DNA of 30,933 nucleotides, from positions 1 to 30,933 of the IMG/VR virus record IMGVR_UViG_3300047443_000097. One strand, given 5' to 3'. The notes below the pieces were generated by a model. That model saw nothing but the letters and a program-made list of their open reading frames with translations. It did not search any database and was not told where the DNA came from. The stretch is from a virus. Shown here piece after piece: positions 1 through 30,933 of this stretch (the stretch's first letter is position 1; every line of letters begins with the position of its first letter). The position numbers and the translations under genes were made by a program.

Positions 1-1053
1 TGCGACGGCCCCTACCACCGGGTTGAGCTGCTGTACGACGACCGCATCGAACGCTGGACCACCGGCAAGAACTCGAAGGGCGACAAGCCCGCCGACTGGA
101 TGCACTGGCCCGCCGACGACACAGACCCCGAGTCGTGGGAGATTGCCCACGACTGGGGCGAGCAGCCCGTCTTCCACTTCCGCACCGACCGCCCCTACGG
201 CGTACCGGAGCACTACGGCGCCTACGGCCCGCAGAACGCCATCACCAAACTCCAGTCCACGCACATGGGCACCGTCGACTATCAGGGCTTCCCGCAGCGC
301 TACGCCCTCACCGAAGCCGCCAACACCGACACTTCCGACCTCGAGCCCGGCGACTTCGACGAGGGCGACTGGCCCCTGCCCGAGAAGGGCGTCGGCCCGA
401 AAGACTCCGGCGACGACAGCAGCCTGAAAGCCGGACCCGGCGAAATGATGCTGCTGCGCGGCTTCAAGGCTGTCGGCCAGTTCGATGCGGCACAGCCTGG
501 CGTGTTCCTGGAGCCGATCCAGTTCAACATCCGTGCGATGGCGCAGATCACGGACACGCCGCTGCGGATGTTCGACCCGCAGTCCAACCAGCGGTCCGGC
601 GAGTCCTACCGCGAGGAAGACGGCCCCTTCATCAGCAAGGTCGAAATCCGGCAGACGTCCTACGGAGCCGCGACGCATGAGGCGTTCGTGTTCGCCCTGC
701 GCCGCCTCGGCATCGTCGACCCGGTCCTGTCCGTGGACTGGGTACCTGCCAAGAGCGTGACGGACGCGCAGGGCTGGCAGACCGTCAACGAGAAGATCCG
801 GGCCGGCGTCCCACGCAAGCAGGCCCTCATGGAAGCCGGATATCGGGCGGAGCAGGTCGACGAGTGGCTGACCGGCGTCGACGACTCCGAACTGCAGCGC
901 CGCGTAGACGTCCTCGCCAGCCTGGCGGACTCCGCGCAGAAGCTGGGCGCAGCCGCCGCGCTCGGCGTCATCAGCAGCGAGCAGGTGACCGCACTGCTGT
1001 CCGGGACGATCGACGACCTCGAACTCCTGGCGCAGGCGCAGGAGGAGGGCTGA
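1..1053 (+). CDS. Portal protein, C-terminal part (5' end outside window)
   Basis: The frame is open from base 1, so the gene begins upstream; 350 residues are visible. Portal proteins form the dodecameric ring at the unique capsid vertex through which DNA is packaged and ejected. The call rests on the fold-typical region 'GPQNAITKLQSTHMGTVDYQGFP', here described as positions 229-289, on the polar 'PQSNQRSGESYREEDG' segment near residues 193-208, and above all on its place directly before a MuF-type head protein and a scaffold gene. The C-terminal third is helical and rich in Ala, Gln and Glu, as in SPP1 gp6-like actinophage portals. The stop overlaps the next ATG (TGATG), which suggests translational coupling. 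The family call is recognition from memory, not a database result. Confidence 0.85.
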   Translation, partial: CDGPYHRVELLYDDRIERWTTGKNSKGDKPADWMHWPADDTDPESWEIAHDWGEQPVFHFRTDRPYGVPEHYGAYGPQNAITKLQSTHMGTVDYQGFPQRYALTEAANTDTSDLEPGDFDEGDWPLPEKGVGPKDSGDDSSLKAGPGEMMLLRGFKAVGQFDAAQPGVFLEPIQFNIRAMAQITDTPLRMFDPQSNQRSGESYREEDGPFISKVEIRQTSYGAATHEAFVFALRRLGIVDPVLSVDWVPAKSVTDAQGWQTVNEKIRAGVPRKQALMEAGYRAEQVDEWLTGVDDSELQRRVDVLASLADSAQKLGAAAALGVISSEQVTALLSGTIDDLELLAQAQEEG

Positions 1054-2069
1054 TGCCGTACCGCAGCGAGCATCTGGCCCGCCTCGTGCAGGACGAGCAC
1101 ACCGGCCAGGTCATCGACCTCGAAGGCCGCATCGTGGGGGAGGCGCTCGGCGACAGTGAATCCCTGTTCGTCCAGCTGATCCGGCGCACCCTCGCCGCCT
1201 GGACCCGCGCTTTCGGAGGCCCCGATGAGCCCGCCGTGCCCGGGGGCGTGCTGCGCCGCATCCTTGGCGCCGTGCGGGCCGCCGTGCGCCGCATCCTCGA
1301 CGGCGTCGCCCCGCGGGCCGACATGGCACTCGGCGACAACCTCGGAGAGGCGCTGACCCTGGGGATACGGCAGGGTGGCGAGTTCCTGCGCGCGGCGACC
1401 GGGCGCCGCCGCCGAGCGCCAGCCCGTCCGCGGCTGAGTTGGGCGGTCCGCAGCGAAGCCCGCCGCATTGGCGACCTCATCACCCAGCGCCGCGACCGCG
1501 CCCTGCAGCTGCTGCAACTGGACCGGGTATCGCGCTGGTCGCACCTGCTGACCGGGATCGGCGCCGGCCACGCCACTTTCTCCGCAATCCGTGCGCACGT
1601 CGCCTGGGTCGTCAACACCGCCGTGAACGAGGGCCTGGACGCGGTGATCCGGGCGTCGGCGAAGGTCCGGTTGTGGGTGTCGGAAGCAGACGCCTGTGTG
1701 CGCTGCCTTGCCTACACCGGCCGCGCCGTCCCCGTGGACGAGCCCTTCCCGGGCGGCTTGTCGTGGGATCCTCGGCAGCGTCACATCGGCGCCGAAGGGA
1801 TCGACGGGCCGCCCCTGCACGCTCACTGCCGCTGCCGCACCGTCCCCTGGGACGACGCCTGGACGACGCCTGGCGTGCCGTTTCCGCTGGCGTTGCAGCG
1901 GGAGGCGCACCGCTCCCTCGGCTACGGCACCGCCCGCCCTTCCGAGTCCCGGGCCGCCCGGCTGCGCGCCGCCCGCGAACTCCTGCGCACCGAACCCGAC
2001 CTGCTGCCCGCCGTCGAGGCACGCGCGCGAGCGGCGCTGCGGACCGGTCGCTTCACCCAAGCCGCATAA
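1053..2069 (+). CDS. MuF-type minor head protein (phage head morphogenesis)
   Basis: This 338-residue protein starts at the ATG that overlaps the portal stop. The N-terminal half is helical and Arg-rich. The C-terminal half holds the Mu gpF/SPP1 gp7 signature: a C-x2-C pair at residues 215 and 218 ('ACVRCLAYTG'), a Pro/Gly-rich stretch, and an 'HAHCRCR' block about 40 residues later, together a likely metal-binding core. Proteins of this family lie inside the capsid, interact with the portal, and may be ejected with the DNA. The portal-MuF-scaffold-capsid order is standard for siphophages. No toxin or protease domain is visible at the C-terminus, unlike some MuF fusions. An in-frame upstream extension exists inside the portal gene but is not needed. 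Confidence 0.85.
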   Translation: MPYRSEHLARLVQDEHTGQVIDLEGRIVGEALGDSESLFVQLIRRTLAAWTRAFGGPDEPAVPGGVLRRILGAVRAAVRRILDGVAPRADMALGDNLGEALTLGIRQGGEFLRAATGRRRRAPARPRLSWAVRSEARRIGDLITQRRDRALQLLQLDRVSRWSHLLTGIGAGHATFSAIRAHVAWVVNTAVNEGLDAVIRASAKVRLWVSEADACVRCLAYTGRAVPVDEPFPGGLSWDPRQRHIGAEGIDGPPLHAHCRCRTVPWDDAWTTPGVPFPLALQREAHRSLGYGTARPSESRAARLRAARELLRTEPDLLPAVEARARAALRTGRFTQAA

Positions 2070-2123
2070 CCACCGGGCGCCCGCGACGGACGCCGACAAC
2101 CAACCCCGCGATGGGAGAACACG

Positions 2124-2819
2124 ATGGGCATCCAGACCGACCCCGCCACCGACGAGCCCGACATCGACGTCGAAGTCGACGAAGAGCCGGACGTCGAGGT
2201 TGACGCCGGACCCGACACGGAGCCGGACGAGGCGCCGAAGCCGAAGCCTCCAGCGAAGAAGGACGACCCGAAGCCCGGCGACGACGACTACGCGCCGCCC
2301 TCCAAGACGGAGTGGGCGCGCACTCAGGCGGCATTGAAGAAGGCCAACGAGGACGCCAAGCGGCACCGGCTCCGCAACAAGGAGCTGGAAGACAAGGCAC
2401 GCGGCGACGAGACCGAGCACGAGAAGGCGCTCCGGGAAGCACGCGAGGAGGGCGAGAAGCGGTACCGGCAGCCCCTCGTGCGCACCGCGGCCCGGTCCGC
2501 GCTCGTCGAGGCGGGGGCGCTGGCGTTTCTGCAGGACGAGAAGGAGCCCGAGTCGGATGCGGCCCGCGAGAAGGGCGAGTCCCGTCTGTCCCGGCTGCTG
2601 AAGCTCGTCGACACCGAGAACCTTGACGTCGACGAGGACGGATCCGTGTCCGGTCTCGATGCCGCGATAGACGATCTGCGCCGCGACTACCCGGAGTTGT
2701 TTTCCGCGCCCGCCAGGAAGCCGAAGGTCAGGCCTACCGGCGCGCCCCGACAGGCCGCCCCGGAGAAGCCCAAGTCGACGGCAGAGCAGCACGCCGCCCG
2801 GCTTCTGGGCAGGGCTTGA
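2124..2819 (+). CDS. Capsid scaffolding protein
   Basis: This 231-residue protein starts at an ATG preceded by GGGAGAAC. It shows the usual scaffold layout. The N-terminus is very acidic and disordered (repeated Asp/Glu/Pro, about residues 1-55). A charged coiled-coil follows (about 65-115, rich in Lys, Glu and Ala). The C-terminus is basic and Pro/Arg-rich (about 195-231) and would touch the capsid subunits. Scaffolds direct procapsid assembly and then leave or are cleaved; no protease motif is visible here. It lies between the MuF-type protein and the major capsid gene, where scaffolds are normally found. Low-complexity sequence makes family assignment by sequence alone weak; the position carries most of the weight. 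Confidence 0.8.
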   Translation: MGIQTDPATDEPDIDVEVDEEPDVEVDAGPDTEPDEAPKPKPPAKKDDPKPGDDDYAPPSKTEWARTQAALKKANEDAKRHRLRNKELEDKARGDETEHEKALREAREEGEKRYRQPLVRTAARSALVEAGALAFLQDEKEPESDAAREKGESRLSRLLKLVDTENLDVDEDGSVSGLDAAIDDLRRDYPELFSAPARKPKVRPTGAPRQAAPEKPKSTAEQHAARLLGRA

Positions 2820-2832
2820 CCCCAAGAGGTAT

Positions 2833-2934
2833 ATTCAGCACCAGGTGAATTGTTCCGGTGATCGGAACAGACCGCCGCCCTGCTTTGCGAAGGCGCCCGT
2901 GATGGGGCCCGAGCCCAACAGCTTCCCCATCACG
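2833..2934 (+). promoter_or_regulatory. Three consecutive hairpins upstream of the capsid gene
   Basis: The 135-base gap before the capsid gene holds three inverted repeats in a row: ATTCA/TGAAT (2833-2837 with 2846-2850), TGTTCCG/CGGAACA (2851-2857 with 2863-2869, 5-base loop) and CGTGATGGGG/CCCCATCACG (2898-2907 with 2925-2934, 17-base loop). The last ends 20 bases before the GTG start and 8 bases before the AGGAGGG ribosome binding site. No T-run follows, so these are not classical terminators. They could stabilise or process the capsid mRNA, or control its translation. The repeats are seen directly; the function is inferred. Confidence 0.5.
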
Positions 2935-2954
2935 CCGCCCGCAGGAGGGCCCCC

Positions 2955-3869
2955 GTGGCACGCAATACGCTCGAGGCATGGATCCCAGAAGAGTGGGAGA
3001 CCAGCCGGGTAGTCCAGTCCATCACCCAGATCTCCGCGGTTGAGTCCCTCGCGGCCCGCATTCCCATGGGCTCCGACACCAAGCACGTCCCCCGCACCGC
3101 CGGTATGGACGTCGCGGTCGTCGCCAAGGGCGGCACCTACGGCGAGGACACGTCGCTGAACGACGAAGTCCTGCTCTCTGCGATCAAGTTCGGCAAGGCC
3201 GCACGGATCGCCGAAGAGGACATCGACGACTCGGTCGCGAACGTCATCGAAGCGAAGATGATCGGCTGGGGGAAGTCCTACGCCAAGCTCATCGACAACG
3301 CGTCCCTCGCCGTCTCGGCCGCGTCCAACGGGACCACGGTTCCGTTCACGTCGCTGTACCAGCTGCTGAACACCACAGACGCGACCCTCAGCTACACGGG
3401 CGGCGCGAACATCACCACGGCCGCATCCTCGGGCGCTCCGTCCTACTCGGAGTTCTCCACCGCGATCGGCAGCGTCGAGGCGGGCGACTACTTCGACCCC
3501 GGCTCCATGTACGCGATCGCCCACCCCGGGTTCCGCAAGTCGCTGCGCGGTGTCCTCGACTCGCAGAACCGGCCGATCTTCATCGAGGGCCTCAACGGCA
3601 CCCCTGACACCATCTTCGGTGTCCCGATCCGCTGGAGTCTCGGCGCGAAGCTCGCCGCGACCGCGACGTCCACCCCGACCGGGCGCGCGCTCATGGCGTT
3701 CGTCAACCCCGAGCTGATGCTCCTCGGCGTCCGCTCCGGCCCCGAGTCCGTCTTCATCGACGGCCGCGACGGACTGTCCGCCCTCACCGACGAGTCGATC
3801 CTTAAGATGCGCGCCCGCCGCGGCTGGGCCTACGGCCACCCCAACGGCGCATCCATCCTCGTCGGCTGA
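2955..3869 (+). CDS. Major capsid protein
   Basis: This 304-residue protein starts at GTG 2955 behind a strong AGGAGGG (2943-2949). It resembles HK97-fold capsid subunits of actinophages: a short N-terminal arm, then the 'ESLAARIPMGSDTKHVPR' block (about residues 31-48), a long E-loop-like region with 'GTYGED', an alpha-helical spine ('EEDIDDSVANVIEAK', about 91-105), a 'FDPGSMYAIAHPGFRKSLRG' A-domain segment, and a compact C-terminus ending in 'GASILVG'. No N-terminal delta domain is present, in keeping with the separate scaffold gene. The gene is flanked by perfect hairpins on both sides, unlike its neighbours, which are packed end to end. It is probably the most abundant structural product. 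Confidence 0.88.
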   Translation: MARNTLEAWIPEEWETSRVVQSITQISAVESLAARIPMGSDTKHVPRTAGMDVAVVAKGGTYGEDTSLNDEVLLSAIKFGKAARIAEEDIDDSVANVIEAKMIGWGKSYAKLIDNASLAVSAASNGTTVPFTSLYQLLNTTDATLSYTGGANITTAASSGAPSYSEFSTAIGSVEAGDYFDPGSMYAIAHPGFRKSLRGVLDSQNRPIFIEGLNGTPDTIFGVPIRWSLGAKLAATATSTPTGRALMAFVNPELMLLGVRSGPESVFIDGRDGLSALTDESILKMRARRGWAYGHPNGASILVG

Positions 3870-3884
3870 CCAGCCCTCCAATCC

Positions 3885-3915
3885 CCGCACCGCCCGACGG
3901 CTCCGGGCGGTGCGG
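3885..3915 (+). terminator. GC hairpin just after the capsid gene
   Basis: CCGCACCGCCC (3885-3895) and GGGCGGTGCGG (3905-3915) form a perfect 11-bp stem with a 9-base loop, starting 15 bases after the capsid stop codon. No T-tract follows, so it may act as a partial terminator, an RNase-blocking 3' stem, or an attenuator that sets the capsid-to-connector ratio. The next gene starts only 23 bases further on. Confidence 0.55.
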
Positions 3916-3937
3916 CGGACAACCAGGGAGGTGAGCC

Positions 3938-4315
3938 ATGGCAGCAGCCAAGAAGACCGCGAGCAGCAGCCGCGCCAGGCAGCACCCGGCCAAGGCCGGC
4001 GAGCCCGAGGTCGAGGTCGACGAGCGGACGGTAGACGGCGCGGACGGCACCCGGTTCGTCAAGGAGTTCGTCGTGCTCGCCGCACGGTGGACCGACGAGG
4101 ACTACCAGCACGAGGCCAACCGTGCCGGCGTCGTCAACGAGGCGATCCAGCGAGGCCTGCACCCGCGCGGCAACGTGTCCTTCGACGGCCAGGAGCAGCA
4201 CCCCGACGGCCTGTCCCTGACCCTCACCTACTCGGTGGACACGGTGCCCGCCTCCGTTGACCACAGCCCGGAGGACACGACCACGCCCCGCGACGTCATC
4301 GAGGGCGAGGGCTGA
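3938..4315 (+). CDS. Hypothetical protein between capsid and connector genes
   Basis: This 125-residue protein starts at an ATG behind GGGAGGTGA. The N-terminus is a basic Ala/Lys/Ser/Arg-rich tail (residues 1-22), followed by an acidic Glu/Val patch and a compact domain with 'FVVLAARWTDEDYQHEANRAG' (described by its start near residue 43), and a Thr/Glu-rich end. I do not recognise a family. Its place right after the capsid gene suggests a head decoration or accessory head protein, or a small connector, but nothing in the sequence decides this. Its stop is one base before the next ATG (TGACATG). Confidence 0.7.
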   Translation: MAAAKKTASSSRARQHPAKAGEPEVEVDERTVDGADGTRFVKEFVVLAARWTDEDYQHEANRAGVVNEAIQRGLHPRGNVSFDGQEQHPDGLSLTLTYSVDTVPASVDHSPEDTTTPRDVIEGEG

Positions 4316-4316
4316 C

Positions 4317-4763
4317 ATGGTCAACGCCTGGGCGACCGCGCAGGACGTCACCGACTCCACGGGAGTCACGGTGACGGACCAGCAGCTTGTCCAGGCGCAG
4401 AAGGCTGTGGAGGTCTTCAGCAATCGCATCTTCGGCGACGAGGCGCGCATGCGGACGCGGGACCTCTACTGGCTGGGTCAGGCCGTCGCCCATCAAGCGG
4501 CGTGGATCGCGGGCCAGTTCGGGCTGGAGACGCGGCTGGATGCCACGCAGATCCAGCAAGACCAGGTCTCGACCACACTGCAGGGCGACGGCCTGGTCCT
4601 CGCACCCATGGCTGCTCGCGCCCTGAAGCGGGTGTCGTGGATGCGGTCCAGGACCGTGCACATCAGGTCCGCGGTCGAGGGCGCTGGCCCGATCGTTGGT
4701 GACGCTCTCACGGACGGCTCCGACGACCACCTGTACTGGGCGCCGTACCGGGGCGGTGCGTGA
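4317..4763 (+). CDS. Head-tail adaptor (head completion protein)
   Basis: This 148-residue protein starts at ATG 4317, right after the previous stop, with GAGGGCGAGGG as its binding site; an in-frame ATG 60 bases upstream lies inside the previous gene and is less likely. It has the helical build of gp6/gp15-type adaptors that dock under the portal: 'WATAQDVTDSTGVTVTD', then 'AQKAVEVFSNRIFGD' and an aromatic helix 'YWLGQAVAHQAAWIA'. The C-terminal part is a beta arm. The order adaptor, stopper, tail-completion protein, tail terminator is kept here. Confidence in the role comes mainly from the order and the helical start. Confidence 0.72.
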   Translation: MVNAWATAQDVTDSTGVTVTDQQLVQAQKAVEVFSNRIFGDEARMRTRDLYWLGQAVAHQAAWIAGQFGLETRLDATQIQQDQVSTTLQGDGLVLAPMAARALKRVSWMRSRTVHIRSAVEGAGPIVGDALTDGSDDHLYWAPYRGGA

Positions 4764-5095
4764 TGCCCGTCGCGATCGCCACCACCAGCATCGCCATCCT
4801 GCGCGGCACGTCCACGAACGCGTGGGGCGACGAGATCGACACCGACACCCCCATCTACACCGGGATTCCCGCCTCGCTGACCGAGCAGTCCCGCCGGGTC
4901 ACCACCCGCGACGACCCCACCCCGCGGATCGTCCGCTACGCCGTCGCCCGCGTGGCCGCCGGAACGGACGTCACCGACCAGGACCGAGTGCGTGACGAGC
5001 GCACCGGCGCCGTGTACATCGTCGAAGCCGTCTCCTCCATGGCAAACCCAGCACTCACCGCAGACCTCCGCTTGGACCTGCGGCGCACCACCTAA
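4763..5095 (+). CDS. Head closure (stopper-like) protein
   Basis: This 110-residue protein starts at the ATG overlapping the previous stop (TGATG); GTG 4760 is an alternative one codon earlier. It is mostly beta-strand, with an acidic/Thr-rich loop ('GDEIDTDTPIYTGIP', about residues 23-37) and a C-terminal 'ERTGAVYIVEAVSS' strand pair, the general shape of gp16/FII-like stoppers that plug the connector after packaging. The sequence match is weak and the call leans on the position between adaptor and tail-completion genes. A 70-base gap follows, containing a small GCCCGG/CCGGGC hairpin (5112-5128) and a strong GGAGAGGAGGG site. Confidence 0.62.
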   Translation: MPVAIATTSIAILRGTSTNAWGDEIDTDTPIYTGIPASLTEQSRRVTTRDDPTPRIVRYAVARVAAGTDVTDQDRVRDERTGAVYIVEAVSSMANPALTADLRLDLRRTT

Positions 5096-5165
5096 CCGAA
5101 CACGGCCACACGCCCGGGGAGACCGGGCAGGCCAGTACGACCACCCACCGGAGAGGAGGGCGGCC

Positions 5166-5537
5166 ATGGCACGATCCCGCATGCGGATCGACCCATCCGC
5201 GCGCACGCACGTCGACGCCGCCATCAACCGGTGGCTGGATGAGTCCATCGGCCGCTCCATCCTCGGTGACGCCCAGCACCTCGTACACAAGCGCACCGGT
5301 CGCCTCCGCGACTCGCTGCGCGCCGAGGTCCACGACAAGGTGCTCCGAGTCGGCTCCCTGGACTGCAACTACGCCACGGACGTCGAACTCGGCACCAGCG
5401 CCCACGTCATCAGGCCGACGAACAAGAAGGCCCTGTTCTGGCCGGGCGCAGACCACCCCGTCGCCAAGGTCAACCATCCCGGCACCCCGCCATTCCCATA
5501 CCTCCGTCCGGCCCTGTTCCAGCGGAGGACCGCATGA
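5166..5537 (+). CDS. Tail completion / neck protein (HK97 gp10-like)
   Basis: This 123-residue basic protein starts at ATG 5166 behind GGAGAGGAGGG. It has a helical N-terminus, then 'HKRTGRLRDSLRAEV' (residues about 41-55), a typical HK97-gp10-like motif, and the diagnostic 'YATDVELGTSAHVIRP' stretch followed by a Pro/aromatic 'NHPGTPPFPYLRPAL' end. Members sit at the head-tail interface. The stop overlaps the next ATG by four bases (ATGA). Confidence 0.78.
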   Translation: MARSRMRIDPSARTHVDAAINRWLDESIGRSILGDAQHLVHKRTGRLRDSLRAEVHDKVLRVGSLDCNYATDVELGTSAHVIRPTNKKALFWPGADHPVAKVNHPGTPPFPYLRPALFQRRTA

Positions 5538-5983
5538 GCCTTCTGCTGCGCGCCAACCATGAGCTGGTCACGATCGCCTGGCTGAAGACCGTCGTCGGTG
5601 ACCGCGTCTCCGTGACCCTCCCCAAGGACAACAGCAGCTGGGCGGCGTCCGGGTTCTGCACGATCGACACCGTCGGCGGCAGCCCGAACATCTACGTCCC
5701 GCTGCGTGAGCCCGTCATGTCCGTCGACTGCTGGGCCTTCAACCCCGGCAGCCAGAAGCCGCCGTGGAACAAGGCGTCGACGTTGGCGCAGGCCATCCAG
5801 GCTGCCTGCTGGGACCACCGCGGCATCCCGCAGACCGTCGTCCTGCCTGCCGGATATCCCGCGGTGCAGGTGAGGTCGGCGTACTGCACCGGAGAGCCGC
5901 GGCGGATCCCCGACGATCCGTCGTCGTATGCCCGCTACAGCATCCCGGGCCTGGCCCTCGCCTGGGTGGAGGTGCCGTCATGA
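5534..5983 (+). CDS. Tail terminator protein
   Basis: This 149-residue protein starts at the ATG within the ATGA overlap. It has alternating strands and helices, with 'WAASGFCTIDTVGGSPNIYVPL' starting near residue 36 and 'VDCWAFNPGSQKPPWNKASTL' starting near 64, as seen in actinophage tail terminators. This class caps the growing tail tube and joins it to the head. The gene lies immediately between the gp10-like protein and the tail tube cluster, as expected. Both ends overlap neighbours by four bases, so it is probably translationally coupled. Confidence 0.7.
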   Translation: MSLLLRANHELVTIAWLKTVVGDRVSVTLPKDNSSWAASGFCTIDTVGGSPNIYVPLREPVMSVDCWAFNPGSQKPPWNKASTLAQAIQAACWDHRGIPQTVVLPAGYPAVQVRSAYCTGEPRRIPDDPSSYARYSIPGLALAWVEVPS

Positions 5984-6204
5984 GCCGCTACGCCCTCCAA
6001 GGCGCCCTCAGCCGGGACCTCCTCACCTGGAACGGCAAGGTGCTCGTCCACGGCGACCGGGCCGAGATGGAGTTCCTGGTCACCGGAGACGTCCGCGTCA
6101 TCGACTGCCCCCGGGACATCCCGCCCGAGCAGACCATCGAGATCCGCTTCCACCCCAACTTCGCCTCCGTGACGTGGCCATTGACCAAGGAGCAGTTCCG
6201 GTGA
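5980..6204 (+). CDS. Small hypothetical protein of the connector region
   Basis: This 74-residue protein starts at the ATG overlapping the previous stop (ATGA). It is predicted to be mostly beta: 'YALQGALSRDLLTWNGKVLVHGD' begins at residue 4 and is followed by a strand 'EMEFLVTGDVRVIDCP' and 'TIEIRFHPNFASVTWPL'. I do not recognise the family. Its overlap with both neighbours and its place between the tail terminator and tail tube make it a late structural or assembly factor, but that is inference. Confidence 0.7.
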   Translation: MSRYALQGALSRDLLTWNGKVLVHGDRAEMEFLVTGDVRVIDCPRDIPPEQTIEIRFHPNFASVTWPLTKEQFR

Positions 6205-6380
6205 CCCACACCATCGCTACGACCATGCAGCCCGACAAGCCCATCGAGGTCGACGACGCCGAATACGTCGACCTCAAGCGTCAGGGCCTCGTCCTCGTCG
6301 ACCACACCGAGCAGGCCGCGGCAGCAGCACCGGCCACCACCAAGAAGGCCGCCACGGCAGCCGCGACCAAGGAGGGCTGA
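6201..6380 (+). CDS. Small hypothetical protein with Ala/Lys tail
   Basis: This 59-residue protein starts at GTG 6201 in a GTGA overlap; ATG 6225 is a later alternative. The core 'PIEVDDAEYVDLKRQGLVLVDH' starts near residue 14, and the end is a low-complexity Ala/Thr/Lys tail from about residue 38. The tail resembles the basic ends of phage structural proteins, but no family is recognised. The strong AAGGAGGG at the end of this gene serves the tail tube gene that follows directly. Confidence 0.65.
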   Translation: MTHTIATTMQPDKPIEVDDAEYVDLKRQGLVLVDHTEQAAAAAPATTKKAATAAATKEG

Positions 6381-6383
6381 GTC

Positions 6384-6947
6384 ATCTCAGTTACTGCGAC
6401 GAATTTGGTTCAGGGCCCGGCAACCCTGTACTCGGGCGCGTTCGGCGCCCTCGAGCCCACCGACGCCACCGTCAACACCACGCCCGCGGCGTCCAGCTGG
6501 ACGGACGTCGGCGGTACCCAGGACGGCGTCAAGCTGACCATCGACCAGTCCTACACGGAGCTGGAGGTCGACCAGGTCGTCGACCGCGTTGGCAGCCGCC
6601 TGACCAAGCGCGACTTCACCGTCGAGACGAGCATGGCCGAGCCCACCCTCGCCAACCTGTCGCTCGCCCTCAATGGCGGCACCAGCGCCTCCGCTGCGGG
6701 CTACGCGTCGTTCGAGCCGTCGTTCGCGAGTTCGGCCACCCAGCCCACCTACAAGGCGCTGCTGTTCGACGGCTGGGCCCCGGGCGGCACCTTCACGAGG
6801 CGCTGCATCATCCGCAAGGCCCTGTCCACAGACGCGGTCGAGCTGGCCTACACCAAGGACAAGCAGACCTTGTACGGCGTCAAGTTCTCCGGCCACTACG
6901 TGTCCGCGTCCATCGCGCCCATCCACATCGTCGACCAGACCAGCTAG
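6384..6947 (+). CDS. Major tail tube protein, apparent ATC start
   Basis: This tube subunit stacks as rings to form the tail channel. The sequence is beta-rich with the tube-type central segment 'QSYTELEVDQVVDRVGSRLT' (about residues 56-75) followed by a long assembly helix and 'YGVKFSGHYVSASIAPIHIVD' near the end. The start is odd. AGGAGGG (6370-6376) is ideally placed, seven bases before ATC 6384, and the codons from there read ISVTATNLVQGPATLY, which fits the N-termini I associate with this family. No ATG, GTG or TTG lies in frame at that spot; the first classical choice is TTG 6405, which has no binding site and would drop seven residues. With ATC the protein is 187 residues. Function is fairly sure, start is not. 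Confidence 0.82.
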   Translation: MSVTATNLVQGPATLYSGAFGALEPTDATVNTTPAASSWTDVGGTQDGVKLTIDQSYTELEVDQVVDRVGSRLTKRDFTVETSMAEPTLANLSLALNGGTSASAAGYASFEPSFASSATQPTYKALLFDGWAPGGTFTRRCIIRKALSTDAVELAYTKDKQTLYGVKFSGHYVSASIAPIHIVDQTS

Positions 6948-6985
6948 CCGACGCCTGTCCCTGCACGCTTCGAGGAGCACCACCC

Positions 6986-7381
6986 ATGGCATCCACCACA
7001 CGTCAGAGCACCGCAGCCGCACGGAAGCGCGCGGCTACCAAGCCGGTTGTCGGCGGCGACCTGGAATTTGAACCGATCCGGATCGCCGCCAACGACGAGA
7101 TCGAAGAGGAGCGCGTCCCCCTCTTCTACATCGGCGACGACGAGTACACGATCCCGAAGAAGATCGCACCCGGCGTCGCCCTGCAGTACCTGAGGGAGGC
7201 CCGCCAGCACGGCCGCGAAGTGGCCACCGCTCCACTCCTGGAGCGCGTCCTGGGCGAGGACGCCTACCTGGCGCTGGAGCAGTCGAAGGCGCTCACCGAG
7301 GACCAGATGGAGTGGATCGTCGACAAGGTCCTGGAACTGGCCCTGGGGCAGCGAGAGAAGCCGGGGGGAAAAGCCAGGTAG
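6986..7381 (+). CDS. Tail assembly chaperone, short form (G-like)
   Basis: This 131-residue protein starts at an ATG after GGAGCACC. The N-terminus is basic and disordered (1-25). The domain that follows ('EFEPIRIAANDEIEEERVPLFYIGD', beginning near residue 27) is strand-then-helix, with acidic helices at the end. It corresponds to lambda gpG, which coats the tape measure protein during tail assembly. It stops at TAG 7379-7381, but a slippery GGGAAAA at 7366-7372 allows a -1 shift into the next frame, giving a 265-residue GT-like product. The gene sits between tail tube and tape measure, the universal place for this pair. Confidence 0.85.
   Translation: MASTTRQSTAAARKRAATKPVVGGDLEFEPIRIAANDEIEEERVPLFYIGDDEYTIPKKIAPGVALQYLREARQHGREVATAPLLERVLGEDAYLALEQSKALTEDQMEWIVDKVLELALGQREKPGGKAR
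7366..7372 (+). promoter_or_regulatory. -1 programmed frameshift site (GGGAAAA)
   Basis: In the frame of the chaperone gene the bases read G GGA AAA, a perfect X-XXY-YYZ heptamer and one base from the GGGAAAG of lambda G/T. After a -1 slip translation continues at AGC (7372) into the downstream open frame. A 7-bp repeat CCGGCTG/CAGCCGG (7401-7407 with 7438-7444) lies downstream and might assist, but this is not certain. Confidence 0.85.
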
Positions 7382-7782
7382 ACGGAAGCCCGGCATGGAT
7401 CCGGCTGCTACGGGATGCACCGGAGCCGGACTGGGCCCAGCCGGTCGGGGACCGGGTCGAGGAACTCGTCTGGACTCTCGACCACCTGGCCGACCTGGAT
7501 GCCGACTTCCTCGCCATCTACGGCATTGATCTCGATGAGCACGAGATCAGCGCCCCCCGCTACTTCGCCCTTGCCCACAGGCTCCCCGCCTACCAGGGCG
7601 TCATGGCCGCCCGGGTCGAGGAAGAACGCGGCGAGCAAGACCGAACGACCAGCACCACCACCCGCACACACGAAGCCCCGCCATCGCGGCAGGGCGGCGG
7701 CGAGAACCGTGAGGTCTCGCTGACGGCATTCCGGGTCATGTTCCCCGGAATCGTGAGCGGAGGAAGCGCAGGTGGCGGGTAG
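7372..7782 (+). CDS. Tail assembly chaperone T domain, made by frameshift
   Basis: This part is expressed only as the C-terminal extension of the upstream chaperone; 136 residues are added after the slip, giving a 265-residue fusion. It has no convincing start of its own. The sequence begins SQVDGSPAWIRLLRD, is helical and acidic ('PVGDRVEELVWTLDHLADLDADFLA', starting near 24 residues in), and ends in a Thr/Arg/Gly-rich tail. T domains bind the tube subunits and recruit them to the tape measure. The stop lies inside the start of the tape measure gene. Confidence 0.82.
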   Translation, partial: SQVDGSPAWIRLLRDAPEPDWAQPVGDRVEELVWTLDHLADLDADFLAIYGIDLDEHEISAPRYFALAHRLPAYQGVMAARVEEERGEQDRTTSTTTRTHEAPPSRQGGGENREVSLTAFRVMFPGIVSGGSAGGG

Positions 7783-10700
7783 CTTTCGCATAGCCGAGGG
7801 ATACGTAGAAGTCTCTGCCGACGAGTCCGCCTACGACCGCGCCATGGCCCGCCTCAAGTCCAAGGACCAGCGGATCAAGGTCGGCGTCGACCTCGACGAC
7901 CGGGCCGCCCTCGCCAAGCTGGACCGCCTCGCCCGCGAGCGCATCATCACCGCGAGGATCAAGGTCGACGAGACAGCACTGTCCCGCCTGCGCCTGAGCG
8001 ACATCGACGTCACCGTCACACCGAAGATCAACGAAACCGCCCTCCGTCGCGTCCAAACCCAGCTTGACCGGCTCACCGCCGAGCGCGTCGTCAACATCCG
8101 GGCCTCCGTCGACACCCGCGTGGGTGCGGCAGAAATCCGCAACCTCACGCAGCGGCGGCAGGTTCGGATCGGTGTCGACGTCGATACGCGGGTTGCCGCG
8201 GACAGTCTGGCGAACCTGACGCGGCGACGGCAGATGACGATCCAGGCGAACGCCGACACAGGCGAGGCGCGAGCCCGCCTCGACTCGCTCACTCGTGACC
8301 GTCGCATGAACGTCCGCGTTGACGTCGACCGGTCCGCCCTCTCGAGCATCGGGGGCGCCGGGGGCGGAGGGGGGCTCGGCGGGCTCGTCTCCAGTCTGAC
8401 GAGCCTCACCAGCATCGCGATCGGCGCCCTGCCCACTGTGGCCTCGCTGGGGCAGGCCATCATCCAGATGGGGCCCGCCGCTGCCGTCGCGGCACCCGCC
8501 GTGCTGTCGCTAGGCGCCGCATTCGCGGCTATCAAGATCGGCACGTCGGGCATCGGGGATGCCTTCAAGGCAGCCTTCGCGCCGGCGGTCTCCAGCGGGG
8601 GCGCGGCCACCAAGAGCATCCGGCAGGTCGAGAACGCGCAACGCTCCCTGGCCAAGGCGCAGCAGGGGGTGAAGGATGCCGAGGTCAACGCTGCCGCGGC
8701 CCGGGTGCAGGCCGCCCGGCAGATCGCTGACGCGCAGCGTTCCCTGAAGTCGACCGTCTCGGATGTGGCGGACGCCAACCGGCGCGCTGCGGAGCAGGTG
8801 GCGCAGGCTGAGCAGGATCTCGCCGACGCCCAGAAGTCTGCCCGGCAGGCGCAACTGGACCTGACCGCGGCCCGCAAGGATGCCGCCCGACAGCTCGAGG
8901 ACCTCGCCAACCAGCAGAAGGATGTGGAGCTCGACCGCCGCGAGGGCGTGCTCCGCGTTCAGGACGCCCAGGACGAACTGAACAAGACCCTCGCCGACCC
9001 GAAGGCCACGGAAAAGCAGCGAGCGGAGGCGCAGCTCACCTACGACGAGGCTGTCCAGCATCTCCAGGAAGTCCAGCTCCAGCAGGACCGGCTCACGAAG
9101 GACGCGGCCGACGCGAACAAGGCGGGCGTCGAGGGCTCCAAGCAGGTCACGGACGCCAAGGCCAAGGTCGCCGACGCCAACCAGACGATCTCCGACAAGA
9201 CCCGCGCACTGAAGGACGCGGAGATCGAGGCCGCTCGCACACAGGTCGAGGGCGCACAGAAGATCGCCGACGCCGAGCGGGCTGTAGCGGATGCACGCGA
9301 GGCCGCCCGGAAGGCGGCCGTCGACGGAGCACGGCAGATAGCCGATGCTCAGGCTGCCGTCGCCGATGCGGCGCGCGCCCTTGCCGACGCTCAGACGTCC
9401 AGTGCGACAGCAACGAACAAGGTCGCTGACGCCATGGCGAAGCTCGCCCCGAACGCGCGGGCGTTCGTCGACGCGGTCCTCGCCCAGCGTGAGGCCTGGC
9501 GCGGCCTCAAATTGGACGTACAGAACGCGTTGTTCGCCGGGCTCGGGCAGACGTTCACGACCATGTCGACGGCCATCCTGCCGTCGCTGCGCGCGGGCCT
9601 CACGGGCACGGCGACGATCCTGAACACGACCGCGAAGAACGCCGCGAGCGCAGTCACCGAGCTCGGCAAGACCGGCATGCTGCGACGGATGTTCGACGGC
9701 CTGAACGACGGGCTGAAGCCGCTCACCCGCATCCCCGGCCAGTTCATCACCGGCCTCACGCAGATCTCTATCGCCGCATCCCCAGCGTTCAAGCGGCTCA
9801 CGACCGCGGCGGCCGGGGTCGCCGACACGATCTCGAAGAAGCTCGGCGACGCGTTCGCAAGCGGCCGGATGGCCGACGCCATCAACACGGCGGTCGGGAT
9901 CGCCAAGCAGTTCGGGCAGCTCTTCGGGGACGCCTTTGCGGTCCTCGGCAACATCTTCAAGGCTGCAGCGGCGGGCGGCGGTGATGCACTCGGTTCCCTC
10001 GGTGCCGTGTTCTCGGAACTCCGCAAGATCACCGCCATGCCGGAGGTGCAGAAGGCGCTGACCAGTATCTTCACCGCCGTCAACGCCATCGCGAAACTAC
10101 TGGCCGGCACGCTCGGCGCGGTCATCCAGGCAGCACTCCCGCTGCTGGCCGCGCTCGCGCCCGTCGTGACCGAACTCGCCGAGAAGTTTGCCCCGGTCCT
10201 CGCCGACCTCGCTGAAGCATTGGGCAAGGCCCTGATGCCGATCATCACCGCCCTGCTGCCCGTCGTTCAGGATGTTGGCGGCGTCCTCGTCGGCCTCGTC
10301 CAGGCGGTCATGCCGCTGCTGCAGCCCATCGGTGACCTGATCGCCACCGTCATCCAAGCGATCGCCCCGTTCATCAAGACGCTGCTGGACTCCTTGGTGC
10401 CGTTCATTGCGGCGCTGGCGCAGGGCCTGACCCCGGTCATCACCGCTCTGCTGCCGGCGGTGCAGCTCGTCGGCCAGTTCCTGGGTGCGATGGCCCCGAT
10501 GTTCCCGCAGCTGCTGACGGCGCTGACGCCTCTGCTCCCGCCGATCAGCCAGCTCACTACGGCGCTGCTGCAGCTGGCGATGCAGGTGATCACTCCGCTG
10601 CTGCCGCTGATCACCGGGCTGGCGACGCTGTTTGCGACTGTGCTCGCGGGCGCGATCGGCATCCTCGTGCCGGTCATCACCACGGTGATCGGCTGGCTGA

Positions 10701-12406
10701 CCGCTCTTGCCGACGGGGTGAAGGCGGTCGTGGGCTGGATTGTCGACGCCTTCCAGTGGCTGTACGACACGCTGGTCGGGCACAGCATCATCCCGGATAT
10801 GGTGCGGGCGATCATCGCCTGGTTCGGGTCGTTGTGGACGGGCACGAAGAAGATCTTCACGGATCTGAAGAACTGGGTCGTGAGCACGTGGAACTCGCTG
10901 TGGGATGGCGTGCGCACGAAGTGGAACAGCTTCTGGTCCGGCCTGAAGTCGGCGATCTCCGGGGCGTGGACGACCGTGCGGAACGGCGTGTCCGACCTCA
11001 AGACGGGGGTCACGAATACGTGGAACAACCTCTGGAACGGGGCCCGCGACAAGATCTCCGGGATCTTCTCCACGATCAACGGGAAGATCAGCACCTTCAA
11101 GTCGTCGATGAAGACGGCGTTCTCGACCCTGCGCGACAGCCTGGGAACGATCTGGGACGGCGTCAAGTCGAAGATCGCGAGTCCCGTTCGGTTCGTCGTG
11201 AACACCGTCTACAACAACGGCATCCGCAAGATGTGGAACAGCATCGCCGGGAAGATCAGCTCGAAGATCACGCTTCCGTCGATCAGTCTGGGCTTCAACC
11301 GCGGTGGCGTCGTCCCCGGCAGTGGCAACCGCGACACCGTCCCCGCGATGCTCACCCCCGGCGAGCGCATCCTCTCCAACCAGCAGGTCGCCGCCCTCGG
11401 CGGGCATCGCGGCATCGACGCCATGCTCGGCAAGGACCGCCCCACCAAGACCGGCGGGAACCCGACCAGCCAGCAGGAACGCAAGCGCCAGCAGGCCACC
11501 CAGGGCTTCGCGGGCGGCGGCATCATCGGGAAGGTCACAAGCTCGATCGGTGGCGCGATCAGCTCCGCCGCGTCATGGACCAAGGATCTCGTGATCGGCG
11601 GACTCAAGGCTGCCGCACAGAAAGCTCTCTCCGCTCTCGTCCGCCCGCTCATCAACCAGATCCCGGGCAGCGGCATCGGCAACCTGATGAAGGGCCTCGT
11701 CAACAGGGGCGTCGACGGAATGCTGTCGTGGTTCGGCAGCGAGGACAAGAAAGCCGTCGGCGGTCCTGCCGTACAGCGGGCATTGTCGTGGGTGAAAACG
11801 CAAAATGGATTGCCTTATCAATGGGCCGGAAATGGGAATCCCAGCTGGGACTGCAGTGGTCTGATGTCGGCAATTGAATCGGTTATTCGCGGGCAAAGGC
11901 CGCACCGCCGTTGGGCCACTGGCGCATTCTCCGGAAGTAGCGGCCCTGCGGGTTGGGTTCGGAATTTGAATTCCCCATTTATGATCGGAATTACTAATTC
12001 TGGTGTCGGCCACACCGCGGGAACCCTCGCCGGAATGAACGTCGAGTCCAGCGGCGGGCGCGGCGTCCACATGGGCAAGAGCGCCCGCGGCTACAACGAC
12101 AGCCTCTTCACCAGCCGATGGGGGTTCGCCCCGGCCGCGAAGTTCGACTCGGGCGGCCTGCTCCAGCCCGGGGCGACGATGTCCGTCAACGCCACCGGGC
12201 GGCCCGAGCGCGTCCTGTCGGCTGACCACACAGCCAGGCTGGACGCGATGCTGGCCAGCTCCAGCGCGGGCGGCGTGACGATCGAGAACATCACCGTGAG
12301 CGGCACGTTCGACTTCTCCAGCCCCGCATCCCGCCGGGCCGCGGCGAACGCCCTCGTCAAGGAGATGAAGGAAGCCATCCGCCTTTCCGACAGGAGCCGC
12401 GCCTGA
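7772..12406 (+). CDS. Tape measure protein with C-terminal NlpC/P60-like peptidase domain
   Basis: This 1544-residue protein starts at GTG 7772 behind GCGGAGGAAG. It sets tail length and probably forms the inner core that enters the host. In order: N-terminal strand-turn-helix repeats (about residues 20-195); a Gly-rich hinge and hydrophobic segment (about 200-270); a long Ala/Asp/Gln coiled-coil (about 285-560); a very hydrophobic helical region (about 770-1000); Trp-rich repeats (about 1030-1160); the 'GGVVPGSGNRDTVPAMLTPGE' turn common in such proteins; and a domain with 'WDCSG' (Cys1361) and 'GHTAG' (His1414), matching NlpC/P60-type cysteine peptidases that cut peptidoglycan. A second family-typical end ('MSVNATGRPERVLSAD') follows. 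The peptidase part is AT-richer than the rest (bases 11791-12000 are about 53% GC by hand count). The tape measure call is firm, the peptidase call is probable. Confidence 0.93.
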   Translation: MAGSFRIAEGYVEVSADESAYDRAMARLKSKDQRIKVGVDLDDRAALAKLDRLARERIITARIKVDETALSRLRLSDIDVTVTPKINETALRRVQTQLDRLTAERVVNIRASVDTRVGAAEIRNLTQRRQVRIGVDVDTRVAADSLANLTRRRQMTIQANADTGEARARLDSLTRDRRMNVRVDVDRSALSSIGGAGGGGGLGGLVSSLTSLTSIAIGALPTVASLGQAIIQMGPAAAVAAPAVLSLGAAFAAIKIGTSGIGDAFKAAFAPAVSSGGAATKSIRQVENAQRSLAKAQQGVKDAEVNAAAARVQAARQIADAQRSLKSTVSDVADANRRAAEQVAQAEQDLADAQKSARQAQLDLTAARKDAARQLEDLANQQKDVELDRREGVLRVQDAQDELNKTLADPKATEKQRAEAQLTYDEAVQHLQEVQLQQDRLTKDAADANKAGVEGSKQVTDAKAKVADANQTISDKTRALKDAEIEAARTQVEGAQKIADAERAVADAREAARKAAVDGARQIADAQAAVADAARALADAQTSSATATNKVADAMAKLAPNARAFVDAVLAQREAWRGLKLDVQNALFAGLGQTFTTMSTAILPSLRAGLTGTATILNTTAKNAASAVTELGKTGMLRRMFDGLNDGLKPLTRIPGQFITGLTQISIAASPAFKRLTTAAAGVADTISKKLGDAFASGRMADAINTAVGIAKQFGQLFGDAFAVLGNIFKAAAAGGGDALGSLGAVFSELRKITAMPEVQKALTSIFTAVNAIAKLLAGTLGAVIQAALPLLAALAPVVTELAEKFAPVLADLAEALGKALMPIITALLPVVQDVGGVLVGLVQAVMPLLQPIGDLIATVIQAIAPFIKTLLDSLVPFIAALAQGLTPVITALLPAVQLVGQFLGAMAPMFPQLLTALTPLLPPISQLTTALLQLAMQVITPLLPLITGLATLFATVLAGAIGILVPVITTVIGWLTALADGVKAVVGWIVDAFQWLYDTLVGHSIIPDMVRAIIAWFGSLWTGTKKIFTDLKNWVVSTWNSLWDGVRTKWNSFWSGLKSAISGAWTTVRNGVSDLKTGVTNTWNNLWNGARDKISGIFSTINGKISTFKSSMKTAFSTLRDSLGTIWDGVKSKIASPVRFVVNTVYNNGIRKMWNSIAGKISSKITLPSISLGFNRGGVVPGSGNRDTVPAMLTPGERILSNQQVAALGGHRGIDAMLGKDRPTKTGGNPTSQQERKRQQATQGFAGGGIIGKVTSSIGGAISSAASWTKDLVIGGLKAAAQKALSALVRPLINQIPGSGIGNLMKGLVNRGVDGMLSWFGSEDKKAVGGPAVQRALSWVKTQNGLPYQWAGNGNPSWDCSGLMSAIESVIRGQRPHRRWATGAFSGSSGPAGWVRNLNSPFMIGITNSGVGHTAGTLAGMNVESSGGRGVHMGKSARGYNDSLFTSRWGFAPAAKFDSGGLLQPGATMSVNATGRPERVLSADHTARLDAMLASSSAGGVTIENITVSGTFDFSSPASRRAAANALVKEMKEAIRLSDRSRA

Positions 12407-14049
12407 TGGGACTCTTCAACTGGGGCGATCTCACCATCGGCCGCATCCCCCTGCGGGAGACGTTCGTCGCCACCGAGTCCGGCGGCGGCGACGGCCGCGG
12501 CCTCGACCTCGAAGGCCAGGAGTCGTATCCGCCGCTCACCCGGGCGCAGGTCATCGCCCGGCACGACGGCATCAATGCGCTGGTCCCCGGCCAGGCGATC
12601 AACGTGACGTTCACCGACAAGCCCGAAAGGTCCGGTTACTACGCCGTCAAGAGTTCCTCGTCGACGTATACCGAGCACCTCAACGAGACGGTCACCGCCG
12701 ACTGGAAAGTCAGCCTTGACCGCATCGGCTCCGACGCCGAAACCGACCTCCAGAGCAGGCTCACCGGCGCCGTCCGCCTCAACGACTTCGCGTTGACCGG
12801 TGAGCGCTGGCACGCGCCGCCCATCGGTCACTACGGCTACTACACGGGTGCCACGAACGCGACGACGATGACCCGCACCGGCGCCGACGGCACCATCACC
12901 ATCTACCGCGGTGTGCCAGCGAACGTCTCCCCGCGGTGGGGCTGCGCACCGACCGCCTACCTCGCCGGCCGCGTGAAGGCGACAACGACGGGCGGGCAGG
13001 AGGTGTACGGCGTCGACGTCCCCCTTGCCGCAACCGGCTGGTCCCTGACGAACGGCCTCATCAACGTCACCAGCGGAGGTACTGCCACCCTGGACGTGCA
13101 GACGTACAGCGGCGGCGCCTACCGCTCCAAGCTGTGGAACGTCTCGGTGGCAGGCTCGGCTTCGTCAATCACCTCGTGGGACGGTGCGACGCTGCTCCGC
13201 AACGACCCCGAGATGATCGTCCTCCGCCTGACGAAGGGCCTCAACCCAGGTCGGGCCAGCCTCGATCTGACGCTGCGGCGCGGTTCCCGCACCGTCGAGG
13301 GCTACCTCCAGGTCGGCACCGCCAACACCCTCTGCGCCTACCGATCGACCGCGGAAGCCGCCACGAACGGCACGTCTTACCTGGTGGCCACAAGCGACGA
13401 CGCGGACGGCAACGCCTACGCCTGTGGCAGCGCCCGAACCTTCACCGTGCACGCCAATGGCGGCGTCGTCAAAGCGGCCGCCACGGCCCTGGATTTCTGG
13501 ATCGGCGCCGTCGCCAGCCAGACCACCCTCAACGTCAATCCCACCTTCGAGACCGACGTCTCCGACTGGACCCCCACATCGGCGACGCTCACCCGCAGCA
13601 ACGTCCAGGTGAAGTACGGGGCCTGGTCCGGTCTGCTCACTACGACCGCCGCCGCGAACCCCCGCGCAGAGTCGAGCCAGATCCCTGTCACCGCGGGCGC
13701 CTCATACCGGGCGTCCGGATGGCTGTACGCCCCTGCGGCGATCGCGACCGGCTGCGGAGTGAACATCAACTGGTTCGACAACGCACACGGCTACCTGTCC
13801 ACCTCGGCGAACTCCAGCGTGCCCGCGACCGGGGCGTGGATTCCCTACGACCAGGCCTTCACCGCGCCCGTCAACAGCGCCTACGCGACCCTCGTGTTCT
13901 CCATCGGTGGCACCCCCGGCGCCGGAGTCCTGCTATATGGCGACGACGTGCGGCTCCGTGCCGCGGTACCTGCTGGAGACGCGGCGACAGTCCTACGGGA
14001 CCACTACATTGCGGCGATGCCGGAAGCCGTCTACGGAGTCCGGAGGTAG
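12406..14049 (+). CDS. Distal-tail-like minor tail protein with carbohydrate-binding-like domain
   Basis: This 547-residue protein starts at the ATG overlapping the tape measure stop. Its place directly after the tape measure fits a distal tail (Dit-like) protein, the hub on which the tip is built. The N-terminal 130 residues ('MGLFNWGDLTIGRIPLRE' at the start) look like a Dit-type beta domain. The middle is rich in Thr/Gly strands. Residues about 376-516 look like a jelly-roll carbohydrate-binding module of the CBM4/9 kind: it opens with 'NPTFETDVSDWT', has aromatic residues in 'INWFDNAHGYLS', and ends in the strand 'GVLLYGDDVRL'. Such a module could bind host surface sugars. The fold call is by pattern only. 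Confidence 0.72.
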   Translation: MGLFNWGDLTIGRIPLRETFVATESGGGDGRGLDLEGQESYPPLTRAQVIARHDGINALVPGQAINVTFTDKPERSGYYAVKSSSSTYTEHLNETVTADWKVSLDRIGSDAETDLQSRLTGAVRLNDFALTGERWHAPPIGHYGYYTGATNATTMTRTGADGTITIYRGVPANVSPRWGCAPTAYLAGRVKATTTGGQEVYGVDVPLAATGWSLTNGLINVTSGGTATLDVQTYSGGAYRSKLWNVSVAGSASSITSWDGATLLRNDPEMIVLRLTKGLNPGRASLDLTLRRGSRTVEGYLQVGTANTLCAYRSTAEAATNGTSYLVATSDDADGNAYACGSARTFTVHANGGVVKAAATALDFWIGAVASQTTLNVNPTFETDVSDWTPTSATLTRSNVQVKYGAWSGLLTTTAAANPRAESSQIPVTAGASYRASGWLYAPAAIATGCGVNINWFDNAHGYLSTSANSSVPATGAWIPYDQAFTAPVNSAYATLVFSIGGTPGAGVLLYGDDVRLRAAVPAGDAATVLRDHYIAAMPEAVYGVRR

Positions 14050-14054
14050 CGACC

Positions 14055-16919
14055 ATGGCCGTTCAGGAAGTCCTCAAAGCACTCGGCTCCTGGGAGATCA
14101 AACTCCTGCCCGGGACACCCCGCGACGTCCTCGATAGCCTTGACTACTTCGGCCATGTCGCGATCATCCCCGGCCGGTTGGACCCGTTGCAGTACGGCGA
14201 CAACCTCCTCACTGCCGCCCGCTACGTCGGCGTCCTCCGCACCAAAACCATCGGCGACGACGGCCGCACCAACGCCCCGCAGGACGACCTCTCCGTCGGC
14301 GGCGTCGGCATGGCCATGTGGCTCGGCGACGAAGACGGCAAGGGTGCCGTCTACGAGAACGCGATCACACCTGCCAGCGCCAGCTTCGCCACCACCATCA
14401 ACATGCTGCTCCCCGCGTCCGGGGCGGGCGCCGTCACCGCGGGCACCATCTACTCCGTAGCAGGCCAGTACACAGGCCACCACCAGTACGAATCGCCGCG
14501 GTCCGCTATCGGCTACGTGTGCGACACGATGTCGACGACCTCGGTGCCCGTCTCCTGGCGCGTCAACGGCAACGGCACCTTGGACGCCGGTCCGGACGCG
14601 AATCTCTTCGTGACCAATCCGACGTGCGTGATCCTCGCGACCGGCGCCGGCGAGGATATGGCGCTGCGGGCGCTGCCCGGCTCAATGGACGTCACCCGGG
14701 ACATGGAGGACTACAGCACCCGCGTGGTCCTCCTTGCCGAGGGCGAAGGGTCCAGCATCGCCACGGGTACGGCGGACATCACCCCCGCGACGCCATACAA
14801 GGACATCCACGGCAACGCCCTCAAGCTGACGCGCCTCGTCAGCGAGTCGGACACGGCGACCGGGAACGCCGCCACACGCGCACAGTTGGCCCTGTCGCAG
14901 TTCATCTCCACCCGCAACGCCCTGACCTTGTCGACGGCCGACTATGACGTCCACGGGTCCTTCCAGGTCGGCGACCGGGTGTGGGTATACAACCCCGACT
15001 CCGGGCTGGTCGATACGACCACGGAGATCACGTTCCGTGGCGTGCGGATCAACCCGCTCAAATTGCAGGTCACCGAAACGTCGTGGGCTGTCACCAACGC
15101 CTACACGGTCGCCTACCGCACCGTGAACGGCGCCTGGATCGACCTCACCCAGTACATCGAGTGGGAGACCGACGGGACGTCCACCGTCACCGTCGGCGAT
15201 TTCTCCCGGCAGCTCGCCAACACCGGCACCGAGCCTGTCGGTAGCAGGCCGAACGCAGACACCAGCATTCCCGGCGTGCCCGTGTTCGTGACGCCGTTCT
15301 CCGGCGCCGCCTACCTCGACGGGCGGGGTTTCACCCGGGCGCGGACGATCGTCCAGTGGAACGCGCCCCTGAACATCGACGGCAGCACGGTCCTGGACGG
15401 TGACCACTACGAGGTCCGGTACGCCGTCGACACCGACATGATCTATCCGGCGACGTGGTCGCAGGTGTCCCAGATCCGCTGGCAGGACATGCAGCTGTGG
15501 AAGCAGCCGTTCGCCGCTCCCACCGGCAAGTGGCTGACGGTGTACGCGGCCTGGGGCGACACCACGGCGCAGCTCACGGACCTGTCGCCGGGGATCGGCT
15601 ACGACGTGCAGATCCGGGCCGTCGACAAGACGGGCAACACGGGGGCCTGGTCGGCGACGACGACGTTCGTGGCCAGCGCCGACAACATCGCGCCGTCCAC
15701 CCCGGCTGCCCCATCGGTGGCCGCCTCCCGGATCGCAGTGCAGGTCACCCACACCCTCGGCAAGTCGAGCGGCGGCACGTACAACTTGGAGTCGGATCTC
15801 GATCACTTGGAGATCCATGGGCAGTACGAGCCCACGTTCACGCCCGACGCTACGACGCTGCTCGGCAAGCTGAAGGCCAACGCCGGGATGATCCAGGCGC
15901 AGATCGCCGCCGTCGGCACCTACAACATCGAGTCGACGTCGCCGGTGTATGTCCGGGTCGTCGCGGTCGATATCACGGGCAACCGTTCGGGCCCGTCTGA
16001 TGCCGCATCGGCGACCGCGCTCCTCATCGACGACGCCCACATCTCCGACCTGACCGTCTCCAAGGTCACCGCCGGGCAGATCAACGCCGACTGGGTCGTC
16101 GGCGCCCGCATCAAAACCGCAGACATCGGGTCGCGCGTCGAGCTCAACAGCGCCGGCCTCCAGGCCTACGACTCGACCGGCACGCAGACCGTCAACATCG
16201 CCGCCGCCGACGGATCCGTCTCCATCATCGGGCAGCTCAAATCCGGCACGAGCGGCAAGCGCATCGAAATCAACCCGACCAGCACCTACCTGCCAGAAAT
16301 CCGCTGGTACGCCAACACCGGCACCGACTACGGCTACATCAACGCCATCTCATCAGGTACGGACGTCAGCCTCGGCATGAACTCGTCGCCCTACGACGAC
16401 GGCACCGGCACCCAGGTCATCTCCCGCGCCATCCTCAGCACCAGTGCCGCACAACTGTCCGTCATCCGCCAGGACGACCAGTCCCGGCGCGGCGGCTACG
16501 TACTGGCGGCGGCAGGAAGCTTGTTCGCCGGGTTCACCAGGGCAGGAGTAGACGGCGGCTACTACTACGCCGACTCGGTGCAGGGCCGCTTCGGCTGGAA
16601 CCCGAACGATGCCGACGGCCAGCACCTGGATTTCAGCAGCGGCAACACCCATCACATCGGCCGGTGGGCCGACTTCGCATCGGCCGGAACCACGGACGGC
16701 ATCTGGACCGCCAGCGAGCCCTTCGTCGCCTCCGGCGACATCGCCCTCAGCCTTGGATATGGGGCGACGATGGCGTCCGGCATGGTGCCCCTCGTAACGC
16801 TGCGGCACACCGTGCTACGGACGTGGCAGGTCACCTCCTCGACCGCAACCGGGCTCACGGTGACGGTCGGAACATCCAGTGGAATCCCTTCTCTCAGTTG
16901 TTGGGTCTATCGTGTCTGA
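14055..16919 (+). CDS. Large minor tail protein (tail-tip / host-recognition) with fibronectin-like modules
   Basis: This 954-residue protein starts at ATG 14055 behind GGAGGT (14042-14047); the frame is open far upstream but that overlaps the previous gene and is not coding. The first 400 residues are a tail-hub-like domain ('EIKLLPGTPRDVLDSLDYFG' near the start). Residues about 405-660 carry two fibronectin-III-like modules ('YEVRYAVDTD', 'YDVQIRAVDKTGNTGAWS', 'VYVRVVAVDITGNRSGPS'). Next comes 'ISDLTVSKVTAGQINADWVVG', starting near residue 663, a motif common in central tail-tip/host-specificity proteins, and a beta-rich C-terminal region to the end. It probably forms the tip and contacts the host wall. 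Confidence 0.8.
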   Translation: MAVQEVLKALGSWEIKLLPGTPRDVLDSLDYFGHVAIIPGRLDPLQYGDNLLTAARYVGVLRTKTIGDDGRTNAPQDDLSVGGVGMAMWLGDEDGKGAVYENAITPASASFATTINMLLPASGAGAVTAGTIYSVAGQYTGHHQYESPRSAIGYVCDTMSTTSVPVSWRVNGNGTLDAGPDANLFVTNPTCVILATGAGEDMALRALPGSMDVTRDMEDYSTRVVLLAEGEGSSIATGTADITPATPYKDIHGNALKLTRLVSESDTATGNAATRAQLALSQFISTRNALTLSTADYDVHGSFQVGDRVWVYNPDSGLVDTTTEITFRGVRINPLKLQVTETSWAVTNAYTVAYRTVNGAWIDLTQYIEWETDGTSTVTVGDFSRQLANTGTEPVGSRPNADTSIPGVPVFVTPFSGAAYLDGRGFTRARTIVQWNAPLNIDGSTVLDGDHYEVRYAVDTDMIYPATWSQVSQIRWQDMQLWKQPFAAPTGKWLTVYAAWGDTTAQLTDLSPGIGYDVQIRAVDKTGNTGAWSATTTFVASADNIAPSTPAAPSVAASRIAVQVTHTLGKSSGGTYNLESDLDHLEIHGQYEPTFTPDATTLLGKLKANAGMIQAQIAAVGTYNIESTSPVYVRVVAVDITGNRSGPSDAASATALLIDDAHISDLTVSKVTAGQINADWVVGARIKTADIGSRVELNSAGLQAYDSTGTQTVNIAAADGSVSIIGQLKSGTSGKRIEINPTSTYLPEIRWYANTGTDYGYINAISSGTDVSLGMNSSPYDDGTGTQVISRAILSTSAAQLSVIRQDDQSRRGGYVLAAAGSLFAGFTRAGVDGGYYYADSVQGRFGWNPNDADGQHLDFSSGNTHHIGRWADFASAGTTDGIWTASEPFVASGDIALSLGYGATMASGMVPLVTLRHTVLRTWQVTSSTATGLTVTVGTSSGIPSLSCWVYRV

Positions 16920-17457
16920 ACCTCGAATCCACACCGTCGACGCGGTGACCGAGCGCCTCACCAACGGCGCCCCACGCTGGGCCGTCCACCACGTCGACCA
17001 GGACGGCAACGGCGGCGGATACGTCTTCCCGAAGGACGCGCTGGAATGGCGGGCGGCCGAGTACGGGCTTACGGACGTCGGCGAAATCCTCGACATCGTC
17101 ATGCACGAGCCGTACCTGCCTGATGCGCCAGACAGGGACGACGCCGCACTCCGGGCCGGGCTGGTCACGTCGACGCTCCCGGACGCCGAGCCGATCACCC
17201 TGCTCAATGCCGCGTCCACTGCCGATGCCGCAGCCGCGCACCGGCTGCGCATCGCCGACGCCAAACGCCGCTCGGGCCGGATCACACCCCCCGACAAGGG
17301 CAAAGATCCGCTCGACGTCATCAGAGTCAACCACGGCATCGACCCTGCCCGCCTACGGGCGAAGCGCGAGGCCGTCGACATTCACCGCTGGCAGCTGCTG
17401 TACGGGGGCCTGCCCGTACCCATCCCCACGACCACCCTGGAGGTGCCCCGTGCCTGA
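16912..17457 (+). CDS. Hypothetical tail-region protein
   Basis: This 181-residue protein starts at GTG 16912, overlapping the previous gene by eight bases; GTG 16879 is an alternative that would add 11 residues. Neither has a strong ribosome binding site. The N-terminal half is alpha/beta ('WAVHHVDQDGNGGGYVFPKDALEW' from about residue 23), the middle is acidic and Pro-rich, and the C-terminal half is basic and helical ('AAHRLRIADAKRRSGRI', 'DPARLRAKREAVDIHRWQLL'). I do not recognise a family. Lying between tip and fibre genes it may be a tail assembly factor or minor component. Confidence 0.7.
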   Translation: MSEPRIHTVDAVTERLTNGAPRWAVHHVDQDGNGGGYVFPKDALEWRAAEYGLTDVGEILDIVMHEPYLPDAPDRDDAALRAGLVTSTLPDAEPITLLNAASTADAAAAHRLRIADAKRRSGRITPPDKGKDPLDVIRVNHGIDPARLRAKREAVDIHRWQLLYGGLPVPIPTTTLEVPRA

Positions 17458-18415
17458 TCCGTCCACCACCCGGCTGGCCCTGTACAAGTCGAAGTCGGAC
17501 GGGTCCGAGCTGGTCAGCTACCCCAACGATCTCGGCGGCAACTGGGACAAGGTCGACCTCGCCGTCGGCTACCAGGTCGTCACCTCCGGCACCCGCCCGG
17601 CAACGCCCTACCCGGGTAAGCCGATCGCGCAGTCCGACACCGCCTACAGCACGTTCTTCTCCAACGGCACCGCGCCCGCGTCCGCCTCCTGGGTCGAGAT
17701 CCCCAACAGCAGCAGCACCTTCGGCTCCAACCTGAAACTCGCCTCCGGCGCCCAGCTCACCATCGGCGCCGACGTCAACCTCTTCCGCAACGCCGCCAAC
17801 GTCCTGCGCACCAACGACGCCCTCATCGTCGACGGCGCCCTCACGGCCAGCAACGGCATCTCCGTCACAGGCGACCTAAAGCTCGTCGGCGGCACCACCA
17901 CCTACCGCAACGCGCTCAGCGCACAGACCACCGTCGCGAACACCGTGACGGAAACCGTCATCGCCTCCATGACCGTCCCCGCAAACGATGCCGTCGTCGG
18001 CGCCGTCTACCGCATCAAAGCCTGGGGCACCGTCTCCGCAGCCGCCGCAACCACCCCCACCATGAACTGGAAATGGAAGATCGGCGGAACCGGTGGCTAC
18101 CAGATGGCACAAAGCCAAAACCGCACCGCAGCCGCCGCCGGAGCCACCGGCCGGGCCTGGCAGTGCGTCGGCGAAGTCGTGTGCCTCGCCACCGGCGCCT
18201 CCGGGTCCTTCCAAGGATCGCTGCTCACCATCGAAGGATGGAGCGTCACCGGCGGCCCCCCGATCGTGGCCCCCGCCACCATCCTCGACGGCATCACCCC
18301 CGGCACCCGGGACTCCACCGCCAGCCAGCAGATCTGCCTCACCGCCACATGGGGCACCGCCAACGCCAGCAACACCCTGACCTGCCTCGGCTACTACGCC
18401 GAACGCATCGCCTAG
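17450..18415 (+). CDS. Putative receptor-binding tail fibre/minor tail protein
   Basis: This 321-residue protein starts at GTG 17450, behind GGAGGT (17439-17444) and overlapping the previous stop by eight bases. The N-terminus ('TTRLALYKSKSDGSELVSYP') looks like an attachment segment, followed by repeated short strands rich in Asn, Ser, Gly and Thr ('NSSSTFGSNLKLASGAQLTIGADVN' starting near residue 83), typical of trimeric fibres or beta-helices. The C-terminal 150 residues form a compact Ala/Thr-rich beta domain that could be the receptor-binding head. No enzyme motif is seen. As the last large tail gene it is the best candidate for host range. Confidence 0.68.
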   Translation: MPDPSTTRLALYKSKSDGSELVSYPNDLGGNWDKVDLAVGYQVVTSGTRPATPYPGKPIAQSDTAYSTFFSNGTAPASASWVEIPNSSSTFGSNLKLASGAQLTIGADVNLFRNAANVLRTNDALIVDGALTASNGISVTGDLKLVGGTTTYRNALSAQTTVANTVTETVIASMTVPANDAVVGAVYRIKAWGTVSAAAATTPTMNWKWKIGGTGGYQMAQSQNRTAAAAGATGRAWQCVGEVVCLATGASGSFQGSLLTIEGWSVTGGPPIVAPATILDGITPGTRDSTASQQICLTATWGTANASNTLTCLGYYAERIA

Positions 18416-18427
18416 GAGGGAGCCATC

Positions 18428-18508
18428 ATGTCCACGTTCGACGTCATCCTGCTCATCGAGGTCGGCATCATCGCCATCGGGGCACTCCTCGGCTGGCGGC
18501 GGCCCTAA
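18428..18508 (+). CDS. 26-residue membrane microprotein
   Basis: The ATG at 18428 lies eight bases after a near-perfect AGGAGGG (18414-18420). The product reads MSTFDVILLIEVGIIAIGAL then LGWRRP: a single hydrophobic helix (about residues 4-22) with a positive C-terminal tail, which would place the tail inside the membrane face. It is the last rightward gene before the reversed operon, and its stop codon shares bases with the stop of the converging gene (CTAA). A role in lysis or host modification is possible; no family is recognised. The strong binding site and tight spacing make it likely to be real. Confidence 0.62.
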   Translation: MSTFDVILLIEVGIIAIGALLGWRRP

Positions 18509-18714
18509 CCCGGATCGACCTCCGGGTACGGCGGCTGCGCGGCCAAATCCGGGCCGCCGGCCGGCGGCTGCTGTGCGGCGTCTTCGAGCTCCTTCACGCG
18601 CCGCTCCAGCACCTCGACCTGCGCGCGGAGGACGAGAGTCTCGTCGAACAGCTCGCCGCACCGCTTCCGGTAGACAGGGAACGCGTCCTCGACGCTGATC
18701 TGCTGGCCCATCAC
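18505..18714 (-). CDS. Small coiled-coil protein, last gene of the reversed operon
   Basis: This 69-residue protein starts at GTG 18714, which gives the same four-base overlap seen at every other junction of this operon; ATG 18711 is one codon later. The middle ('YRKRCGELFDETLVLRAQVEVLERRVKELEDA', from about residue 15) is a clear coiled-coil and the end is Pro/Gly-rich. It could be a small oligomerisation partner of the neighbouring glycosyltransferase, but no family is recognised. It meets the rightward microprotein head on, with stops overlapping by four bases and no room for a terminator. Confidence 0.68.
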   Translation of the reverse strand: MMGQQISVEDAFPVYRKRCGELFDETLVLRAQVEVLERRVKELEDAAQQPPAGGPDLAAQPPYPEVDPG

Positions 18715-19571
18715 GCCACCTTGTCTGCGAGCTCGCGGTACCGGTCGAGGAGATCGGTCGCGTTGAGGAACGGATGCTGAGGGAAGAACGACCAGTGGCT
18801 GACCAAGGCGTTGCCGCGGAGGATGTTGGGGACGCCCTTTGCGACCGGCTGGTGGATGGTGTGCCAGCTCTCCTCCTCATCGGGGATAAGGACGCCGGGC
18901 TGGGGGAGAGCCGCGTAGTCCTCGCCGCGGCTGGCGAAGCAGCTGACGGAGAACTGGGTGCCGGGCTGGAGCGGGAAGTCCTGGTAGAGGTAGAGCGACT
19001 CGACGGTCCCGGCCTCGATGTGGTCCATGAGCATCTCGTGGAGCTTGACGGCGAACGGCCCGTTGGCCCAGCCGGTGGGGTCCATGCAGTACGCGGACAC
19101 CTGCCCCCACTCCATGGGGATCTTCCCGCAGAGCTGCAGGAAGTGGCTGCAGATCGCGTTGTTGATGATGATCGGGAACACGGCGGTCGGCGCGGGCATC
19201 TCGATACGGGCCCGCACCAGGTTCTCGATCGCCGATTCGTGTAGGTAGACGACGTCATCGTCGAGCCGCAGATAGATCGTCTCGGGGTCCGTCATATACC
19301 GGTAGGCGAGGCCCGTGTACCGCTGCTTCGGCAGGTTGCCGAGGTCGACGCCCTCCGGCCGGTGCTTGAGCTTGAACCAGGGGAACGCCTCAGCGAGCTC
19401 CTGCGCGTAGGCAATGTCGTCTTCCTGGCCGACCGGGTCGGTGTTCATGAACGCCCACACCTCGTCGACCAGGCCTCGGGCGACGTCCCGCTCCAGGTAC
19501 TTGATGAGGATGCTGTACGTCCGGACCCGGCCGTAGGGGGTCCACGCAATGACGCGGCGGCCATCGATCAT
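18711..19571 (-). CDS. Glycosyltransferase, GT-A-like
   Basis: This 286-residue protein starts at ATG 19571, behind AAGGAG and overlapping the previous stop by four bases. The frame is open further upstream but that is antisense to nothing useful and lies within the previous gene. Residues 98-110 read 'TIYLRLDDDVVYL': three Asp at 104-106 preceded by strand residues, the DxD metal and nucleotide-sugar site of GT-A enzymes. It starts with 'RRVIAWTPYGRVRTYSILIKY' near residue 5. The second half has 'PIIINNAICSHFLQL' and 'PMEWGQVSAYCMDP', probably the acceptor side. Sugar and acceptor cannot be read. It acts with the GT-B-like enzyme and epimerase of the same operon. Confidence 0.8.
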   Translation of the reverse strand: MIDGRRVIAWTPYGRVRTYSILIKYLERDVARGLVDEVWAFMNTDPVGQEDDIAYAQELAEAFPWFKLKHRPEGVDLGNLPKQRYTGLAYRYMTDPETIYLRLDDDVVYLHESAIENLVRARIEMPAPTAVFPIIINNAICSHFLQLCGKIPMEWGQVSAYCMDPTGWANGPFAVKLHEMLMDHIEAGTVESLYLYQDFPLQPGTQFSVSCFASRGEDYAALPQPGVLIPDEEESWHTIHQPVAKGVPNILRGNALVSHWSFFPQHPFLNATDLLDRYRELADKVA

Positions 19572-19825
19572 CGGTTCTCCTTGGCACTGTCGGCCTTGTA
19601 GGTGCGGGTGGTCCACGACTTGGCGGCGCGCATCATCCGGCGGGCGGCCCGGTCGGCTTTCCGCTTGGCGCGCTTCTCCGTGAAGCACCAGCCGCCGGCG
19701 CTGTCCAGCTCGCCGTTCAGCGCGGGCCACGGCTGGCAGAGGCTGGCGTTCCACGACCAGGCGAGGGTGCCTTCGTGGACGACGTGGGTGGTGACGTAGT
19801 AGTCGTCACCGTCAGGCTTAATCAC
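19568..19825 (-). CDS. Small basic hypothetical protein
   Basis: This 85-residue protein starts at GTG 19825 (GTGA overlap with the previous stop) and ends in an ATGA overlap with the GT-A gene. The N-terminal half is beta-like with three Trp and a Cys ('EGTLAWSWNASLCQPWPALN' near residue 18), and the second half is a strongly basic helix ('EKRAKRKADRAARRMMRAAK', from about residue 50). The basic helix might bind nucleic acid or membrane phosphates. No family is recognised. Its position between two glycosyltransferases suggests it serves them. Confidence 0.66.
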   Translation of the reverse strand: MIKPDGDDYYVTTHVVHEGTLAWSWNASLCQPWPALNGELDSAGGWCFTEKRAKRKADRAARRMMRAAKSWTTRTYKADSAKENR

Positions 19826-20832
19826 ACCGCCACCTCCACGGGCGCAGAGAGCGCCGCCTGCCACTGCACGTTGATCGCCTGAAGGATCGACCCGGACGCT
19901 TCCCCGCGGGCCGTCATGCCGATCCGTTGGCGCAGCCCCGGGTCGTCTACGAGCTGCTTGAGGTACTTCCCCCACTCGTGCTCGTAGCGGACGAGGAACC
20001 CGTTCTCGCCGTGGCGGATCACCGCCCGGTACGGCTCGATGTCCGATGCGATCAGCGGGATGCCGAGGATCGACGCCTCCAGGAACTTCGTCGCGAACTT
20101 CGCCCGGTTGAACGGGATGTCCCGGTACGGCGCCACCCACACATCCCACTCGCCGACGGCCTGCATGTAGTGCTCGTGTCGTTCCACCCAGCCCAGCGCG
20201 CCGATCTGCCTGCCACGGAGCCCGAGCGCCATGGCGTGCTCGGGGGCGATGCCGACGATGCGGACCTGCACGCCGCCGGGTCGCGGGTAGGTGGAGATCC
20301 GGTTCAGGGCCCGGACGGCTTCCGGGAGTTCGGCGACCGTGGACGACGTGCCAGCCCAGCCGACTGACAGCGGCCGGTCCTTCGCCTGGTAGTCCCGCGG
20401 TGTTCCCAGGTACTGCGCTGGCAGCCCGTTGGGGACGACCCGCACGTCCGGCGCGTAGTCCCGCAGCACGGCCGCCAAGGGTTCGGAGCAGCAGGTGACG
20501 AGGTCGGCGAGCTGCATGTTGTCGGCGAGTCGCTGCAGCATCGCCTGGTCCCAGGTGCGGACGGCTGCACGGTTGACGGGGTCGAGGTGGAAGTAGTCGT
20601 CGTCGACGTCGAGGACGAGCCGCTTCCCCTCGTTCTTCAGCCGCTGCCACATCATGGTCGGCTCGGGCTTGGCGACGCGGCAGCCGACGACGGTGTCCAG
20701 GGCGGGCCAGTCCTTCGGGAGCCGCATCCCGGCGGACACGGCGTGCCCAAGCCATTGCAGGCTCATCCCGGGCAGGATCGCCCGGTACAGGGCCGATCCC
20801 GCCTCGTCGGCAGACCAGAAGTGCACTCTCAT
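19822..20832 (-). CDS. Glycosyltransferase, GT-B-like (GT4 type)
   Basis: This 336-residue protein starts at ATG 20832 in an ATGA overlap. The N-terminal domain begins 'MRVHFWSADEAGSALYRAIL', the start of a Rossmann-like fold. 'VVPNGLP' (132-138) is the hinge found in GT4 enzymes. The C-terminal donor-binding domain has 'SVGWAGTSST' (156-164) and 'KFLEASILGIPLIASD' (249-264), whose Glu252 corresponds to the conserved donor-contacting Glu, followed by 'HGENGFLV' (274-281), a typical GT4 end. It transfers a sugar from a nucleotide donor. The acceptor is unknown. It may act before or after the GT-A-like enzyme. Confidence 0.85.
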   Translation of the reverse strand: MRVHFWSADEAGSALYRAILPGMSLQWLGHAVSAGMRLPKDWPALDTVVGCRVAKPEPTMMWQRLKNEGKRLVLDVDDDYFHLDPVNRAAVRTWDQAMLQRLADNMQLADLVTCCSEPLAAVLRDYAPDVRVVPNGLPAQYLGTPRDYQAKDRPLSVGWAGTSSTVAELPEAVRALNRISTYPRPGGVQVRIVGIAPEHAMALGLRGRQIGALGWVERHEHYMQAVGEWDVWVAPYRDIPFNRAKFATKFLEASILGIPLIASDIEPYRAVIRHGENGFLVRYEHEWGKYLKQLVDDPGLRQRIGMTARGEASGSILQAINVQWQAALSAPVEVAV

Positions 20833-21005
20833 GCCGACGCTTCTCCCGTCCAGAGCGGATCTGCGGCGCGGCGGCGGTACTCCTCAGGGCTGACGATCTC
20901 CGGCTCGAAGCCCCAGGGATGGGCAGCGACCAAGTCCAGGAGCCGTTGAAGGTCCTCAACCGTCATCGTTTTCGGGTGGGGAGGATCGACTGGCTGTTCT
21001 GTCAT
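20829..21005 (-). CDS. Small hypothetical protein
   Basis: This 58-residue protein starts at ATG 21005, overlapping the epimerase stop (ATGA), and ends in the same type of overlap with the GT-B gene. The sequence is Pro-rich at the start, then a helix 'TVEDLQRLLDLVAAHPWG' near residue 15 and an acidic end with 'SPEEYRRRAADPLW'. It is a soluble small protein with no recognised family. Tight overlap with both enzymes supports it as a real gene. Confidence 0.66.
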   Translation of the reverse strand: MTEQPVDPPHPKTMTVEDLQRLLDLVAAHPWGFEPEIVSPEEYRRRAADPLWTGEASA

Positions 21006-22693
21006 GCGGCGATCCCCTCGGCCAGATACCCGGGGAGCCACTGTTCGGCGTAGTAGCGGACGGTGTGGTGGATGCCCTCATCCAACGGCACGAAGTCGGC
21101 GGCGGTCATCCCGATCTGCTGGAGGGTGCTGGTGTCGGCGGTGACGACGGCGTTGGGGACTTCGCCCGGCCGCATCGGCAGATGCTTGATGGCGACAGGC
21201 TCGCGGCCGGTATACCGGGTGGCTTCCTCGGCGACGAGGCGCGCGATGTCGTTGACGGTGAGGGACTCCAGCGGCCCGACCTCCACCGGCTTCTCGGTGG
21301 GCCCGTGGACGGCGGTGTGCTCGAGCGCGGTGACGAACGCCTTGGCGACGTCGGCGACGTACACGCAGTCGGAGATCTGAGTGCCGTCCCCGTACACCTC
21401 GATGTCTGCGCCGGTGAGGGCGCGGCATGCGAACGACGGCGCGATCTTGCGAACCTTGCTGGAATTGTGTGACGCGAACCCGTTCGCAATGTAGGTGTGC
21501 GAAGTGGTCTCGATGTCCCACAGGTCCGTCTCGCCCAGATCGTCGATTGCCACGATGGTCGCTCGCCCGCCGTTCGGCGCCTTGTCTTCCCAGAGACTTG
21601 AAGCCTTCGACATGAGGCGGAGGGGCTGGAACTCACCCAGCAGTCGGAGCCGTGAAGTCAGGCCCGAGACCCACACGTCCACGACGACCCGGCCGTTCTC
21701 CTTGTTTCGAGCCTGGGGTTCGAACTCGAACTCTTTGAGGAGGTGAAGGTACTCGTCGAGCACGGGACCGGGGTTCTGTGTGAACACCGGTCCGTGGCCA
21801 CCCACATGCCCCTCGCCGTCGAGGAGGCCAGAGACGTAGCCATGGGACCGGCTGTCCCCTGTGCCCCAGGTCCGGGACGTAGCCCATGCGATGCGGTCCC
21901 CCGTGCGGAGCTTGCGCGCCTCGATCCACTGGCGAAGCTGCCCCGACGGCGAGGAGGCGAGCCAGGGATGGTCGAGGGAGCATATTACGGACCGGCCATC
22001 GTCGAAGTGCAGTCGGACTGCTTGCTTCCGGGTCGCCCAGGAGCCCGTCACGGTAGCCCGACGCAGCTTTCGCTGCTTCTTTGCCGGAGCGTATTCGTCG
22101 ATGCCGACGATCTCGTCGCCTTCCCGCAGACTGGAGATCGGCCGCCAGGCGAGGTCGGCACAAAGCACGGGGGTGTTCGGGTCGACGCAACCGTAGGGCT
22201 TCGCGATGCTCTGGCCCGGCCCGTAGGCGTTGACGGGGCGGACGATGGTGATCCGGCCGCCGTCGCGGTACAGGTTGTACATGCGGGCCAGATCCTCGGC
22301 CGCGCTCTTGGTGATCGTGTAGCAGCCGGTTCCCTGGAGCCGCATGAAGTGGTTGCCGACTCCCGCGTAGGCGACGGGCAGGTTGTACTGCGTTGCAGCC
22401 TCGAAGACGTTCAGCGAGCCGAGGATGTTCGTCTCCGCCGACGGCCGCGGGTTGCTGATCGTCTCCTGCGTGCCGAGGACAGCCGCGAGGTGGATGATCC
22501 CCTCGCAGTGCGCGGCAGCCTCCGTCACCGCCGTGGCGTCGCGAACGTCGCCGAGGAAGAACTCCTCACCGTCGGCCAGTTGCTGACGGCGATCCTGGTG
22601 GTCCATGACGAGGACCGTGTGGCCGCGCGCGATCAGTTCCTTGCGGATCCAGGAGGCGATGAAGCCCGAGCCCCCGGTGACCAGTACCTTCAT
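21002..22693 (-). CDS. NAD-dependent nucleotide-sugar epimerase/dehydratase, intein-interrupted
   Basis: This 563-residue precursor starts at ATG 22693 behind AAGGAG. The first 168 residues are the N-terminal half of an extended short-chain dehydrogenase: 'TGGSGFIAS' (6-14, dinucleotide binding), 'IIHLAAVLGTQE' (66-77), catalytic Tyr125 and Lys129 in 'YTITK', and 'NAYGPGQSIAKPYG' (155-168). An intein (242 residues) follows. The sequence then resumes with 'SSKVRKIAPSFACRALTGAD' and 'YVADVAKAFVTALEH'. The joined protein would have 321 residues, the normal size. It acts on a nucleotide sugar, probably to make a donor for the two glycosyltransferases. The exact sugar is not known. The third Gly of the usual dinucleotide motif is Ala here. 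Confidence 0.88.
   Translation of the reverse strand: MKVLVTGGSGFIASWIRKELIARGHTVLVMDHQDRRQQLADGEEFFLGDVRDATAVTEAAAHCEGIIHLAAVLGTQETISNPRPSAETNILGSLNVFEAATQYNLPVAYAGVGNHFMRLQGTGCYTITKSAAEDLARMYNLYRDGGRITIVRPVNAYGPGQSIAKPYGCVDPNTPVLCADLAWRPISSLREGDEIVGIDEYAPAKKQRKLRRATVTGSWATRKQAVRLHFDDGRSVICSLDHPWLASSPSGQLRQWIEARKLRTGDRIAWATSRTWGTGDSRSHGYVSGLLDGEGHVGGHGPVFTQNPGPVLDEYLHLLKEFEFEPQARNKENGRVVVDVWVSGLTSRLRLLGEFQPLRLMSKASSLWEDKAPNGGRATIVAIDDLGETDLWDIETTSHTYIANGFASHNSSKVRKIAPSFACRALTGADIEVYGDGTQISDCVYVADVAKAFVTALEHTAVHGPTEKPVEVGPLESLTVNDIARLVAEEATRYTGREPVAIKHLPMRPGEVPNAVVTADTSTLQQIGMTAADFVPLDEGIHHTVRYYAEQWLPGYLAEGIAA
21464..22189 (-). mobile_element. Intein with a single LAGLIDADG-type motif
   Basis: The 242-residue element lies in frame inside the epimerase. 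It begins with Cys1 in 'CVDPNTPVLC', has an 'SLDHPWL' block with its His at residue 74, and ends 'TSHTYIANGFASHN' with the penultimate His and terminal Asn; the next extein residue is Ser. All residues for splicing are present. A single LAGLIDADG-like motif, 'YVSGLLDGEG' (about 118-127), is followed by a short alpha/beta half-domain. Typical inteins with two such motifs are much longer, so a dimeric or reduced homing endonuclease is likely. Removing it restores 'KPYG-SSKVRK', a conserved epimerase stretch. Five hand-counted lines average 62% GC, lower than the extein. Confidence 0.9.
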
Positions 22694-23118
22694 GCCTGCT
22701 GCTCCTTGCTGATGATGTCGCTGTCGAGGGCCTCGACGAGTTCGCCGGTCGGACAGGGCCAGAGCACCCCGCAGCTGGGACAGACGTTGTCGGACTCCAT
22801 CCGCCCGCCGCCCGCCATGTCGAAGCTGCCGTGACCTTCGTGGTGCAGGTCGCGGAACTGTTGGACGTAGCGCTGGAGGCGGACGATCTCGCGGACGTAG
22901 TCGAGGTTCGTGTGGGCGGTGGCGAGGTGCTCGCAAACGGCGGACTCAACGCGTCCGACCCGCTCGGTCATGGCGTGTTCGACTAGGGCCGCGATCCCGG
23001 CTTGGATGCCGTCTTCGATGCGGACGGTGGGCCAGGTGGTGGGGAGTTGTCCGTCGGGTTCGTCGTGGTGCCAGCCGCAGTCGGGCATGGGGCACAGGTA
23101 ACGGGTGCCGCTGGTCAC
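22690..23118 (-). CDS. Cysteine-rich (zinc-ribbon-like) protein, 142 residues
   Basis: It starts at GTG 23118 (GTGA overlap) and ends in an ATGA overlap with the epimerase. An N-terminal 'CPMPDCGWHH' (Cys9, Cys14, His17, His18) and a C-terminal 'CPSCGVLWPC' (Cys113, Cys116, Cys122) bracket a long helical middle ('TTWPTVRIEDGIQAGIAALVEH' from about residue 29, then 'TNLDYVREIVRLQRYVQQFRDL'). The layout suggests two metal sites joined by a helical bundle. No family is recognised and no catalytic motif is visible. It is the largest of four cysteine-rich neighbours. Confidence 0.72.
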   Translation of the reverse strand: MTSGTRYLCPMPDCGWHHDEPDGQLPTTWPTVRIEDGIQAGIAALVEHAMTERVGRVESAVCEHLATAHTNLDYVREIVRLQRYVQQFRDLHHEGHGSFDMAGGGRMESDNVCPSCGVLWPCPTGELVEALDSDIISKEQQA

Positions 23119-23267
23119 GGCGTCGCCTCCCCACCTGCGACGTGCCCGCAGTTGGGGCAGCGGGCTGCGGTGTGCTTGGCCTTCGCGACGTCGCGGACGG
23201 CGATCACGATGGAGTTCGCGAGGACGACGGCGGCGATGATCGCGGTGATGGCGATGGCAGTGTTCAC
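23115..23267 (-). CDS. Membrane protein with C-terminal Cys pair, 50 residues
   Basis: It starts at GTG 23267 in a GTGA overlap. Residues about 3-24 form one transmembrane helix ('ITAIIAAVVLANSIVIAV'). After a basic stretch it ends 'ARCPNCGHVAGGEATP' (Cys37, Cys40). This end is nearly the same as the end of the 108-residue protein two genes upstream, which points to a duplicated 3' cassette. A single C-x2-C pair is not a whole zinc site, so a dimer or a partner would be needed. Function unknown. Confidence 0.68.
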   Translation of the reverse strand: MNTAIAITAIIAAVVLANSIVIAVRDVAKAKHTAARCPNCGHVAGGEATP

Positions 23268-23551
23268 GGCTGCTCCATGCGGGCTTGCTCGTAGGCGCGG
23301 TAGAGGTCTTCGCCGTCGGCGGTGAAGGTGTGACCGCACGGCCGGAACCCGAAGGCGCTCCGGTCACGGACGAACAGGTCGGGGCTGTCGCTGCTGGTGA
23401 CGAGTTCGGTGGGCTGCTGGCCGCAGGTGGGGCAGTGAGGGAACGGCGGAAGGAGGAAGCCCGCCCCCGCGCGTGCGTAGCTCTCGCGGCGGTAGAGCGC
23501 CGTGACGATGGGTGCGAGCTGCTCGCGGGTGAGGTGCGTCGGCTCGTTCAC
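23264..23551 (-). CDS. Zinc-ribbon-like protein, 95 residues
   Basis: It starts at GTG 23551 in a GTGA overlap and ends in another. A helical N-terminus ('LTREQLAPIVTALYRRESY', residues 7-25) precedes a C-x2-C ... C-x-H set: Cys40, Cys43, Cys72 and His74, which could form a complete zinc site. The C-terminal helix is acidic. The protein resembles small actinophage proteins of unknown role that I have seen described only as hypothetical. It might bind nucleic acid or protein. Confidence 0.7.
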   Translation of the reverse strand: MNEPTHLTREQLAPIVTALYRRESYARAGAGFLLPPFPHCPTCGQQPTELVTSSDSPDLFVRDRSAFGFRPCGHTFTADGEDLYRAYEQARMEQP

Positions 23552-23874
23552 GGCGTCTCCGATCCGACGTGCCCACAGTTGGGACAGCGCGCGGGGGCAA
23601 GTCGGCGCATGGCGTCCCAGAAGCGGCGGGCGGCCTCGTCGGGCGTGTAGCCAGGCCCGTACTCCAGCTCGCCGGACGGGTGGATGGTGACCAGCGGCGT
23701 GCGGTTGTCCTCGCCGAGGATGACGATGTTCCGGGGCGGCTCGGCGAACTGGAAGGTCTCGCTCGGCCCGGTGATGAACAGTTGGGACGCCTTGTGCGGG
23801 CAGCGGATCGGCGTGCCCCAGCCGTCGGTGTGCACTTCGCCGCCGCACTCCGGGCGCGGGCACGGGGCGGTCAT
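23548..23874 (-). CDS. Cysteine-rich protein, 108 residues
   Basis: It starts at ATG 23874 (ATGA overlap). The N-terminus has 'CPRPECGGEVH' (Cys5, Cys10) and 'CPHK' (Cys25), which may form one metal site; the C-terminus ends 'ARCPNCGHVGSETP' (Cys97, Cys100). The middle is beta ('IVILGEDNRTPLVTIHPSG') then a helix ('PDEAARRFWDAMRRL'). The end is shared with the 50-residue membrane protein, so the operon has been built partly by duplication. No family is recognised. Confidence 0.7.
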   Translation of the reverse strand: MTAPCPRPECGGEVHTDGWGTPIRCPHKASQLFITGPSETFQFAEPPRNIVILGEDNRTPLVTIHPSGELEYGPGYTPDEAARRFWDAMRRLAPARCPNCGHVGSETP

Positions 23875-23984
23875 CGCGAACTCCGGGCGGCGGGCGTGTA
23901 GTCGATGCGCGCCTCGACCGGCTGCGTAGGCGCAAGGGCGAGGAACGCGAACAGGAGCGCCAGGACGGCGCAGAGGGCGGTCAT
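23871..23984 (-). CDS. Tiny membrane or secreted peptide, 37 residues
   Basis: It starts at ATG 23984 in an ATGA overlap and also ends in one. The sequence opens with a hydrophobic helix, 'MTALCAVLALLFAFLALAPT', and then 'QPVEARIDYTPAARSSR'. This looks like a signal or anchor helix and a short soluble tail. Overlap with both neighbours and the hydrophobic profile support it as a gene, though it is shorter than most annotation cut-offs. Confidence 0.6.
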   Translation of the reverse strand: MTALCAVLALLFAFLALAPTQPVEARIDYTPAARSSR

Positions 23985-24343
23985 CGCTTCGGCTCCGAGT
24001 GGTGGACCGGCTGGCCGCTGCCGCTGGTCTGCGGTTCCTCGTCGACGAGGGTGTACGTCTTGCCGCCGTCCTTCGACATGGCGCGCGAGTCGCGGGCGTT
24101 CTGCCAGATCGGGTAGCCGCTCATCTCGGACCGGTCTTCCCACTCGGCGGGATCGTCGGTGATCGGGCTGAGGGGCTGGTAGCGGAGCAGCTTCTCCAGG
24201 ACGGCGGTGGAGTGTTCGGCGGAGAACCCGCTGTGGCCCATCTCCGCGAAGGCCGCGATGACCTTGCACAGGCCATTCGTGAGCCACTCTTCCTCGCCGA
24301 TCAGGGCGAGTTCGCGGCGGGCGTGATCTACGAGGTTGCTCAT
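23981..24343 (-). CDS. Conserved actinophage hypothetical protein, first gene of the reversed operon
   Basis: This 120-residue protein starts at ATG 24343 behind ACAGGAG; an upstream in-frame extension would run into the structured leader and is rejected. It begins 'SNLVDHARRELALIGEEEWL', has 'VIAAFAEMGHSGFSAEHS' near residue 28, then 'PLSPITDDPAEWEDRSE' and ends with 'SKDGGKTYTLVDEE'. I recognise this as a widespread protein of actinobacteriophages whose function is unknown. Its first place in the operon and strong start make it the probable transcription entry point. Confidence 0.75.
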   Translation of the reverse strand: MSNLVDHARRELALIGEEEWLTNGLCKVIAAFAEMGHSGFSAEHSTAVLEKLLRYQPLSPITDDPAEWEDRSEMSGYPIWQNARDSRAMSKDGGKTYTLVDEEPQTSGSGQPVHHSEPKR

Positions 24344-24364
24344 GTGTGACTCCTGTGCGGGTGG

Positions 24365-24418
24365 GTGCGGGTTCGGTGTGGCAGGGGTGCGAACCCGCAC
24401 GAGAACCACCCCTGCCAC
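24365..24418 (-). promoter_or_regulatory. Interleaved inverted repeats (pseudoknot-capable) before the reversed operon
   Basis: Two perfect inverted repeats are interlaced: GTGCGGGTTCG at 24365-24375 pairs with 24390-24400 (11 bp), and GTGGCAGGGGTG at 24378-24389 pairs with 24407-24418 (12 bp). Their order A-B-A'-B' allows a pseudoknot, or two alternative hairpins each with the other's arm in its loop. The element ends 21 bases before ATG 24343, just ahead of its ACAGGAG site. I infer a structured 5' leader that controls the reversed operon. It could also be a DNA operator. Confidence 0.6.
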
Positions 24419-24524
24419 TGATCCCTGAGCCAGGATCTATCGAGAGCATACCTGTGATTCGTAGGTGAATAGCGGGTCTAGGGCTACGATTCCAAGGTAA
24501 AGGCCCGTCGTGAGGGGAACCCGC
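24419..24524. promoter_or_regulatory. Divergent promoter region between the reversed operon and lysis genes
   Basis: These 106 bases lie between the structured leader and the endolysin start and are AT-richer than the surrounding genes. Both transcription units should start here. Possible elements are TTGGAA-N18-TATTCA reading left (24495 down to 24466) and a poor TAGGTG-N17-TACGAT reading right (24462-24490). The pair GATTCGTAG and CTACGATTC (24456-24464, 24484-24492) makes an imperfect inverted repeat that might be an operator. None of these matches is strong. Confidence 0.35.
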
Positions 24525-25406
24525 ATGGCCAACCTGTGGATGCCCGGCGCAGTCCGGCACGCCGTCGGAAACACCGGAGCGATGAACGGCGGTCCCGCGC
24601 GGGCCGTCTGGCACATCACCAGCAACAGCAAGGACTGGACGTTCGCCAACGAGCTGGGCTGGTTCACCGGCGGCGGAGCCGACGTCGCCCCCCACCTGCT
24701 GTGGGACCCGTTCACGGGCGAGCTGGCCCAGTTCTTCCCCGCGGACAGCCGCAGCCTCTCGCTGCAGAACGCGGGCGCCGTCCGCACCAACCGCACCGGC
24801 AAGTACTGCATCCAGATCGAGACCGTCTTCACCGAGGGCGAGACCGTAGGTGGCAAGAAGTACGCGACGGTGCGAGACACCCCCTGCAAGAACCTCGACA
24901 AGATCGTGGCATGGCTGCGGAGCCTCGGCATCGCCGACGTCTGGCCCGGCGGCGCCCCGACGGGCTTCGTGCGCGACACCGTCTCGCTCGACAGCTGGCT
25001 GAAGCTCGGCGGGCACTACGGCCACAACCAGATCCCCGGCAACAGCCACGTCGACCCCGGGCCGATGCCGAACCTGTTCGCCACCGCGCCGGTCACGCCG
25101 GCCAAGCCGACCACGAAGCCAAAGGTCAGCCTGGCGCACGTCATCTACGCCGCGAAGCACGACCCCCAGGCCGCGCAGGGCCACACCAGCTACCGGGCTG
25201 AAGTCCTCCTCGTCGAGAAGGCGCTGCACGCCGAGGGCCTGCTGGCGACGCAGTACGTCGACGGCAGCTTCGGCACAAAAACCGTCACCGCCTACGCCGC
25301 CCTCCAGCGCCGCTACGACTACTCCGGAGTTGCCGCCGACGGCATCCCCGGCAAGGCCTCCCTCACCCGGCTCGGCAACGCCCACGGCTTCACCGTCACC
25401 GACTGA
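24525..25406 (+). CDS. Endolysin: N-acetylmuramoyl-L-alanine amidase with peptidoglycan-binding domain
   Basis: This 293-residue protein starts at ATG 24525 behind TGAGGGGA; GTG 24510 is an upstream alternative. The N-terminal 185 residues are an Amidase_2/PGRP-type domain: 'AVWHIT' gives His30, and 'YGHNQIPGNSHVDPG' gives His167, His175 and Asp177 as zinc-ligand candidates. A Pro/Thr/Lys linker follows (about 190-203). The C-terminal domain ('YRAEVLLVEKALHAEGLL', 'VDGSFGTKTVTAYAALQRRY', 'DGIPGKASLTRLG') is a PG_binding_1-like repeat. It cleaves the sugar-peptide bond of peptidoglycan at the end of infection. It lacks a signal peptide, so the holin downstream must release it. Confidence 0.9.
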   Translation: MANLWMPGAVRHAVGNTGAMNGGPARAVWHITSNSKDWTFANELGWFTGGGADVAPHLLWDPFTGELAQFFPADSRSLSLQNAGAVRTNRTGKYCIQIETVFTEGETVGGKKYATVRDTPCKNLDKIVAWLRSLGIADVWPGGAPTGFVRDTVSLDSWLKLGGHYGHNQIPGNSHVDPGPMPNLFATAPVTPAKPTTKPKVSLAHVIYAAKHDPQAAQGHTSYRAEVLLVEKALHAEGLLATQYVDGSFGTKTVTAYAALQRRYDYSGVAADGIPGKASLTRLGNAHGFTVTD

Positions 25407-25429
25407 CCCAACCCGAGAAGGAACCCGCC

Positions 25430-25759
25430 ATGAACGTCAACCTCGACTCCGCCTACTGGCTGGGCCTCGCGATAAGCGTCGCCCTTCCGGTCCTCGTTGG
25501 CCTCGTCACCACCCGCGTCACGTCCGCCGGCGTCAAGGCCGTCCTGCTCCTCGCGCTGACCGCGGCGAACGGATTCCTCGTCGAACTCGCCGGACCGCAC
25601 CCCGACGGCTGGAGCCTCGGCACCGCCATCGTCCTGACGCTCGTCTCCTTCGGCACCGCGGTGCTCTCCCACTTCGGCCTGTGGAAGCCGACCGGCGTCA
25701 GCGGCAAGGCGCAGGACAGCCTCATAACCGCCGGTCCCCGCACCACCCAGGGCGCCTGA
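25430..25759 (+). CDS. Holin with three transmembrane helices
   Basis: This 109-residue protein starts at ATG 25430 behind GAGAAGGA. Three hydrophobic helices are visible at about residues 10-27, 36-55 and 64-83, followed by a polar tail, the layout of a class I holin. It directly follows the endolysin by 23 bases. Holins oligomerise in the inner membrane and set the time of lysis by letting the endolysin reach the wall. No dual start motif for an antiholin is obvious. Confidence 0.82.
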   Translation: MNVNLDSAYWLGLAISVALPVLVGLVTTRVTSAGVKAVLLLALTAANGFLVELAGPHPDGWSLGTAIVLTLVSFGTAVLSHFGLWKPTGVSGKAQDSLITAGPRTTQGA

Positions 25760-25793
25760 GTCTGCCCACCTTGCGCGACCGGGAGGGCGCCAC

Positions 25794-26060
25794 ATGGATG
25801 CCGCCACGGTCACGGCCATAGGCGTTCTCGGTAGCGCCCTGGTGGCCGGACTGGCAGCCATGTACGGCTCCCGGATCGCGGGGCGGACCCAGCGGGAGGG
25901 CGGAGTCATCGGCGGATACAACAGCCTCACGGACCAGCTCCAGGAAGAACGCAAGGAGTTGCGCGCCGACTTGGCCGCACTGCGCCTGGAGCTGGCCACG
26001 GAGCGGGCGGAGACGGCGCGCCTGAAGCTGCTGGTGGTGCAGCTCGGGGGTACGCCGTGA
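25794..26060 (+). CDS. Membrane-anchored coiled-coil protein of the lysis cassette
   Basis: This 88-residue protein starts at ATG 25794 behind GGGAGGG. An N-terminal hydrophobic segment (about residues 5-24, '[20 protein letters not shown]') is followed by a long charged coiled-coil ('[32 protein letters not shown]', from about residue 47). Its end overlaps the collagen-like gene by four bases (GTGA). Such proteins next to holins are common in actinophages and may be second holins or holin regulators. Which of these applies cannot be told from sequence. Confidence 0.72.
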
Positions 26061-26749
26061 CTCGGGCCGAGCGGGCGTTCGTCCGCCGCCGCCACCTCAT
26101 GTGGATCGCCTGCGCGCTGCTCGCGTTGGCCGGGTTCGGAATCCTGATCTGGCAGCGCATCGACGCCGAGACCGCCCGCGCCGACGAGCTCACCACGGAG
26201 GCCAACAAGCGCGGCACGGCTGTCTCCACCCTCGCCGGAGACGTGCGCGCCCTCCGCGCGCAGGTGAAGGCGCGGGGCGGAACTCCGGTGGCGCCGGACC
26301 CGACCAAGGCCATCAAAGACTTGCCCGACCGTGCCGAGGTTCCGGTGCCGATCCCCGGGCCGCCCGGACCGAAGGGCGACAAGGGCGACCCGGGCAAGGC
26401 CGCTCCCACGATCACCCCGTCGCCCGGGGCGTCCGGGGTGCCTGGCGCGTCTGGCGCCTCGGGAGCTGATGGCGCTACTGGCCCTCAAGGCCCGCAAGGC
26501 GAACCCGGGGTGGCGGGCCCCCAGGGCGAGCAGGGGCCGCAGGGCGACCCCGGCGCGGCAGGGCCGCCGCCGTCCGGCTGGACGTACACCGACGGGGCCG
26601 GCACCACCTACGAGTGCACGCCCGACAGCGACGGGTCCACGCACTACACGTGCCAGGCGACCAGCGCGGGCAGCACGCCGTCGCCACAGAGCAAGAAGCT
26701 CCTCGGGCTGGCCGCGCTCACCCTGACCGCCAGGTACAGGAGACTTTGA
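26057..26749 (+). CDS. Membrane-anchored collagen-like protein
   Basis: This 230-residue protein starts at GTG 26057 (GTGA overlap). Residues 13-32 are one transmembrane helix after a positively charged start, so the rest should be outside. A coiled-coil-like stretch (about 37-72) is followed by Gly-X-Y triplets at 101-113 and 124-169, with many Pro, Gln and Glu, as in bacterial collagen-like proteins. A C-terminal segment with two Cys (187, 199) and a basic end follows. The coiled-coil would trimerise the chain and the triplets would form a triple helix spanning the wall. In the lysis cassette it might help disrupt the envelope, or be a surface protein. Function is inferred. Confidence 0.78.
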
Positions 26750-26758
26750 GGAGCCACC

Positions 26759-26851
26759 ATGGACGATGAGGACCCGCCGCCGTTCTGGCTGTCGCCGCGG
26801 CCGTTCCTCGAACCCGACCTGCCGCCCCCGCCCGACGACGAGACCGAGTGA
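26759..26851 (+). CDS. 30-residue acidic Pro-rich protein
   Basis: The ATG at 26759 follows TTGAGGAG closely. The product begins MDDEDPPPFWLSPRPFL and ends in Pro and acidic residues. It lies nine bases after the collagen-like gene and just before the terminator, so it is likely co-transcribed. The composition is low-complexity and no family is recognised. The ribosome site makes it a reasonable but unproven gene. Confidence 0.5.
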   Translation: MDDEDPPPFWLSPRPFLEPDLPPPPDDETE

Positions 26852-26855
26852 CGAC

Positions 26856-26881
26856 GCCCCTGCAGCTTCGGCTGTGGGGGC
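26856..26881 (+). terminator. Terminator after the lysis cassette
   Basis: GCCCCTGCAGC (26856-26866) pairs with GCTGTGGGGGC (26871-26881) around a TTCG loop: an 11-bp stem with two G-U pairs and a very stable UUCG tetraloop, starting five bases after the last stop. A T-containing tail (ACTTCTCCTT) follows but is not a pure T-run. It fits the end of the rightward late unit. Confidence 0.8.
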
Positions 26882-26912
26882 ACTTCTCCTTGCCCGGTCG
26901 CAGCGGGACTAG

Positions 26913-26928
26913 CGCATAACGTTATGCG
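26913..26928. repeat. 16-bp perfect palindrome CGCATAACGTTATGCG
   Basis: The palindrome sits between the late terminator and the end of the converging leftward gene, whose TAA stop lies inside it. It could be a short hairpin (6-bp stem, ACGT loop) acting as a terminator on the leftward side, or a binding site for a dimeric regulator or integrase. It is AT-rich in a GC-rich genome, which supports selection for it. Confidence 0.45.
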
Positions 26929-27086
26929 TCTTCGTTGGAGCCGAAGAGGAGCTCACCCAGCTCTCGGCGTTGGTCTGCCGTGAGCGGCTGCGCGCTGGCG
27001 TCCCACTCGACCTTGTGCTCATCGGCCTGCCCATCGCGGACGGTGAAGCTGAAGCGCCAGGCGCCTTCGTCGCGTTCCTCTGTCAT
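26922..27086 (-). CDS. Small acidic hypothetical protein
   Basis: This 54-residue protein is taken from ATG 27086; the frame is open to TTG 27122 and contains GTG 27107, and none of the three has a clear ribosome binding site. The sequence 'GAWRFSFTVRDGQADEHKVEWDAS' starts near residue 8, followed by a helix 'TADQRRELGELLFGSNE'. The N-terminal strands and acidic end are those of a small soluble protein. A TAGAGT hexamer (27127-27122, reading left) could serve as -10. No family is recognised. Confidence 0.58.
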   Translation of the reverse strand: MTEERDEGAWRFSFTVRDGQADEHKVEWDASAQPLTADQRRELGELLFGSNEDA

Positions 27087-27121
27087 GTGAGGAGCATGGT
27101 GGAACACCTGGCGATCACTCA

Positions 27122-27168
27122 ACTCTATGGTTGATAATGACAGTTATCCCATACTTCGGAGGCTTAGG
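27122..27168. promoter_or_regulatory. Divergent control region before the integrase operon
   Basis: This short AT-rich stretch lies between two genes reading away from each other. It holds GATAA-N6-TTATC (27133-27148), an operator-like inverted repeat, a leftward TAGAGT, and a rightward TTGATA (27131-27136). GGAGG (27158-27162) is the ribosome site for GTG 27169. The exact promoters cannot be fixed by eye. Confidence 0.4.
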
Positions 27169-27528
27169 GTGGATGACGGCGACTTCGAGCAGTGGCTCTT
27201 GGATCAGATCGCAGACGATGCCCGCGTTGTCGGAGAAGCGCACGCGTCACCAGAGATGATGACCGGCGTTCCCCTGCCTTCAGCAACACCGTCCGTAGTG
27301 GCGCACATCGCACGCTTCGCCGATCCGTCACGGGTGCTGAGCGAGATCGATACGAAACGGCTGACCGTGCGAGGGCACTACATGTGGCCCAACCCAGAGT
27401 CGGACACTCCGGAAGCAGAGGCCTGGGAGTGCGGCACCTGCAAGCAACCCTATCCGTGCCAGACGTTGCGCCTGTTGGCGGCTCCGTATTGGGACCGCTC
27501 TGGCTACCGCGAGGGATGGAAGCCGTGA
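27169..27528 (+). CDS. DUF6221-like protein upstream of integrase
   Basis: This 119-residue protein is taken from GTG 27169, six bases after GGAGG; ATG 27127 is in frame upstream but has no binding site. It reads 'MDDGDFEQWLLDQIADDARV' at the start, has 'VAHIARFADPSRVLSEIDTKRLTV' in the middle, 'CGTCKQPYPC' as a Cys pair-like site and ends 'TLRLLAAPYWDRSGYREGWKP'. This pattern is what I know from the DUF6221 family of Streptomyces, whose function is unknown. The end overlaps the integrase start (GTGA). A second such protein lies at 29383-29775. Confidence 0.75.
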   Translation: MDDGDFEQWLLDQIADDARVVGEAHASPEMMTGVPLPSATPSVVAHIARFADPSRVLSEIDTKRLTVRGHYMWPNPESDTPEAEAWECGTCKQPYPCQTLRLLAAPYWDRSGYREGWKP

Positions 27529-28556
27529 CCGCCCTCGTCCCGCGCCCGTCGGCGGAGCTGTCGACCGACCGGCACGACCCCCGCGACGACTGGCCCGACG
27601 AAGCCCGCCACCTCGCCGACCACCTCACCGCCATCTACGGCGACCGCGACCCACTCCCCACCATCGCCGGAGGATGGATCGCCCGCCAGAAGTCCCGCCA
27701 CACCCGACGCGCCTACGTCCGCACCTTCAAGGCGTGGGAGGAGTACGCCCGCTCCACCGGCATCCACCCCCTCCAGGCGAAGCTCCCGCTCGCCGACGCC
27801 TACGCCAAGCACCTCGCCAAGACGCCCACCCGCAACGGACGGCCGCCCGCAGAGACCACCCAGGCGCAAGCCATCGCCGCCGCCGGATCGTTCTACACCT
27901 ACGCCGCCCGCCTCCAGGCCGTCGACTCCGACCCGTTCGCCGCCGTCAACCGGCCCTACGTCGACCCCGACTACAGCCCCACCGAAGGCATGACCGAGGA
28001 GGAGACGACCCGGCTCATCCAGACGGCCGCCGACTGGGCGCCCCGCTCCTACGCCCTCGTCATGCTCCTCTACCTCACCGGCGCCCGCGTCGACGAACTG
28101 CTGTCGCTGAATGCCGACCAGCTCGGCTACGACCGAGGGCACCGCACTCTGCCTCTCACGCAGAAGGGCGGCAAGAAGCGGCCCGCCCCCGTACCGCCCC
28201 TCGCCCTCGACGCGCTGCTCGCCCACCTCGGCGACCGCGCCGATGGCCCGCTGTTCGTCACCGAGTCCGGCCGCCGATGGAGCCAGCCCGAAGTCTGGAA
28301 GCACCTCCGCGTCCTCGCCCGCCGCGCCGGAATCCCGCAAGCCGCCACGATCAAGCCCCACACGCTGCGGCACCAGTTCATTACCGACAACCTCGCCAAC
28401 GGGGTGCCGCTCCAAGACGTCCAAGATGCCGTCAGCCACTCCGATCCGCGCACCACCCAGCGGTACAACCGGCGCCGACGGCAGCTCGACAACCACCCCG
28501 CCTACCAGCTGGCCGCCAAGCTGGGGGAGCGGCTCCAGCAAGACGCCCCCGAGTAG
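27525..28556 (+). CDS. int: Tyrosine recombinase (integrase)
   Basis: This 343-residue protein starts at GTG 27525, overlapping the DUF6221-like stop by four bases. An N-terminal SAM-like core-binding domain (about 60-140) begins 'WIARQKSRHTRRAYVRTFKAWEEY'-like with the helix-turn build of integrases. The catalytic domain has Arg188 in 'LTGARVDEL', a Lys in 'KGGKKRP', His279 and Arg282 in 'PHTLRHQF', His305 in 'VSHSDP', and the nucleophile Tyr314 in 'TTQRYNR'. All catalytic residues are present. It inserts the phage genome into the host chromosome at attB and, with a directionality factor, excises it. No attachment site could be identified near it. Its first segment up to residue 20 is Pro/Arg-rich. 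Confidence 0.93.
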   Translation: MTALVPRPSAELSTDRHDPRDDWPDEARHLADHLTAIYGDRDPLPTIAGGWIARQKSRHTRRAYVRTFKAWEEYARSTGIHPLQAKLPLADAYAKHLAKTPTRNGRPPAETTQAQAIAAAGSFYTYAARLQAVDSDPFAAVNRPYVDPDYSPTEGMTEEETTRLIQTAADWAPRSYALVMLLYLTGARVDELLSLNADQLGYDRGHRTLPLTQKGGKKRPAPVPPLALDALLAHLGDRADGPLFVTESGRRWSQPEVWKHLRVLARRAGIPQAATIKPHTLRHQFITDNLANGVPLQDVQDAVSHSDPRTTQRYNRRRRQLDNHPAYQLAAKLGERLQQDAPE

Positions 28557-28568
28557 CGGGCCGTCGAC

Positions 28569-28598
28569 TTGCCCCAATATTCGAACACGCGCTCTAAT
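28569..28598 (+). promoter_or_regulatory. Candidate promoter with LexA-like box for the LexA-like gene
   Basis: TTGCCC (28569-28574) and TCTAAT (28593-28598) are 18 bases apart; the -10 ends six bases before ATG 28605, and no ribosome binding site is seen, so the transcript may be leaderless. Between them lies TCGAAC-ACGC-GCTCTA (28581-28596), whose left half is a perfect actinobacterial SOS-box half (TCGAAC-N4-GTTCGA) and whose right half matches at four of six bases. This suggests control by host LexA or by the gene's own product. Confidence 0.5.
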
Positions 28599-28604
28599 CG
28601 ATCC

Positions 28605-28829
28605 ATGGGCCACTACAAGGTCGACTACCTCACCGACACCCAGGAGCGCATCCTCCGCTACATCCGCGAGTCGATCGCCGACCGCGGCGAGGCGCCGACC
28701 GTGCAGGAGATCGGTGACCAGGTCGGCATGCGCAGCCGCGCCTCCGTCCACTACCAGCTGGGCGAGCTGGAATCGAAGGGCGCGATCCGGCGCGAGCACG
28801 GCCGCCGGCGCGGGATCAGGCTCGCGTGA
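28605..28829 (+). CDS. LexA DNA-binding-domain-only protein
   Basis: This 74-residue protein is taken from ATG 28605; TTG 28569 is an alternative that would add 12 residues but lies in the candidate promoter. It begins 'YLTDTQERILRYIRESIADR' near residue 7 and continues 'APTVQEIGDQVGMRSRASVHYQLGELESKGAIRRE', positions about 28-62, the winged helix-turn-helix of LexA with recognition helix 'SRASVHYQLGELE'. There is no cleavage site or Ser/Lys peptidase domain, so it cannot self-cleave after DNA damage. It may repress or compete at SOS boxes of host or phage. It starts a three-gene operon. Confidence 0.82.
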   Translation: MGHYKVDYLTDTQERILRYIRESIADRGEAPTVQEIGDQVGMRSRASVHYQLGELESKGAIRREHGRRRGIRLA

Positions 28830-29023
28830 GGGTCTGCCATCCTGGAGACGTGACCGAGGAGGAAGCGCGCGAGGCGTACCTGTACCCGAGTGGCGTCCAT
28901 CGGATGGCGTGCTACCCGGACGATGACGGCTACCCGCAATGCATGGGCGATGGCAGCTTCTGCGGCTACAGCCCTGACCTGAGGATGGGCGTGTGTATCC
29001 GTGTCCTCGATCGTGAAAGCTGA
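28826..29023 (+). CDS. Small Cys-rich hypothetical protein
   Basis: This 65-residue protein starts at GTG 28826 in a GTGA overlap; GTG 28850, after TGGAGA, is a later alternative giving 57 residues. The C-terminal half has four Cys in 'CYPDDDGYPQCMGDGSFC' and 'VCIRVL', possibly a small metal or disulphide knot. The N-terminal half is acidic and helical. No family is recognised. It is coupled to the LexA-like gene, so it may act in the same control circuit. Confidence 0.62.
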   Translation: MRVCHPGDVTEEEAREAYLYPSGVHRMACYPDDDGYPQCMGDGSFCGYSPDLRMGVCIRVLDRES

Positions 29024-29231
29024 CCCGACCCGCTTCCACCTCACCCTGACCCTCGACGGCCGTCCGGCGATGCAGGGCTGGTGGGGGAGCGAGGCGACTG
29101 CCCGCCGCCAGTTCTCCACCTGGATCGGTGAGCGCGGCAGCATGCCCGGCGTCCGCATCGTGCTCGTCGACGAGCAGGAGCAGCTGGTCCTCGCGTCCTG
29201 GCCCGATGAGGCGGACGGCCTGCCAGACTGA
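29001..29231 (+). CDS. Small hypothetical protein (early operon)
   Basis: This 76-residue protein starts at GTG 29001 or at GTG 29013, both overlapping the previous gene. It reads 'FHLTLTLDGRPAMQGWWGSE' from about residue 12, then 'ARRQFSTWIGERG' and 'GVRIVLVDEQEQLVLASWPDE'. It is strand-helix-strand, with Trp residues, as seen in small Streptomyces and phage proteins of unknown function. A terminator follows immediately. Confidence 0.66.
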   Translation: MSSIVKADPTRFHLTLTLDGRPAMQGWWGSEATARRQFSTWIGERGSMPGVRIVLVDEQEQLVLASWPDEADGLPD

Positions 29232-29249
29232 TACCGCCCCCGTCGCAAT

Positions 29250-29265
29250 CCCCCGTCGGCGGGGG
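29250..29265 (+). terminator. Terminator after the LexA-like operon
   Basis: CCCCCG (29250-29255), loop TCGG, CGGGGG (29260-29265) form a stable 6-bp stem; the GCCCCCG at 29236-29242 can pair with the same right arm as an alternative. A weak T-containing tail (CGCCTCGTTGTC) follows. It separates this operon from the DUF6221-like gene. Confidence 0.6.
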
Positions 29266-29382
29266 CGCCTCGTTGTCAGTGGCCGCCGATAGGCTGATCG
29301 CACGTATCCGCGCATGCTGGCTGCACGCGCCCGCCCCGTCTCGGAGTGATGCCCGAGGCGGGGCGCTCGACTTGGAGGACCC

Positions 29383-29775
29383 GTGGACGACCTGGTGCAG
29401 TTCCTGCGGGCACGGCTCGACGAGGACGAGGCGTTGGCGTTGGAGGCGCCGCAGGGCCCGTGGCATATCGGGAACGCGGTGGACCCGACGAAGCCGTGCA
29501 ACGTCCACACGTTCCCGGGCGCGCGTCCAGTAGCCGACGGGCTCAACTGGCTGGTCGCCGAGCATATTGCCCGCCACGATCCGGCCCACGTCCTCGCCGA
29601 GGTCGAAGCCAAGCGGCGGATCGTGGACCTCGCGGCTGGGATGCTCGCCGCGGCGAAAGGCGACTCGGAGGTGGACCACTACGGCGGCCTGAGTGCTGCC
29701 GAGGAGACCCTCCTGCTGCTTGCCCGTCCGTTCCGCGACCACCCTGACTTCGGCCCGGCCTGGCTGGAGAATTAG
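29383..29775 (+). CDS. DUF6221-like protein
   Basis: This 130-residue protein starts at GTG 29383 behind GGAGGA (29375-29380). It begins 'MDDLVQFLRARLDEDEALAL', has 'VAEHIARHDPAHVLAEVEAKRRIV' in the middle and ends 'TLLLLARPFRDHPDFGPAWLEN', which I recognise as the DUF6221 pattern, function unknown. It lacks the Cys pair of its paralogue at 27169-27528. Its stop overlaps that of the converging gene by four bases (TTAG), so no terminator lies between. A possible -10 (TAGGCT, 29290-29295) lies 88 bases upstream in the 151-base gap. Confidence 0.78.
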   Translation: MDDLVQFLRARLDEDEALALEAPQGPWHIGNAVDPTKPCNVHTFPGARPVADGLNWLVAEHIARHDPAHVLAEVEAKRRIVDLAAGMLAAAKGDSEVDHYGGLSAAEETLLLLARPFRDHPDFGPAWLEN

Positions 29776-29972
29776 GCGGCCGTCTCGTACCGCACGAGCG
29801 TCTTGAGCCCGAGCTCGACGTCCATCCGCCGCAGCCCGGACTGTTCGGCGAACGCGGTGACCGCCTCGTGTACGGCGCGCGCCGTGTCCAGGGTCAGCTC
29901 GCCGCGCTGGATCTCAGCCCAGGAGGTGCGGGCCAGCGCGATCAGATCTTCGGGAAATTCGATGGATGCCAC
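29772..29972 (-). CDS. Small helical hypothetical protein
   Basis: This 66-residue protein starts at GTG 29972. No ribosome site is seen, but TAGGAT lies six bases before the start, so the mRNA may be leaderless. The sequence is all helix: 'FPEDLIALARTSWAEIQRGE' from residue 6, 'TARAVHEAVTAFAEQSG', and a final 'RMDVELGLKTLVRYE'. It resembles small DNA-binding or regulatory proteins in size, but no family is recognised. Confidence 0.66.
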   Translation of the reverse strand: MASIEFPEDLIALARTSWAEIQRGELTLDTARAVHEAVTAFAEQSGLRRMDVELGLKTLVRYETAA

Positions 29973-29978
29973 CGCAGG

Positions 29979-29984
29979 ATCCTA
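29979..29984 (-). promoter_or_regulatory. -10 hexamer TAGGAT for a leaderless transcript
   Basis: Reading left, TAGGAT is followed by six bases and then GTG 29972. TAGGAT is a good Streptomyces -10 (TAGRRT). No matching -35 is seen at 17-18 bases. The same layout recurs before 30354 and 30544. Confidence 0.45.
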
Positions 29985-30021
29985 CGTCGGCCTTCCGGTC
30001 GCCCCCGCGTAGCCGCTCCGC

Positions 30022-30354
30022 TCAGCCCCAGTACGCCCGCAGGTCCGTCTGGAACTGCTGCTTGGCTGCCGCGCGGTCGCTCTGATTGCCCGGCGGGGGG
30101 ACTGGCCGCTGCTTCTCGTAGCGCATCCGTAGATGCCGTCCAACGCCAGGGCGGTCCTCGACGTCGCCGTCTTTCACGTAGACGTGCTCGAAGCCGGGCG
30201 ACTCCAGGAGATGCGCTGCCGCGATCTGCTCGGGCGGCGTCTGCCACGGCAGGTAGGCGTCGATGTCCGTGGACTTGCCGTCGAGCGGCCCCCCAACGAA
30301 CACGCACCGGATCATGCCCGCAGGTAGGGGCTTCTCGTCTCGCGTCTCGTCCAT
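30022..30354 (-). CDS. Small hypothetical protein (phage accessory)
   Basis: This 110-residue protein starts at ATG 30354. It reads 'MIRCVFVGGPLDGKSTDID' at about residues 14-32, a short beta motif often found in small Streptomyces phage proteins, then 'PWQTPPEQIAAAHLLES', 'EHVYVKDGD' and a basic C-terminal end with 'HLRMRYEKQRP'. Function is unknown. TAGCCT six bases upstream of the start and the lack of a ribosome site suggest a leaderless mRNA. Confidence 0.7.
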   Translation of the reverse strand: MDETRDEKPLPAGMIRCVFVGGPLDGKSTDIDAYLPWQTPPEQIAAAHLLESPGFEHVYVKDGDVEDRPGVGRHLRMRYEKQRPVPPPGNQSDRAAAKQQFQTDLRAYWG

Positions 30355-30360
30355 GCGGCT

Positions 30361-30366
30361 AGGCTA
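30361..30366 (-). promoter_or_regulatory. -10-like TAGCCT six bases before ATG 30354
   Basis: Reading left, TAGCCT (30366 to 30361), then six bases, then ATG. It also contains the TAG stop of the short frame at 30364-30492. No -35 match is obvious, so this is a weak call supported by the parallel cases at 29972 and 30544. Confidence 0.3.
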
Positions 30367-30544
30367 CGCCGCCTCAACGATCTCGCCCCGCTCCGCTGCG
30401 ACGGCCACGGTCCACTCCTCGACGAGCACCTCATACCGCCGCCGGGACGCCCCATACAGCCAGCCGCCCACCGAGCTGCCGGATCCCCTCATTCACCACG
30501 GCAGACGGCCGTGCGGGGCCCGGGTCTGGGGGAGTGGGAGGCAT
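30364..30544 (-). pseudogene. Short gene apparently broken by a 4-bp tandem duplication
   Basis: From ATG 30544 a frame reads MPPTPPDPGPARPSAVVNEG and on to 37 residues, stopping at a TGA (low base 30431). A second frame, ATG 30492 to TAG 30364, ends 'RRRYEVLVEEWTVAVAAERG' plus eight residues. The two meet at a CAGC-CAGC tandem repeat (30457-30464). Removing one copy joins them into one sensible 58-residue helical protein. The upstream end has a promoter-like sequence, so the gene was probably real and then frameshifted. Sequencing error or two separate small genes are the alternatives. Confidence 0.45.
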
Positions 30545-30551
30545 GGTGATC

Positions 30552-30581
30552 AGTCTAGGGCGGGGCACTGTCAGCGGTCAG
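30552..30581 (-). promoter_or_regulatory. Promoter CTGACC-N18-TAGACT before ATG 30544
   Basis: Reading left, CTGACC (30581-30576), 18 bases, TAGACT (30557-30552), seven bases, then ATG 30544. Both hexamers are near the Streptomyces vegetative consensus (TTGACR and TAGRRT). No ribosome binding site lies before the ATG, which fits a leaderless mRNA. The -35 overlaps the end of the GntR gene. Confidence 0.5.
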
Positions 30582-30823
30582 CCCTCGGCGGGCGGCTGTC
30601 GTGCGACGAAGCTACCGAGGCCCGGCTCTGTGTAGATGAGCCCCTCGTCGCGCAGCCCGCGGTGCACCTTCTGCGCGGTCGCCTGCGCGATCCCGAACTC
30701 GGTGGCCAGCTGGATGACCGACGGGACGCGAGTGCGAGACGGGTACGTGCCATCGGTGATCCGCTGCCGGATCACGTCCGCGACCTGCTTCCACCTGGGC
30801 ACATCTGCCTCGAATTCGATCAC
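30578..30823 (-). CDS. GntR-type transcriptional regulator, DNA-binding domain only
   Basis: This 81-residue protein is taken from GTG 30823, giving the N-terminus 'MIEFEADVPRWKQVADVIRQ' known from small actinobacterial GntR proteins; starts up to GTG 30877 are possible. The winged helix-turn-helix follows: 'RQRITDGTYPSRTRVPSVIQLA' at about 19-40, 'FGIAQATAQKVHRGLRDEG' at about 43-61 and the wing 'LIYTEPGLGSFVA'. There is no effector domain. It probably represses its own promoter and perhaps phage early genes. Repeats just upstream look like its operator. Confidence 0.82.
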   Translation of the reverse strand: MIEFEADVPRWKQVADVIRQRITDGTYPSRTRVPSVIQLATEFGIAQATAQKVHRGLRDEGLIYTEPGLGSFVARQPPAEG

Positions 30824-30830
30824 ACCGTCA

Positions 30831-30893
30831 ACGTGACACGCCATCCCATGCCACGCGAGATGTCGCATACGTGGCACGCCATAGCATGCTATG
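30831..30893. promoter_or_regulatory. Operator-like direct repeats and palindrome before the GntR gene
   Basis: ACGTGACACGCCAT (30831-30844) and ACGTGGCACGCCAT (30869-30882) differ at one base and begin 38 bases apart, almost four helical turns. Both are followed by two variable bases and CATG. The second runs into a perfect 14-bp palindrome, CATAGCATGCTATG (30880-30893). This is the expected place for binding by the GntR-type protein. Confidence 0.5.
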
Positions 30894-30933
30894 TCTAAGC
30901 TGCTGGAATGCAGCCCCGCCCGCGCACGGCCGG

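What the first reader, a model, noticed from the sequence alone, without database searches (positions are those of the whole stretch)
18505..24343. Twelve-gene reversed operon inside the late region, with eleven exact 4-base overlaps
Seen: between the tail fibre and the endolysin, twelve genes run opposite to the late genes. With the starts chosen here, every one of the eleven junctions is an ATGA or GTGA overlap of exactly four bases. Such uniform coupling suggests the whole set is translated as one unit in fixed ratios. Known: it encodes GT-A-like and GT-B-like glycosyltransferases and a nucleotide-sugar epimerase. Inferred: a sugar-modification module of unknown target, with cysteine-rich helpers, which may be expressed in lysogeny (a moron) since it is not part of the rightward late unit.
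Basis: partly seen in the sequence, partly recalled or inferred. Interest (0 to 1): 0.75.

Follow-up and report, generated by a model that had tools for sequence, protein, structure and literature searches.

The report
Late phage sugar operon, structured leader
A group of mostly uncultured temperate Streptomyces phages carries a backwards-facing block of tightly coupled sugar-modifying and defence-related genes, apparently switched on with the virus-particle genes and read from a single entry point behind a previously undescribed folded RNA; in this copy one enzyme is also interrupted by a self-splicing intein and the first gene resembles an inhibitor of a bacterial immune system.

Summary
The block is real: twelve ORFs on the minus strand, linked by exact 4-base overlaps (10 firm; the last could instead be a 1-base TGATG overlap; gene 8 is doubtful). 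Such overlaps mark the whole family: 63% of junctions in about 34 related blocks against 16% on the opposite strand of the same loci. (1) Gene 1 is a Tad3 (anti-Thoeris) homologue. (2) The epimerase gene holds a 242-residue intein, patchily present at one site. (3) The promoter carries two copies of a palindrome that, in 16 near-complete relatives, otherwise occurs only upstream of the terS-position gene (15/16) and portal (11/16); the block therefore looks co-regulated with the late genes, which argues against a lysogenic moron. (4) The 5' leader folds into two hairpins with strong covariation and is found once per phage, always in front of this block. An invariant loop (GUGCGGGU) matches 2-4 downstream ACCCGCA(C) copies, usually next to the ribosome-binding site. 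Rfam has no match. Best model: a late operon read from one structured translational entry point, making enzymes that most likely glycosylate the virion. Timing, coupling, glycan target and switch are inferred; nothing was tested by experiment.

The parts
24483..24497 (-). Distal copy of late-regulon palindrome (CCTTGGAATCGTAGC)
   Evidence: conserved in nearly all relatives with an intact block front
24451..24465 (-). Proximal copy of late-regulon palindrome (CCTACGAATCACAGG), 32 bp from the first
   Evidence: same motif 5' of the terS-position gene and portal in relatives
24445..24450 (-). -10-like TATGCT (TAnnnT in most relatives)
   Evidence: alignment A4; no sigma70 consensus promoter found
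24420..24437 (-). Leader hairpin H1 (5 bp, loop TGGCTCAG)
   Evidence: 4 of 5 pairs show changes on both sides
24378..24418 (-). Leader hairpin H2 (12 bp)
   Evidence: 7 of 12 pairs show changes on both sides, 95% of cells paired
24393..24400 (-). H2 loop octamer GTGCGGGT; TGCGGGT invariant in 26 aligned leaders
24365..24372 (-). Copy 1 of ACCCGCAC, complementary to the H2 loop
24355..24362 (-). Copy 2 of ACCCGCAC, abutting the Shine-Dalgarno AGGAG (24350-24354)
23981..24343 (-). g1: Tad3 family (type I Thoeris inhibitor), 120 aa
   Evidence: Pfam PF25185 E=9e-34; model's top PDB hits are both chains of 9b7d, ThsB-Tad3
23871..23984 (-). g2: 37-aa hydrophobic peptide, conserved near the block front (cluster C5)
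23548..23874 (-). g3: 108 aa, Cys-rich, C-terminal CPNCGHV tail
23264..23551 (-). g4: 95 aa, CxxC-containing
23115..23267 (-). g5: 50 aa, hydrophobic N-terminus plus CPNCGHV tail
22690..23118 (-). g6: 142 aa, two Cys motifs; 96% identical relatives in L003, L004/L025
21002..22693 (-). g7: nucleotide-sugar epimerase (SDR) precursor, 563 aa, split by an intein
   Evidence: Pfam Epimerase 3.6e-35
21464..22189 (-). Intein within g7 (242 aa, C...HN|S; one LAGLIDADG motif)
   Evidence: intein-free alleles read PYG|TSKV, this one PYG|C..HN|SSKV; PF14890 5.6e-5, LAGLIDADG_3 4.6e-4; TIGR01445
20829..21005 (-). g8: 58-aa ORF, doubtful
   Evidence: codon score about 0, no relatives
19822..20832 (-). g9: GT-B (GT4-like) glycosyltransferase, 336 aa
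   Evidence: PF13692 1.9e-11, phrog_7162 1.6e-41
19568..19825 (-). g10: 85-aa ORF, orphan, good codon score
18711..19571 (-). g11: GT-A-fold enzyme with invariant DDD, 286 aa
18505..18714 (-). g12: 68/69-aa protein always behind g11 (start 18714 GTG or 18711 ATG)

Best explanation
A late-expressed, single-entry operon of a temperate Streptomyces-type siphophage. One promoter with two copies of a palindrome shared with the packaging/portal (late) promoters drives a leftward transcript while virion genes are made. The transcript starts with a structured leader (H1, H2, and a loop able to pair with ACCCGCA(C) copies beside the Shine-Dalgarno site) that sets ribosome entry at gene 1. The 4-base overlaps pass ribosomes down the chain, so the leader governs the whole block. 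The core products (NDP-sugar epimerase, GT-B and GT-A transferases; in many relatives a second epimerase plus a GT2 enzyme, once a CmcI-type methyltransferase) most likely build a short glycan on virion protein, tail or capsid. Small accessory genes, here including the Tad3 homologue, rotate around the core. The epimerase becomes active only after its intein splices. Shown here: gene content and order, overlaps, palindrome sharing, hairpin covariation, GT-A fold, intein site occupancy. Inferred: timing, translational coupling, switch, glycan target, splicing, anti-Thoeris activity.
For: Palindrome: all 34 sites with at most 2 mismatches in 16 near-complete relatives lie at the block promoter (17) or before the terS-position gene or portal (17); TerL and portal identified by profile. 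Leader: 11 of 17 helical pairs with double-sided changes, 48 such cells against 14 in shuffles, 95% paired against 40-58% when slid; G-U 24 against A-C 5 cells, so RNA on the block's sense strand; one significant full-length copy per phage, always at the block; loop-repeat duplex -14.3 kcal/mol. Overlaps 63% against 16%. Fixed core order. Intein absent from the nearest exteins. Tad3. No thymidylate-synthase-fold protein, the family of known base hydroxymethylases, in 16 records, which weighs against DNA glycosylation. Virion glycosylation in mycobacteriophages is reported (Freeman 2023, cited in PMC12619734). Thoeris senses capsid protein, a late product (PMC12578639), so a late anti-Thoeris gene makes sense.
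Against: No expression data. The palindrome could be a repressor operator keeping late genes and block silent, or an alternative-sigma element. Loop-repeat pairing is nearly invariant, so covariation cannot test it; the only change (TTGCGGGTT/AACCCGCAA in L005, L008, L034) may be one event. Virion target rests on neighbourhood and shared cis-element only; GT-A neighbours by fold include polypeptide GalNAc transferases and wall-teichoic-acid enzymes alike. Tad3 model has low confidence (pLDDT 69.5).
Confidence: 0.5

Rival explanations
1. Lysogenic moron: the block is expressed from the prophage and glycosylates the host wall or surface, altering receptors and excluding other phages.
For: Reversed orientation, own promoter, temperate lifestyle (integrase; blocks in Streptomyces chromosomes); GT-A model also resembles TarP and RmlT wall-teichoic-acid enzymes.
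Against: Promoter palindrome is shared only with late virion operons.
Confidence: 0.2
2. DNA hypermodification: the enzymes put sugars on phage DNA.
For: Phage glycosyltransferases can hypermodify DNA (Pyle 2024, cited in PMC12619734).
Against: No thymidylate-synthase-family hydroxymethylase in 16 near-complete relatives; shares a late rather than an early cis-element. The Tet/JBP search is uninformative because its control found nothing.
Confidence: 0.08
3. The leader is an antitermination or RNA-stability element, or a protein-binding RNA, not a translational switch.
For: H1 and H2 alone are supported by covariation; the loop-repeat match is invariant. An element near the transcript 5' end could act on RNA polymerase or on RNases.
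Against: ACCCGCA(C) copies abut the Shine-Dalgarno in the window and most relatives, and 2-4 copies are kept; this position suits ribosome access best.
Confidence: 0.3
4. The 4-base overlaps are only compaction or a by-product of cassette exchange and carry no regulatory meaning.
For: Accessory genes swap freely while junctions stay ATGA/GTGA; each gene carries its own Shine-Dalgarno in its predecessor's tail.
Against: Junctions of the same loci on the other strand are mostly not 4-base overlaps (16% against 63%).
Confidence: 0.35

Closest known systems
Virion-glycosylating mycobacteriophages (Freeman 2023, via PMC12619734)
   Same: Actinophages carrying glycosyltransferases thought to decorate capsid or tail proteins
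   Different: Here a reversed multi-gene operon with epimerase, structured leader, late-type palindrome and anti-defence gene; g11 has no close relative among phage records searched (only 23.5% to Synechococcus phage B23)
Mycobacteriophage inteins (PMC5050341)
   Same: Actinophage inteins with a LAGLIDADG-type motif, patchy at one site; weak sequence relatives in a C1 terminase and a Gordonia portal protein
   Different: Host gene is a nucleotide-sugar epimerase; that survey's text holds no 'epimerase' or 'sugar' and its inteins are in nucleic-acid or nucleotide proteins and portal proteins
Tad3, ThsB-binding anti-Thoeris protein (PDB 9b7d)
   Same: Pfam PF25185 far above cut-off; model's top PDB hits
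   Different: 120 aa against 194 aa, weak direct sequence similarity (phmmer E 0.11); accessory gene of a sugar operon
Streptomyces phages JustBecause, Kela, Quantum (epimerase only)
   Same: Intein-free epimerase about 64-68% identical
   Different: Phages of 184-200 kb; the GT-A gene was not found in them

Membership tests
Tad3 (PF25185) | Profile score above curated cut-off | tested here: met
   116.2 bits against 27
Tad3 (PF25185) | Fold like PDB 9b7d | tested here: inconclusive
   Top two hits, E 0.04-0.07, TMq 0.47, low-confidence model
Tad3 (PF25185) | Inhibits Thoeris | not testable with these tools
   Needs a plaque assay
Intein (Hint domain, LAGLIDADG type) | In-frame insert with Cys1 and C-terminal His-Asn followed by Ser, absent from homologues | tested here: met
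Intein (Hint domain, LAGLIDADG type) | Hint splicing domain profile | tested here: inconclusive
   PF14890 E 5.6e-5 and TIGR01445 E 1e-3, both below curated cut-offs
Intein (Hint domain, LAGLIDADG type) | Homing endonuclease domain | tested here: inconclusive
   LAGLIDADG_3 20.8 bits against cut-off 22.5; one motif GLLDGEG
GT-A glycosyltransferase | Rossmann-like GT-A fold with acidic metal motif | tested here: met
   pLDDT 88, Z up to 14.4 to GT-A enzymes, invariant DDD
Nucleotide-sugar epimerase (SDR) | Epimerase profile and YxxxK | tested here: met
   PF01370 3.6e-35; YTITK in the sequence
Moron | Own promoter, expressed in the prophage | not testable with these tools
   Own promoter region present, but its palindrome is shared with late operons
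Known RNA families (Rfam 15) | Match at gathering score | tested here: not met
   None at gathering; only sub-threshold chance matches

The most novel reading that the evidence does not exclude
A new phage RNA regulator: a hairpin loop (GUGCGGGU) that pairs alternatively with one of 2-4 tandem ACCCGCA(C) copies, the last masking the Shine-Dalgarno region, and thereby sets translation of an entire 4-base-coupled, late-timed operon of sugar and anti-defence genes from a single site.
Probability: 0.3. Interest if true: 0.75.

Novelty: new variant of a known kind. Interest (0 to 1): 0.6.

Why it matters
It would link a cis-regulatory RNA, overlap coupling and late timing in one actinophage operon and give a ready test of what such sugar cassettes decorate. 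The leader appears to be an undescribed RNA family with good covariation. The shared palindrome offers a handle on late-gene control in these largely uncultured phages. The intein shows such elements invading a sugar-metabolism gene rather than the usual DNA-related ones.

Tried and rejected
tRNA or attP reading of the 24.35-24.42 kb inverted repeat: no tRNA, no Rfam family; covariation shows RNA hairpins instead. Sigma70 promoter or intrinsic terminator at the front: none found. Palindrome as an immunity-region operator: its other sites are at the terS-position gene and portal. Relatives of g10: none confirmed. GT-A protein against PDB by sequence: only nucleoporin noise, fold search needed. 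Tet/JBP search: its control also found nothing, so no conclusion. Literature searches for Tad3 and for late palindromes in Streptomyces phages found nothing. Further leader copies elsewhere in the phage genomes: none convincing; the remaining matches (E 0.009 and weaker) were the same hairpin read on the other strand or scattered chance-level matches.

Full report
Observation. The twelve minus-strand ORFs and eleven ATGA/GTGA junctions are exactly as described. A mechanical count of ORF chains joined by 4-base overlaps gives 12-13 here and at most 6 on the other strand or in 20 shuffles. My own gene caller, which gives no credit for overlaps, recovers most of these junctions. In about 34 related blocks it reads 200 of 316 junctions as 4-base overlaps, against 58 of 371 on the opposite strand of the same loci (one locus was entered twice, which changes little). 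The trait therefore belongs to the block family. Two reservations: the last gene may start at the ATG inside GTGATG, a 1-base overlap as called in about half of the relatives, and gene 8 has no coding signal and no relatives.

Distribution. Relatives of the GT-A protein (g11) were found in 34 viral contigs and in 6 bacterial genomes, five Streptomyces and one Acrocarpospora. In most of them the block lies reversed, with tail-fibre and tape-measure homologues behind it on the opposite strand and often a lysin homologue before it. The core order is fixed: small genes, epimerase, GT-B, optional second epimerase plus GT2 enzyme, GT-A protein, g12. Everything else rotates. Accessory genes include HNH, AP2 and endonuclease VII homing-type genes, HTH proteins, a CmcI-type methyltransferase and Tad3. 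Tad3 is first in the window but sits between epimerase and GT-B in L029/L053 and L050. Among 50,697 phage records g11 has only one hit, 23.5% identical to Synechococcus phage B23, so this phage group is largely uncultured. The window carries a tyrosine integrase, as do 9 of 16 relatives.

Proteins. g1 matches Pfam Tad3 at 9e-34; its low-confidence model has the two chains of the ThsB-Tad3 complex as top PDB hits. g9 is a GT-B, GT4-like enzyme. g11 has no family match, but its model (pLDDT 88) matches GT-A enzymes at Z up to 14.4 and has an invariant DDD. g7 is a sugar epimerase with YxxxK; its nearest solved relatives are NAD-dependent epimerases.

Intein. g7 carries a 242-residue insert. Intein-free alleles read PYG|TSKV, occupied ones PYG|C...HN|SSKV. 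It occurs in 3 of 31 aligned epimerases, on three separate branches of the extein tree. The window's nearest exteins (94%) lack it, and L016 and L040 are more alike in the intein (89.9% DNA) than in the extein (81.9%). This fits mobility. Hint and LAGLIDADG profiles match but stay below curated cut-offs. The survey of mycobacteriophage inteins places them in DNA-related, nucleotide-metabolism and portal proteins and does not mention epimerases (PMC5050341).

Promoter. In front of g1 lie two 15-bp palindromes 32 bp apart (CCTTGGAATCGTAGC, CCTACGAATCACAGG) and a TATGCT. In 16 relatives of 67-82 kb, all 34 sites with at most two mismatches are either at the block (17) or before the terS-position gene or the portal gene (17). 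The palindrome (with slightly weaker matches allowed) lies 24-136 bp before the terS-position gene in 15 of 16 and 14-83 bp before portal in 11 of 16; TerL and portal were confirmed by profile. I read this as membership in the late regulon. It speaks against expression in lysogeny, but a repressor operator shared by late genes and block is not excluded.

Leader RNA. Between promoter and start codon lies a leader of about 100 nt. Hairpins H1 and H2 have changes on both sides in 11 of 17 pairs, 48 such cells against 14.3 in shuffles, and 95% of all cells in the tested structure (the invariant loop-repeat helix included) form standard pairs, against 40-58% when partners are slid. G-U pairs outnumber A-C mismatches 24 to 5, which points to RNA of the block's sense strand. 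A covariance model finds one significant full-length copy in each of 16 phage records, always at this block, and matches 35 of the sources held. Rfam has no match. The H2 loop TGCGGGT is invariant in 26 aligned leaders and complementary to 2-4 downstream ACCCGCA(C) copies, in the window the last abutting AGGAG. This pairing has no covariation support of its own apart from the TTGCGGGTT/AACCCGCAA leaders (L005, L008, L034).

Mechanism. Most likely the leader sets ribosome entry at gene 1 and the overlaps carry translation onward, so one site controls all genes. Late timing and the neighbourhood of virion genes favour a virion glycan, as reported for mycobacteriophages (PMC12619734). DNA glycosylation is less likely: no thymidylate-synthase-family protein in 16 relatives. 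A late anti-Thoeris gene is sensible because Thoeris senses capsid protein (PMC12578639). All of this paragraph is inference.

Noticed in passing
18428-18508 (+): A 26-aa hydrophobic peptide gene (MSTFDVILLIEVGIIAIGALLGWRRP) convergent with, and overlapping by 4 bases, the end of g12.
   Followed up: no
23548-23874 and 23115-23267 (-): Two unrelated small proteins (g3, g5) share a C-terminal RCPNCGHV tail, which recurs in other small genes just before the epimerase in relatives; possible recombination seam or half zinc ribbon.
   Followed up: partly
L011, L017, L025, L027, L037 blocks: HNH, AP2 and endonuclease VII genes inside relatives' blocks suggest the block is a hotspot for homing elements.
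   Followed up: partly
L003:8712-9347: CmcI/rhamnosyl O-methyltransferase-like gene (PF04989, E 3.1e-47) between GT-B and GT-A genes, hinting at a methylated sugar in one relative.
   Followed up: no
Arthrobacter phages (one search hits, e.g. Tatanka gene 60): Tad3-family homologues annotated as hypothetical or membrane proteins in about 40 Arthrobacter phage records.
   Followed up: no
L056-L063, 5' of the terS-position gene: The late palindrome lies between the terS-position gene and, in several records, a divergent small basic protein gene (VYRALRRKG...), so it may serve divergent promoters.
   Followed up: no
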